Both the position numbers and the translations under genes were made by a program. A stretch of DNA of 46,198 nucleotides from Acidobacteriaceae bacterium (GTDB taxonomy: Bacteria; Acidobacteriota; Terriglobia; Terriglobales; Acidobacteriaceae), in assembly GCA_003131315.1 (NCBI GenBank), contig PKUV01000167.1:1-46198 (forward strand), written 5' to 3'. Numbering within the stretch: position 1 is the stretch's first letter; the number at the start of each line of letters is the position of its first letter. The notes under the pieces were generated by a model. That model was not told the DNA's origin, made no database searches, and saw only the letters and a program-made list of their open reading frames with translations. Shown piece by piece: positions 1-46,198 of the stretch.

Positions 1-15
1 CGCCCGGCTCTCCAC
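1..15. repeat. Tail of a GC-rich hairpin repeat
   Basis: The first bases match the right end of the GC-hairpin repeat seen complete at 6158-6212 (CGCCCGGCTCTCCAC). The rest lies outside the window. Confidence 0.55.
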
Positions 16-28
16 CAGCAACAATCAT

Positions 29-805
29 ATGAATCAAGAGACAAATCAGCGGATCGTAGGCGCGGCTCCTGCAGGTGCGCGAGACCGCGAGTCGTCGGCG
101 CAGGCCGTCCGGGAGATGTTCACCTCGATTGCGCCGCGCTACGACCTGCTGAATCACGTTCTTTCGTTCAACATTGACCGGTTGTGGTGGTGGCGCACCG
201 CGCGCAAGTTCGACGCGATTCTGCAGCGTCCCGACGCTCGCGTGCTGGATCTTTGCTGCGGCACTGGAGACATGGCTTTTGCTTTGCGCCGGCGGGCGTC
301 GGAAACAGCGCAGATTCTGGGCGCGGATTTTTCTCATGCCATGCTGCAGCGCGCGGCAGAGAAGGGAAGAGGCACTACGCTGCGGCCCCTGCAATGGATC
401 GAAGCGGACGCGCTGCGGTTGCCGTTTCCCGATGGACATTTCAATCTGGTGACCTCGGCATTCGGGTTTCGAAACCTGGCCGACTACGACGCGGGATTGC
501 GTGAGATTGTGCGGGTGCTCGCTCCCGGCGGAGAATGCGGCATCCTCGATTTCGGAGAGCCGGGCGGCTTAATCGGACAGTGCTACCGCGTCTACTTCAA
601 GAGAGTTCTTCCCGCGGTCGGGACGGTGCTTTCGGGAGTGCGAGGTCCGTACGCGTACTTGCCGGCGTCGGTCGAGCGCTTTCCGGCGCCGGATGAAATG
701 CTCGGGCGCATGCGTCAAGCGGGGTTTCGCGAGGCTTCCTGGACTCCGTACACGTTTGGCATTGCGGGGCTGTACCGGGGAGTGAAAGAGAGTCAGAGCG
801 TTTAA
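29..805 (+). CDS. ubiE: Demethylmenaquinone/ubiquinone methyltransferase UbiE/MenG
   Basis: SAM-dependent C-methyltransferase of quinone biosynthesis; in a menaquinone-using acidobacterium it would convert demethylmenaquinone to menaquinone at the inner membrane. The family N-terminus (FTSIAPRYDLLNHVLSFNID) is at about residues 31-50, followed by SAM motif I LDLCCGTGD (about 73-81) and the conserved AFGFRNLADY segment (about 144-153). The 258-residue length fits the family, with an N-terminal extension of about 29 residues. An internal ATG at 116 is an alternative start; no clear ribosome-binding site lies in the 28 visible upstream bases. It converges on the SDR gene downstream. Confidence 0.93.
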   Translation: MNQETNQRIVGAAPAGARDRESSAQAVREMFTSIAPRYDLLNHVLSFNIDRLWWWRTARKFDAILQRPDARVLDLCCGTGDMAFALRRRASETAQILGADFSHAMLQRAAEKGRGTTLRPLQWIEADALRLPFPDGHFNLVTSAFGFRNLADYDAGLREIVRVLAPGGECGILDFGEPGGLIGQCYRVYFKRVLPAVGTVLSGVRGPYAYLPASVERFPAPDEMLGRMRQAGFREASWTPYTFGIAGLYRGVKESQSV

Positions 806-874
806 CCGCAGAGATCGCCGAGGTCGCGGAGAAGATCAAAATCTTGAACCACAGAGGTCACGGAGGACACAGGG
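805..874. repeat. Two short tandem arrays of about 9-bp units
   Basis: Directly after the ubiE stop are units ACCGCAGAG/ATCGCCGAG/GTCGCGGAG (805-831), then after a 16-bp gap ACCACAGAG/GTCACGGAG/GACACAGGG (848-874). A third array of the same type is at 21056-21081. None overlaps a gene. Confidence 0.7.
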
Positions 875-928
875 GTCTTGTTCTCAAAAATTCTTGGCGT
901 GCTTCGCGTCTTGGCGGTGAAATGGTTT

Positions 929-1984
929 TTAGTTAGCTTGGAACGAATCTGCGAACGCCTCGAGATTGGTTTTCTCAATCACCCGCGCGTAGTCGTTGCC
1001 GAGAAATTTCTTCAGGCGGTCGGTGTTCATGATGTACTCGCCGGTCATGTAAGGGACCGCGTCCGGCGGAATCGCCGAGATGTTCCATTTCCACAAGAGC
1101 TGCAGAACGCGGCGCATGCCCCACTGTCCGGGGACTCGCAGCAACTTGGCGTGCGCCAGTTCGATACACTGCGCGAAGGTCAAAGGATCGCCGCGTCCTG
1201 CAACGTTCAGGATGGTTAGCCGCTGCGCTTCCGGTTCCCGCTTCAGTATCCACGCGATCAGCCGGGCCATGTCGTCGACGTGGACGAACTGGATTTTGTT
1301 GTCCAGATACTTCTGACCGTAGGGCAGCATGCAGGGCAGGCGTTTCGCCGACTGGCGCATGCGGGCGGCGCGCGGCCCCTTCCCATTGGGCGTTCCGCGG
1401 AACGCTCCCATTAAGTAGTTTTCGACGGTGGCTCCCGCAAAAATGTGGGGACGCAGAATGAAAACGCCGCACCCGCGCAGGGAAGGCGCGCGCTGTTGCA
1501 CGACAAGATCGCTTTCTTTCTTGTGGATCGCGTAAGGCAGCGTGTGAGCGCCGAGTGGCGAGTCTTCCGTAACGGGTGCGGGCAGGTCGGAGCCATACGC
1601 CGCCACGCTGCTGGGAAAAATGAACTGCCGAATGGTGGTTCCGATATTCCGGTTGGCTTCGGCAATGGCTTCCATCAGACGGGCTGTGCCGGCCACGTTG
1701 ATCCGCCACATGCGGTCAACGTCCAGAACCCCTGAGCGCTGGGGATCGATCACAAACGCCAGATGCACAACGGACACAGGCTGCAACTCGCGCAGCAGCA
1801 GGAGCAACTCGCGGGTGGATTCTTCTCTTCCCATGTCGAGCGCTACAAAGCGGTCAACCGGGGAATGAGTGGGGGGCGTGACATCGATGCCCACCACCGT
1901 GTAATCCGAGAGCTGCGGCAGGAGCCGCTGGCCAAGATTGCCCGAAACGCCGGTGACGATGATGGTTGGTTTTGCAGTATCCAT
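929..1984 (-). CDS. NAD-dependent epimerase/dehydratase (extended SDR)
   Basis: Extended short-chain dehydrogenase/reductase of 351 residues. The Rossmann glycine motif TGVSGNLG is at residues 11-18, the active-site serines are in FPSSVAAYG (S125/S126), and the YxxxK pair is Y151/K155. This family acts on nucleotide sugars or related alcohols using NAD(P); the substrate cannot be read from sequence. The start codon lies directly after the stop of the upstream foldase gene, so the two probably share a transcript. Annotation as a sugar-nucleotide epimerase would be a guess. Confidence 0.88.
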   Translation of the reverse strand: MDTAKPTIIVTGVSGNLGQRLLPQLSDYTVVGIDVTPPTHSPVDRFVALDMGREESTRELLLLLRELQPVSVVHLAFVIDPQRSGVLDVDRMWRINVAGTARLMEAIAEANRNIGTTIRQFIFPSSVAAYGSDLPAPVTEDSPLGAHTLPYAIHKKESDLVVQQRAPSLRGCGVFILRPHIFAGATVENYLMGAFRGTPNGKGPRAARMRQSAKRLPCMLPYGQKYLDNKIQFVHVDDMARLIAWILKREPEAQRLTILNVAGRGDPLTFAQCIELAHAKLLRVPGQWGMRRVLQLLWKWNISAIPPDAVPYMTGEYIMNTDRLKKFLGNDYARVIEKTNLEAFADSFQAN

Positions 1985-3076
1985 TTAGTCGGGGTCTTCG
2001 GCCTGTTGGGCCGGCGGCTTTGCTCCCCTGGGAGGTGGTGGCATGGCAGGATTTCGGGTGGGGCCGAAGTAGGCATCGTTCAGGTCAACATTGCCCTGAA
2101 AACCTTGCCAGCTGTCGCGATAGCGTTGGCTGGAAATAGTTTTGCGGATCTCCGGTTTCACGGTCTCCAGCGATAAGGTCTCCTTGCCGACCAGCTTGTA
2201 GATGTAGTGGCCGCTGTTGGGTTCGGAGATCACTTCGGACACTTCGCCGGGCTTCAAATCCATGACTGCCTGTTGGTTCGTCAGCGTGGCGCGGCGCACC
2301 TTCTCCATCTTTGTGTTCGGCGGACTTCCCGGGAGTCCAGCGGCGACGTAGGCCTCTTTTTGCAGCTTGTCGGGGTCTTCCCCCTTAACGGCGCGGGCGC
2401 GGAGATCGGCTGCGACTTTCTTCATCGCTTCTTCAGCAGCTTTTTGTTGCGCCTCGGTCGGCGCTTGGTTCGCAGTGGTTTTCGCACTGGCCTTCGTACC
2501 GGCTTTGGGCCTTACGACCGGATTTACGATTTGCTTTGCGCGGGGAACGTAAATCCGCATGAAGGTGGCTTGCTCGTAGGACGGTGCATTCTTCTTGTAA
2601 TAGTCTTCGATATCGCCGTCAGTAACCTTACCGGAATCTTCCTGCAGCGCTTGGCTCAGTTCCTGGGAAAGAATTTGCATGCGCGCAAGGTTCATCTTTT
2701 CGTCGAACCTGGGCCCTTTGTCTAGGCCGCGTTTTTCCGCCGCAGTGGACATCCGCAGCATGCGCGAATAGTTGTTTGCTACTTGGCGACGAATGGCCGG
2801 CGACATTCCCGGCTGCACCGCTTCGGCGAGCTTCTCAAACTGCGCACGGCTGATCACGGTCTTGCAGGCGTCGCCCTGTTGGGTGGCATCGGCGCAGAAA
2901 CCCTTGAGCGTGATCACCGCATCATCGGGCCCAACTTTTACTTCGGGGGCCTTGCCGGTCGCGGCGGAAGCGCTTTGTTCCGCCTTTGCTCCGGCGGCGG
3001 GAGGTGTAGCCGGTGGCGCAGCCTGTCCGTAGGCCAAAGCGGTGAGCAGGAGACACACGAGGCACTGAAAACGCAT
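1985..3076 (-). CDS. Exported peptidyl-prolyl isomerase, SurA/PpiC-like
   Basis: 363 residues starting with a Sec-type signal peptide (MRFQCLVCLLLTALAYGQA). An alpha-helical chaperone-like region (about 60-165) is followed by a parvulin-like rotamase domain (about 165-310) carrying the late motif EPNSGHYIYKLVGKE. The domain is interrupted by a low-complexity Lys/Ala/Thr stretch around 195-225. Predicted role: folding of periplasmic or outer-membrane proteins. It is first gene of a two-gene minus-strand operon with the SDR. Its start faces the CDF transporter gene, so the 110-bp gap should hold a divergent promoter region. Confidence 0.85.
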   Translation of the reverse strand: MRFQCLVCLLLTALAYGQAAPPATPPAAGAKAEQSASAATGKAPEVKVGPDDAVITLKGFCADATQQGDACKTVISRAQFEKLAEAVQPGMSPAIRRQVANNYSRMLRMSTAAEKRGLDKGPRFDEKMNLARMQILSQELSQALQEDSGKVTDGDIEDYYKKNAPSYEQATFMRIYVPRAKQIVNPVVRPKAGTKASAKTTANQAPTEAQQKAAEEAMKKVAADLRARAVKGEDPDKLQKEAYVAAGLPGSPPNTKMEKVRRATLTNQQAVMDLKPGEVSEVISEPNSGHYIYKLVGKETLSLETVKPEIRKTISSQRYRDSWQGFQGNVDLNDAYFGPTRNPAMPPPPRGAKPPAQQAEDPD

Positions 3077-3185
3077 GAATCAGGATCCTCCAGGGAGAAA
3101 TTGGGACGAATGTCATCGTAGCATGTCCCGCCGGAGACCGGGCAAGGGGGCAAAGGGGTTGGCGGCGGGCGAATCCAAAGCGATA

Positions 3186-4625
3186 ATGACGTTTATGCCA
3201 GAAATTCGGGCCACCTTCAGTTCCGAGTCGATGCGCCGGGAAAAGCGAGCCGTTGCCGGGAACTCGGTGCTGGCGGCCCTGGTGATCACCAGCCTGAAAA
3301 TTGTTGTGGGGATCGCGACCGGCTCGCTGGGAATTTTGTCGGAGGCGGCACACTCCGGATTGGATCTGATCGCGGCCCTGGTGACATTTTTTTCGGTGCG
3401 GGTTTCCGACAAGCCAGCGGACGCCGATCACCAGTACGGACACGGCAAGGTCGAGAATTTTTCGGCCTTCATCGAAACTGGTCTGCTGCTGATGACCTGC
3501 GTCTGGATCGTCTATGAATCGATAAGCCGGCTGTTTTTTCACAGCGTGGAAATTGAGCCGAGCGTGGCTGCGTTCCTGGTCATGTTGCTGTCGATGGCAG
3601 TCGACGCCTGGCGCTCCCGCGCTCTCGGACGCATTGCGACGAAGTACGACAGTCAGGCGCTGGAAGCTGACGCACTGCATTTTTCAACGGACATCTGGTC
3701 GAGCGGGGTAGTGATTCTGGGCCTCGCGCTGGTTTGGGTGGGGCGCAGCTATCGGGTGGGATGGCTGCGCCAGGCCGATCCGATTGCCGCACTCGTCGTG
3801 GCGGGCGTGGTGATTTCCGTGAGCTGGCGGTTGGCGCGGAGAACGGCGGATGCGCTGCTCGATGCGGCGCCAGCCGGCGTGCGCAGCCAGATTCTCGACC
3901 GGATCAGGACCGTCGATGGCGTGCTGGAAGTGGAGCGGGTCCGGTTCCGGAAAGCTGGGAACGGTTTCTTCGCGGACGTTTCGGTGGGACTGGAACGTAA
4001 TTTCACGTTCCAGCGCTCGGAGCAGGTGTCCGATGCGGTGACGTCGCGGGTGCGCGAGGTTTTGCCCGATGCTGACGTGATGGTGCACACGGTTCCACGC
4101 GCCCGGCGCACGGAAAATATTTTTGATCGCATCCGCGCCGTGGCTACCCGTCATAACTTCAATGTGCACGACGTCAGCGTGCAGGACTTGAAGGGGCAGT
4201 TGCACGTGGAACAGCATCTGGAACTCGACGAGCAACTCAGCATGAAGCAGGCGCACGATGAAGTCACCCGGCTGGAAACGGAGATGCGCACCGAGATTCC
4301 GGAAATTGCGACCATCCTTACGCACATTGAAAGTGAGCCGGCGACGATTGAAACGGGAGAGGAGATCGTTCGCGAGCCGGAATTGGAACAGCGGCTCAAG
4401 GATATTGTGAAGGAGTTTCCCGAGGTGATGGACGTGCACGAATTCCAGTTCAAGAAGGTACGCGCGCGGCTTTATGTTTCCTGCCACTGCACGCTGCCCG
4501 ACGATATGCCGCTTTCGCGAGTGCACGACGTTCAGACATCGCTCGAGATCCGCTTCAAACACGACGCGCCGGAACTGTTCCGGGTACTGATTCATCCCGA
4601 GCCCATGACGGATAACCGGCGGTAG
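3186..4625 (+). CDS. Cation diffusion facilitator (CDF) transporter with extended C-terminus
   Basis: Proton-coupled divalent metal exporter. The transmembrane metal site is visible as HSGLD (about residues 56-60, TM2) and HFSTD (165-169, TM5), with the family motif DADHQYGHGKVEN at about 79-91. From the ATG at 3186 the protein is about 479 residues, against roughly 300 for typical members. After the membrane domain there appear to be three successive cytoplasmic dimerisation-like modules (about 226-310, 315-395, 408-479). An open frame extends upstream to 3075, but that ATG overlaps the divergent foldase start; 3186 or 3195 is preferred. The metal is not predictable. Confidence 0.9.
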   Translation: MTFMPEIRATFSSESMRREKRAVAGNSVLAALVITSLKIVVGIATGSLGILSEAAHSGLDLIAALVTFFSVRVSDKPADADHQYGHGKVENFSAFIETGLLLMTCVWIVYESISRLFFHSVEIEPSVAAFLVMLLSMAVDAWRSRALGRIATKYDSQALEADALHFSTDIWSSGVVILGLALVWVGRSYRVGWLRQADPIAALVVAGVVISVSWRLARRTADALLDAAPAGVRSQILDRIRTVDGVLEVERVRFRKAGNGFFADVSVGLERNFTFQRSEQVSDAVTSRVREVLPDADVMVHTVPRARRTENIFDRIRAVATRHNFNVHDVSVQDLKGQLHVEQHLELDEQLSMKQAHDEVTRLETEMRTEIPEIATILTHIESEPATIETGEEIVREPELEQRLKDIVKEFPEVMDVHEFQFKKVRARLYVSCHCTLPDDMPLSRVHDVQTSLEIRFKHDAPELFRVLIHPEPMTDNRR

Positions 4626-4627
4626 GC

Positions 4628-4651
4628 AGTGGTCAGTGGCCAGTGGTCAGA
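4628..4651. repeat. Tandem 7-bp repeat array
   Basis: Units AGTGGTC/AGTGGCC/AGTGGTC/AGA begin 2 bp after the CDF stop codon. The array has exact period 7, like those at 15730, 15844, 21090, 23291 and 32485, but a different unit sequence. Confidence 0.7.
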
Positions 4652-4654
4652 GTT

Positions 4655-4772
4655 GGTTTCACATATAGGTTTCGGGTAGGGCACGGCTTCAGCCGTACCG
4701 CTACGGTTCGCATAAACACTGGGCTTTAGCCCCTGAGGGAACTACCCGTGTCCTCTGAAACCGGTTTATGAA
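4655..4772. repeat. MITE-like palindromic element, copy A
   Basis: Contains GGCACGGCTTCAGCCGTACC and GGGCTTTAGCCCCTGAGG, the same two nested palindromic cores seen (inverted) in copy B at 32351-32477. It is bordered by imperfect inverted ends (GTTGGTTTCACATA and TATGAAACAAC). Non-coding, between the CDF and OsmC genes. Confidence 0.6.
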
Positions 4773-4799
4773 ACAACTTTGAGTTAACGAAAGGACGCA

Positions 4800-5201
4800 A
4801 TGATTGAAGCTTCAGTGAATTGGACGGACAAAGACCGATATGTAGGGTCGGCGACTTCACGGCACTCGATTGTGATGGATACCGCAACCGAAAAGACTGC
4901 CAACAGCCCGATAGAGTTAGTGCTGCTCGGTTTGTGCGGTTGCACGGCATCGGACGTGGTGGGAATTCTCCGCAAGAAACGCGAGACGTTCACCGGGCTC
5001 GAAGTGCGGGCAGAGGCCGAAAGAGCGGACGGCTACCCCGCCGTCTATACGTCGATTCACCTGACCTATCTCGTTAGTGGACAGGTGTCGCAGAAAGCCA
5101 TGGAAGACGCGGTGCGGCTTTCGAAAGAAAAGTACTGCTCTGTTTCCGCCATGCTGGAGAAGACTGCGAAGATCACCTACACCATCGAGCGCGTTTCGTG
5201 A
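4800..5201 (+). CDS. OsmC/YhfA family peroxiredoxin-like protein
   Basis: 133-residue OsmC-superfamily protein, a group of thiol-dependent organic-hydroperoxide reductases and related proteins. The characteristic LCGCTASDVVGILRKKR helix is at about 45-61 (C46/C48), and the second conserved cysteine is C113 in KYCSVSAML, giving the usual reactive pair (C48/C113). An AACGAAAGGACGCA sequence just before the ATG gives a good ribosome-binding site. The stop overlaps the GTG start of the next gene (GTGA), so translation is probably coupled to the EamA permease. Confidence 0.9.
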   Translation: MIEASVNWTDKDRYVGSATSRHSIVMDTATEKTANSPIELVLLGLCGCTASDVVGILRKKRETFTGLEVRAEAERADGYPAVYTSIHLTYLVSGQVSQKAMEDAVRLSKEKYCSVSAMLEKTAKITYTIERVS

Positions 5202-6157
5202 AGGCTGGTCCTCATCCGCTGCGCGGGTACTTCTATATCGGGAGTGCGGCCCTTCTGTGGGGTGTCTCGGCGACACTGGGTCGCGCGGCATTCACCGGGC
5301 ATCTGTTGCCAGGCGGGGCGTCGCTTAGCGCGATTGATCCGCTGATCCTGTCGCAAAGCCGTGCAACGTTGTCGCTGGCGGTGCTGTTGCCGGTGCTGCT
5401 GGCACGGAGAGGAGCGTCCGCGCTGCGCGTTCCGGGGCGCGACCTGGTGCGGTTTTTCCTGCTTGGAATTCTGGGAGTCGCGGCGTCGAACTATCTCTAC
5501 TACCTCGCGATTCAACGAACGAACGTGGCGACGGCCATCATCCTGCAGTACACGGCGCCGGTTTGGGTGCTGCTCTATACGGTGGCGCGCGGAGCGCAGC
5601 GGCCGTCGCTGCGGAGAAGCGCGGCGGTGGGACTGGCCGTGGTGGGTTGCGCGCTGGCGGTCGGCTTTGTCGGCTCGGGCGGCTTCCGCATGGATGTGGT
5701 CGGAGTCACGGCCGCACTGCTGGCGGCATTCTCCTTTGCGTTTTACAACGTCGGCGGACACAGAGTGCTGGCGCGCTACGACCGCTGGAAAGTGCTGCTG
5801 TGGGTGTTGGTGGCTGCTTCAACATTCTGGATCTTCGTGAATCCCCCATGGAAAATTGTTGCGGCTCACTATGGCCGGCAGCAGTGGGGATTCATGCTGG
5901 TGTTTTCGCTGGTTTCCGTGCTCGGGCCATTTTCCTTTTACTTCGCCGGGCTGCAGCATCTGGAGCCGACTCGCGCGATCGTCGCGAGTTGCCTGGAGCC
6001 GGTATTCAGTATCATGATCGCGGCGCTTGTACTGGGCGAGTTACTGCGGCCGATGCAGACGGTTGGAATCGTTCTGGTGCTGGTAGCGATTGTGCTGATC
6101 CAGTTGCCGGAACGGGCTGCTCGGGGCGAGGAGTTGGTGGTCGAGCCGATCGAGTGA
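5198..6157 (+). CDS. EamA/DMT-superfamily permease
   Basis: 319-residue integral membrane protein with about ten hydrophobic helices in two EamA halves (about 10-145 and 160-300). The second half contains the conserved GPFSFYFAGLQHLEPTRA segment and LEPVFS. Members export metabolites or amino acids; the substrate is unknown. It starts at a GTG overlapping the osmC-like stop by four bases. A GC hairpin repeat begins at the base after its stop. Confidence 0.87.
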   Translation: MKAGPHPLRGYFYIGSAALLWGVSATLGRAAFTGHLLPGGASLSAIDPLILSQSRATLSLAVLLPVLLARRGASALRVPGRDLVRFFLLGILGVAASNYLYYLAIQRTNVATAIILQYTAPVWVLLYTVARGAQRPSLRRSAAVGLAVVGCALAVGFVGSGGFRMDVVGVTAALLAAFSFAFYNVGGHRVLARYDRWKVLLWVLVAASTFWIFVNPPWKIVAAHYGRQQWGFMLVFSLVSVLGPFSFYFAGLQHLEPTRAIVASCLEPVFSIMIAALVLGELLRPMQTVGIVLVLVAIVLIQLPERAARGEELVVEPIE

Positions 6158-6212
6158 GTGGAGGGACGGGCGCCTCGCCCGTTCAGCCGGGCGGGGACGC
6201 CCGGCTCTCCAC
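6158..6212. repeat. GC-rich palindromic repeat filling a convergent intergenic gap
   Basis: 55 bp bounded by GTGGAG and CTCCAC, with nested GC hairpins (GACGGGCG..CGCCCGTTC and GCCGGGCG..CGCCCGGC). It fills the whole gap between the EamA and MFS stop codons with no spare bases. Related copies lie at 1-15, 11325-11380, 12568-12589, 28845-28890, 44900-44945 and 46083-46128. It could act as a bidirectional terminator. Confidence 0.75.
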
Positions 6213-7529
6213 CTACTCCAGCCTCTTCCCCTTCGTCTCCGGCAACTGCGTCGCCATCAAACTCGCCAGAAAAAAGGCTGCGCCGCACAGATAGAAAGCC
6301 CAGCTTAGTCCCTTGGCCTGGCCGACCCGTCCAATTACATAGGGGGCGATGGAACTCAGGGTGCGCGCGCCGTTGTAGGTAAAGCCTAATGCGCGCGCCC
6401 GCACACGCGTGGGGAAGATCTCGCTACCGATGATGCCCGAGCCGGAGAAGAATCCCGTTCCGAAGAAGGCGACAATCGTGCCCAGTACGAGCAGCATTGC
6501 CTGCGAACGCGCCATGGCGTAGAGAGGCACCAGAAGGGCGGCGGCAAAGGTGTAGAGCATGAAAGATTTGCGGCGGCCAAGATGGTCGGCGACCCAGCCG
6601 AAACTGGCGTATCCGGGAAACATGCCAAACAGGTTGAGCACGATGAGCAGTGCGGTGGTGCCCATGACGCCGAAACCGCGCCCGCCTTGTGCGACTGGAA
6701 GGGAGAGATAAGGAGGAATCCAGGTGAACAGTCCCCACCAGCCAAACATGCCGAAGAAGTTGAGCAGGAGAAGGACGATGGTGCTCTTGCGATAGGGCGC
6801 ACGGAAAATGAGGGAGAAGGAATCCTCTGCCTGAACATCATGGGCCAGAACGTCGTGGGCCGGAACGCCGCCGTCGTCCTTCTGTTGTGCCTGTGCCACG
6901 CGTTCGGAATCGGTTGCCTGGCGATGGTGGTCCAGCCACATCTGCGATTCGGGCACCCGGCTCTGTATCCAGAGCGTAACGATGGCGGGCAGAATTCCGA
7001 CGAAGAACACCATTCGCCAGTTGGCGTAACGCAGAACGATGCCCGCTACCAGCGCGGCCAGCGCATAGCCGATTGCCCAGGAGCTCTGCACCACTGAAAT
7101 CGCCTTGGCACGCAGTTCATCGGGCCAGGTTTCTGCGACCAGGGTGGCGCCGGTGTTCCACTCGCCTCCCATCCCTAGTCCGAGGATGAAACGAAACACC
7201 GCCAGCATGAGCACGGTGGTCGAGAGGCCGGAAGCGAACGAGCAGATCGAGTACGTCAGGATGCTGAGCATCAGGGCGCGCTTGCGTCCGATGCGGTCGG
7301 CGAGGAAGCCGAAAAACACGCCGCCGATGCCGGAGGCGAGAAGGGTGAGTGTGTACAGAAGGCCGGAGGTCGCCTTCGACATGCCGAGATCGCGCATCAC
7401 GGATGTCAGGACCAGCGCGTAAAGCATGGCGTCAAAGGCGTCGAGCATCCAGCCGAGAGAGGCCGCCAGCAAGGTGCGGCGCTGTCCGGGGTTCGCTTGC
7501 TTCAGGAGTTGGATGGGCCCGATGGCCAT
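6213..7529 (-). CDS. MFS transporter
   Basis: 438-residue major facilitator with 12 predicted helices. The N-terminal LGWMLDAFDAMLYALVLTSV and the loop motif GFLADRIGRKRAL (between TM2 and TM3) are typical of the sugar/aromatic-acid symporter groups; a second copy (GWVADHLGRRKSF) lies after TM8. A hydrophilic central loop (about 200-240) contains a VPAHDVLAHDVQAED stretch with short internal duplication. The substrate cannot be inferred. It converges on the EamA gene and its start faces away from ribF. Confidence 0.88.
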   Translation of the reverse strand: MAIGPIQLLKQANPGQRRTLLAASLGWMLDAFDAMLYALVLTSVMRDLGMSKATSGLLYTLTLLASGIGGVFFGFLADRIGRKRALMLSILTYSICSFASGLSTTVLMLAVFRFILGLGMGGEWNTGATLVAETWPDELRAKAISVVQSSWAIGYALAALVAGIVLRYANWRMVFFVGILPAIVTLWIQSRVPESQMWLDHHRQATDSERVAQAQQKDDGGVPAHDVLAHDVQAEDSFSLIFRAPYRKSTIVLLLLNFFGMFGWWGLFTWIPPYLSLPVAQGGRGFGVMGTTALLIVLNLFGMFPGYASFGWVADHLGRRKSFMLYTFAAALLVPLYAMARSQAMLLVLGTIVAFFGTGFFSGSGIIGSEIFPTRVRARALGFTYNGARTLSSIAPYVIGRVGQAKGLSWAFYLCGAAFFLASLMATQLPETKGKRLE

Positions 7530-7575
7530 GCGGGGAGCGATTGTATCAGCGGGCAGCCGGGAAGATCAGCAAAAC

Positions 7576-8511
7576 CTATCCCAAGAGCCGGAAGTAGCGC
7601 TCGGCCTTTGCCACGTCCCGTCCGATCTGCTCTCTCAGCGCTTCGACGGAAGGGAACTTGATCTCGTCGCGCAGACGATCGAGGAAGTGGAGTTCGACTT
7701 CGGTTTCCGCCGAGAGTTCAAGTGGATGGAAATTCAGCAGGTGAGACTCGATGGCAAACGAATCGCTGCCAAAAGTCGGGCGGTTCCCGACGTTGGTGAC
7801 CGAGTCGAAGCATTCGTTGCCGACGCGGGTGCGGGTGACATAGACGCCGTCTTTGGGGACGAGTTCTTCGTAGCGCGCCAGGTTGATGGTGGGCACGGTG
7901 TACTTCGATCCGTAGCCGCGTCCTTGGCCGGCGGGTGAGAGAATGCTGAACGGACGCGCCAGCAAATGGCGCGCCCGGCTGACTCGGCCTTCGGAAAGCA
8001 ACTTGCGGATGTGGCTGCTCGAAACCGGCTCCCCGCGCAGGCGCATCTCGGGATAATCGTGCACCTCAAATCCCATCTCCCGGCCCAGATCGCGCAACAG
8101 TTGTATGTTTCCCGCTGCCTTGTGCCCGAAGTGGAAGTTGTAGCCTTCGTGAACTTCACGGGCATGTAAGCTCTTCTTCAGAATTTCATGGGCAAATTGG
8201 TGCGGCGTCATCAGCGAAAGATCGCGCGTGAAGGGGAGCAACAGAACCGCGTCGATACCGGTGGCTTCCAGCAAGCGCAGTTTTTCCCGAGCCGGAGTCA
8301 GCAGTTTCAGGTTGTGATCGGGACGCAGGATGCGGGCGGGGTGGGGCTCAAAGGTGACGACCACCGACAGCGCGTTCCCGGCTTTCGCTCGCCGCACGAT
8401 CTCGTCCAGAACATGGCGGTGAGCGCGGTGCACACCATCGAAGTTACCGACGCTGACGAGCGCTGGACCAAAGTCGCGGGGGACATCGTCGAGTTGGTGG
8501 AAAGTTTGCAT
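7576..8511 (-). CDS. ribF: Bifunctional riboflavin kinase/FAD synthetase
   Basis: Converts riboflavin to FMN and then FAD. The N-terminal FAD-synthetase (nucleotidyltransferase) domain shows SVGNFDGVHRAH (about 20-31) and the FTRDLSLMTPHQFAHEIL segment; the C-terminal flavokinase domain (about 185-305) has GRGYGSKYTVPTINL and GVYVTRTRV. Its 311 residues match the family. No FMN riboswitch is apparent upstream. The upstream 190 bp contain a large inverted repeat. Confidence 0.95.
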   Translation of the reverse strand: MQTFHQLDDVPRDFGPALVSVGNFDGVHRAHRHVLDEIVRRAKAGNALSVVVTFEPHPARILRPDHNLKLLTPAREKLRLLEATGIDAVLLLPFTRDLSLMTPHQFAHEILKKSLHAREVHEGYNFHFGHKAAGNIQLLRDLGREMGFEVHDYPEMRLRGEPVSSSHIRKLLSEGRVSRARHLLARPFSILSPAGQGRGYGSKYTVPTINLARYEELVPKDGVYVTRTRVGNECFDSVTNVGNRPTFGSDSFAIESHLLNFHPLELSAETEVELHFLDRLRDEIKFPSVEALREQIGRDVAKAERYFRLLG

Positions 8512-8599
8512 GCAAAAGTTCTTCGTTGCCGAAACCGAGCAAGTTCTTAACCGCCGTTTTGAAAGCGAGACCAGTTTTTAAAAAGTAAAGTTGCCGGAT

Positions 8600-8682
8600 A
8601 TTGTCATCCTGAGCGAAGCGAAGGATCTGCTTTCTTGGCGGGCACGAGACAGCAGGTCCTTCGCTTCGCTCAGGATGACAAT
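8600..8682. repeat. Long inverted repeat (GCGAAGCGAAGGA family)
   Basis: Two arms of about 32 bp (starting ATTGTCATCCTGAGCGAAGC and ending GCTTCGCTCAGGATGACAAT) form a near-perfect 83-bp hairpin. It lies between the PhnP-like gene's stop and the ribF start. Half-copies of the motif occur at 24222-24242, 32196-32221 and 41377-41391. Confidence 0.8.
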
Positions 8683-8705
8683 TTCCAAAATGTTTCCGCA
8701 AATAC

Positions 8706-9479
8706 CTAAATTTCAAACTCCAACTTCATCCCGTCAAACGCCAGCCGCACGCCCGGCGGCAACGCGGCGTTGGTTGCCTCGTGCGGCAGGTCGTGGCAGA
8801 TGTGCGTGAAAAACGTGCGCTTCGGTTTAACCTTTTCCACGATCTTCAGCGACTGCTCGACGGTCGAATGCGTGGGATGCGGCTTGTAGCGCAGCGCGTC
8901 CAGAAACAGGATGTCGAGGTTCCGCAGTTTCTCCAGCGTTTCGGCTGGGACTTCGCTGTGATCGGTCAGGTAGGCGGCCGATCCGAAACGGAATCCAAGG
9001 ATCGGGGTTTCGCCGTGGATCACCGTCAATGGCTCGAAGCGAGCGTCGAACAGTTCGAGGGGGCCCTCGATTGGATGCAGCTCAACCTGCGCCAGTCCGC
9101 CAAACTTATACTTCGGTTCAAAAATGTAGCGGAACATGTTGCGCAGAAATTCACAGGCTCGCGGCGTGGCATAAAGAGGCAGCTTGCCCGGCTTGTGCCG
9201 ATAAGTCAGGGGGCGCAGATCGTCGATTCCGAGGATGTGGTCGGCGTGCGTGTGAGTGTAGAGCACGGCATCGAGATGCGTAATGTTTTCGCGCAGCGCC
9301 TGTTCACGAAAGTCGGGCGTGCTGTCGATCAGGACGTGGCGGCCGTTGTAGCCGATCATTACGGAGGGGCGGGTGCGGCGGTCGCGCGGGTCCGGCGAAT
9401 GGCAGACGGCGCAGTCGCAGCCGATTGTGGGAACTCCCATCGACGTGCCGCTGCCTAATACCGTCAGAGTCGCGTGCAT
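8706..9479 (-). CDS. PhnP-like metallo-beta-lactamase-fold hydrolase
   Basis: 257-residue MBL-fold phosphodiesterase-like enzyme. The metal motif HTHADH is at residues 76-81, with later ligands in VIHGETP, LTDHSEV and the C-terminal FFTHICHDL. An N-terminal CxCxxC (C21, C23, C26) resembles the structural zinc site of PhnP. PhnP hydrolyses cyclic phosphate esters in phosphonate breakdown, but no phn genes are nearby, so the substrate is open. Its ATG overlaps the stop of the DUF1844 gene upstream by one base, suggesting coupled translation. Confidence 0.87.
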   Translation of the reverse strand: MHATLTVLGSGTSMGVPTIGCDCAVCHSPDPRDRRTRPSVMIGYNGRHVLIDSTPDFREQALRENITHLDAVLYTHTHADHILGIDDLRPLTYRHKPGKLPLYATPRACEFLRNMFRYIFEPKYKFGGLAQVELHPIEGPLELFDARFEPLTVIHGETPILGFRFGSAAYLTDHSEVPAETLEKLRNLDILFLDALRYKPHPTHSTVEQSLKIVEKVKPKRTFFTHICHDLPHEATNAALPPGVRLAFDGMKLEFEI

Positions 9480-10111
9480 CAGCCGTTTGTACCTGTGATT
9501 GGGCCGGGCGTCTGCGGAGGATGCGCGAGAGCGTTGGTCACTTCCACGTAGGCCATGCGCAGTTCATAGAGGCAGTTGTGCAGGAATCCCTGCTCCTTCG
9601 GAGTGAGATTGCCCTTGGTCTTCTCGGCGATCATGCCGAGCGTGTCGATGGTTTGCCGCGCGCCGATCAAGTCAACTCCGGGCTGGCCGCCCTGTTCGTG
9701 CATCAGGCCAAGCTGCATCATGGCGGTCATGTAGAGCGAAGCCATGAAGCGCTCAAAACTCATTTCGAGTTCTTTCACCGAGTGTCCGCTCAGTTCGACT
9801 CGCGTATCCAGGTCGCGCGACGACTGCTTGTAAGCATCGTGCTGTGCCTGCTGCTCGGAGGCGGTGGGCGGTTCGGGTATATCCGATTCGGGTGCGGGTG
9901 CGGCTGGTGTGGGCGCGGCTTCTGGGATCGTCGAAACGGGCGTCGAAACCGCCGCCGGAGCTGTCGTTGAGACCGCCGTTGCCGGAGCCGTCGCCGCGAC
10001 TGGAGGAGGTGCTTGTTCTTCCACGGGATCGGATCGAAGTTCTCCTTCGGAGGTGAACAATCGCTTGTCGCTTACTTTGAATTCGCTTTCTTCTTTTCTT
10101 TTTTGAGCCAT
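9479..10111 (-). CDS. DUF1844 domain protein
   Basis: 210 residues of unknown function. An N-terminal charged segment and an Ala/Pro/Thr-rich linker (about 30-80) are followed by the DUF1844 core: SFERFMASLYMTAMMQLGL (about 122-140), a DLIGARQTIDTLGMIAEKTKGNLT helix and LYELRMAYVEV. No signal peptide or transmembrane helix. First gene of a two-gene operon with the PhnP-like hydrolase. DUF1844 proteins are short and common in acidobacteria and deltaproteobacteria. Confidence 0.85.
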   Translation of the reverse strand: MAQKRKEESEFKVSDKRLFTSEGELRSDPVEEQAPPPVAATAPATAVSTTAPAAVSTPVSTIPEAAPTPAAPAPESDIPEPPTASEQQAQHDAYKQSSRDLDTRVELSGHSVKELEMSFERFMASLYMTAMMQLGLMHEQGGQPGVDLIGARQTIDTLGMIAEKTKGNLTPKEQGFLHNCLYELRMAYVEVTNALAHPPQTPGPITGTNG

Positions 10112-10147
10112 ATGGTTTACCTAGTCTCTTGAAGTTCTTCTTGAAAT

Positions 10148-11185
10148 TCAGGCGATCGGCAGCGATGCTGGCTTCAGCTTAGCCGTTCCCGCGCGCAAAT
10201 CTTTTCCAGCAGCCTCGCGTCGCAGATAACCCAATGCGACTGGGCGATCTCCGCCGGGCAGTGGCAAAATCGCGCTGCTGGTGATCTCGCCGACTTCTTT
10301 CTCTTCTTTCTCTCCGGCCAGAATCTTCGCGCCCGGTTCGGGCAGCGTGCCTTCGACCACGAACGTGGTGAACTGCCGGTGCACAGCGCCGCGCGAACGG
10401 ATGCGCTCCACGATTTCCTGACCGAGATAGCACCCTTTGGTGAAATTCAACGCGCGTGTCTGCCCGGTTTCCTGCGGCAGATCGCGCTCGCGGATATCCT
10501 CGCCAAATTGCGGGATGCCGCGCGAGATGCGGAACAGATTCAGCGCAGTCGTGCCGGTGGGCCGCGCGCCCGCCCTAAGCAGCGCGTCCCAGAGTTCGCC
10601 CGTGTGCTCGGGGGCAATCCAAATTTGCCAGGACTCGCGCACTTCCTCGCCCGAACGCAACAGCGTGATGGTCTTCTGTTGCCAGGCAACCTCCGCGAAT
10701 TGCAGGTGTGCGAGATCGGGAACGGCCAAACCGGCGCGTTCGAGAACATGGCGCGATTCGGATCCGGTCAGGCCGAGCGCGGTGAGTTTGCCGCTGATGT
10801 CGGCGATCTCAATATCGTCGGAGACGATGTAGTGATCGAACAGCTGCAATATTTTGTCTCGCTGCCGGCGTTCGGTATCGATCAGCAGCGATTCTCCACG
10901 CTGGAAAGCATAAAGGTCTGCTTGAATGCGGCCCTGCGCGTTCAGCAGGAAGGCATAGACGCCGTGGCCGGGGGCAAGATCGCGAACGTTGTTCGTGGCC
11001 ATGCCGTTCAGCCAGCGGACGCGGTCGCCGCCGGTCACCACGATCTTGGCACGCCGGCTCAGGTCGTAGAGGCCGCAACTCGAGAGCAAGGCCTGGAACT
11101 CGGCGCGACTATCGCCGAAGTCCGACGCAGTGGTCGCGCCGCTGTGCTCACTCGGGTTCGCCCCAGGAAGTGTTGTCGAAGTCAT
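10148..11185 (-). CDS. ygfZ: YgfZ/GcvT-like folate-binding protein
   Basis: Tetrahydrofolate-binding protein of the YgfZ family, which supports repair or assembly of certain iron-sulfur clusters. The signature KGCYLGQEIVER is at about residues 250-261 with the key Cys at 252; the N-terminal GcvT fold carries DLSRRAKIVVTGGDRVRWLNG (about 41-61, shown to 20 residues: DLSRRAKIVVTGGDRVRWLN). The frame is open to 11233, but the ATG at 11185 is preferred because a TATAAT hexamer lies about 15 bases upstream of it. 345 residues. Confidence 0.88.
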   Translation of the reverse strand: MTSTTLPGANPSEHSGATTASDFGDSRAEFQALLSSCGLYDLSRRAKIVVTGGDRVRWLNGMATNNVRDLAPGHGVYAFLLNAQGRIQADLYAFQRGESLLIDTERRQRDKILQLFDHYIVSDDIEIADISGKLTALGLTGSESRHVLERAGLAVPDLAHLQFAEVAWQQKTITLLRSGEEVRESWQIWIAPEHTGELWDALLRAGARPTGTTALNLFRISRGIPQFGEDIRERDLPQETGQTRALNFTKGCYLGQEIVERIRSRGAVHRQFTTFVVEGTLPEPGAKILAGEKEEKEVGEITSSAILPLPGGDRPVALGYLRREAAGKDLRAGTAKLKPASLPIA

Positions 11186-11198
11186 AAGGTTCGATCTT

Positions 11199-11206
11199 TG
11201 ATTATA
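11199..11206 (-). promoter_or_regulatory. -10 element for ygfZ
   Basis: The minus strand reads TATAAT followed by 15 bases to the ATG at 11185, so the transcript would have a very short leader. No convincing -35 hexamer was found. Confidence 0.5.
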
Positions 11207-11324
11207 ACGAAGCGCGTGATTCGACCGGCGCACGAGTTCTCACCATGAACTCTCACAATGAGCAGATGATTCCAGCGTGCAAAACGTCGCAACGTCGGGG
11301 CCGTGCCGCGTGGACAATTTGACG

Positions 11325-11380
11325 ATGGAGGGACGGGCGTCCTCGCCCGTCCTGCCGGGCGGGGACGCCCGGCGCTCCAC
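11325..11380. repeat. GC-rich palindromic repeat
   Basis: Nearly the same sequence as the repeat at 6158-6212 (TGGAGGGACGGGCG ... GACGCCCGGCGCTCCAC). It lies in the gap between the divergent ygfZ and dehydrogenase genes. Confidence 0.75.
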
Positions 11381-11440
11381 CGACTAGTAATTGAGGTCGC
11401 GAGTTTAATAATGCTTCGCGGCTGTGCTAACGTTGCGAGC

Positions 11441-12511
11441 GTGAGCGCGACGAAGCGTATTGCCGTGATTGCCGGTGACGGGATCGGGAAAGAAGTCATT
11501 CCGCAGGCTGTAAGAGTCATCGAGGCCGCCGGTGCCGCGGTCGAATTGACGTCGTTCGACTGGGGAGCCGACCGCTATCTCGCCGACAAAGTTACGGTCC
11601 CGCCGGACGGCTTCGCCACCCTGGCCCGGGATTTCGACGCCATATTGGTCGGCGCTTTTGGCGATCCGCGCGTGCCCTCCAACATTCATGCGAAGGAAAT
11701 CCTGCTGGGCATGCGCTGCCAGATGGACCTGTACGCCAATGTCCGGCCAGTGCGCTTGATGGATGCGTCGCTTTGCCCGCTCAAAGGCATCGAACCAAGG
11801 GACCTCGATTTTGTCGTGATTCGCGAGAACACCGAGGGCGTTTATGGCGACCTCGGAGGAGTCTTCAAGCAGGGAACGCCGGACGAAGTTGCGATCCAGG
11901 AAGACGTCAATACGCGCAAGGGCGTCGAGCGCATTGTCCGCTACGCCTTTGAGTACGGCGCGAGCAACCAAAAGCTGGATGGCACGCCGCGGCGGCGAGT
12001 GCTGATGTGCGACAAGTCGAACGCCATGACGCACGCCGGCGGTTTGTGGCAGCGCGTGTTCAAGGAAGTCGCCGCAGTGTATCCGCAGATCGAGACGCAG
12101 CACATGTACGTGGACGCGCTGTGCATGCAGATGGTGCGCGATCCGCGCGGGTTTGATGTCGTCGTCACCAACAACATGTTTGGCGACATCATCACCGATC
12201 TCGCGGCGGGACTGCAGGGCGGGCTGGGGATGGCCGCGAGCGGCAATCTGCGTCCAGGGAAGACTTCGATGTTCGAGCCCGTGCATGGTTCAGCGCCGCC
12301 GATTGCGGGGAAAAACATTGCCAATCCCTTCGGCGCGATTCTGACCGCGGCGATGATGCTGGCGCATCTGGGAATGGCCGGCGAGGCGCAGAAGATCGAA
12401 GCCGCCGTGCTCGAGGCGGTGCGGCAGAAAAAAACGACAATCGACATCGGCGGAACGCTAGGGACGCGCGAGGCGGGCGAGTGGGTGGCCGAGAGAGTAT
12501 CGCGCCGCTGA
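11441..12511 (+). CDS. Isocitrate/isopropylmalate dehydrogenase-family enzyme
   Basis: NAD(P)-dependent beta-decarboxylating dehydrogenase. From the GTG at 11441 the 356 residues show GDGIGKE (12-18), substrate arginines in LLGMRCQMDLYANVRPVR (R92, R102), RENTEGVYGDLGG (128-140), catalytic K192, metal ligands in NNMFGDIITD (D249, D253) and FEPVHGSAP (279-287). ENTEG is typical of isocitrate, homoisocitrate and tartrate-type members rather than classical LeuB, so leuB is not assigned. An ATG at 11411 is an alternative start; upstream codons overlap the repeat. Monocistronic. Confidence 0.88.
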   Translation: MSATKRIAVIAGDGIGKEVIPQAVRVIEAAGAAVELTSFDWGADRYLADKVTVPPDGFATLARDFDAILVGAFGDPRVPSNIHAKEILLGMRCQMDLYANVRPVRLMDASLCPLKGIEPRDLDFVVIRENTEGVYGDLGGVFKQGTPDEVAIQEDVNTRKGVERIVRYAFEYGASNQKLDGTPRRRVLMCDKSNAMTHAGGLWQRVFKEVAAVYPQIETQHMYVDALCMQMVRDPRGFDVVVTNNMFGDIITDLAAGLQGGLGMAASGNLRPGKTSMFEPVHGSAPPIAGKNIANPFGAILTAAMMLAHLGMAGEAQKIEAAVLEAVRQKKTTIDIGGTLGTREAGEWVAERVSRR

Positions 12512-12567
12512 TTCCTGGAGCGTATCTGCAAACGATGTACCCGGATGGCAACCGGCGAGCTTCGCCC

Positions 12568-12589
12568 GCCCGGACGAGGGCGTCCGGGC
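12568..12589. terminator. GC hairpin between convergent genes
   Basis: GCCCGGAC-GAGGGC-GTCCGGGC forms an 8-bp GC stem between the dehydrogenase and methyltransferase stop codons. It belongs to the dispersed GC repeat family and has no T-tract, so intrinsic termination is only possible. Confidence 0.5.
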
Positions 12590-12610
12590 CTACGTGATTG
12601 TGTAACGGGG

Positions 12611-13240
12611 TTACGCCCGTCTGCCCGCCAGCAGCGCCAGTTCCCGCCATTTCCAGTGACAATCCACGTCAACGAATCCAATCTCGCGTAGCCATCTTAA
12701 CTGGGTTTCTACATCGAGGAGCTTGTTGGAGGGGTCTTCCGTCTCAAGTGTAAAGCCAATCCCTCGCAAGAATTCCTCGTGCAGCCTTGGCGTGGGAGAG
12801 GCGACGTGTTCCAGATTGCAGAAGACGCCGCCGGCGTTCAGCAGTCCGTGGATTTCGGAGTAGAGTGCGCGCTTGCGCTCGTGCACGACATGATGGATGG
12901 CGAAGCTGGAGATGACAGCATCAAACTTGCCCACGCCGGGAAGCGGGTTGTCAAGATTGTGGGGCAGCACGGTAACGGAAGAATCGCCGGCAAAGCGCTT
13001 TCCGGCGGCCTCGATCATGGCAGGGGAGAAATCGATGGCAACGGCTTCCGTGTTCGGATGCTCGCGTTTCACCAGCGCCAGCAGCCGACCGTCCCCAGTA
13101 CCCAGATCGAGAATGCGGCGGGTGGTCCGGGGAATGAACTCGAGCAACGACGATTCGCCTTCCGTGCGATGCGTGATCGAGTCGGCTCGTTCGAGGTAGT
13201 CGAGGGCGTGGCCGGTCTTGGTCCAGAGATTGACGGCCAT
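12611..13240 (-). CDS. Class I SAM-dependent methyltransferase
   Basis: About 209 residues from the ATG at 13240. Motif I LDLGTGDGR is at about 44-52, the acidic ribose-binding motif AVAIDFSP follows, and FDAVISSFAIHHVVHER is motif IV with the small-molecule methyltransferase-type AIHH. The C-terminus is short. The target is unknown. An open frame reaches 13264 but would overlap the divergent + strand gene; a TATACT hexamer sits five bases before the 13240 ATG. Confidence 0.82.
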   Translation of the reverse strand: MAVNLWTKTGHALDYLERADSITHRTEGESSLLEFIPRTTRRILDLGTGDGRLLALVKREHPNTEAVAIDFSPAMIEAAGKRFAGDSSVTVLPHNLDNPLPGVGKFDAVISSFAIHHVVHERKRALYSEIHGLLNAGGVFCNLEHVASPTPRLHEEFLRGIGFTLETEDPSNKLLDVETQLRWLREIGFVDVDCHWKWRELALLAGRRA

Positions 13241-13246
13241 GCGACA

Positions 13247-13254
13247 GTATAAAC
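13247..13254. promoter_or_regulatory. Shared -10 element between divergent genes
   Basis: AGTATAAACT reads TATAAA on the + strand (4 bases before the ATG at 13258) and TTTATACT on the - strand (5 bases before the ATG at 13240). Both transcripts would be nearly leaderless if this is the promoter. Confidence 0.4.
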
Positions 13255-13257
13255 TCG

Positions 13258-14793
13258 ATGCCAATGGACAATGTCAAAGCGGTTGCTCAAAAGCTTCGGC
13301 GCTGGTTCTTGGAACTCGCTCTGCTCGTGCTGCTGCTGGGCACGCTCTGGGGGCAAGCTGCGAGTGGGAGTGCGGCGTCGCAGGATCAGGCATCGCAAGG
13401 CCAGGCATCTCAAAGTCAGCCCCTCGCGGGCGAGGGCGCCAGCGCCACACAGGAAACAATCGTTTCGTCCAAAGAGGCAAAGGAACTTTTTCGCTCGGTG
13501 GACGAGATCCTGCAGTTTGCCAGCACGGACACGGGCCTCCCGATCAAGCACAAGGTGAAGCGCAGGTTGACCAAACGCGACGAGGTGCAGTCCTACATCC
13601 GGAAGAGCATGAAGGATGACAAGGACGCGAAGCGACTGGAGAGGTCGTCGGCGGTACTGAAGAAGTTCGGGTTGCTGCCGCGGAACTTCGACCTGCCCAA
13701 CTTTCTGGTGGCGATGCTGCGGGAGCAGGTGGCGGGCTACTACGATGTCAAAACGAAAACTGTGAATTTGCTGAATTGGGTGGACGTAGAGCAGCAGAAG
13801 CCGGTGCTGGCGCACGAACTGACGCACGCGCTCCAGGACCAGTCGTTCGGCATCGAGAAATGGATGAAGGGGTCGGCGGAAAAGACTGACGATAAAAAAG
13901 ATGATCCCAGTCCAGGCGACATCGAGGGTGACGAGGAATCCGCTGCTCGGCAGGCGGTGGTTGAGGGACAGGCGATGGTAGTGCTGCTGGACTATTCGCT
14001 GGCGCCGACCGGAAAGACGCTGCTGGAATCGCCGCAGATTGTCGAAGCGCTCAAGCAGGGCATGTTGGTGGGGACGGCGGATTCTCCGGCGTTTCGCGAT
14101 GCCCCGATCTTTTTGAAAGAGGAGTTGACATTCCCGTATCGCTACGGACTCGACTTTACCGCCGCGCTGTTGCAAGCGGGCGGGAAGGAGCTGGCTTATG
14201 CGGGCGCGTTCAAGGATCCGCCGAAAACGACGCGCGCAATCATGGAGCCCGAGACGTACCTTGCGCACGAGAAGCTTGAGCCGATGAAGATGATCGACAT
14301 GGAGAGAGACTTCAAGGGCTACGATCCCTTCGATATCGGCGCGATGGGGGAGTTTGACGTTGATGTTTTGGTTGAGCAGTATGCGGGGCGGGATGAGGCC
14401 GGGGCGATGTATCCGGAGTGGCGCGGCGGGTATTACTTTGCGGGGAGGCCGAAGCGAGACAAATCGGCGCCGATCGGATTGCTGTACGTTTCCCGCTGGT
14501 CGAGTGCGGCGAAAGCGGCGGAGTTCGCGGCGGTGTATGCGAAGTCGCTGGCGCAGCGGTATCGGAAGCGGCAAGCGCTGGGAACGGATGGCAAAGTTGC
14601 GGAAGACGCGCCGCCGGTGGATTCCTGGCGAACCTTGCGCGGACGGCATGACTGGCTGACAGAAGAGGGGGTTGTAGCGATTGAAGTCCGCGGCGACGCG
14701 GTACTGATCAGCGAAAGTCTGGATGACGAGACGACGAAGAAGGTGGAGGGGGACTTCTGGCCGGAAGAAAAAGCCGCGCCCGGCAAGCCATGA
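13258..14793 (+). CDS. Secreted HExxH zinc-metallopeptidase-like protein
   Basis: 511 residues with an N-terminal hydrophobic signal segment (about 15-33), then a Gln/Ser/Ala-rich linker. The zinc motif HELTH is at residues 186-190 within [17 protein letters not shown] likely third ligand is the glutamate of AVVEGQAM (about E237), after an acidic insert (about 208-228). The order HExxH-Glu is that of gluzincins. I do not recognise a characterised homologue; the C-terminal half (about 260-505) has no motif I can name. Predicted exported or periplasmic. A second ATG at 13264 is possible. mtnP follows about 70 bp downstream. Confidence 0.75.
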
Positions 14794-14805
14794 GTTTCCG
14801 TCTTG

Positions 14806-14811
14806 TATAAT
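14806..14811 (+). promoter_or_regulatory. -10 element for mtnP
   Basis: TTGTATAAT 56 bases before the mtnP TTG start matches the -10 consensus; no clear -35 is seen. Confidence 0.45.
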
Positions 14812-14866
14812 CGGCAGTTCCGCAGTCATTTCCAGTAACTTCGGCCCAGCCCAATCAGGAGCGCAT

Positions 14867-15730
14867 TTGCAGCAGGCAGAGATTGGCATTATCGGCGGCA
14901 GCGGTCTGTACCACATGCCGGGTTTCAACGACGCGCACGAGGTCGAGCAGCAGACTCCATTTGGAGATCCTTCGGATGCGTACGTTCTGGGGACTCTTGA
15001 GGGTCGCAAGGTGGCATTTCTCGCGCGCCATGCCCGCGGGCACAAACTTCTGCCGAGCGAACTGAATTTCCGCGCGAACATTTACGGCTTTAAGCAGTTG
15101 GGAGTGGAGCGCATTGTTTCGGTTTCGGCCGTGGGGTCGTTGAAGGAAGAGCACAAGCCGCTCGATTTCGTGATCCCGAACCAGTTTTTCGACCGCACCC
15201 GGCACCGCGTGGACACTTTCTTCGGCGACGGCATTGTGGCGCACATTGGATTTGGCGATCCGGTGTGCAGCGAAATGACGAAGGTGGTCCGCGGCGCATG
15301 CAAGGCTGCAGGCGTATCCGCGAAGCTGGGGGGGACTTACATCTGCATGGAGGGTCCGCAGTTTTCTACCAAGGCCGAGTCGAACGTGTACCGCAGTTGG
15401 GGCGCGGATGTGATCGGCATGACCAACTTGCAGGAAGCCAAGCTCGCGCGCGAAGCGGAGATTTGCTACGTGACGATCGCCATGGTGACCGACTATGACT
15501 GTTGGCATCCGCATCATGATTCCGTGACGGTGGAGCAGATTGTTTCCGTGCTGGTAAAGAACGCCGAGAACGCCGCGAAAGTCGTGAAGGGCACGGTGTC
15601 AGCGATGCCGAAGGAGCGCTCTTGCAAGTGCGGGCGGGCGCTGGCGAATGCCATTCTGACCGATCCGGCCAAGATTCCGGCTGCGACGAAAGAGAAGCTG
15701 CAGTTGATATTGGGAAAATACTTGAAGTAG
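14867..15730 (+). CDS. mtnP: S-methyl-5'-thioadenosine phosphorylase
   Basis: Phosphorolyses methylthioadenosine to adenine and methylthioribose-1-phosphate in methionine salvage. From a TTG start at 14867, preceded by AGGAG, it is 287 residues, the normal family size; upstream in-frame codons overlap the metallopeptidase gene. It shows [10 protein letters not shown] at the N-terminus, [31 protein letters not shown] and VTDYDCWH. The aspartates of the last motif favour 6-amino purines, as in MTAP rather than guanine-type PNP. A PfkB kinase follows after 157 bp. Confidence 0.93.
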
Positions 15731-15757
15731 TCGTTGGTCGCTGGTCGTTAGTCGTTG
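15730..15757. repeat. Tandem 7-bp repeat array (left of an inverted pair)
   Basis: Four units GTCGTTG/GTCGCTG/GTCGTTA/GTCGTTG start at the last base of the mtnP stop codon. The array is the inverse of the one at 15844-15878; the two could pair into a long stem. Confidence 0.8.
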
Positions 15758-15843
15758 GCTTCATTTTCCGCAAGTTCGCTGATGAACATTGGGCTTCAAG
15801 CTCGTGTCACCAAATTGTGGGAGAGTCCAACCGATTTCGCCAA

Positions 15844-15878
15844 CGATTAACGACCATCGACTAACGACTAACGACCGA
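15844..15878. repeat. Tandem 7-bp repeat array (right of an inverted pair)
   Basis: Five units CGATTAA/CGACCAT/CGACTAA/CGACTAA/CGACCGA end 9 bases before the pfkB start. Its reverse complement matches the 15730-15757 array. Confidence 0.8.
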
Positions 15879-15887
15879 CGGAGACTC

Positions 15888-16811
15888 ATGAGCATTCTGG
15901 TAGTTGGTTCGGTTGCCTTTGACATGATCGCCACGCCTTCCGGCCGAGTGAACGACATTCTCGGTGGGGCTGCGACTTATTTTGCGCTGGCCGCAAGTTA
16001 CTTCACTGAAGTGCGGATGGTGGCGGTGGTGGGCGAAGACTTTACGCCCGAACACGAAGCCGTGCTGAAAAAACGCGGTGTGGACACGCGCGGCATCGAG
16101 CGGACCCAGGGAAAGACCTTCCGCTGGGGCGGACAGTATCTCGACAACCTGAACGAGGCCAAGACCGACTTTACGGAACTGAACGTGTTCGAGAAGTTTC
16201 AGCCACGCATTCCAAAAGAGTATTCGGACACGCAGTTCCTGTTCCTCGCGAACATCCACCCCACACTGCAAGCGGCGGTGCGCTTGGAGATGGATGGCGT
16301 GCGCCTGACGGGCGGCGACACCATGAATTTCTGGATCCAGGGCACGCCCAAGGAATTGGCGGAAACGTTGAAGCTGGTGAACATTCTCCTGATCAACGAC
16401 ACCGAGACCAAGATGCTGGCCGGGGAGAAGAATCTTCCACGCGCGGCGAGAAAAGTTCTTACGATGGGACCGAGCGCGCTGGTGGTGAAGCACGGCGAGT
16501 ACGGAGCGACCATCTTTTTCCGCGAGGGAGCCTTCGGCATTGGATCGCATCCTTTTCGCGCGCCAGCGTTGCCGATTGAAGAAGTAAAAGACCCGACAGG
16601 AGCCGGCGATTCGTTTGCCGGCGGCTTCATGGGCTACATCGCGTCGCAGGGCGAGATCAATCGCGAGGTGCTGAAGCGCGCCTTGTTTTACGGCGGGGTG
16701 ATGGGATCGTTTGCCGTGGAGCGCTTCGGGACGGACCGGCTGCAGAATCTTACGCGCGGGGAAATTGACGCGCGCTTTCAGGTGTTCCGCGAACTGACGC
16801 ACCTGGAATAA
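15888..16811 (+). CDS. PfkB-family carbohydrate/nucleoside kinase
   Basis: Ribokinase-like kinase of 307 residues from the ATG at 15888 (GGAG seven bases upstream); the longer frame from 15789 runs through the repeat array and is rejected. N-terminal SVAFDMIATP and GGAATYFALAASYF form the substrate side; the PfkB signature DPTGAGDSFAGGFMG holds the anion hole and catalytic Asp. Position behind mtnP suggests a role in handling methylthioribose, ribose-1-phosphate or adenosine, but this is inference. Four bases separate it from the next gene. Confidence 0.88.
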   Translation: MSILVVGSVAFDMIATPSGRVNDILGGAATYFALAASYFTEVRMVAVVGEDFTPEHEAVLKKRGVDTRGIERTQGKTFRWGGQYLDNLNEAKTDFTELNVFEKFQPRIPKEYSDTQFLFLANIHPTLQAAVRLEMDGVRLTGGDTMNFWIQGTPKELAETLKLVNILLINDTETKMLAGEKNLPRAARKVLTMGPSALVVKHGEYGATIFFREGAFGIGSHPFRAPALPIEEVKDPTGAGDSFAGGFMGYIASQGEINREVLKRALFYGGVMGSFAVERFGTDRLQNLTRGEIDARFQVFRELTHLE

Positions 16812-16814
16812 GCC

Positions 16815-18491
16815 ATGACAGAGCGCACAGTGAGCGTGAAGACAGCCGCCGTTCGGGACCGCAGCGCGGCTCGCGTGGCCGGGGTCGCTGTCCTTGTGTC
16901 TCTGTTTTCTTTTCTCTACTACCTTCAACGGAGCGACCTTCTGCTGTATGGCGACGCGGTTGCGCACATCAATATTGCGCGGCGCGTGTTCGATTCGCAG
17001 ACGCCCGGTCTGCTGCAGTTGGGGACAGTGTGGTTGCCGCTGCCTCATGTGCTGATGATCCCGTTCCTTTGGTCGGACGCGATGTGGCAGAGCGGAGCGG
17101 GCGGTTCGATTCCTTCGATGGTCGCCTACGTGCTCGGGGTCGTGGGAATATTTCGCCTGGTGCGCGGCATGCTGGAAGCCGATCTCCGCACGAAACCGGC
17201 GGCTGGCGTGAGCGCATTGGCCGCGGCATTCGCTTATGGAGCCAATCCGAACCTGATCTACATGCAGGCGACGGCCATGACGGAGTCAGTCTATCTGGCG
17301 CTGTTTGTGTGGGCCGCCGTGTACTTCGCGGAATCTATTCGGTGCCTGCGAAAAAATGAAGATGCAGATGGACGACAGACGCGGGTGGTACATACTCCGC
17401 TGGCGCGCTGCGCCTGGTGTCTGGCGGGCGCGGAACTCACGCGTTACGACGGATGGTTTCTGGCGGGCGTAATGGGAGCGGCGGTCGTCGTCATCGTGCT
17501 GCGGCGATGGCAGCACCGCGCCTTGCGGCGGGTTGCCGTGAAGTTTCTGTTGGGCATTGCGGTGGTTCCGGTCCTGTGGCTGGCGTACAACGGGGCGGTG
17601 TATGGGAATGCGCTGGAGTTTGCCAACGGTCCATACTCGGCGAAGGCGATTGAGCAGCGCGTGGGTGCGCCGAATCCGGCGCTCCACAATGCCGGGGTTG
17701 CGGCCATCTATTTTTTGAAATCGGCGCAGTTGAATATGGCGGGCGGGAACTGGGGCCGGTTCTGGCTGGCGGCGGCCTTTGCGGCGGTGGCGATCGGAGC
17801 ATGGAAACTGCGGGCGCAATCGGTGTCGATGCTGTTGCTGTGGGTTCCGCTGGTGTTCTACGCGCTTTCGATTGCGTACGGCTCGGTGCCGCTTCATGTC
17901 TACACGTGGTGGCCCTTTGCTACCTTCAACCAGCGCTACGGACTCCAGTTGCTGCCGATGTTCGCGGTTTCGACCGGAGTGCTGACTGCTTCTGTCTCTC
18001 TACTTGGCGCGGGCGGGCGGCATGTTGGGAAACTGGTAGCGGTGATGTTGGCGCTGGTGGTGGTCAGTTATGCATCGGTGTGGAAGGCGGAACCTCAATG
18101 CTTGAAGGAAGCGCGGAGGAACTGGGAAATCCGGCATACTTTGAATTCCGCGGTGCAGGGCGTGGTTGCTCGATTACCACGAAATTCACGATTTCTGATG
18201 GACCTCGGAGAACATGTGGGCGTCATGGAGCAGGCGGGCATTTCACTGCGTCAGGTGGTGAATAACGAAAATCACCGCCCGTGGAAGCGGCCGTCGGATC
18301 CCGAAGGCTTGTGGGAGCGCGCGCTGGCCGATCCACCGCGCTACGTGGATTTTGTGATTGCCTTCGATGGCGATGCGGTGGACCAGGGCGCGAATCGGGC
18401 CAATCTCACGGTGCTGGCGGAAATCCACGCGACCGGACAGCCGCATGCGCGCATCTACGTGGCGCGGAGTGCCCCGAATCAATCGCGTTAA
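16815..18491 (+). CDS. GT-C-type membrane glycosyltransferase-like protein
   Basis: 558 residues with about ten hydrophobic helices and a soluble C-terminal tail (about 425-555). The first extracytoplasmic loop contains GDAVAHINIARR (about 46-57), with an acidic residue and His placed as in GT-C transferases that use polyprenyl-phosphate sugars. No mannosyl- or arabinosyl-transferase subfamily can be assigned. It starts four bases after pfkB, so it is in the same operon. Confidence 0.7.
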   Translation: MTERTVSVKTAAVRDRSAARVAGVAVLVSLFSFLYYLQRSDLLLYGDAVAHINIARRVFDSQTPGLLQLGTVWLPLPHVLMIPFLWSDAMWQSGAGGSIPSMVAYVLGVVGIFRLVRGMLEADLRTKPAAGVSALAAAFAYGANPNLIYMQATAMTESVYLALFVWAAVYFAESIRCLRKNEDADGRQTRVVHTPLARCAWCLAGAELTRYDGWFLAGVMGAAVVVIVLRRWQHRALRRVAVKFLLGIAVVPVLWLAYNGAVYGNALEFANGPYSAKAIEQRVGAPNPALHNAGVAAIYFLKSAQLNMAGGNWGRFWLAAAFAAVAIGAWKLRAQSVSMLLLWVPLVFYALSIAYGSVPLHVYTWWPFATFNQRYGLQLLPMFAVSTGVLTASVSLLGAGGRHVGKLVAVMLALVVVSYASVWKAEPQCLKEARRNWEIRHTLNSAVQGVVARLPRNSRFLMDLGEHVGVMEQAGISLRQVVNNENHRPWKRPSDPEGLWERALADPPRYVDFVIAFDGDAVDQGANRANLTVLAEIHATGQPHARIYVARSAPNQSR

Positions 18492-18563
18492 CCCTTCCCG
18501 GCAAGGAGCACAGAAAGCGCCCGGATGGCGATGATAGAATCCGCTCGAAGTCGGGGCGCTCTT

Positions 18564-19268
18564 ATGAACCCAATCCATCAAATCATCGATCTGCTGCGTA
18601 ATGAACTGGGTGTGGTGCTGAGTTCGACGCTGGCGCGGTTGCTGCTGGCGGCGACGCTTGGCGGCATCATCGGCTTGGAACGGCAACTGCGGCACAAGCC
18701 GGCGGGGCTGCGCACGAACATGTTCATTTGTTTCGGCGCGGCGATGTTCACGGTTCTATCGCGGCAACTCGCGGGCACCCCGTCGGACAGCGCACGAATC
18801 GCGGCGCAGATTATCCCGGGCATCGGTTTCATTGGCGCGGGCTCGATTCTGCACGCGAAGGCATCGGTGACGGGCCTGACGACGGCGGCGACGCTGTTTG
18901 TGGTGGCGTCGGTGGGAATGGCAGCGGGCGGCGGCCTGTATCTGACGGCGTGCTTCGCCACGGTCCTCATTCTGATTGCGCTGGTATTGCTGGGACGAAT
19001 GGAGGCCGCGTTCTTGCTGAAGTCGTTTGTTACCACGTACGAAGTGACGGGCCGCAACGTGGATGGGATGCTGCGGGAAGTGAACCGCCTCCTGGACTCG
19101 GAGCAACTCACCATGCACAGCGTGCACATCGCGTCCGCGGCCCCGGATTTCCGGATGGTGTTTTCGGTGGATTGCGAACATGAACAGCAGAGCGTGTTTT
19201 CCATCCGGCTGCACGAATCGACCGCGTTTGGCAGCGTGACGTCACTCGGGGTTACGGAACACGAATGA
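18564..19268 (+). CDS. MgtC/SapB family membrane protein
   Basis: About 234 residues. Four to five N-terminal helices carry the MgtC signature GGIIGLERQLRHKPAGLRTN (about 31-50) and GIGFIGAGSIL; the C-terminal about 80 residues form an ACT-like cytoplasmic domain. MgtC-type proteins are linked to magnesium-limited growth and ATP-synthase control in some bacteria. The frame is open from 18525, but 18564 gives the standard N-terminus; a TAGAAT hexamer lies about 30 bases upstream. Its stop overlaps the dapF start (ATGA). Confidence 0.88.
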   Translation: MNPIHQIIDLLRNELGVVLSSTLARLLLAATLGGIIGLERQLRHKPAGLRTNMFICFGAAMFTVLSRQLAGTPSDSARIAAQIIPGIGFIGAGSILHAKASVTGLTTAATLFVVASVGMAAGGGLYLTACFATVLILIALVLLGRMEAAFLLKSFVTTYEVTGRNVDGMLREVNRLLDSEQLTMHSVHIASAAPDFRMVFSVDCEHEQQSVFSIRLHESTAFGSVTSLGVTEHE

Positions 19269-20077
19269 GCGCACCGCAGAATCATGGCCAGCAGAACACG
19301 AGAATCCCTTTTACGAAAGCGTCGGCTTGTGGCAACGATTTTCTGATGGTGGACGGTGCGCACGCTTTCGGCGATCTTGGTGCGATCAGCCGCCGGTTGT
19401 GCGATCGCCATAGCGGAGTTGGCGCCGACGGCGTGGAATGGCTGTTTCCGGATGCGGAAGCTGACGTGAAGGCGCGCCTGATCAACGCGGATGGTTCGGA
19501 GGCGGAAATTTCCGGCAACGGCACGCGCTGTGTGGCGGCAGAGATTTGTTCGCGAGAGGGCAAAACGGAAGTTGTGGTTCGCACGGGCGCCGGACTGAAG
19601 AGCTGCCGGCTCGCGGGGCGGCAAGGCTCGACCTTTGAGTTCGAAGCGGATATGGGCCAGCCGGAGGTCGGCGAGCAGTTGTCGATTGAGACGATGTGGG
19701 TGCGGGCGGTGGGGACGAAAGTTTCGATGGGGAATCCGCATTTCGTAATTTTCGTGGAGAACTTTCAGGATGGATGGCAGCGGCAGGCGGCGCTGATCGG
19801 GACGCAGCCTCAGTTTCCGCAGGGCACGAATGTGGAGTATGTGGTGGTGAGCGGCGCGAACGAAATCGAAATCCGTCTATTTGAACGGGGCGTGGGAGAG
19901 ACGCAGTCGTCGGGTACGGGATCGTGCGCGTCGGCGGTGGCTGCGATTGCGAGCGGGCGCGTCGCTTCGCCGGTGACGGTGATTGCGCCCGGAGGTTCGC
20001 AGACGGTGCGCTGGGAGAATCAAGTTTATCTGCGGGGTCCGGCGACTCTCATCTGCCGGGGAGAATTCTTCGTTTAA
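19265..20077 (+). CDS. dapF: Diaminopimelate epimerase
   Basis: Interconverts LL- and meso-diaminopimelate for lysine and peptidoglycan synthesis, without a cofactor. The two catalytic cysteines are C89 in ISGNGTRC (82-89) and C221 in SGTGSCASA (217-225). Also present are FTKASACGNDF at the N-terminus and ERGVGET (208-214). 270 residues, the family size. It overlaps mgtC by four bases and precedes the LD-carboxypeptidase and mpl genes, all acting on diaminopimelate-containing cell wall. Confidence 0.95.
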   Translation: MSAPQNHGQQNTRIPFTKASACGNDFLMVDGAHAFGDLGAISRRLCDRHSGVGADGVEWLFPDAEADVKARLINADGSEAEISGNGTRCVAAEICSREGKTEVVVRTGAGLKSCRLAGRQGSTFEFEADMGQPEVGEQLSIETMWVRAVGTKVSMGNPHFVIFVENFQDGWQRQAALIGTQPQFPQGTNVEYVVVSGANEIEIRLFERGVGETQSSGTGSCASAVAAIASGRVASPVTVIAPGGSQTVRWENQVYLRGPATLICRGEFFV

Positions 20078-20104
20078 GATCGAGCCAGATAAGATCGAGT
20101 CCAG

Positions 20105-21055
20105 ATGATTTCCGCTCCCCAGAATTCGCGAATCAAGCCGCGGGCGCTACGGCCGGGCGACAAGGTGGGAATTGTTGCGCCCGCGTCGAACGTTAAGCGC
20201 GAAATGCTGGAGGCGGGTTGCGACGGTCTCCGCCGTGCCGGCTATGAGCCGTTTTATTTCGAGTCGATCCTGGAACGCGATCTTTACTTTGCAGGGTCGG
20301 CGGAGCGCCGGGCGCGGGAACTGGAAGACATGTTCGTGCGCGACGACATCCGCGCGATTGTTTGTGCGCGGGGAGGATATGGATCGACCTATCTGCCGCT
20401 GACGCTTGATCCGAGGAAGATCGTTCCGCATCCCAAAATTCTGGTGGGCTACAGCGATATTACGACGCTGGTGTGCTGCATGGCGGACTCGGCGAACTTC
20501 GTGACCTTCCACGGCCCGATGGTGACCAAGGATTTCGCCGTTGCCGACGGTGTGGATCTGGAGTCGTGGCAGAACGCGTTGGGCGGAGCGGAGGAGTGGC
20601 GCATCGCGGAAGGCTCGGGGGCAAGGCCGCTGTTGGCGGGACAGGGGGAGGGAATCCTCTATGGCGGGTGCCTCTCGATGCTGGTGGCGTCGCTGGGCAC
20701 GCAGCACGAGATTCGAACCGCGGGCACGATCCTTTTCCTCGAAGACGTTGCGACCAAGCCTTACCAGATCGACCGCATGTTGATGCAACTGAAACTGGCG
20801 GGCAAGCTGAAAGATGTGCGCGGCATTATCTTCGGCGAAATGATGGATTGCCGGCAGAGTCCGGATCAGGATTACACGCTCGAGGAGGTGATTCTGCGGA
20901 TCGTCGACGACTTGCGGATTCCGGTGGCGTTCGGGCTTCGGTCGGGACATGTCTCTCGATCGAACATCACTTTGCCGATTGGAGTGCGGGCGAGACTGAC
21001 CGTAGGGGACTCGGTGGAACTGCGGATTCTGGAAGCGGCGACGGTCAAAGGATAA
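20105..21055 (+). CDS. LD-carboxypeptidase (peptidase S66)
   Basis: Cytoplasmic serine peptidase of the LdcA/MccF family, which removes the terminal D-alanine from recycled murein tetrapeptides. The probable nucleophile is S117 in VGYSDITTL; the catalytic Glu is likely in TILFLEDVATKPYQ (about 217) and the His in RSGHVSRSNITLPIG (about 290). 316 residues. The position between dapF and mpl fits the recycling role rather than microcin immunity. Confidence 0.9.
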   Translation: MISAPQNSRIKPRALRPGDKVGIVAPASNVKREMLEAGCDGLRRAGYEPFYFESILERDLYFAGSAERRARELEDMFVRDDIRAIVCARGGYGSTYLPLTLDPRKIVPHPKILVGYSDITTLVCCMADSANFVTFHGPMVTKDFAVADGVDLESWQNALGGAEEWRIAEGSGARPLLAGQGEGILYGGCLSMLVASLGTQHEIRTAGTILFLEDVATKPYQIDRMLMQLKLAGKLKDVRGIIFGEMMDCRQSPDQDYTLEEVILRIVDDLRIPVAFGLRSGHVSRSNITLPIGVRARLTVGDSVELRILEAATVKG

Positions 21056-21117
21056 TCACAGGAGGCACGGAGGACGCGGAGGACTTTCGGCTAAGAGCTA
21101 AGAGCCAAAAGCCAGGC
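21056..21117. repeat. About 9-bp array joined to a 7-bp array
   Basis: Just after the S66 gene stop come TCACAGGAG/GCACGGAG/GACGCGGAG (21056-21081) and then GCTAAGA/GCTAAGA/GCCAAAA/GCCAGGC (21090-21117), so a roughly period-9 array and an exact period-7 array lie side by side. A GC-repeat fragment continues to 21141. Confidence 0.7.
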
Positions 21118-21154
21118 CGGGCGAAGATGCCCGTCGCTCCGTCATGCACATGCA

Positions 21155-22576
21155 ATGAAAGGCAAACCCAAGCACATTCACCTGATCGGCATTTGCGGGA
21201 CGGCGATGGCTTCGCTGGCTGGCATGCTGCAAGAGCGCGGCTTTCACGTCACGGGCTCGGATGCGGCGGCGTATCCGCCGATGTCGACATTTCTCGAATC
21301 ATTGGGCATCCCCGTCGCGCAGCCGTTTGCTGAGGCGAACCTGAATCCTCGGCCCGATCTTGTGGTTGTGGGGAACGCGCTTTCTCGAGGGAATGTGGAA
21401 CTGGAGCGCTTGCTCGACGAGCGCATTCCGCTCTGTTCACTGCCGCAGATTCTGCACGATGAGTTTCTGGTGGGGAAAGACGTTTTGGTGGTTGCCGGGA
21501 CGCACGGCAAAACGACGACGACATCAATGCTGGCGTGGATCTTTGAGACGGCCGGCCTTCAGCCTTCGTTCCTGATCGGAGGCATTGCGGAGAACTTCGG
21601 CCGCAGTTTTGGGCTGGGCGATGGCAAGCACTTTATTTTGGAAGGCGACGAGTATGACACCGCGTTCTTCGATAAGGGGCCAAAGTTTCTGCACTACTTT
21701 CCGGATTCCGTGATTCTCACCTCGGTTGAATTCGACCACGCGGATATCTACAAGGATCTGGACGCGGTAGAGACGGCTTTCAAGCGGCTGGTGAACCTGG
21801 TTCCGCGACGCGGGCGGATTGTCGGCTTCGATTCGGGGGACAGCGTGGATCGGTGCCTGCAGAAAGCATTCTGTCCGGTCGAACGTTACGGCGCGTCTGA
21901 TCGCGCGGGCTGGAGAATCGCAAATCTGAAGTTGGATGCGGAACGAACTTCCTGGTCGGTGCTGCGCGATGGAAGAGCCTGGGCGGATTTCGAATTTCCG
22001 CTGGGTGGGGAATACAACGTCTGGAACGCGACGGCAGCGGCGGCGCTGGCGGCTCATTATGAAATCTCGAAAGGTGTAATTGCACGGGCTCTCCAAACGT
22101 TTCGGAGCGTTAAACGCCGGCTGGAAGTGAAGGCCGAGGTCAACGGGATTACGATCATCGACGACTTTGCCCATCATCCGACGGCCATCGAGCAGACGAT
22201 TCTGGCGTTACGGGCGCGGTATCCGCAATCGCGCCTGTGGGTGGTGTTGGAGCCGCGCTCGAACACGATGCGCCGCAACGTGCTGCAGGATGCGCTCGCC
22301 CGCAGCCTGGCGCTCGCCGATCAGGTGGTGGTGGCGGCCATCTTCAAGCCGGAGGCGATTCCTGCGGCGGAACGGCTGGATTTGAATCGTGTGGTGGCCG
22401 CAATCCAGAAGTGCGGAAAGCAAGCCCGCATCCTTGCCGATGCCGATGCCATCGTGAACGCAATTGCGCCGGAACTGCGGGAGCGGGACGTGGTTGCTAT
22501 TCTCTCCAATGGAGGATTCGGCGGCATCTATGAGAAGCTACCCCAACGATTGCGCGGGCTCGGAGTGAAAGCGTAA
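21155..22576 (+). CDS. mpl: UDP-MurNAc:L-Ala-gamma-D-Glu-meso-Dap ligase
   Basis: Reattaches recycled murein tripeptide to UDP-N-acetylmuramate, ATP-dependent. Of the Mur-ligase family: IHLIGICGTAMASLAGMLQE (8-27) is the Mpl-type N-terminus, GTHGKTTTTSML (115-126) the P-loop, and VEFDHADIY and a C-terminal IIDDFAHHPTAIE complete the family pattern. 473 residues, close to the usual length. The only Mur ligase in the window, downstream of dapF and the LD-carboxypeptidase. Confidence 0.93.
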   Translation: MKGKPKHIHLIGICGTAMASLAGMLQERGFHVTGSDAAAYPPMSTFLESLGIPVAQPFAEANLNPRPDLVVVGNALSRGNVELERLLDERIPLCSLPQILHDEFLVGKDVLVVAGTHGKTTTTSMLAWIFETAGLQPSFLIGGIAENFGRSFGLGDGKHFILEGDEYDTAFFDKGPKFLHYFPDSVILTSVEFDHADIYKDLDAVETAFKRLVNLVPRRGRIVGFDSGDSVDRCLQKAFCPVERYGASDRAGWRIANLKLDAERTSWSVLRDGRAWADFEFPLGGEYNVWNATAAAALAAHYEISKGVIARALQTFRSVKRRLEVKAEVNGITIIDDFAHHPTAIEQTILALRARYPQSRLWVVLEPRSNTMRRNVLQDALARSLALADQVVVAAIFKPEAIPAAERLDLNRVVAAIQKCGKQARILADADAIVNAIAPELRERDVVAILSNGGFGGIYEKLPQRLRGLGVKA

Positions 22577-23284
22577 GTGTTTCGCACCATTCTCATGCTG
22601 GTGTTTTGGGCCGCTGCGCTGCCTGTCGCGGCGCTTCTGGGGTTCCCCTGGACCTATCTGACCAAAGACATCAACTTTTTGTACCGCATGTGCATGTTCG
22701 CGTTAGCGACGGGCGTGCGCATCGCGGGAGTGAAGGTGCGGGCGGTGGGACTGGAAAAAATCGATCCGGCGCGGACCTACATCTTCATGTCGAATCACAT
22801 CTCCAATCTCGATCCGCCCATCACGGTGCCGCTGATTCCGCGCCGGAGTTCGGTGATGGTGAAGAAGGAACTTTTCAAGGTTCCAATTTTCGGCAGGATC
22901 ATGCGGATCGGTTCGCTGGTGCCGGTCGACCGGGGAAATCGCGATGCCGGCATCACGGCGGTGCGCGACGCGCTCAAGGCAATCGAGCAGGGACTGAACA
23001 TGACCATCTACGTGGAAGGGCACCGCTCGTTCGATGGCAAGCTGCTGCCGTTCAAAAAAGGGCCGTTCTATCTCGCGCAGGAATGCAAAGTGCCGGTGGT
23101 GCCGATCACGATTTCAGGGACCGAAGAAGTTATGCCGAAAGCGCGGTTTGCGATTCGTCCGGGGATGGTGACGGTGCAGTTTCACGATCCCATCGAGCCC
23201 GCGGATTTCGGAGAACGTGATTGCCTGATGGCCAAGGTGCGAGCGGCGATCAATAGCGGGCTGCCGGCGGAGTTGCAGGAGTAG
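22577..23284 (+). CDS. plsC: 1-acyl-sn-glycerol-3-phosphate acyltransferase
   Basis: Membrane-bound acyltransferase making phosphatidic acid. The HX4D motif is NHISNLD (73-79: H74, D79) and the glycerol-phosphate motif is EGHRSFDGKLLPFKKG, where His replaces the more usual Thr of EGTR. N-terminal hydrophobic helices anchor it. 235 residues. The GTG start immediately follows the mpl stop, so the two genes are cotranscribed. A strong hairpin ends the run. Confidence 0.9.
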   Translation: MFRTILMLVFWAAALPVAALLGFPWTYLTKDINFLYRMCMFALATGVRIAGVKVRAVGLEKIDPARTYIFMSNHISNLDPPITVPLIPRRSSVMVKKELFKVPIFGRIMRIGSLVPVDRGNRDAGITAVRDALKAIEQGLNMTIYVEGHRSFDGKLLPFKKGPFYLAQECKVPVVPITISGTEEVMPKARFAIRPGMVTVQFHDPIEPADFGERDCLMAKVRAAINSGLPAELQE

Positions 23285-23290
23285 ACCAAA

Positions 23291-23353
23291 GCTGTTAGCT
23301 CTTAGCTTTTGGCCTTTAGCTAAAAGCCAAGAGCTAAGAGCTAACAGCCAAGA
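23291..23353. repeat. Period-7 array forming a 58-nt hairpin (likely terminator)
   Basis: Nine consecutive 7-bp units all begin with GC (GCTGTTA, GCTCTTA, GCTTTTG, GCCTTTA, GCTAAAA, GCCAAGA, GCTAAGA, GCTAACA, GCCAAGA). The left part is the reverse complement of the right part with two mismatches in about 29 pairs (23291-23348). It lies seven bases after plsC and probably ends transcription of the long operon. Confidence 0.8.
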
Positions 23354-23368
23354 CATTCAATTCCGCTG

Positions 23369-23389
23369 TGCTATAGTATTACCAGGTAA
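23369..23389 (+). promoter_or_regulatory. Promoter and operator of the RHH/ParE pair
   Basis: An extended -10 (TGCTATAGT, 23369-23377) is followed at once by TTACC-A-GGTAA (23379-23389), a perfect palindrome where a dimeric ribbon-helix-helix antitoxin could bind. The start codon is at 23408. Confidence 0.55.
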
Positions 23390-23407
23390 CACCTTGGGGC
23401 ACCCACC

Positions 23408-23692
23408 ATGCCGAAGCCTTCTACCACCAGCCTGAAGCTCGATATCGAGACCAAGGAGCGGGTACAGCGGCTCGCTTCGGCCCGCCGCCGGTCGCCGCAC
23501 TGGGTCATGCGCGAAGCGATCGAGCAGTATGTGGAGCGCGAAGAGAAGCGCGAGCGATTCCGGCAGGACGCGCTCGCTGCCTGGAACGTTTACCAGACGA
23601 CCGGCCTGCACGTCACCGCCGAAGAAGCCGACGCCTGGCTGGCCAAGCTCGAAGCGGGTAAGGACGCCGCTCCTCCTAAATGCCACGGCTGA
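23408..23692 (+). CDS. Ribbon-helix-helix antitoxin
   Basis: 94-residue CopG-type antitoxin and DNA-binding repressor. The N-terminal beta strand SLKLDIETKERVQRLASARR (about 8-27) and the following helix HWVMREAIEQYVER (about 32-46) form the RHH fold; the C-terminal part (about 50-94) should bind the toxin. It overlaps the toxin start by 13 bases. The palindrome at 23379-23389 is its probable operator. Confidence 0.85.
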   Translation: MPKPSTTSLKLDIETKERVQRLASARRRSPHWVMREAIEQYVEREEKRERFRQDALAAWNVYQTTGLHVTAEEADAWLAKLEAGKDAAPPKCHG

Positions 23693-23970
23693 GGTGGTCG
23701 CAAAGCGCGCTGCTGGATGTGGCCCGTCTCCATGACTTTCTAGCTCCAAAGAGCCGGGATGCGGCCCAGCGTGCGGTCAAGGCGATCCGGCAGGGCGTGA
23801 AAGCGCTCGCCAAGCACCCGGAAATTGGCCGCCCGGTCGAAGAAATGCCGCTGGAGTTTCGCGAGTGGGTGATTGAATTCGGAAGCGGGGCCTATGTCGC
23901 TCTGTATCATTACGACGGAAAACAGATTGTGATACTGGCCGTCCGCCACGGACGCGAAGCCGGATACTGA
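23680..23970 (+). CDS. ParE/RelE-family toxin
   Basis: 96-residue toxin with the ParE layout: LRWSQSALLDVARLHDFLAP (4-23), a helix RDAAQRAVKAIRQGVKALAK, the HPEIGRPVEEMP turn, then the C-terminal beta strands GAYVALYHYDGKQIVILAVR and HGREAGY. ParE proteins poison gyrase, RelE proteins cleave mRNA at the ribosome; the sequence does not decide which. Intact and paired with the RHH antitoxin. Confidence 0.85.
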   Translation: MPRLRWSQSALLDVARLHDFLAPKSRDAAQRAVKAIRQGVKALAKHPEIGRPVEEMPLEFREWVIEFGSGAYVALYHYDGKQIVILAVRHGREAGY

Positions 23971-24000
23971 GTTGCCCGACAGACAGCCGGAACTGCCTCG

Positions 24001-24144
24001 TGTTTACTCTTAAGTTATTAACCCGTGTTTACCACTACCCCCTCCCCCCTATCTATTGGAATCATAGGGTTAGGCGGAAATTCCCGCAAAATCTTTGAGT
24101 TTAAAGGACTTATATGGAAAATATTCCGGAATAAGGACTTAGCT
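24001..24144. repeat. Left arm of the inverted repeat bounding the accessory segment
   Basis: 24056-24144 (89 bp, AT-rich) matches the reverse complement of 27539-27627 with only 6 mismatches. The outer TGTTTACT...GTTATTAACC block (24001-24023) also pairs with 27662-27684 at lower identity. The arm contains the palindrome TATTCCGGAATA and a direct repeat AAGGACTTA on either side of it. 23971-24000 holds nothing recognisable. Confidence 0.85.
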
Positions 24145-24632
24145 CGATTCTTCGCCCTATTCTCTTAAAATTCATAGTTTCGGCGGCGGGCTGACGCCCG
24201 TTCAGTGCCATAAACTCCAAGATCCTTCGCTTCGCTCAGGATTTCGGCAGCGGGCTCCCGCTTCGCTCACGCCCGCTAATCGCCTCAAGTTATCAAAGAG
24301 CAACTGCCAAATGGGGCTGGGGCAGCTTCGGGGGCCGTCTTGGGAGACGGACACACCTCAGCCCTGACACACAGGTCGATCACCATTGTCGCCGACGGCC
24401 GGTTAGAAGTCTGTGACGCGTGGCCCGGGCGTTTGTGATGAAAAAGGATAGAGGTCAGATCTTGGGGGTAGCGTCGAGAGGTTGCAGCATCAACGAACCC
24501 GCCCAAGCGGAGCTTGGACGGGGCACCCTCCGGATTTCAAATGGCTACGATAAGGTGGGCCACCCACCAACTGCGGAAGCGGCGGTGAGTCGGAGTAGAA
24601 TGCGGGCCACGCAACAACAGCGGAGATGAATA
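24145..24632. other. Non-coding stretch with hairpin fragments
   Basis: No supported gene. It contains a half-copy of the CTTCGCTCAGGAT motif (24222-24242), GC inverted pieces (CGGGCTCCCGCTTCGCTCAC) and a GGGCCACCCACC tract near 24560. Short open frames here lack a family match or codon pattern. Confidence 0.5.
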
Positions 24633-25277
24633 ATGCCTTCAGATTTCAGCATGGCACTAAAACGATTTATGAGAAACCGTAATCGCCTCTTGACCTATGT
24701 TGGTGCATTTATCGTGTTCGGGACGTTTGTTGTGAAGGATGGTTTGCGGGAACATCTGAGGGATGCAGCCGGTTCGATAAGCGCCGCAAGCAATGTGTTT
24801 GCAATTCGTGAAGACAACATAGAGACACGATTGGAGCTAGCGGATCTCAAGAAAAATCTCGCGGACAAGGACGCGGCCAATCGTTCGTGGTCGGACGTTC
24901 GCGTCGTTCAAACCAAGTCTCAGCAAATGTACTACTCGCTCGGCGCTGTAGCCTACCTCATTGAAACAACACACGACGAAGAGGATGTGCCACGGATCAC
25001 CGTGCTCGACCAAGAGCTCACCAAGATTCGGTTCGGTAGTCTTGATCTAAACATGTCCCCATCGACGGTCAGTGCTTTAAGCTTGAGCGCTTCTGCCTTG
25101 GAGTTACAACTCGCGCAATTTGAGGATGAAGTGATGCAGCATGCTCGACTTAAGCTTCAACGAAAGCAGGAACTCTATGACATCTTTACGTGGGTCAGCT
25201 ATGTGCTGTATGCAATCGGCTGGGGTCTAGGTCTGGTTGGGAAACTCTATGGCGTTGACGGTTTCAGTACGACATGA
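24633..25277 (+). CDS. Two-TM membrane protein of unknown function
   Basis: 214 residues I do not recognise. One hydrophobic helix near the N-terminus (LLTYVGAFIVFGTFVV, about 19-34) and one near the C-terminus (YVLYAIGWGLGLVGKLYG, about 190-207) flank a charged, largely helical region of about 150 residues, which therefore lies on one side of the membrane. GGAGATGAATA precedes the ATG. Codon use is more AT-rich than core neighbours. Inside the inverted-repeat-bounded segment beside a nuclease gene on the opposite strand; a defence or sensor role is speculative. Confidence 0.7.
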   Translation: MPSDFSMALKRFMRNRNRLLTYVGAFIVFGTFVVKDGLREHLRDAAGSISAASNVFAIREDNIETRLELADLKKNLADKDAANRSWSDVRVVQTKSQQMYYSLGAVAYLIETTHDEEDVPRITVLDQELTKIRFGSLDLNMSPSTVSALSLSASALELQLAQFEDEVMQHARLKLQRKQELYDIFTWVSYVLYAIGWGLGLVGKLYGVDGFSTT

Positions 25278-25422
25278 AGGAACATTTAGTAATTTCGGTT
25301 CACTAACAGCACCACCAATCACAAACGGATTGGCAAAGATTGCCAGTAGCAAAACTCTGGGGAACTCCCGGGGTTGCCGTCCGCGCAGCGTGAAAGGCGA
25401 GTCACATTGTGCGATCAGACTG

Positions 25423-25463
25423 CCACCCACCCTTCGCAAAAAGCCGCGAAGGATGGGGCACCC
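25423..25463. repeat. CCACCC...GGGGCACCC hairpin repeat
   Basis: CCACCCACCCTTCGC then a short loop then GCGAAGGATGGGGCACCC makes a hairpin; a second copy lies at 40290-40336. The rest of 25278-25540 carries related GGCCACCCGCC fragments and no gene. Confidence 0.75.
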
Positions 25464-25540
25464 TCTGCGTGGTTGTGTCGGCGGAAAGCTCGGCCACCCG
25501 CCTGGAAAGCTGGGCCACCCGCCCACCCGCCAGCTGGCCG

Positions 25541-26272
25541 TTAGGTGTCGAGCATGTCCCAATCGTAACCAAGAACCCAACGAAGCGCGGAGAGTTTGCC
25601 GCTGAGCATACCCCACTCGAAATCGCCTCCGCGGGCAAGGTTCTTTTTGCCAAAGCGCTTTTCCGCAGCACGCTTTGCCTTGAGCATTCCTCTAATTATG
25701 TGCTCGGGTGTCCCTCGCTCCCGATAGAACTCAGCAGGCATCTTCCGGCCATACCAGACCTTCGTCTCGCACTCGTCTTCGGCAGCCAGAATCTCCCCGA
25801 CGCTTCGAATGGGAATGTCGGTGAGGTCGTACTTGCGCTGCAACGTCAGTTTGCGGCGGAGCATGCGCGCGAGCTGAGGCTTTTCCCAATAACGAATTTT
25901 GAATGACGGCCGGTTGTTCTTTCGGTACGCGTCGAGGTATTCCTTCGCCGGATTGCTCAGGAAATTCGAGACGATGAACAAGGCGACGTCGGGCCGTTCG
26001 GCTTCGGCCCATGCAAGCAGGTTTTGGAGTTCTTTCGGCGGAACTCCCCTCTTGAAGTGCTTGCAGTCGACAAACCATCGTTCGAAGTGCTGACTGCCAT
26101 CAGGCTCAACCCGGGGATGGTCGCACACGATATCGCGGCCTTTATCGGCTGGACTGGTCGCGAGTCCCGTTCCTTTGCGCCAATCGACGTTGACGAAGCC
26201 CATTGCGTGCAGCAAGTCGGCGCAGAGCCCCTCAAAATCGGAGCTCGAAAGCCCATCAAAGCTGATCGCCAT
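25541..26272 (-). CDS. PD-(D/E)xK restriction-endonuclease-like protein
   Basis: 243 residues with an Mrr-like nuclease core: GLSSSDFEGLCADLLHAMGF (7-26), then GRDIV (D47) and WFVDCKHFKRG (D69-C-K71), giving D-x21-D-x-K. The following SNFLSNPAKEYLDAYRK helix is typical of Mrr-cat enzymes. The C-terminal 100 residues (Arg/Lys-rich) may be a specificity or DNA-contact region; no methyltransferase partner is present. Mrr-type enzymes cut foreign or modified DNA. It lies inside the inverted-repeat-bounded segment, opposite in strand to the two-TM protein. Confidence 0.78.
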   Translation of the reverse strand: MAISFDGLSSSDFEGLCADLLHAMGFVNVDWRKGTGLATSPADKGRDIVCDHPRVEPDGSQHFERWFVDCKHFKRGVPPKELQNLLAWAEAERPDVALFIVSNFLSNPAKEYLDAYRKNNRPSFKIRYWEKPQLARMLRRKLTLQRKYDLTDIPIRSVGEILAAEDECETKVWYGRKMPAEFYRERGTPEHIIRGMLKAKRAAEKRFGKKNLARGGDFEWGMLSGKLSALRWVLGYDWDMLDT

Positions 26273-26361
26273 TTGGTTTTCCCCCTGGGAACTGACCAGA
26301 TTCTACATCGGGGCTTTGTCAGCCACTCCCGTTGTCTTTCATGCCGCCGCTTCTGAACTGC

Positions 26362-26500
26362 TTAGGGAAGCGTATATCCAATATCGCTTGCTCGTTTTGT
26401 GTAGGCACCCCACCATTCCTGACTAATCCGGCCATCTGCTTTCAGCTTCTTGATCACCATGTGCGGATCGACGAGCAGGATGTATCCTTGGCGGGTGGCG
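26362..26500 (-). pseudogene. Truncated C-terminal end of an unidentified gene
   Basis: The minus strand encodes a protein-like tail of about 44 residues (GYILLVDPHMVIKKLKADGR, then ISQEWWGAYTKRASDIGYTLP and a stop at 26362). Upstream it runs into a hairpin repeat at 26502-26529 and no start or further coding frame is found. Too short to assign. Confidence 0.45.
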
Positions 26501-26598
26501 CACTTCTGTGAAACGCAAGTTCACAGAGGTCGGTTATTGACTGTTCCCAAAGAGACCAAACTGGGGTGCCGCACTTCTCGTGCTTTTTGAGAAGTGCG
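26501..26598. repeat. Two adjacent hairpin repeats
   Basis: ACTTCTGTGAA...TTCACAGAGGT (26502-26529) and GCACTTCTCGTGC...GAGAAGTGC (26571-26597), the second headed by AAACTGGGGTGC. A close relative of the second interrupts the ParE gene at 26980-27008. The remaining 26599-26741 shows no gene. Confidence 0.7.
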
Positions 26599-26741
26599 CC
26601 GCCCGACAGCCGACACCAGTGTGGCTTGCAGTTTCACACTCTTCTCCGCGATTGTGCCGATTTCCTCGTTCGCGATTTTTGATCACCACCGGACGTCTGC
26701 TCCCGCCCAGAGGGGACGTTCGTGCCGGCGGGTGGCCTGGG

Positions 26742-27039
26742 TCACAATGACATCCGCGTTTTGAGGAGCCGCTTTACATCGCGCTTGCCATGCAGGACGG
26801 CAACGATCTCCACCAACTCCGTCAGCCGGTACACGATCATGTATTGGTACACGCTGAAGAACAGCACATCCCGGCTGGTGAGGTCGGAACGCTTATGGCC
26901 TTTGGCGGATGGGCCACTTTAACAGGGAAGTATAACGCGGGTTTGTCTTTTTACATCGACCGAAACAAGCTGGGGGTGCGCCACTTCTCGCGGTTTTCGA
27001 GAAGTGGCCTGCTTCCGGCGCGACGAGGTAGGGTTTCAC
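26742..27039 (-). pseudogene. ParE toxin gene interrupted by a hairpin repeat
   Basis: The toxin begins at a GTG (27039) overlapping the antitoxin stop as GTGA and encodes VKPYLVAPEA, a normal ParE start. It then meets the hairpin GCCACTTCTCG...CGAGAAGTGGC (26980-27008). The C-terminal part resumes at about 26910 (GHKRSDLTSRDVLFFSVYQY, then the ParE strands EIVAVLHGKRDVKRLL) and stops at 26742. About 35 codons of the middle are lost, so no toxin can be made. Confidence 0.8.
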
Positions 27040-27311
27040 GAACCGGAGCGGTCCCGGAGCCACGCCGCTTTATCGTCTGCAAGACGCGTGCGCAACTGGT
27101 CCCCCGGTATGCCTTCGCCCCGGTCGAGCTGGGCCAGTCCGCGCTCGATCTTGGCGTTGATGGCCTCTTTGTTTTCCTGAAGCCAGACCTCGCGTTCGCT
27201 TTGTATTTCCAGCGCATCGAAGAGCACGTCCTCCACGCTCTCGAACGCGCCGCTGTGCAGTCGCTGCTGAATGAGCGCCTCTATTTCCGGACGCTTTATT
27301 TCGATGGTCAT
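27036..27311 (-). CDS. ParD-family antitoxin (toxin partner broken)
   Basis: 91 residues from the ATG at 27311: MTIEIKRPEIEALIQQRLHS (1-20) and GAFESVEDVLFDALEIQSER are the ParD N-terminal DNA-binding and dimer helices, followed by a charged toxin-binding tail. The frame is intact although its ParE partner is disrupted. The frame stays open upstream to 27539 but that extension has no family similarity. Possibly kept as a repressor or anti-addiction gene. Confidence 0.82.
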   Translation of the reverse strand: MTIEIKRPEIEALIQQRLHSGAFESVEDVLFDALEIQSEREVWLQENKEAINAKIERGLAQLDRGEGIPGDQLRTRLADDKAAWLRDRSGS

Positions 27312-27538
27312 GGCCTGGCCCTCTAAAAAAAGCTGTTCTGTCCCCACCGTACCGCCGAGCTCGGCTTCGGTCAACCGTAATAGCCCCTCTTTCATCACAC
27401 CCAACCGGTGTCCACCGTCACAGACTTCCAACCCACACAGTGCGACAATGTCCACTGATTGGGGCAGTGACGAGGGGTGCCCGTTAACGAAGACGGTCCT
27501 CGAAGCTTTCCCAAAGCCATTTTCAGCGCTCTTTGACA
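27312..27538. other. Non-coding stretch inside the right arm
   Basis: Upstream region of the ParD gene. No promoter, RNA gene or family-like frame was recognised. Confidence 0.4.
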
Positions 27539-27684
27539 AGCTAAGTCCTTATTCCGGAATATTTTGCATATAAGTCCTTTAAAGTCAAAGATTTTGCGGG
27601 ATTTTTTGCCTAACTCTATGATTCCAAAAGACCGAAGCAAGAGTTTTTTTCAGTACCCATAGGTTATTAACTATTAAGTAAACA
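27539..27684. repeat. Right arm of the inverted repeat bounding the accessory segment
   Basis: 27539-27627 is the reverse complement of 24056-24144 at 83/89 positions. 27662-27684 (GGTTATTAACTATTAAGTAA...) pairs with the left outer block. The following 27685-27772 has no gene. Confidence 0.85.
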
Positions 27685-27772
27685 GACAGAAATATAGTCC
27701 GCACCCGAGCAAACCCACGGCTGGTGGCTGCCGTCAACGAAGCGAGGGGGACGAGTAAACGGGAGCGCAGCC

Positions 27773-28777
27773 TCAGTCACGCTCCGACAACTTCCTTACT
27801 GCCTTGGCAATCTCCGGCAGTTTCGTGTACGCGGCGCAGCACTTCAACCACAATCTGTGATCGATGGCGGGAGCGCCGCTGACCATGGCTCCGGGGGGAA
27901 CGTCGTGGGGAATGCCGCTTTGCGCGATGGCTACGGCTCCGTCTCCGATCTTGACGTGGCCGGAGACGCCGACTTGTCCGGCGAGAATGACGTTGTTGCC
28001 GACGTCGGTCGTGCCGGCTAAGCCCACCTGCGCGATGAGCAGCGTGTCGTGGCCAATCGTGCAACTGTGGCCGACCTGGACCAGGTTGTCGATTTTCGTG
28101 CCGCGACCGATGCGGGTCTCGCCAATGCTGGCGCGGTCGATGCAGGTGTTGGCCTGAAGTTCCGCGTCGCTCTCAATCACAACGTTGCCGGACTGGACGA
28201 TTTTGTGCCAGTGGCCGGAGTCGTCCTTGGCGAAGCCAAAACCGTCCGAGCCTATGATGGCGCCATTTTGCAGCAGAACGTTGTCTCCGAGTTGGCAGAA
28301 TTCACGCACCACGGCTTGGGCGTGCGCGAAGAAATTGTCGCCGATGGTTACGCCGCGATAGATGACGACGTGGGCTAACAGGACTGCGTTGTCTCCGATC
28401 ACCGCGTCTTCGTCGATCACTACGTAAGGGCCGAGGTGCGCGTTCTTGCCTAGCTTGGCCTTAGGATGAACGACTGCGGTGGGATGGACTCCGGGGGCGT
28501 AGCGCGGCGGCTGGTAGAAAAGTTCGATGGCCTTCGCCCAGGCTAGATATGGGTTCTTGCTGCGCAGCATTCCCGTGGGGATGGCCGGAAAATTTTCGGC
28601 GACGATGACCGCCGAAGCCTTGGTGTTTTTCGCGGCGGCGTTGTACTTGGGATTGGACACGAAGGTGAGCTGGCCTAGGCCGGCGTGTTCTATGCCGGCC
28701 ACAGCGGTGATTTCGGTGTCGGGTTTGGCGTTGTCGATGCGGGCGTTGAGGGCGGTAGCGATGTCGGAGAGTTTCAT
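27773..28777 (-). CDS. lpxD: UDP-3-O-acylglucosamine N-acyltransferase
   Basis: Third step of lipid A synthesis, adding the second 3-hydroxyacyl chain. N-terminal domain (about 1-100) then left-handed beta-helix hexapeptide repeats (for example KLGKNAHLGPYVVIDEDAVI, DNAVLLAHVVIY, DTLLIAQVGLAG). The conserved QVGHSCTIG near residue 240 holds the likely catalytic His. 334 residues from the ATG at 28777; in-frame codons upstream lie in a GC repeat. Shows the organism makes lipopolysaccharide. No other lpx gene nearby. Confidence 0.93.
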   Translation of the reverse strand: MKLSDIATALNARIDNAKPDTEITAVAGIEHAGLGQLTFVSNPKYNAAAKNTKASAVIVAENFPAIPTGMLRSKNPYLAWAKAIELFYQPPRYAPGVHPTAVVHPKAKLGKNAHLGPYVVIDEDAVIGDNAVLLAHVVIYRGVTIGDNFFAHAQAVVREFCQLGDNVLLQNGAIIGSDGFGFAKDDSGHWHKIVQSGNVVIESDAELQANTCIDRASIGETRIGRGTKIDNLVQVGHSCTIGHDTLLIAQVGLAGTTDVGNNVILAGQVGVSGHVKIGDGAVAIAQSGIPHDVPPGAMVSGAPAIDHRLWLKCCAAYTKLPEIAKAVRKLSERD

Positions 28778-28844
28778 GGCGGTCTCGGGAATTGTAGCGG
28801 AAGGCGTGCGTGGGGGTGCGGCGGGTTGATAGTTCGCGGCGAGG

Positions 28845-28890
28845 GCCGAGCTGCGCTCGGCTTGGACGGGCGAGGGCGCCCGTCCCTCCA
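28845..28890. repeat. GC-rich repeat, identical 41-bp core to 44900-44940
   Basis: GCCGAGCTGCGCTCGGCTTG and GACGGGCGAGGGCGCCCGTC are consecutive hairpins. All 41 bases 28845-28885 recur exactly at 44900-44940. Located upstream of lpxD. Confidence 0.85.
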
Positions 28891-28894
28891 TGAG

Positions 28895-29374
28895 CTATGA
28901 CTCGAACAGCGTGACCTGACGCGTGTCGGGTTGGCCACCCTTGCGGCGGCGGTTCGCTGCACCGATGACGGCGAGCACCGTCACCGACGTCAACGCCTCG
29001 CGAGGCACGAACACCCGCTGTGTGTTCGAGCGCAGGTCGGGAGGGTTCATCAGAAATCCTTCGGGGGGATTCTGCGTGAGGTCGTTGGGCAGGATGCCTT
29101 CAATCACTTCGCCGTCTTTGAACTTCAGGCGCACCCACAGGCCTTCGGTCCGGGGGCGGGTGGTGAAAGTCTTGCGGAGCATCAAGTCGGAGTCGGAAAA
29201 CTCACGGACAAAATAAACGGATTTGATGTCTCGCAGGTCGATGGCGACAACGTTGCCGGAAGTGTTGAGCAATTCGAGCTTGCCATCCACCACAAAGTTG
29301 GCGGGAGCGACGAAGCCGCTGACCGAGTCGCGGTCGTGTTTCCGCACGATCACTTTCTTGTGGGTCGAGGACAT
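28895..29374 (-). CDS. Conserved hypothetical protein
   Basis: 159 residues from the ATG at 29374. Soluble and mainly beta-strand: VIVRKHDRDSVSGFVAPANF, LELLNTSGNVVAIDLRDIKS, VRLKFKDGEVIEGILPNDL, then RVFVPREALTSVTVLAVIGA. The repeated strand-turn pattern suggests a small PilZ- or SH3-like barrel, but I cannot name a family. Convergent-type position upstream of lpxD suggests no shared job. Confidence 0.65.
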   Translation of the reverse strand: MSSTHKKVIVRKHDRDSVSGFVAPANFVVDGKLELLNTSGNVVAIDLRDIKSVYFVREFSDSDLMLRKTFTTRPRTEGLWVRLKFKDGEVIEGILPNDLTQNPPEGFLMNPPDLRSNTQRVFVPREALTSVTVLAVIGAANRRRKGGQPDTRQVTLFES

Positions 29375-29707
29375 GGGGCTAGGGACGCTTTCAAAGCTTG
29401 TACTTGATAAAGCTCGCTCGTGACAGCGCAATGCGCGGCGGCGATGGAAGCTCCAGATGGGATTCTCGCACTTTCCCGATAAATTCGGACAGTTTGTGCC
29501 TTCACAGTAGCCAAACGGTAAACCTTTGTGTTAAGTTCTGTTGTTTACTGGAACCATGGTTGTGCGGTATAAGTCTAATGTCTAGAGTGATTTAGATTCC
29601 GCAGGCGGGCAGCGCGCCAAGTTGCGGGCAGTACCCCTGTGGAAAACCTGTGAATAACCGCCCCGGCCGAGCCCAGCGAAGGGCCACCGCAAGGCGACTA
29701 GGAAGGC
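29375..29707. promoter_or_regulatory. Divergent regulatory region with two DnaA-box-like sites
   Basis: 333 bp without a gene. TGTGGAAAA (29638-29646) and TGTGAATAA (29649-29657) both match the 9-bp DnaA box consensus (TTWTNCACA on the other strand) with a 2-bp spacer. A candidate + strand promoter is TTTACT with TATAAG 18 bases downstream (about 29543-29572). The region is AT-richer than its surroundings. Confidence 0.5.
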
Positions 29708-31363
29708 ATGGCCGATTACATATACACGCTGGAAACCCGGCTCTCGCCGGACCAACAAAAGGGAGTCACCCTCGTCCTAGACGCCGCCAAGGCGGCGGGG
29801 ATGAACCTATATCTTACCGGTGGCGCCATCCGCGACATCATTACTGGCTTCCCCATCCGCGATCTGGATTTCACGGTCCAAGGCAACGCGCTCAAGCTCC
29901 AGAAAGATTTGGAGCGCGCGGGAGCGGTGGTGGGCGACGCCGACAACGAGACGCGGACCTTGCTGCTGACGCTGCCTGGTGGCGTTCGCGCCGAGATTGC
30001 GATGGCGCGCTCGGAGCGCTACGACAAGCAGGGCAAGCCTCCGCAGATGGCTCCGGCCACGATCATCGAAGATCTGCGCCGCCGCGATTTCACCGTGAAC
30101 GCGATGGCCCTGTCGCTGAACGAGGGATCGCGCGGGCTGTTGATGGATCCGTTCAACGGCGTGGCCGACATCGAAGCCAAAGTGATCCGCGTGTTGCACA
30201 ACTACGCGTTTCTCGAGGATCCGTCGCGGATGATCCGCGCCACGCGCTTTACCACGCGCTTCCACTGGCCACTCGAGGAGCGGACCCAGGCGCGTTACGA
30301 ATCGGGGAAAGAAAACGGCTACATCGAGTACATCCAGAGTTCGAGCATCGGATACGAGATTGAGCAGTTAGCTTACGAGGACGATCCGCAGGGCGTCCTG
30401 AAGGCGTACGAAAAAGAGGGATGGCTGAAGGTACTGAATCCGCGCTGGAGCACGGCCAAAGTGGACACGGCCGGATTGGGCGCGCTGATGAAGACGCGGC
30501 AGCAAATGAACGAGCTTGGCTACACGCCGGAGGTTGCGCCGGCGGTGCTTTATTTCCTCACCGAGCGGCTGGGCGAAAAAGATATTTCGGATTTACGCCG
30601 GGCGATTCCGCGCAAGGATCTGGTCGAGGCATGGAAGGATCTGGATTCGAACGCCCACAGCCTCGCCAAGCGTTTGTCAGGTAAGGAAGCGGGCACGCCG
30701 TCGCGGACGTGGCAATTGCTGTCGTCGGCCCGTCCCGAGATGATTTTGTTTCTTGCGATCACGGCGCGGCAGCAGGCGGTGGCGCAGAAGATCAAGAATT
30801 TCTTCACGAAGTGGCGCCAGGTGCAGCAGAAGATTCCGTTGCCAGAGATGACGGAACTCCGCATCACGCCGCAGATTCCGGCGTATCCGAAGATTGCGAA
30901 CGATGTGTTCTTACTGTTGTTGGATGGCAAGCTGCGTTCGCGGACGGAGACGCTGAAGTTTTTGAAGCCGCTGGCGCCGCCACCACCACCGCCACCACCA
31001 CCTCCATCCGCCAAGCGGGGCAGAGGCGCCAAGGCTGCGGCGGTTGCCGCTGCGGCGGTTGCTCCTCCTGCGGCGGCGAGCGGCAAGCCGGGTAAGGGGA
31101 AGGGAAAAGCTGCGGCGGCTCCGGCAACACCGGTCCCGGTGAAGTCCGCCCCGGCAGCGAAGCCTGTCGTGCCAGTGAAGCCCGTGGCTGCTGAAAGGCA
31201 CGTGGCTCCTGTAAAGCCCGCGAAGCCTGCCGCAGATGCCAAGGTGAGCCAGCCAGCCAGTGCTCCTGTGGTCAAGAAGCCGGGCAAACCTGCCAAAACC
31301 ACGAAGCCAGCCGCTAAAACGAAGGCAAAGGCCAACTCCAAGCCCAAGAAGAAGGGCAAGTGA
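29708..31363 (+). CDS. CCA/poly(A)-polymerase-type nucleotidyltransferase with basic tail
   Basis: 551 residues. The N-terminal class II nucleotidyltransferase shows GGAIRDIITGFPIRDLDFTV (about 37-56) with the catalytic DxD, then RRDFTVNAMALSL and EDPSRMIRATRFTTRF; it matches tRNA CCA-adding enzymes or poly(A) polymerases and sequence does not separate them. From about residue 424 comes a polyproline run, then about 120 residues rich in Ala, Pro and Lys (KPAKP, AAKTKAKANSKPKKKGK), like histone H1 tails. AGGAAGG just before the ATG. Confidence 0.85.
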   Translation: MADYIYTLETRLSPDQQKGVTLVLDAAKAAGMNLYLTGGAIRDIITGFPIRDLDFTVQGNALKLQKDLERAGAVVGDADNETRTLLLTLPGGVRAEIAMARSERYDKQGKPPQMAPATIIEDLRRRDFTVNAMALSLNEGSRGLLMDPFNGVADIEAKVIRVLHNYAFLEDPSRMIRATRFTTRFHWPLEERTQARYESGKENGYIEYIQSSSIGYEIEQLAYEDDPQGVLKAYEKEGWLKVLNPRWSTAKVDTAGLGALMKTRQQMNELGYTPEVAPAVLYFLTERLGEKDISDLRRAIPRKDLVEAWKDLDSNAHSLAKRLSGKEAGTPSRTWQLLSSARPEMILFLAITARQQAVAQKIKNFFTKWRQVQQKIPLPEMTELRITPQIPAYPKIANDVFLLLLDGKLRSRTETLKFLKPLAPPPPPPPPPPSAKRGRGAKAAAVAAAAVAPPAAASGKPGKGKGKAAAAPATPVPVKSAPAAKPVVPVKPVAAERHVAPVKPAKPAADAKVSQPASAPVVKKPGKPAKTTKPAAKTKAKANSKPKKKGK

Positions 31364-31456
31364 GGCGCTTTCGTGGTGGCCGTGGAAATCGGCCAGGGGC
31401 TTTGTTCTTCGGCGGCCGAGCCCATTTTCTTCGCGAAGAAACAAGTCAAACTGCGC

Positions 31457-31469
31457 TATAATGTGGGTA
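31457..31469 (+). promoter_or_regulatory. -10 element giving a possible leaderless transcript
   Basis: TATAAT at 31457-31462; seven bases downstream, the expected transcript start, is the A of the ATG at 31469. No ribosome-binding site is seen before that ATG. Confidence 0.45.
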
Positions 31470-32113
31470 TGCGGCGCTGGTTGTGCGTAGCGACGTTTAG
31501 CCTGATTCTGCTCTCGCTGCCCGTGTGGGCACAACGGCACGGTGGCAGTGGCGGCGCACACTTCGCTTCAGGTGGCGCGTTTGCCGGACACTCTTCCGCG
31601 TCGTTTCACAGCGGAAATTCTGGCCGCAGTTCCGGCGTGCATCTGCGGATCGGGAACCCCTACTATCACCCTCGATCCTTCTATGGCCGGCGCTCATATT
31701 ATCCGTACGCGGCCTATTACCCTTACGCGGGCTATTACGGCTGGTATTCCGATCCGCTCGATTATCAGAATGAAGATCAGACTGCGGATTCCTATGCCGA
31801 CGCGTACTCCCCGGCTCCCTACCGCGAGAACGGCGAATTGCAGCGCGATGTGCAAACTCTGAGCGGAAAAATCGACCGGCTGCAAGCAGATGTAGAAGCG
31901 CGCAATCGACCGAAGCCAGATGCGGAACCCGCGACGGCGCTGGTTTTCCGCGACCAGCATGTTGAAGAGGTGCGGAATTATGCTATCGCCGGTGGAACGC
32001 TCTGGGTGCTCAATGAGCAAGCCGCGAAGAAGATTCCGCTCGCCCAGCTCGATCTTGCCGCCACTGCCAGAATAAATGATGATCGCGGGGTGGATTTTCA
32101 GGTGCCGAAATAG
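31469..32113 (+). CDS. Secreted His/Ser/Tyr-rich hypothetical protein
   Basis: 214 residues. Signal peptide MRRWLCVATFSLILLSLPVW-A. The mature N-terminus is rich in Gly, His and Ser, then Arg/Tyr/Pro-rich (YYPYAAYYPYAGYYGWYSDP). A heptad-like helix GELQRDVQTLSGKIDRLQAD (about 128-147) follows, then a C-terminal domain with YAIAGGTLWVLNEQAAKKIP. No family recognised. Possibly envelope-associated. The 31364-31468 gap holds its promoter. Confidence 0.7.
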   Translation: MRRWLCVATFSLILLSLPVWAQRHGGSGGAHFASGGAFAGHSSASFHSGNSGRSSGVHLRIGNPYYHPRSFYGRRSYYPYAAYYPYAGYYGWYSDPLDYQNEDQTADSYADAYSPAPYRENGELQRDVQTLSGKIDRLQADVEARNRPKPDAEPATALVFRDQHVEEVRNYAIAGGTLWVLNEQAAKKIPLAQLDLAATARINDDRGVDFQVPK

Positions 32114-32350
32114 CGCTTTATGGCGGTTTCAAGGGAAGCATCGCCCGATATTCCTCAGGCGGGGTTCCGGTAAAAGGGAAGAGCTTCAACCACGGGGGAC
32201 CCTTCGGCTTCGCTCAGGGCAGGCTCCGAGGTGCACAGGGGAAACCCTAGCGGAGCGCTGGTCCTGGAGTCGACAGGCCCAGCCCCAATTGCACCACTTT
32301 CTGGCGTTGCGCGATTCCCTCCAGCCAGTAGAATGAACTCGATCAGCTAA
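32114..32350. other. Non-coding stretch with hairpin fragments
   Basis: Contains a half-copy of the CCTTCGGCTTCGCTCAGGGC motif near 32196-32221; no gene seen. Confidence 0.5.
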
Positions 32351-32477
32351 AACTGGTCTCATAAATGGTTCGCCGAGCAGGGTGTCTGGCCCTCAGGGGC
32401 TAAAGCCCGCATTCTTATCGGTCCTGAACGGCACGGCTGAAGCCGTGCCCTACCCAAAACAATTTATGAGACCAGTT
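32351..32477. repeat. MITE-like element, copy B
   Basis: Perfect 16-bp terminal inverted repeats (AACTGGTCTCATAAAT at 32351-32366, ATTTATGAGACCAGTT at 32462-32477) enclose two palindromes, CCTCAGGGGCTAAAGCCC and GGCACGGCTGAAGCCGTGCC. 127 bp, non-coding. No target-site duplication could be confirmed. Confidence 0.8.
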
Positions 32478-32484
32478 CTTAAGA

Positions 32485-32554
32485 GCTAAAAGCCAAGAGC
32501 TAACAGCCAAGAGCTAACAGCCAAGAGCTAACAGCCAAGAGCTAACAGCTAAGT
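32485..32554. repeat. Ten-unit tandem 7-bp array
   Basis: Ten 7-bp units of the pattern GCYAAVA; GCTAACA and GCCAAGA alternate so that a 14-bp unit repeats four times. It ends nine bases before the dnaE ATG, where a ribosome-binding site would be expected. Confidence 0.85.
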
Positions 32555-32563
32555 GCCGTCCTC

Positions 32564-35500
32564 ATGAGCCAAAACCAATTCGTCCACCTGCATCTCCATA
32601 GCGATTACTCTCTACTCGACGGTGCTTGCGACGTCGACAAACTCGTCGATCGGGTTCATGAACTTGGCATGCCCGCAGTGGCCATGACCGACCACGGCAA
32701 CATTTTTGGCGCGGTGCATTTTGTAAATGCCGCGCACAAGGCCGGCGTCAAACCGATCGTGGGATGCGAACTCTACATCTGCAAAAAAGACGACCACAAC
32801 ATCGCGCGCACTCCGCCCGACGGCGACACCTATAACCACCTGCTGGTGCTCGCCGAAAACGAAGAAGGCTACCGCAACCTGGTGAAGATCACGTCGGAAG
32901 CCTCGCTGCACGGCTTTTACTACAAGCCTCGGGTGAGCAAGAAATTTCTGGCTGAGCATTCGAAGGGTCTGATCGGGCTTTCCGGATGCCTGAAGGGTGA
33001 AGTGGCCGAGCGGCTGACGGAAGGGAACTACGACGCGGCGCGGTCGGCTGCCGGATTCTATCGCGACCTCTTCGGCAAAGAGAATTTTTTTCTTGAGATT
33101 CAGGACCAGGGCCTGGAGTTGGAGCACCGCATCCATTCTGGGTTGTTCCAACTGGAGAAGGATCTCGGGCTGCCCATGGTCGCGACCAACGACAGCCACT
33201 ACCTTTGCGAAGACGACGCGCACGCCCAGGATGTGATGCTGTGCATTCAAACGGGGAAGTCCATCCAGGAAACCAACCGGATGAAGTTCGAGGGCACGCA
33301 GTTTTACGTCAAGAACGGCGACGAGATGTTGCGCGTGTTCAAGGACGCGCCTCATGTGCTTTCGCGCACGCTCGATATTGCCGAGCGCTGCAACCTTCGA
33401 CTGGAGAAAGTTCCCAGCCCGTTTCCGCACTTCGACGTTCCGGACGGATTCACTCTCGACAGTTATTTCGAGCACATCACGCGGCAAGGATTCGCCCGCC
33501 GCATGGAGACCCTGCGGACCTTGTCGGCGAACGGCCGGCTCAAGCATTCGCTTCCGGACTACGAACAGAGATTGGCGCGCGAGATCGGCATCATCCAGCA
33601 GATGAAGTTCTCGGGCTACTTCCTGATTGTTTGGGACTTCATCCGCTACGCCCGCGAACGCGGCATTCCCGTGGGCCCGGGGCGCGGATCGGCGGCGGGG
33701 GCGGTGGTTGCGTATTCGCTCGGAATTACCGACATCGATCCGCTGCAGCATGAACTTCTGTTCGAACGCTTCCTAAACCCGGAACGCATTTCCATGCCGG
33801 ATATCGATATCGACTTCTGCATGAACCGGCGCGGCGAAGTGATCGAATACGTCACCCATAAATACGGGCGGGAAAATGTTGCGCAGATCATCACGTTTGG
33901 CACGATGGCGGCCAAAGCCGCGATCAAGGATGTCGGCCGGGCGATGGACATGCCGTACAGCGACGTTGACCGCATCGCAAAGATGGTGCCAACCACGCTG
34001 AATATCAAGCTGGACGACGCGCTCAAGGAGTCCGTGGCGCTGCAGGAAGCGTACGAGAAAGATCCTCAGGTGCGGCAGCTGCTCGATACGGCGCGGAAGC
34101 TGGAAGGTCTGGTGCGGAATTCGGGTGTGCACGCGGCGGGCGTGGTGATTTCGCCGCGGCCGCTGATTGAGTTGGTGCCGCTGCACAAAACCAAGAACGG
34201 CGAAATCGTCACCGCCTTCGACATGGTGGCGATCGAAAAGATGGGCCTGCTGAAAATGGATTTTCTCGGCCTGACGACGCTCACCATTCTCGACGACGCG
34301 TTGAAACTGATCGCGCAGAAGGGGACGAATCTGAAGCTGGAGGACATCCTGCTCGAAGACCAGGAGACCTACGAGAAGGTTTTCCATAAGGGATTAACCT
34401 CCGGCGTGTTCCAGTTTGAATCGTCCGGCATGAGAGACGTTCTGCGCCGTTACCAGCCGAACTCGATCGAAGATCTAACCGCGTTAAATGCGTTGTACCG
34501 CCCCGGCCCGATCCAGGGCGGCATGATCGACGACTTTATCGAGCGCAAGCATGGGCGCCGCAAGATTGAATACGAATTACCGGAACTGAAGGAGATTTTG
34601 CAGGAGACACTGGGCGTCATCGTTTATCAGGAACAGGTGATGCAGGCGGCGAACAAACTCGCGGGCTACTCCCTCGGAGAAGCGGACCTGCTGCGGCGGG
34701 CGATGGGCAAGAAGAACGCCGAGGAGATGGCGAAGCAGCGCGAGCGGTTTGTGCAGGGAGCGATGCAGCGCGGTTTTCCGTCGAAGAAGATCGAGAAGAT
34801 TTTCGATCTGATGGCGCAATTTGCCGGATACGGGTTCAATAAGTCGCACTCGGCGGCGTACGCGCTTCTGGCGTATCACACCGCATACTTAAAGACGCAC
34901 CATCCGATCGACTTCATGGCGGCGCTGCTGACTTCGGTGACGGGCAGCACGGATGACGTGGTGAAGTACATCAACGAATGCCGCGAGATGGGAATTGCGG
35001 TCGAGCCACCCGATATCAATGTCAGCGATGCGAACTTTACGCCGCACGGGCAGGCGATTCGCTTTGGGCTGGCCGCGGTGAAGAACGTTGGCGGCAATGC
35101 GATCGAGTCCATTGTCGCGGGACGGAAGAAGCTGGGCCGGAATTTCAAGTCGTTTTATGAATTCTGCGAAGAAGTGGACCTGCGACTGTTGAACAAGCGT
35201 GTGCTGGAGTCGCTGATCAAGAGTGGGGCCATGGATTGTTTCGGGCGCCGGGCGCAGCTCATGCAGGCGCTCGACACGGCGATCGAGCAGGCCCAGAAAG
35301 CGCAGCGGGACGCGGAGTCGGGACAGCACGGGCTGTTTGGCGTGTTTGCGGATGAAACCGCGCAGGAGGCGAGCGACGCGCTCCCCAACGTGCCCGACTG
35401 GGATGAACATACGCGGCTGTCGGCGGAGAAAGAAATCCTCGGATTTTTTATCACCGGGCATCCGATGGAAAAGTACAAAGAGAAGCTAGCCGACCTGAAT

Positions 35501-36052
35501 GCTCTCTCTACCCAGGATATTGCCGCCATGAAGAAATCCACCGCCAAGGATGAGAACATCACGACGGCGGGTTTGATTTCAGGACTGCGGGTCGCCAAGT
35601 CAAGAAGAGGCGAGCTGTGGGCGCAAGCGGCCCTCGAAGACATGTTGGGGAAAGTGGAGTTGCTGATCTTTCCCGAGGCTTACAAAAAACTCGCGGAGAA
35701 AGTTAAGCTCGAGGTTCCCGTGCTGATTCGTGGTGGCGTGCGCATTGAAGAAGGCGCAAATCCAAAGCTCACCGCCAACGACATCATTCCGCTGGACGAA
35801 GCTCGCGTGCCGTTGCCGAAGGCGCTCCGTATACGGATTCCTCTCGGGAGCGCGACCGACAGCACGGTCGATGCGCTGCATGCCCTCTTCAGCGAGCGCA
35901 AGGGCGAGGCGAAGGTGCTCTTCGACGTGGAGCGGGAAGGCGATTTCATGGTGGTGATGGAAGCGGAAGGCTATAATGTGATGCCGGACCGCAGTTTTCG
36001 GGGCCGTGTGGAAGAGCTGTGCGGGCGCGGCAGCGTACGCGTCATCAGTTGA
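32564..36052 (+). CDS. dnaE: DNA polymerase III alpha subunit
   Basis: Replicative polymerase of 1162 residues. N-terminal PHP domain: FVHLHLHSDYSLLDGACDVD (6-25), MTDHGNIFGAV, GCELY, GLSGCLKGE and VATNDSHYL, in which the metal-binding His, Asp, Glu and Cys positions look intact. The C-family palm motif PDIDIDF is at 412-418 (D413, D415). Late helix-hairpin and OB-type regions follow (about 850-1080). It replicates DNA with the beta clamp and tau. No ribosome-binding site is evident upstream. Confidence 0.96.
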   Translation: MSQNQFVHLHLHSDYSLLDGACDVDKLVDRVHELGMPAVAMTDHGNIFGAVHFVNAAHKAGVKPIVGCELYICKKDDHNIARTPPDGDTYNHLLVLAENEEGYRNLVKITSEASLHGFYYKPRVSKKFLAEHSKGLIGLSGCLKGEVAERLTEGNYDAARSAAGFYRDLFGKENFFLEIQDQGLELEHRIHSGLFQLEKDLGLPMVATNDSHYLCEDDAHAQDVMLCIQTGKSIQETNRMKFEGTQFYVKNGDEMLRVFKDAPHVLSRTLDIAERCNLRLEKVPSPFPHFDVPDGFTLDSYFEHITRQGFARRMETLRTLSANGRLKHSLPDYEQRLAREIGIIQQMKFSGYFLIVWDFIRYARERGIPVGPGRGSAAGAVVAYSLGITDIDPLQHELLFERFLNPERISMPDIDIDFCMNRRGEVIEYVTHKYGRENVAQIITFGTMAAKAAIKDVGRAMDMPYSDVDRIAKMVPTTLNIKLDDALKESVALQEAYEKDPQVRQLLDTARKLEGLVRNSGVHAAGVVISPRPLIELVPLHKTKNGEIVTAFDMVAIEKMGLLKMDFLGLTTLTILDDALKLIAQKGTNLKLEDILLEDQETYEKVFHKGLTSGVFQFESSGMRDVLRRYQPNSIEDLTALNALYRPGPIQGGMIDDFIERKHGRRKIEYELPELKEILQETLGVIVYQEQVMQAANKLAGYSLGEADLLRRAMGKKNAEEMAKQRERFVQGAMQRGFPSKKIEKIFDLMAQFAGYGFNKSHSAAYALLAYHTAYLKTHHPIDFMAALLTSVTGSTDDVVKYINECREMGIAVEPPDINVSDANFTPHGQAIRFGLAAVKNVGGNAIESIVAGRKKLGRNFKSFYEFCEEVDLRLLNKRVLESLIKSGAMDCFGRRAQLMQALDTAIEQAQKAQRDAESGQHGLFGVFADETAQEASDALPNVPDWDEHTRLSAEKEILGFFITGHPMEKYKEKLADLNALSTQDIAAMKKSTAKDENITTAGLISGLRVAKSRRGELWAQAALEDMLGKVELLIFPEAYKKLAEKVKLEVPVLIRGGVRIEEGANPKLTANDIIPLDEARVPLPKALRIRIPLGSATDSTVDALHALFSERKGEAKVLFDVEREGDFMVVMEAEGYNVMPDRSFRGRVEELCGRGSVRVIS

Positions 36053-36222
36053 TCCGTGCAAGTTAACAGATACGGCCGATGAGACGAGCGAAAATAAAAC
36101 GGGCAGAAAAGTCGGATCATAGTGCGGGGAACGGCGCGGAGAATCCCGCAATCTCCGGTACGGACTTTATGCTCTCGATTGTGGAAGCGCATCAACCCCG
36201 AAAGAATGGGAACGTCATCAAG

Positions 36223-37182
36223 ATGGATTCTGGACTGAAGGCGCAACAGGAACTGGGAAAAATCGAGGAGCAGATCACGCGACTGCAGGCGCTGGAGGGG
36301 CAGAACGCGGAAACGCTCCGCCAGATCCAGCAATTGCACGAACGGGTGAACGACCTTCGCCGCGAGATTTCTTCGCACATGAACGCATGGGAGCGCACGG
36401 AACTGGCGCGTCATCCGCAGCGTCCCTACACGCTGGATTATATCGAGCGCATTTTTACCGATTGGAGCGAGATTCACGGGGATCGCGGCTTTCGCGACGA
36501 TCCGGCGATTGTTTGCGGGATGGCTCGCTTTCACGGTGAGGAAGTCGTCGTTGTGGGCCAGCAGAAAGCGCGCGACGCGAAACAGCGCGTGTATCGAAAC
36601 TTCGGCATGTCTCACCCGGAAGGGTATCGAAAAGCGCTGCGGGTGATGAAGATTGCGGAGAAATTCAAGCGGCCGATTTTTACTTTCGTGGACACCGACG
36701 GCGCCTATCCCGGACTGCACGCCGAAGAGCGTGGTCAGGGAGAAGCCATCGCCCGCAACCTGCTGGAGATGGCGCGGCTTGAAGTGCCGATCATCGCGAC
36801 CGTGATTGGCGTCGGCGGCAGCGGCGGGGCGCTGGCGATTGCGGTGGCCGACCGCGTGTTGATGATGGAAAACTCGGTTTACTCGGTGATTTCGCCGGAG
36901 GGGTGCGCGTCGATCATGTGGCGCGATGCCAGCAAAAAAGGTCTGGCGGCGGAGGCCATGAAGATCACCGCGAAAGATTTGAACGAACTGGGCTGCATCG
37001 ATGCCATCATCCCGGAACCTGCCGGAGGCGCGCATAAGGACCATGCCCAGGCGGCGGAATTGCTGGACGCGGCGCTGCAGCAGCATCTGGCCGCGTTAAA
37101 GCGACTGCCGGTCGGCGAACTGCTTGAAACCCGCTATCGAAAATTCCGCAACATGGCGCAGTTCTTCCAGGTGGAAGCGTAA
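36223..37182 (+). CDS. accA: Acetyl-CoA carboxylase carboxyltransferase alpha subunit
   Basis: Transfers carboxyl from carboxybiotin to acetyl-CoA, first step of fatty acid synthesis, with AccD. From the ATG at 36223 the 319 residues match AccA length; the frame is open back to 36079 but the extension has no family similarity. Conserved stretches: RPYTLDYIERIFTDW, GDRGFRDDPAIVCGMARF, MSHPEGYRKALRVMKIAEKF, DTDGAYPGL and GVGGSGGALAIAVADRV. Follows dnaE. Confidence 0.93.
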   Translation: MDSGLKAQQELGKIEEQITRLQALEGQNAETLRQIQQLHERVNDLRREISSHMNAWERTELARHPQRPYTLDYIERIFTDWSEIHGDRGFRDDPAIVCGMARFHGEEVVVVGQQKARDAKQRVYRNFGMSHPEGYRKALRVMKIAEKFKRPIFTFVDTDGAYPGLHAEERGQGEAIARNLLEMARLEVPIIATVIGVGGSGGALAIAVADRVLMMENSVYSVISPEGCASIMWRDASKKGLAAEAMKITAKDLNELGCIDAIIPEPAGGAHKDHAQAAELLDAALQQHLAALKRLPVGELLETRYRKFRNMAQFFQVEA

Positions 37183-37223
37183 GAGCAGCGCTGGCTTTCG
37201 GGCGTACTCAAGACCGGGGCCTT

Positions 37224-37470
37224 ATGAAGAAAACATCGGCAGTTAAGTCTCGCGGATTGCGTCCCTCGAAAGACCCGCGGAGCGAATACCGGTTTGACTA
37301 TGCGAAAGCTCGCCCCAACCGATTCGCGCGTCGCGCGGGCGAAGTCCGTTGTTGTACTGCTTGCCCCTGATGTTGCGAAAGTGTTCAAGCCGGGTGAGTC
37401 GGTCAATGACGCACTGCGGGCGATCCTGAAGGCGGTACCACGGCGAAAAGCTGCAACGAGTTCGAACTGA
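37224..37470 (+). pseudogene. Frameshifted small antitoxin-like gene
   Basis: From ATG 37224 the first frame encodes MKKTSAVKSRGLRPSKDPRS then EYRFDYAKARPNRFARRAGE. One extra base near 37345 shifts the continuation (SVVVLLAPDVAKVFKPGESV then NDALRAILKAVPR) to the next frame, which ends at 37468-37470. Together the two halves resemble small antitoxin-like proteins often found near toxins. No partner toxin gene lies beside it. Confidence 0.6.
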
Positions 37471-37489
37471 AAGAGACTGGCGCACTCTC

Positions 37490-37546
37490 TCGCCGCCATA
37501 AGTTCCGACTGCCATCACCAGGTTCTGGCTGCCTTCAACGCGCGCC
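37490..37546 (-). pseudogene. Duplicated 57-bp fragment of hom
   Basis: Matches 38762-38818, inside hom, at 49/57 positions and in the same orientation. Translated on the minus strand both give ARVEGSQNLVMA(V/T)GTYGGE. Most differences are synonymous. The surrounding 37471-37600 holds no gene. Confidence 0.75.
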
Positions 37547-37625
37547 GAGGCTGCAGCCTCTCGAGGACCGCCGCGCTCGTGAGGGGGCCCCCCTGAAACG
37601 TATACTTGCCTGAATTTCTCCCGCA

Positions 37626-37641
37626 TGATATCATGATATCA
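37626..37641. promoter_or_regulatory. Palindromic operator of the FitAB pair
   Basis: TGATATCATGATATCA is a perfect 16-bp palindrome 21 bp before the antitoxin ATG. A TATACT -10-like hexamer is at 37601-37606. Probable site for FitA autoregulation. Confidence 0.6.
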
Positions 37642-37662
37642 ATTTAGCGCTGGGAGGATGCC

Positions 37663-37911
37663 ATGGCCCAACTCGTCGTCCGCAATATCGAGAATGCCGT
37701 GAAGGCCCGATTGCAGCGCCGTGCGCGGCGGAACGGCCGCAGTATGGAAGAGGAAATACGGGATATCCTGCGCAGCGCCGCGGTTGAAGAACCTCTTCCA
37801 ACCGGCGGGTTAGGGACCGAAATCGCTGCCTTATTTACCAAGGTCGGGATCGAGTCCGATATTCCTGAGCTGCGGGGACACAAAGTTAAGCCCGTCCATT
37901 TTGAATCATGA
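37663..37911 (+). CDS. FitA-like RHH antitoxin
   Basis: 82 residues. MAQLVVRNIENAVKARLQRR (1-20) and RNGRSMEEEIRDILRSAAVE (23-42) are the FitA/VapB ribbon-helix-helix DNA-binding domain; the Pro/Gly tail (43-82) should wrap the PIN toxin. GGGAGGA before the ATG. Its stop overlaps the toxin ATG (ATGA). The palindrome at 37626-37641 is its likely operator. Confidence 0.88.
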   Translation: MAQLVVRNIENAVKARLQRRARRNGRSMEEEIRDILRSAAVEEPLPTGGLGTEIAALFTKVGIESDIPELRGHKVKPVHFES

Positions 37912-38324
37912 TCATTCTGGATACGAACGTGCTTTCGGCGCTGATGCGCCAGGCGCCCGACCAGAACGTCGTCACTTGGCTCGACCGGCAACCTCGGACA
38001 TCGGTCTGGACCACTTCGGTGACCGTCTTTGAAGTCCGGTTCGGACTGCAGATTCTGGCGACGGGAAAGCGGCGAACTCTGCTGACCGAGGCGTTTGAGG
38101 AACTTCTCGTTAGAATTGGTCAGCGAGTCGTCACGTTTGATGTTGCGGCTGCGCAGCAGGCAAGTGACCTAATGGCAGCGCGGCACAAGAGAGGCCGCCC
38201 CGGCGATCTCCGCGATACGATGATTGCGGGGATTGCGCTCGCGCAGCACGCCACGCTTGCAACCCGCAACACTGTGCATTTCGAAGATGCTCCAATTCCG
38301 CTCGTCAATCCTTGGACGATCTAA
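37908..38324 (+). CDS. FitB/VapC-like PIN-domain toxin
   Basis: 138-residue PIN ribonuclease. Metal-binding acids are D5 in MIILDTNVLSALM, E42 in VFEVRFGLQ and D103 in GRPGDLRDTMIAGIAL; NTVHFEDAPI is the C-terminal motif. VapC-type toxins cut specific RNAs when the antitoxin is lost. Intact. Confidence 0.88.
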   Translation: MIILDTNVLSALMRQAPDQNVVTWLDRQPRTSVWTTSVTVFEVRFGLQILATGKRRTLLTEAFEELLVRIGQRVVTFDVAAAQQASDLMAARHKRGRPGDLRDTMIAGIALAQHATLATRNTVHFEDAPIPLVNPWTI

Positions 38325-38364
38325 CGGTGCCGCCGGCGTTTTGCTAGGAATGAAGATCCTCTTC

Positions 38365-39684
38365 CTACAGTATCGGCAAGTGCAAGCACGGCTGCACCAT
38401 GAAATCCAGCGAGTTGATTTGCTGTAGCGCCTGTTCCACCAGCGAGGCCTTGCATTCCTCCAGCGTAATCAGAAAGGGCAGGTGTGATTTCGGGCAGGCC
38501 GGTTTCTGCAGCACCGAGTCGATGTTGATGCCGCAGTGGGAGAGAATTGTGGCTAGGCTGGCGATGATGCCCGGCCGGTCCTTCACCAGAAAGCGCAGAT
38601 AGTGCTTGGTGGTGAACTCGGCGGTGACGGTGGGCGTTTTCTCGAGCGGCTGTCCGGCGTAACTCATCCCGGCTTGCTTGGCGCGAGCAATGGCCAGAAT
38701 GTCGGACACGACCGCGACGGCGGTTGGATGTCCACCTGCGCCGTGGCCTCCAAAGACGGTTTCGCCACCGTAAGTTCCGGTCGCCATCACCAGGTTTTGA
38801 CTGCCTTCGACGCGCGCCAACGGCGATGAGAGTTCGACCAACGCCGGCTGGACCGCGGCAAACAAGCAGTCACCTTTCGGCTCCGCTTTCAACTCGGCCC
38901 ATGAAATCTGGCGAATGGTGCAGCCAAGCTGGTTCGCGTATTCAAAATCAACCGAGTCGATGGCTGAGATCGAGCGCGCCACGATGCTCTCAGGTCTGAC
39001 GTTGCAGTGCAGTCCGACTCGCGCCAGGATGGTGAGTTTGGCCCGCGCGTCCAGGCCGTCGATGTCTTCCGTCGGATCGGCCTCGGCGAAGCCCAGCTTC
39101 TGCGCCTCCCGCAGAGCAGTGGCGAAGGGAATGCCGTTGCTCTCGATCTGGCTGAGAATGTAGTTGCAGGTGCCGTTGAGAATGCCGCAGATCTTGAACA
39201 GTTCATCGCCGGCCAATCCCTCATGCAATCCGGAAATCACCGGCACGCCGCCCGCTACCGACGCGCCAAAATGGATCTGCTGTTTCATCCGCCGCGCCAG
39301 GCCGATCAACTCAGGACCGCAACGCGCGATCAACTGCTTGTTGGCGGTGACCACGGATTTGCCCGACTCGAGCGCGCGCCGGATCCAGTCTTCGGTGGGC
39401 TGGAGGCCGCCCATCACCTCGACCACGATCTCCACGTCGGAGGATAGAACATCGTCGATATTCTCCGTCCACTGCACCGAGGACGGAAGCCAGTCCACTT
39501 TTTTCCGCGCCACGTTGCGATTGAGGACATGCGTCAGGCGCAGGTGGGTGTTGGATCGCTCGCAAAGAATTCTTGCCACGGAACTCCCGACCGTACCGAA
39601 GCCGAGCAGAGCCACGTTGCAGTTTTGTGCGCCGTCGTTTTTTGCACCAACGGCAGTTGAACCGAGTTTAGAAACAGCTGTCAT
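38365..39684 (-). CDS. hom: Homoserine dehydrogenase
   Basis: Reduces aspartate semialdehyde to homoserine for threonine and methionine. N-terminal LGFGTVGSSVARIL (27-40) binds NAD(P); EVMGGLQPTEDWIRRALESG and the GGVPVI and GFAEADPTEDIDG segments are family hallmarks; the C-terminal ACT domain begins at KDRPGIIASLATILS (about 360) and probably binds threonine. 439 residues. Monocistronic on the minus strand, with a GATAAT -10-like hexamer at about 39728. A partial second copy lies at 37490-37546. Confidence 0.95.
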   Translation of the reverse strand: MTAVSKLGSTAVGAKNDGAQNCNVALLGFGTVGSSVARILCERSNTHLRLTHVLNRNVARKKVDWLPSSVQWTENIDDVLSSDVEIVVEVMGGLQPTEDWIRRALESGKSVVTANKQLIARCGPELIGLARRMKQQIHFGASVAGGVPVISGLHEGLAGDELFKICGILNGTCNYILSQIESNGIPFATALREAQKLGFAEADPTEDIDGLDARAKLTILARVGLHCNVRPESIVARSISAIDSVDFEYANQLGCTIRQISWAELKAEPKGDCLFAAVQPALVELSSPLARVEGSQNLVMATGTYGGETVFGGHGAGGHPTAVAVVSDILAIARAKQAGMSYAGQPLEKTPTVTAEFTTKHYLRFLVKDRPGIIASLATILSHCGINIDSVLQKPACPKSHLPFLITLEECKASLVEQALQQINSLDFMVQPCLHLPIL

Positions 39685-39762
39685 TCCATCTCCCGTGCGG
39701 ACGGAACCTTTTTCCCGCCTCGCTCTATTATCACCGAAGTAGGTATAGGCTGGGCCGCCCGC

Positions 39763-39786
39763 CGACTTGCGATTCGACTCCGGTGA
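39763..39786. repeat. 24-bp exact repeat upstream of a small gene
   Basis: CGACTTGCGATTCGACTCCG plus GTGA occurs here and again at 39976-39999 inside the following gene. Confidence 0.8.
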
Positions 39787-39871
39787 TTTTTGTCACTGAC
39801 AGTTCGATGGTTACCGTGATTCAATTTCTATAGAGTTTCCAAGGCACTTTCCGTATTGAAAGGAGAGAGCT

Positions 39872-40159
39872 ATGCAATTCCACCTGGAAACAGACGAGCT
39901 GAAACTGCTTGCGAACGTCTTGTTAGAACAAGATCCCCGGCGGTACAACGAACTGCTGAAAAAGGTCATGGCTCGCGACTTGCGATTCGACTCCGGTGAA
40001 CTCGAACAAACAGCAGAGATCCTCGCTGGCAAGAAGCGCAGCCTTAAGGATGAAATCGCCCGGCAGCCGGACGCCGCGCTGAAGATGGAACTACAGCGGC
40101 AGCTAGCGCTGCTGGAACGGGTACTGGAGAGGGTCAACGAGGCCTGTGTCATGTTCTGA
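39872..40159 (+). CDS. Small hypothetical helical protein
   Basis: 95 residues: MQFHLETDELKLLANVLLEQ (1-20), a charged middle and a leucine-rich amphipathic helix near the C-terminus (ALKMELQRQLALLERVLERV). No signal or transmembrane segment. AAAGGAGAG is an excellent ribosome-binding site. Function unknown. Bases 39976-39999 duplicate its own upstream region. Confidence 0.7.
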   Translation: MQFHLETDELKLLANVLLEQDPRRYNELLKKVMARDLRFDSGELEQTAEILAGKKRSLKDEIARQPDAALKMELQRQLALLERVLERVNEACVMF

Positions 40160-40516
40160 AGGCTGTCCACGCGGCGGCCCTGTGCCCCGCCCTTGTTTTT
40201 TTGAAGGGTGAAACTGCACGGTCGTCTCCCGCGTGGGATTTCTCGCTGACTCCTGCAGTGCCCTCGTCCATAGAGTGCACCGATGATCCCCATCACCCAC
40301 CCTTTTCGCAAAGTGCGCGAAAAGGATGGGGCACCCGGGGTTTCTTGTGCGCGTCACCAGCTACGGTGATAATTCTCACTGCGCGCGGGTCGCGCGGCGA
40401 ATACGCTTGGTGCGGCATCCGGCGTTCGTCTGATGCTGCACGTTTGAGATCGCTAGGCTCGTGCGTAGGACCTTCCGCCTGGCACGAATTCTTCGCGCGA
40501 GGAAAGGAGGCACGTC
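40160..40516. repeat. Intergenic stretch with one hairpin repeat
   Basis: Only the CACCCACCCTTTTCGC...GCGAAAAGGATGGGGCACCC hairpin (40290-40336), a copy of 25423-25463, was recognised; the rest shows nothing. Confidence 0.65.
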
Positions 40517-41281
40517 ATGCTGCTGCTGTTAGGGTTGTTTCTCTTCCTGGTTGGGACTTGCCTGATCCTGCTGCTGCCGGCGTTTTGGGGCGAACAGATT
40601 TACCGCACGTATCGCGAGGGGCGGACGGTGAACTGTCCGGAGACGCATGCGCCGGTGTCGGTGCGGTTCAACGCGTTGCGGGCAGCGTGGAGCAGCCTGG
40701 CCGGCGCCCCGAAACTGCGACTGGCCGATTGCACGCGCTGGCCGGAGCGCGCCGATTGCGGGCAGGAGTGCATTCCGGATGCGGTGCTGGCCAAGCCCGC
40801 GCCCTTGGTGGACCACGTTCCGTGGCGAACCAGAAGAATCGTGCATTTGCCCGTGCTGCTGGCAGGCGCGGCGGCGTGGGTGCTGGGCATGGCTTGGCAC
40901 TCCGAATACTTGTTCCGGCCACGATGGATGATGGCGCTCGGATTGAGCGACCCACAGACGCGAGCGTTGGCGCGAATGTTGGCGCCGCATCTGCTGAGCG
41001 TGGGTGCGTGCGTACTGTTCGCTTACGGCGTCGCGGGACTGCTGCGCTGGCTGGGCTCGCGTACGTTGACGCACGGCCTCGAAGTGGCGGCCGCGCTGTG
41101 GTTGGCGACGTTCGCAGCACTGATGGCGGTGACGTGGTCGCGGTTTGTGCCCGGGCTGCTGTGGATTGAGGGAGGATATACTTTTATGGGGGCGCTGCTA
41201 ATCGGCGCGATCGTGGGCGGTGTGCCGCGGTGGGTGGTTGTGGGGGACCCGGAAGAGCGTGGCGGTAGAAGTGGGGGATGA
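40517..41281 (+). CDS. Membrane protein of unknown function
   Basis: 254 residues with five hydrophobic segments (about 2-23, 108-127, 153-172, 187-206, 219-240). The first is followed by a soluble Cys-rich region with LRLADCTRWPERADCGQECI (about 68-87). AAAGGAGG is eight bases before the ATG. The family is unknown; the Cys pattern suggests a metal or redox site but this is not shown. Confidence 0.7.
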   Translation: MLLLLGLFLFLVGTCLILLLPAFWGEQIYRTYREGRTVNCPETHAPVSVRFNALRAAWSSLAGAPKLRLADCTRWPERADCGQECIPDAVLAKPAPLVDHVPWRTRRIVHLPVLLAGAAAWVLGMAWHSEYLFRPRWMMALGLSDPQTRALARMLAPHLLSVGACVLFAYGVAGLLRWLGSRTLTHGLEVAAALWLATFAALMAVTWSRFVPGLLWIEGGYTFMGALLIGAIVGGVPRWVVVGDPEERGGRSGG

Positions 41282-41892
41282 TGGCGTAGACGGGGTGGAT
41301 GTGAGGTAGGGGTTCCTTCGACTACGCTTTGGGCAGGCGATTCGACTCCGCGAGAACTTCACTTCGTGAAGTTCTCGCTTCGCTCAGGAAGACAGGAAAA
41401 AAACAATTTAGGAGCCCGTGGTGAAACTCCAGTCTCCGGCCTCAGCGCCTGAAAAGGCTGCGGAAAAACTCAGCAAGGCCGCGAGAAGCTCACCTCAGGC
41501 GCTAAAGCGCGAGACATTTTCAACGACTTATGGCACGACTAAAGTCGTGCCCTTACCAAAAACCTGCATGAATCAGAGTTATTCCGCAGCCTGTGAAGGC
41601 GCTCTCATAACGCGGCACTTACGGCATGCCTGAAGGAAGGCATGCCCCGATACGAACCACACTTGCACCACGGGCTGTTAGGCTTAAAAGGGTCGCTGGC
41701 GTAACACCACCTTTGCCCCAACAACCTTCCGTCACCGTGTTCCCGAGTGTGCCAACCGGACCCTGCCTGTTGCCGTTCTGATTACCGCTCCACCGCCTTC
41801 GGACGCGTATAATAAAGGGTTTTCACTATTCACTCCGCAAGACTCCCGGGCGAATGGGGTTTGCCCGGTCATGACAAGGGAAGGTACAAGGG
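41282..41892. repeat. Repeat-rich intergenic region with MITE-like copy C
   Basis: No gene in 611 bp. It contains the hairpin GAGAACTTCAC-TTC-GTGAAGTTCTC (41352-41376), then copy C of the MITE-like family (41448-41600) with ends AGGCTGCGGAAAAACTC and GAGTTATTCCGCAGCCT and cores GGCGCTAAAGCGC and GGCACGACTAAAGTCGTGCC. TATAAT at 41808-41813 is the likely korA -10. Confidence 0.7.
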
Positions 41893-43737
41893 ATGTCCAC
41901 TAGCGATGTCGTGCCCCAGGAATTGTCCGGCCACGTGGGGCAAAAGCGTGTCGGCGTCATTAATGACATGAGCATTCAGGTTGCGACGGTGAATGGGTCG
42001 GGGTCGCAAAGTTCCAACACAGTTTTGTTGCGCAGCATTTTCCAGATGGGCGTGCCGATTTCGGGGAAGAACCTATTTCCTTCGAACATTGCGGGGCTGC
42101 CGACTTGGTACACGATCCGCGCCAATAAAGATGGCTACATCGCGCGCAAGAAGGAGATCGACCTTCTCATCGCGATGAATGCGGAGACGGCGCAGGAAGA
42201 CGTGAAGTCTTTGGCGGCGGGTGCTTCCGTGCTCTACGACGAGCCGCTGGCGCTCGACAAGGTGCGCGACGATTTGATTTTTTACGCGGTTCCTTACGAC
42301 AAACTGGTAGCGGCGGCGTGTTCGGAAGCCAAGCTGCGCAAGCTGATCAAGAACATGATCTACGTCGGGGTCGCGGCGCAATTGCTTGGAATTGACTTTG
42401 CCGAGGTCGAGAAGGCGATCCGCAAGCAGTTCTTGACAAAAGTAAAAGCGGCAACCTTGAACCTGGCGGCTGCTAAGGCAGGCTTCGATTATTCCGCCGC
42501 GAACCTGAAGAAGCGCGATCCGTTCTACATCCAGCGCATGGACAAGACGAAAGGCAAGATCATCGTCGACGGCAATTCCGCCGCTGCCCTGGGATGTGTG
42601 TTTGCCGGTTGCACGGTGGTGACGTGGTACCCGATCACGCCGTCGTCATCGCTGGTCGAGACGATGATCGACTACATGAAGGAATACCGCGTCGGGCCGG
42701 ATGGCAAGGCGACTTTTGCCATCGTCCAAGCCGAAGACGAACTGGCGGCGATTGGCATGGTGATCGGGGCGGCCTGGGCGGGCGCGCGCTCGATGACTGC
42801 GACCGCCGGTCCAGGCATCTCGCTGATGGCGGAGTTCACGGGGCTGGCGTATTACGTGGAAATTCCCGCGGTGATCTGGAACATTCAGCGGGTCGGGCCA
42901 TCGACGGGCTTACCCACGCGAACTGCGCAAGGCGACGTGCTCTCGACGGCATTTCTCAGCCACGGTGACACCAGGCACATCATGCTGTTTCCGGACTCGG
43001 TCAGCGAGTGCTTCACAATGGCGCAGGATGCTTTTGATTTGGCCGAGCGATTTCAGACGCCGGTGTTCGTCATGTCGGACCTCGACCTGGGGATGAACAA
43101 CTGGATGTCGGATCCGTTCCCTTATCCCGACAAGCCCATTGATCGCGGAAAAGTGCTGAGCAAGGCGGATCTGGAAAAGGCGGGTAGCTTTGCCCGCTAC
43201 AAGGATGTGGATGGCGATGGCGTCGGCTATCGCACGCTGCCGGGCACGGATCATCCCGCAGCGGCATATTTTGCTCGCGGCAGCGGGCACAATGAAAAGG
43301 CACAGTATAGCGAGCGTCCTGACGATTTCGAACGCAACATGGAACGGCTTAACAAGAAGTTCGAGACGGCTCGGTCGTTTGTGCCGCGACCGGAAGTGAC
43401 GGGCGGCGGCAAGGCGAAGATCGGCATCCTTGCTTATGGCACGTCGCACTGGGCGATCATCGAGTCGCGCGATCAATTGTCCAAAGAGCACAAAGTGGAA
43501 ACGGACTATCTTCGTGTGCTGGCGTATCCGTTTACGCGCGAGGTTCACGACTTCATTGAGCGGCATGACCGCGTGTACGTAGTCGAGCAAAACCGTGACG
43601 GGCAGATGGCCAGCCTGCTCAAGCTCGATATCAAGCCAGAGTTGACCCCGCGCTTGCGGTCGATTTGCCATATTCACGGATTGCCAATCGACGCGCGGTC
43701 CGTGACCGACGAGCTCATGATGATGGAGGGCAAGTAA
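41893..43737 (+). CDS. korA: 2-oxoacid:ferredoxin oxidoreductase, fused gamma-alpha subunit
   Basis: 614 residues; oxidises a 2-oxoacid (2-oxoglutarate by analogy) with CoA, reducing ferredoxin. Residues about 35-190 are the gamma domain (NGSGSQSSNTVLLRSIFQMG, GLPTWYTIRANKDGYIARKK); about 220-610 are the alpha pyrimidine-binding domains (ALGCVFAGCTVVTWYPITPS, YYVEIPAVIWNIQRVGPSTG, MSDLDLGMNNWM). This gamma-alpha fusion with a separate beta matches the mycobacterial KorAB layout. korB starts immediately after the stop. No ferredoxin gene is in the window. Confidence 0.92.
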   Translation: MSTSDVVPQELSGHVGQKRVGVINDMSIQVATVNGSGSQSSNTVLLRSIFQMGVPISGKNLFPSNIAGLPTWYTIRANKDGYIARKKEIDLLIAMNAETAQEDVKSLAAGASVLYDEPLALDKVRDDLIFYAVPYDKLVAAACSEAKLRKLIKNMIYVGVAAQLLGIDFAEVEKAIRKQFLTKVKAATLNLAAAKAGFDYSAANLKKRDPFYIQRMDKTKGKIIVDGNSAAALGCVFAGCTVVTWYPITPSSSLVETMIDYMKEYRVGPDGKATFAIVQAEDELAAIGMVIGAAWAGARSMTATAGPGISLMAEFTGLAYYVEIPAVIWNIQRVGPSTGLPTRTAQGDVLSTAFLSHGDTRHIMLFPDSVSECFTMAQDAFDLAERFQTPVFVMSDLDLGMNNWMSDPFPYPDKPIDRGKVLSKADLEKAGSFARYKDVDGDGVGYRTLPGTDHPAAAYFARGSGHNEKAQYSERPDDFERNMERLNKKFETARSFVPRPEVTGGGKAKIGILAYGTSHWAIIESRDQLSKEHKVETDYLRVLAYPFTREVHDFIERHDRVYVVEQNRDGQMASLLKLDIKPELTPRLRSICHIHGLPIDARSVTDELMMMEGK

Positions 43738-44802
43738 ATGGGGAACACACCCACCAACACGCCTGCACCGGCTCCAACTCCAACTCCGAAGACCAATCGC
43801 ATTGGACTGCAGGTCGTTGACTATCGGGGCGGGAAGACGACGCTCTGTGCGGGTTGCGGGCACAACGCGATTTCCGAACGCATCATTGACGCGATGTATG
43901 AAATGGGCGTCCAGCCCGAGCGCGTGGCCAAGCTCAGCGGCATCGGCTGCTCGTCGAAGAGTCCGGCCTATTTCATGAATCGCGCGCACAGCTTTAACTC
44001 CGTGCATGGCCGCATGCCTTCGATAGCGACGGGAGCGATGCTGGCGAACAAGAACCTGATTGCGCTGGGTGTGAGCGGCGACGGCGACACGGTTTCGATT
44101 GGCGCCGGGCAATTTATCCACCTGATGCGACGCAACCTGCCGATGATCTACGTCATCGAGGACAACGGTTGTTACGGTCTGACGAAAGGCCAGTTCTCCG
44201 CGACCGCCGATCTGGGGTCAACGCTGAAGAGTGGCGTGGTGAACGACCTTCCTCCGGTCGATACCTGCTCTTTGGCAATTCAGTTGGGAGCCACGTTCGT
44301 GGGCCGATCGTTCTCCGGCGACAAGCGCCAGCTTCACACTATGCTCAAGGCTGCCATCGCTCACCGGGGCACGGTAATGCTGGACGTAGTTTCGCCGTGC
44401 GTGACGTTCAACGATCACGAGGGCTCGACCAAGTCTTACAAATACATGCAGGCCCATGAGGAGCCGCTGAACGAAGTCAGCTTTGTGCCGTCGTTTGAGG
44501 AAATCAACGTTGACTACGATCCTGGGACGACGTTTGAAGTCACGATGCACGACGGGTCGAGCCTGCGGTTGAGGAAGCTTGAGCAGGACTACGATCCGAC
44601 GGATAAGATTCAGGCGGTGAGAAGGTTGATGGAATCGCATGAGAAAGGCGAAGTGCTGACCGGCGTTTTCTACATCAATGCCAAGGCGCCGAGCTTTATT
44701 GACATGCTGAACGTCACGGATGAGCCGCTGGCGACCTTGCCGGAATCGGTAACACGGCCGAGCAGGGAAGTGCTGGCAAAGTGCATGGACGAGCTGCGGT
44801 AG
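43738..44802 (+). CDS. korB: 2-oxoacid:ferredoxin oxidoreductase, beta subunit
   Basis: 354 residues binding thiamine diphosphate and a [4Fe-4S] cluster. Cluster cysteines C37 and C40 (LCAGCGH), C71 (GIGCSSK) and a later one in VVSPCVTFND. The ThDP motif GDGDTVSIGAGQFIHLMRRN begins at residue 114 and ends in the family DNGCYGLTKGQ. An N-terminal Pro/Thr-rich stretch (4-20) is unusual. It starts at the base after the korA stop, so the two form one enzyme. Confidence 0.92.
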   Translation: MGNTPTNTPAPAPTPTPKTNRIGLQVVDYRGGKTTLCAGCGHNAISERIIDAMYEMGVQPERVAKLSGIGCSSKSPAYFMNRAHSFNSVHGRMPSIATGAMLANKNLIALGVSGDGDTVSIGAGQFIHLMRRNLPMIYVIEDNGCYGLTKGQFSATADLGSTLKSGVVNDLPPVDTCSLAIQLGATFVGRSFSGDKRQLHTMLKAAIAHRGTVMLDVVSPCVTFNDHEGSTKSYKYMQAHEEPLNEVSFVPSFEEINVDYDPGTTFEVTMHDGSSLRLRKLEQDYDPTDKIQAVRRLMESHEKGEVLTGVFYINAKAPSFIDMLNVTDEPLATLPESVTRPSREVLAKCMDELR

Positions 44803-44827
44803 GCTTCTGCGACAGATGGCAAGAATT

Positions 44828-44853
44828 GAGCCGGCCCCGCTTGGGACCGGCTC
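44828..44853 (+). terminator. Terminator-like hairpin after korB
   Basis: GAGCCGG-CCCC-GCTTG-GGGA-CCGGCTC forms a strong stem, followed by GGATTGTTTAT, a modest T-rich stretch. Confidence 0.65.
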
Positions 44854-44899
44854 GGATTGTTTATAGCGAATCCAAAGTTGCTGTGGCCACAGGCAGGCT

Positions 44900-44945
44900 G
44901 CCGAGCTGCGCTCGGCTTGGACGGGCGAGGGCGCCCGTCCCCACA
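44900..44945. repeat. GC-rich repeat identical to 28845-28885
   Basis: The 41-bp core (GCCGAGCTGCGCTCGG then GACGGGCGAGGGCGCCCGTC) is identical to the copy upstream of lpxD. It sits between the convergent korB and alcohol dehydrogenase genes. Confidence 0.85.
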
Positions 44946-44951
44946 CGAGCG

Positions 44952-45971
44952 TTACGCACCCATCGTCAGCACCACGCGAAAGCGCGCGCGGCCGCTGATC
45001 ATTTGTTCGTAGGCTTCGGCAGCCTTCTCGATCGGATAGCGCTCGATCATCGGACGGACTCCGGACAGCGCGCTGAACTGCAAAGTGTCTTCGGAGTCTT
45101 TGGCGGTTCCCGAGGGCCAGCCCTGGATGGACTTACGGCCCGAGATCAACTGGAGAGGAGTGACGGTGATGGGTTCGGGGCTGGCGCCAACCACCACCAG
45201 CTTGCCGTTCGGTGAAAGTCCATTCACCAGCGCGGAGATGGATTTCGAATCAGGCGCGGTGGCGAGGATCACGCGGGCGCCGCCGAACTTCTGCAGTTCT
45301 CCGGCTGGATCGCCAACGGCGGTATCCACAAAGTGAGTGGCCCCGAGTTTTCGCGCCAGGGCTTCTTTGTCTTTGCCTCGGCCGATCGCGAAAGTGCGGA
45401 AGCCCATCTGCCGCGCATACTGGATTCCCAGATGACCAAGTCCACCGATGCCTTGAACGGCGACCAGATCGCCAGCGCGCGCGCCCGCGTTGCGAAGGGA
45501 ATTGAAAACCGTGATGCCGGCGCAAAGCAGCGGCGCGGCCTCGGCGGCGGGAAGGTCTTCTGGGATGGCGGCGACTGCCTCGGCGGGCGTAACCATGTAT
45601 TCCGCGTAGCCGCCGTCGTGGCTGATGCCGGTAATCTTTTGGAACTGGCAGAGAATGAAATCGCCGCGGCGGCAGGGATCGCAGGTGAAACAATGGCCTC
45701 CGTGCCATCCGACTCCGATGCGCTGGCCGGGTTTCCAGTTGGCAACGTCAGCACCGACAGCGTCAATGCGGCCGGCGATTTCGTGTCCGGGAACGCGTGG
45801 ATACTGAATGCCAGGCCAATGGCCTTCCTTTACGAGCGCGTCGCTGTGGCAGATGCCGCAGGCTTCGACTTTAATCCTGACCTGGCCGCGGGCGGGCTCG
45901 GGAATGTTTCTTTCGACGAGTTCGAGATTACCGCCGGGCTTGCTGACTTGGACAGCCTTCATCTTCGACAT
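44952..45971 (-). CDS. Zinc-dependent alcohol dehydrogenase
   Basis: 339 residues from the ATG at 45971 (AAGGAAGAAG upstream); the frame is open to 46031 but the extra codons have no family similarity. Catalytic zinc ligands are in CGICHSD (about C37/H39) and GHE, structural zinc in GHCFTCDPCRRGDFILC (four Cys), and GIGGLGHLGIQYARQMG is the NAD(P)-binding Rossmann motif. Resembles AdhA/AdhP-type alcohol or aldehyde reductases. Its downstream neighbours are convergent korAB; no functional link is evident. Confidence 0.92.
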   Translation of the reverse strand: MSKMKAVQVSKPGGNLELVERNIPEPARGQVRIKVEACGICHSDALVKEGHWPGIQYPRVPGHEIAGRIDAVGADVANWKPGQRIGVGWHGGHCFTCDPCRRGDFILCQFQKITGISHDGGYAEYMVTPAEAVAAIPEDLPAAEAAPLLCAGITVFNSLRNAGARAGDLVAVQGIGGLGHLGIQYARQMGFRTFAIGRGKDKEALARKLGATHFVDTAVGDPAGELQKFGGARVILATAPDSKSISALVNGLSPNGKLVVVGASPEPITVTPLQLISGRKSIQGWPSGTAKDSEDTLQFSALSGVRPMIERYPIEKAAEAYEQMISGRARFRVVLTMGA

Positions 45972-46082
45972 AGCTTCTTCCTTATGAATTTTGGTTGATG
46001 GAAATGCTGACGGCAATAAAGCGCCCAGCAATGAGATGAGCGAGGATGCGGCGAGGACTCAGGCTTCAACCGCGCTTGTTCG

Positions 46083-46128
46083 TGGAGCGCCGGGCGTCCC
46101 GCCCGGCTGGACGGGCGAGGACGCCCGA
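46083..46128. repeat. GC-rich palindromic repeat
   Basis: GGAGCGCCGGGCGTCCCGCC and GGACGGGCGAGGACGCCCG belong to the same family as 6158-6212; the remaining bases to 46198 show no gene. Confidence 0.65.
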
Positions 46129-46198
46129 GTCGGTGTCGCAACTCGGTGCCGTCCCTGACGGGACTCCGGTCTGTACCCTTTGCCTTCCCGGCACTGAC

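Follow-up and report, generated by a model that had tools for sequence, protein, structure and literature searches.

The window, that is, the whole stretch of 46,198 nucleotides analysed here, contains 57 bp copied from the interior of the homoserine dehydrogenase gene (hom); the copy lies outside that gene, in the spacer between hom and accA. It is proposed, with a probability of about 0.8, that this short copy was pasted by illegitimate recombination into an accA-hom spacer of variable content, where it is now decaying without function.

The repeat and its surroundings

Ungapped comparison of the fragment with the matching segment of hom gives 49 identities over 57 positions (86%), in direct orientation and with a spacing of 1272; the best match found anywhere in the window for 200 shuffles of the 57 bases was 32/57. 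A search of the organism's own 6.0-Mb assembly with 37224-37662 returned the hom segment as the sole non-self match (E = 8.9e-12), with no third copy of the fragment listed, and comparison of the 150-kb contig with itself recovered the same repeat (E = 7.6e-11), with 0 matches in one mononucleotide-shuffled contig. At the protein level, the only matches in the assembly were hom and the fragment. The repeat is thereby confirmed as real, and the original prediction of a decayed duplicate of part of hom is borne out. The fragment spans about 19 codons' worth of hom, inside the Homoserine_dh domain, and contains no intact coding unit and no complete domain; it is most likely a decaying partial duplicate, ordinary of its kind.

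Table 1. Features of the accA-hom locus, with positions in the window.
Feature	Position	Strand	Basis or sequence
accA, acetyl-CoA carboxylase carboxyltransferase alpha	36079..37182	+	Pfam PF03255, E 4.8e-138
Small ORF with a frame break, antitoxin-like by eye	37224..37470	+	DNA matches in congeners
Ectopic copy of an internal hom segment, 57 bp	37490..37546	-	hom sense reads ARVEGSQNLVMAVGTYGG
TGATATCATGATATCA stretch 5' of fitA; also 5' of fitA in G207	37626..37641	.	Sequence
fitA-like ribbon-helix-helix antitoxin	37663..37911	+	Pfam PF22513, E 2e-16
fitB-like PIN-domain toxin	37908..38324	+	Pfam PF01850, E 3.1e-13
hom, homoserine dehydrogenase, C-terminal ACT domain, 439 aa, intact	38365..39684	-	Pfam and NCBIfam
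Matching segment inside the surviving hom	38762..38818	-	hom sense reads ARVEGSQNLVMATGTYGG

The copy lies in the gap separating the convergent genes accA and hom, with a broken small ORF on its accA side and a toxin-antitoxin pair on its hom side (Table 1). The identity of hom is given by Pfam (PF00742, E 1e-54; PF03447; PF01842) and by NCBIfam (PRK06349, 405 bits against a cut-off of 205). The neighbouring pair is arranged as in FitAB/VapBC-type systems, with a ribbon-helix-helix antitoxin followed by a PIN toxin and an overlap of the two ORFs at 37908-37911; PADLOC returned no match for FitA or FitB up to E 0.01. Upstream of it, the segment 37617-37645, which contains TGATATCATGATATCA, is a 29-bp match with the congener G207, where it also precedes fitA, and promoter-like hexamers occur at 37606-37634. 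The TGATATCATGATATCA stretch is a probable FitAB promoter or operator. Neither frame of the broken small ORF matched Pfam up to E 1.

Both neighbours of the fragment consist of DNA with counterparts elsewhere in the genus, the broken ORF on the left being shared with G147 and the FitAB upstream stretch on the right with G207. A check for more hom-like bases beside the fragment, suggested in the original prediction, revealed little or nothing overall. When the flanks were aligned locally to the matching part of hom, they did no better than shuffled sequence (right P 0.99, left P 0.51; 500 shuffles each), and anchoring the extension at the fragment ends yielded no gain on the left (P 1.0) and a marginal signal on the right (P 0.10, 150 shuffles). 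One gapped alignment reaches about 30 columns further on the right side and the protein search match over the fragment covers 37483-37551 (23 residues, 83%), which leaves some doubt about how sharp the ends are. Inspection of the ends by eye demonstrated no microhomology.

The accA-hom spacer across the genus

In the 16 genomes of the genus that have both genes on one contig, the present one included, accA and hom are convergent neighbours. The spacer between them ranges from about 6 to 3111 nt, is no longer than 55 nt in 8 of the 16, and contains FitAB, another ORF, or almost nothing; the site is therefore variable within this acidobacterial genus. Of 23 congeners, 6 have FitAB, or what is left of it, next to accA and/or hom: the whole pair is found in G207 and G179, fitA is present in G208 and G211, G127 keeps the 3' part of fitB, and G147 has a 68-bp fitB tail beside accA with no such hom adjoining. 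In G165, an ORF of more than 1 kb takes the place of FitAB in the spacer, and the FitAB match lies on another contig.

The fragment itself was not found in any genome searched outside its own. Among 24 genus genomes, the own one included, matches at the fragment's query positions occurred in 12 congeners, each inside hom. At most 18 candidates were scored per genome in this search, which did not return the hom segments of G207, G208, G211 and G212 that a separate comparison shows, so the absence of the fragment rests mainly on a comparison of 113 relative loci. In these loci, many of them overlapping and covering the accA-hom spacers of all 15 tabulated congeners (the set excludes L120 and the loci of the own genome), a fragment-type match occurs in 75 and a second one in 0 of 113. 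A wider search of 200 family genomes, with three candidates scored per genome, gave 12 genomes matching the wider query, and those rows at the fragment positions outside the own genome lie in hom, with G146 assigned on the hom-like bases beside it alone. An exact 30-base pattern derived from the fragment had no match in viral contigs, and neither did 37471-37616 against plasmids and phages at E 1e-5.

Since FitAB or its remnants hold this site in congeners in which the searches found no fragment, the pair belongs to the site independently of the fragment, and it probably predates the hom copy. The position of FitAB between the fragment and hom had been correctly noted in the original prediction, which took the pair as now lying between a remnant and the surviving gene; its presence at the same site in those congeners qualifies that picture. 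An insertion of FitAB into an old hom is rejected for the same reason. The fragment was likewise considered as a target-site duplication of FitAB, an explanation that is rejected taking into account that it is an internal piece of hom and that the 3' end of hom is intact beside FitAB.

Relatives of the broken small ORF also lie beside accA in other genomes: in G147 (86% over 213 bp), in G212 (96% over 99 bp, where the contig ends), in G211 (82% over 45 bp) and, as a 25-bp trace, in G210. The G147 relative looks frame-broken too, by eye. An apparently intact relative is found in locus L011 at 1473-1754, with no match in Pfam up to E 1 and none in NCBIfam. G147 (L045, G147:C88) retains accA and its downstream genes, but a hom of this type was not found next to accA, and the protein search matched only a 32% relative on another contig.

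Divergence and origin of the copy

With respect to its own hom, the fragment has six of eight differences at third codon positions (P = 0.02 against one third). The statement in the original prediction that most changes are synonymous is thus correct as a pairwise count; the conclusion drawn from it, that the fragment diverged under coding constraint, finds no support once the changes are assigned to one side or the other. Part of the divergence is due to hom, on which selection acts, and a synonymous excess can thus come from the functional gene. The reference used for this assignment was G165, the congener whose hom has the highest nucleotide identity to the own one (0.896). Against it, the own hom alone differs at four of the fragment sites (19, 22, 49 and 52), all synonymous, and the fragment alone differs at sites 10, 37, 38 and 39, which correspond to two third positions and a two-base change, at the first and second positions, of a Thr codon. 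The two bases altered in this codon are identical in 17/17 congeners compared, a count that excluded the family genomes outside the genus (G003, G005, G026 and G076), which were kept in the tree. Two of four fragment-side changes at third positions is the chance level (P of at least 2 = 0.41, with few sites and some polarisation uncertain). With G210 as the reference, which groups with G165 and the own hom on the hom tree, hom carries sites 19, 22 and 37 (all synonymous) and the fragment sites 38, 39, 49 and 52, site 10 being unresolved; the fragment again has two of four changes at third positions and the same two-base Thr change.

Neutral decay is not rejected by four fragment changes over 57 free sites, set against four hom changes over some 18 third positions (P = 0.10), although from a duplication in the own lineage it predicts about 12 fragment changes (a hand calculation, 57 x 4/18) and 4 are seen. 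In kind, the changes on the fragment are those expected without constraint, an agreement on few sites that does not amount to proof, because 57 bases can prove neither constraint nor its absence. The fragment itself matters little; its lesson is that synonymous changes contributed by a living parent can be misread as constraint on a pseudogene fragment.

In a base-by-base comparison with 21 relative hom genes, the highest identity to the fragment is that of G165 (51/57), followed by G200 and G215 (50) and by the own hom and G127 (49); the 13 loci from named records entered this comparison only in part as separate rows. The codon ACT is common only to the fragment, the own hom and G165 when all 22 hom rows are considered. 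Six of the 23 congeners (G193, G209, G028, G213, G147 and G093) gave no hom of this type in the protein search and so have no row in the comparison, and the tree omits G202, whose incomplete hom has N at the site. When 39 placements of the fragment on the hom tree (21 genes) were evaluated, the best were the G215 and genus-base branches (lnL -16320.67), from which the placements on G165 (-16320.83) and on the own hom (-16320.89) are indistinguishable. The own branch lies within 0.22 lnL of the best one, with an AU value of 0.69, and the fragment is thus not firmly away from its own hom. The AU test rejects ten of the 39 placements at 0.05, among them the terminal branch of each of the four genomes that belong to the family but not to the genus. 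These comparisons make a hom of this genus, own or congeneric, the most likely source and speak against a donor from outside it. Relatives of this hom occur in 13 named records, all of them MAGs; their names are Terriglobia, Terriglobales, Acidobacteriaceae or Acidobacteriales, and several carry fen, bog, palsa, groundwater or depth labels.

Given that the tree placement does not separate them, duplication of the own hom and transfer from a congener are both possible. The latter, in which a short piece of hom from a different species of the genus would have gathered its changes as coding sequence, in the donor, ahead of its arrival, is unlikely, though more probable than the other alternatives. 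It would agree with the closer match to G165, with the shared ACT codon, with a placement on G165 that is 0.06 lnL better than that on the own branch and with the shortfall of fragment-side changes, which gives a mild lean towards a later arrival. Against these points, the likelihood gap to an origin in the own lineage is negligible, two of the fragment-specific changes are non-synonymous and fall in the codon whose two bases are the same in 17/17 congeners, and nothing nearer than 51/57 appeared among the relatives compared. The comparison with the hom genes of relatives that the original prediction called for therefore makes G165 the nearest by count, without allowing the tree to tell own from congener. 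The prediction of a second or horizontally acquired hom loses its first part, as neither the flanks nor the protein search points to another complete gene; its second part, taken as a foreign origin within the genus, can be neither demonstrated nor dismissed from the tree. That the fragment is the last remnant of such a second gene is very improbable: the direct orientation and the marginal similarity on the right would suit it, but the flanks, which belong to the ORF shared with G147 and to the FitAB upstream stretch shared with G207, hold no clear hom-like sequence, and in 8 of the 16 genomes a gap of only about 6-55 nt separates accA from the end of the single hom.

An artefact of assembly has to be weighed too, since all 13 named records with relatives of hom are titled MAG and the own assembly consists of 194 contigs. 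Such an error is extremely improbable, because DNA corresponding to each flank is found at this site in congeners and a mis-join of identical reads would not be expected to yield a copy with 14% divergence. It is scarcely credible, finally, that the fragment is a functional element, either through read-through RNA from the plus strand that would pair with the hom mRNA, to which it would be 86% complementary over 57 nt, and tune hom, or through an effect on FitAB expression. The fragment-side changes bear no sign of constraint, the RNA fold is weaker than that of most shuffles (z = 1.30; 179/200 shuffles fold at least as well), and Rfam at gathering scores gave no match in 36800-40400. A conserved regulatory element is rejected, as the fragment was not found in congeners. 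The fragment is most likely without function.

Proposed route and other repeats nearby

Recombination into the spacer would have copied DNA from within hom to a site just upstream of a resident FitAB pair, in the own lineage or with a piece coming from a very similar congeneric hom. This could have occurred by two routes. In one, a short single strand would be copied in at a microhomology or during end repair, as a templated insertion. In the other, FitAB and part of hom would be duplicated in tandem, and a later deletion, removing the first FitAB together with most of the additional hom, would leave a direct piece of hom upstream of FitAB, as seen. Partial gene duplication can leave a gene fragment, and the present case is similar in that an internal piece of a gene has been copied alongside it in direct orientation and is decaying; with only 57 bp left, the original extent of the duplication cannot be told. 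Double illegitimate recombination, in which DNA segments are integrated by illegitimate recombination at both ends, has reportedly been described in Acinetobacter baylyi, as a title states. That is an experimental system in another phylum, whereas here junction microhomology is not shown and competence is only conjectural. A literature search on short-patch double illegitimate recombination found no paper.

In one study (Genome Biol 2010, PMC2884548), small variable intergenic segments of bacterial genomes are attributed to illegitimate recombination. The fragment resembles those segments in being short and intergenic, in not being a known mobile element and in having illegitimate recombination as a likely source; it differs in that strains within a species were compared there, whereas here the source gene is recognisable, 1.3 kb away. 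The case also documents the convergent accA-hom spacer as a variable site in an acidobacterial genus.

Other repeats were observed in the window. An exact 24-bp direct repeat links 39763-39786, in the spacer upstream of hom, with 39976-39999, within a 95-aa ORF (39872-40159). It is present in 4 of 128 loci examined, all from the own genome, a restriction that says little given that blastn matched the ORF itself in none of 12 congener loci. That the 57-bp fragment and the 24-bp copy together mark the hom neighbourhood as a minor hot spot where DNA is copied locally in this lineage is an improbable suggestion; if true, both could be templated short-patch insertions, and the surroundings of hom would be a natural record of that process. 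An inverted 93-bp repeat, 92% identical, is found at 24052-24144 and 27539-27631, about 3.4 kb apart; it flanks several ORFs (e.g., 24633-25277 and 25541-26272) and may represent the ends of a mobile or composite element. Finally, a family of short, GC-rich, partly palindromic repeats of the GGACGGGCG...CGCCCGTCC type, reminiscent of REP elements, occurs at 28845-28895, 44900-44950, 46082-46127, 6157-6213 and 11326-11381, with more along the contig.
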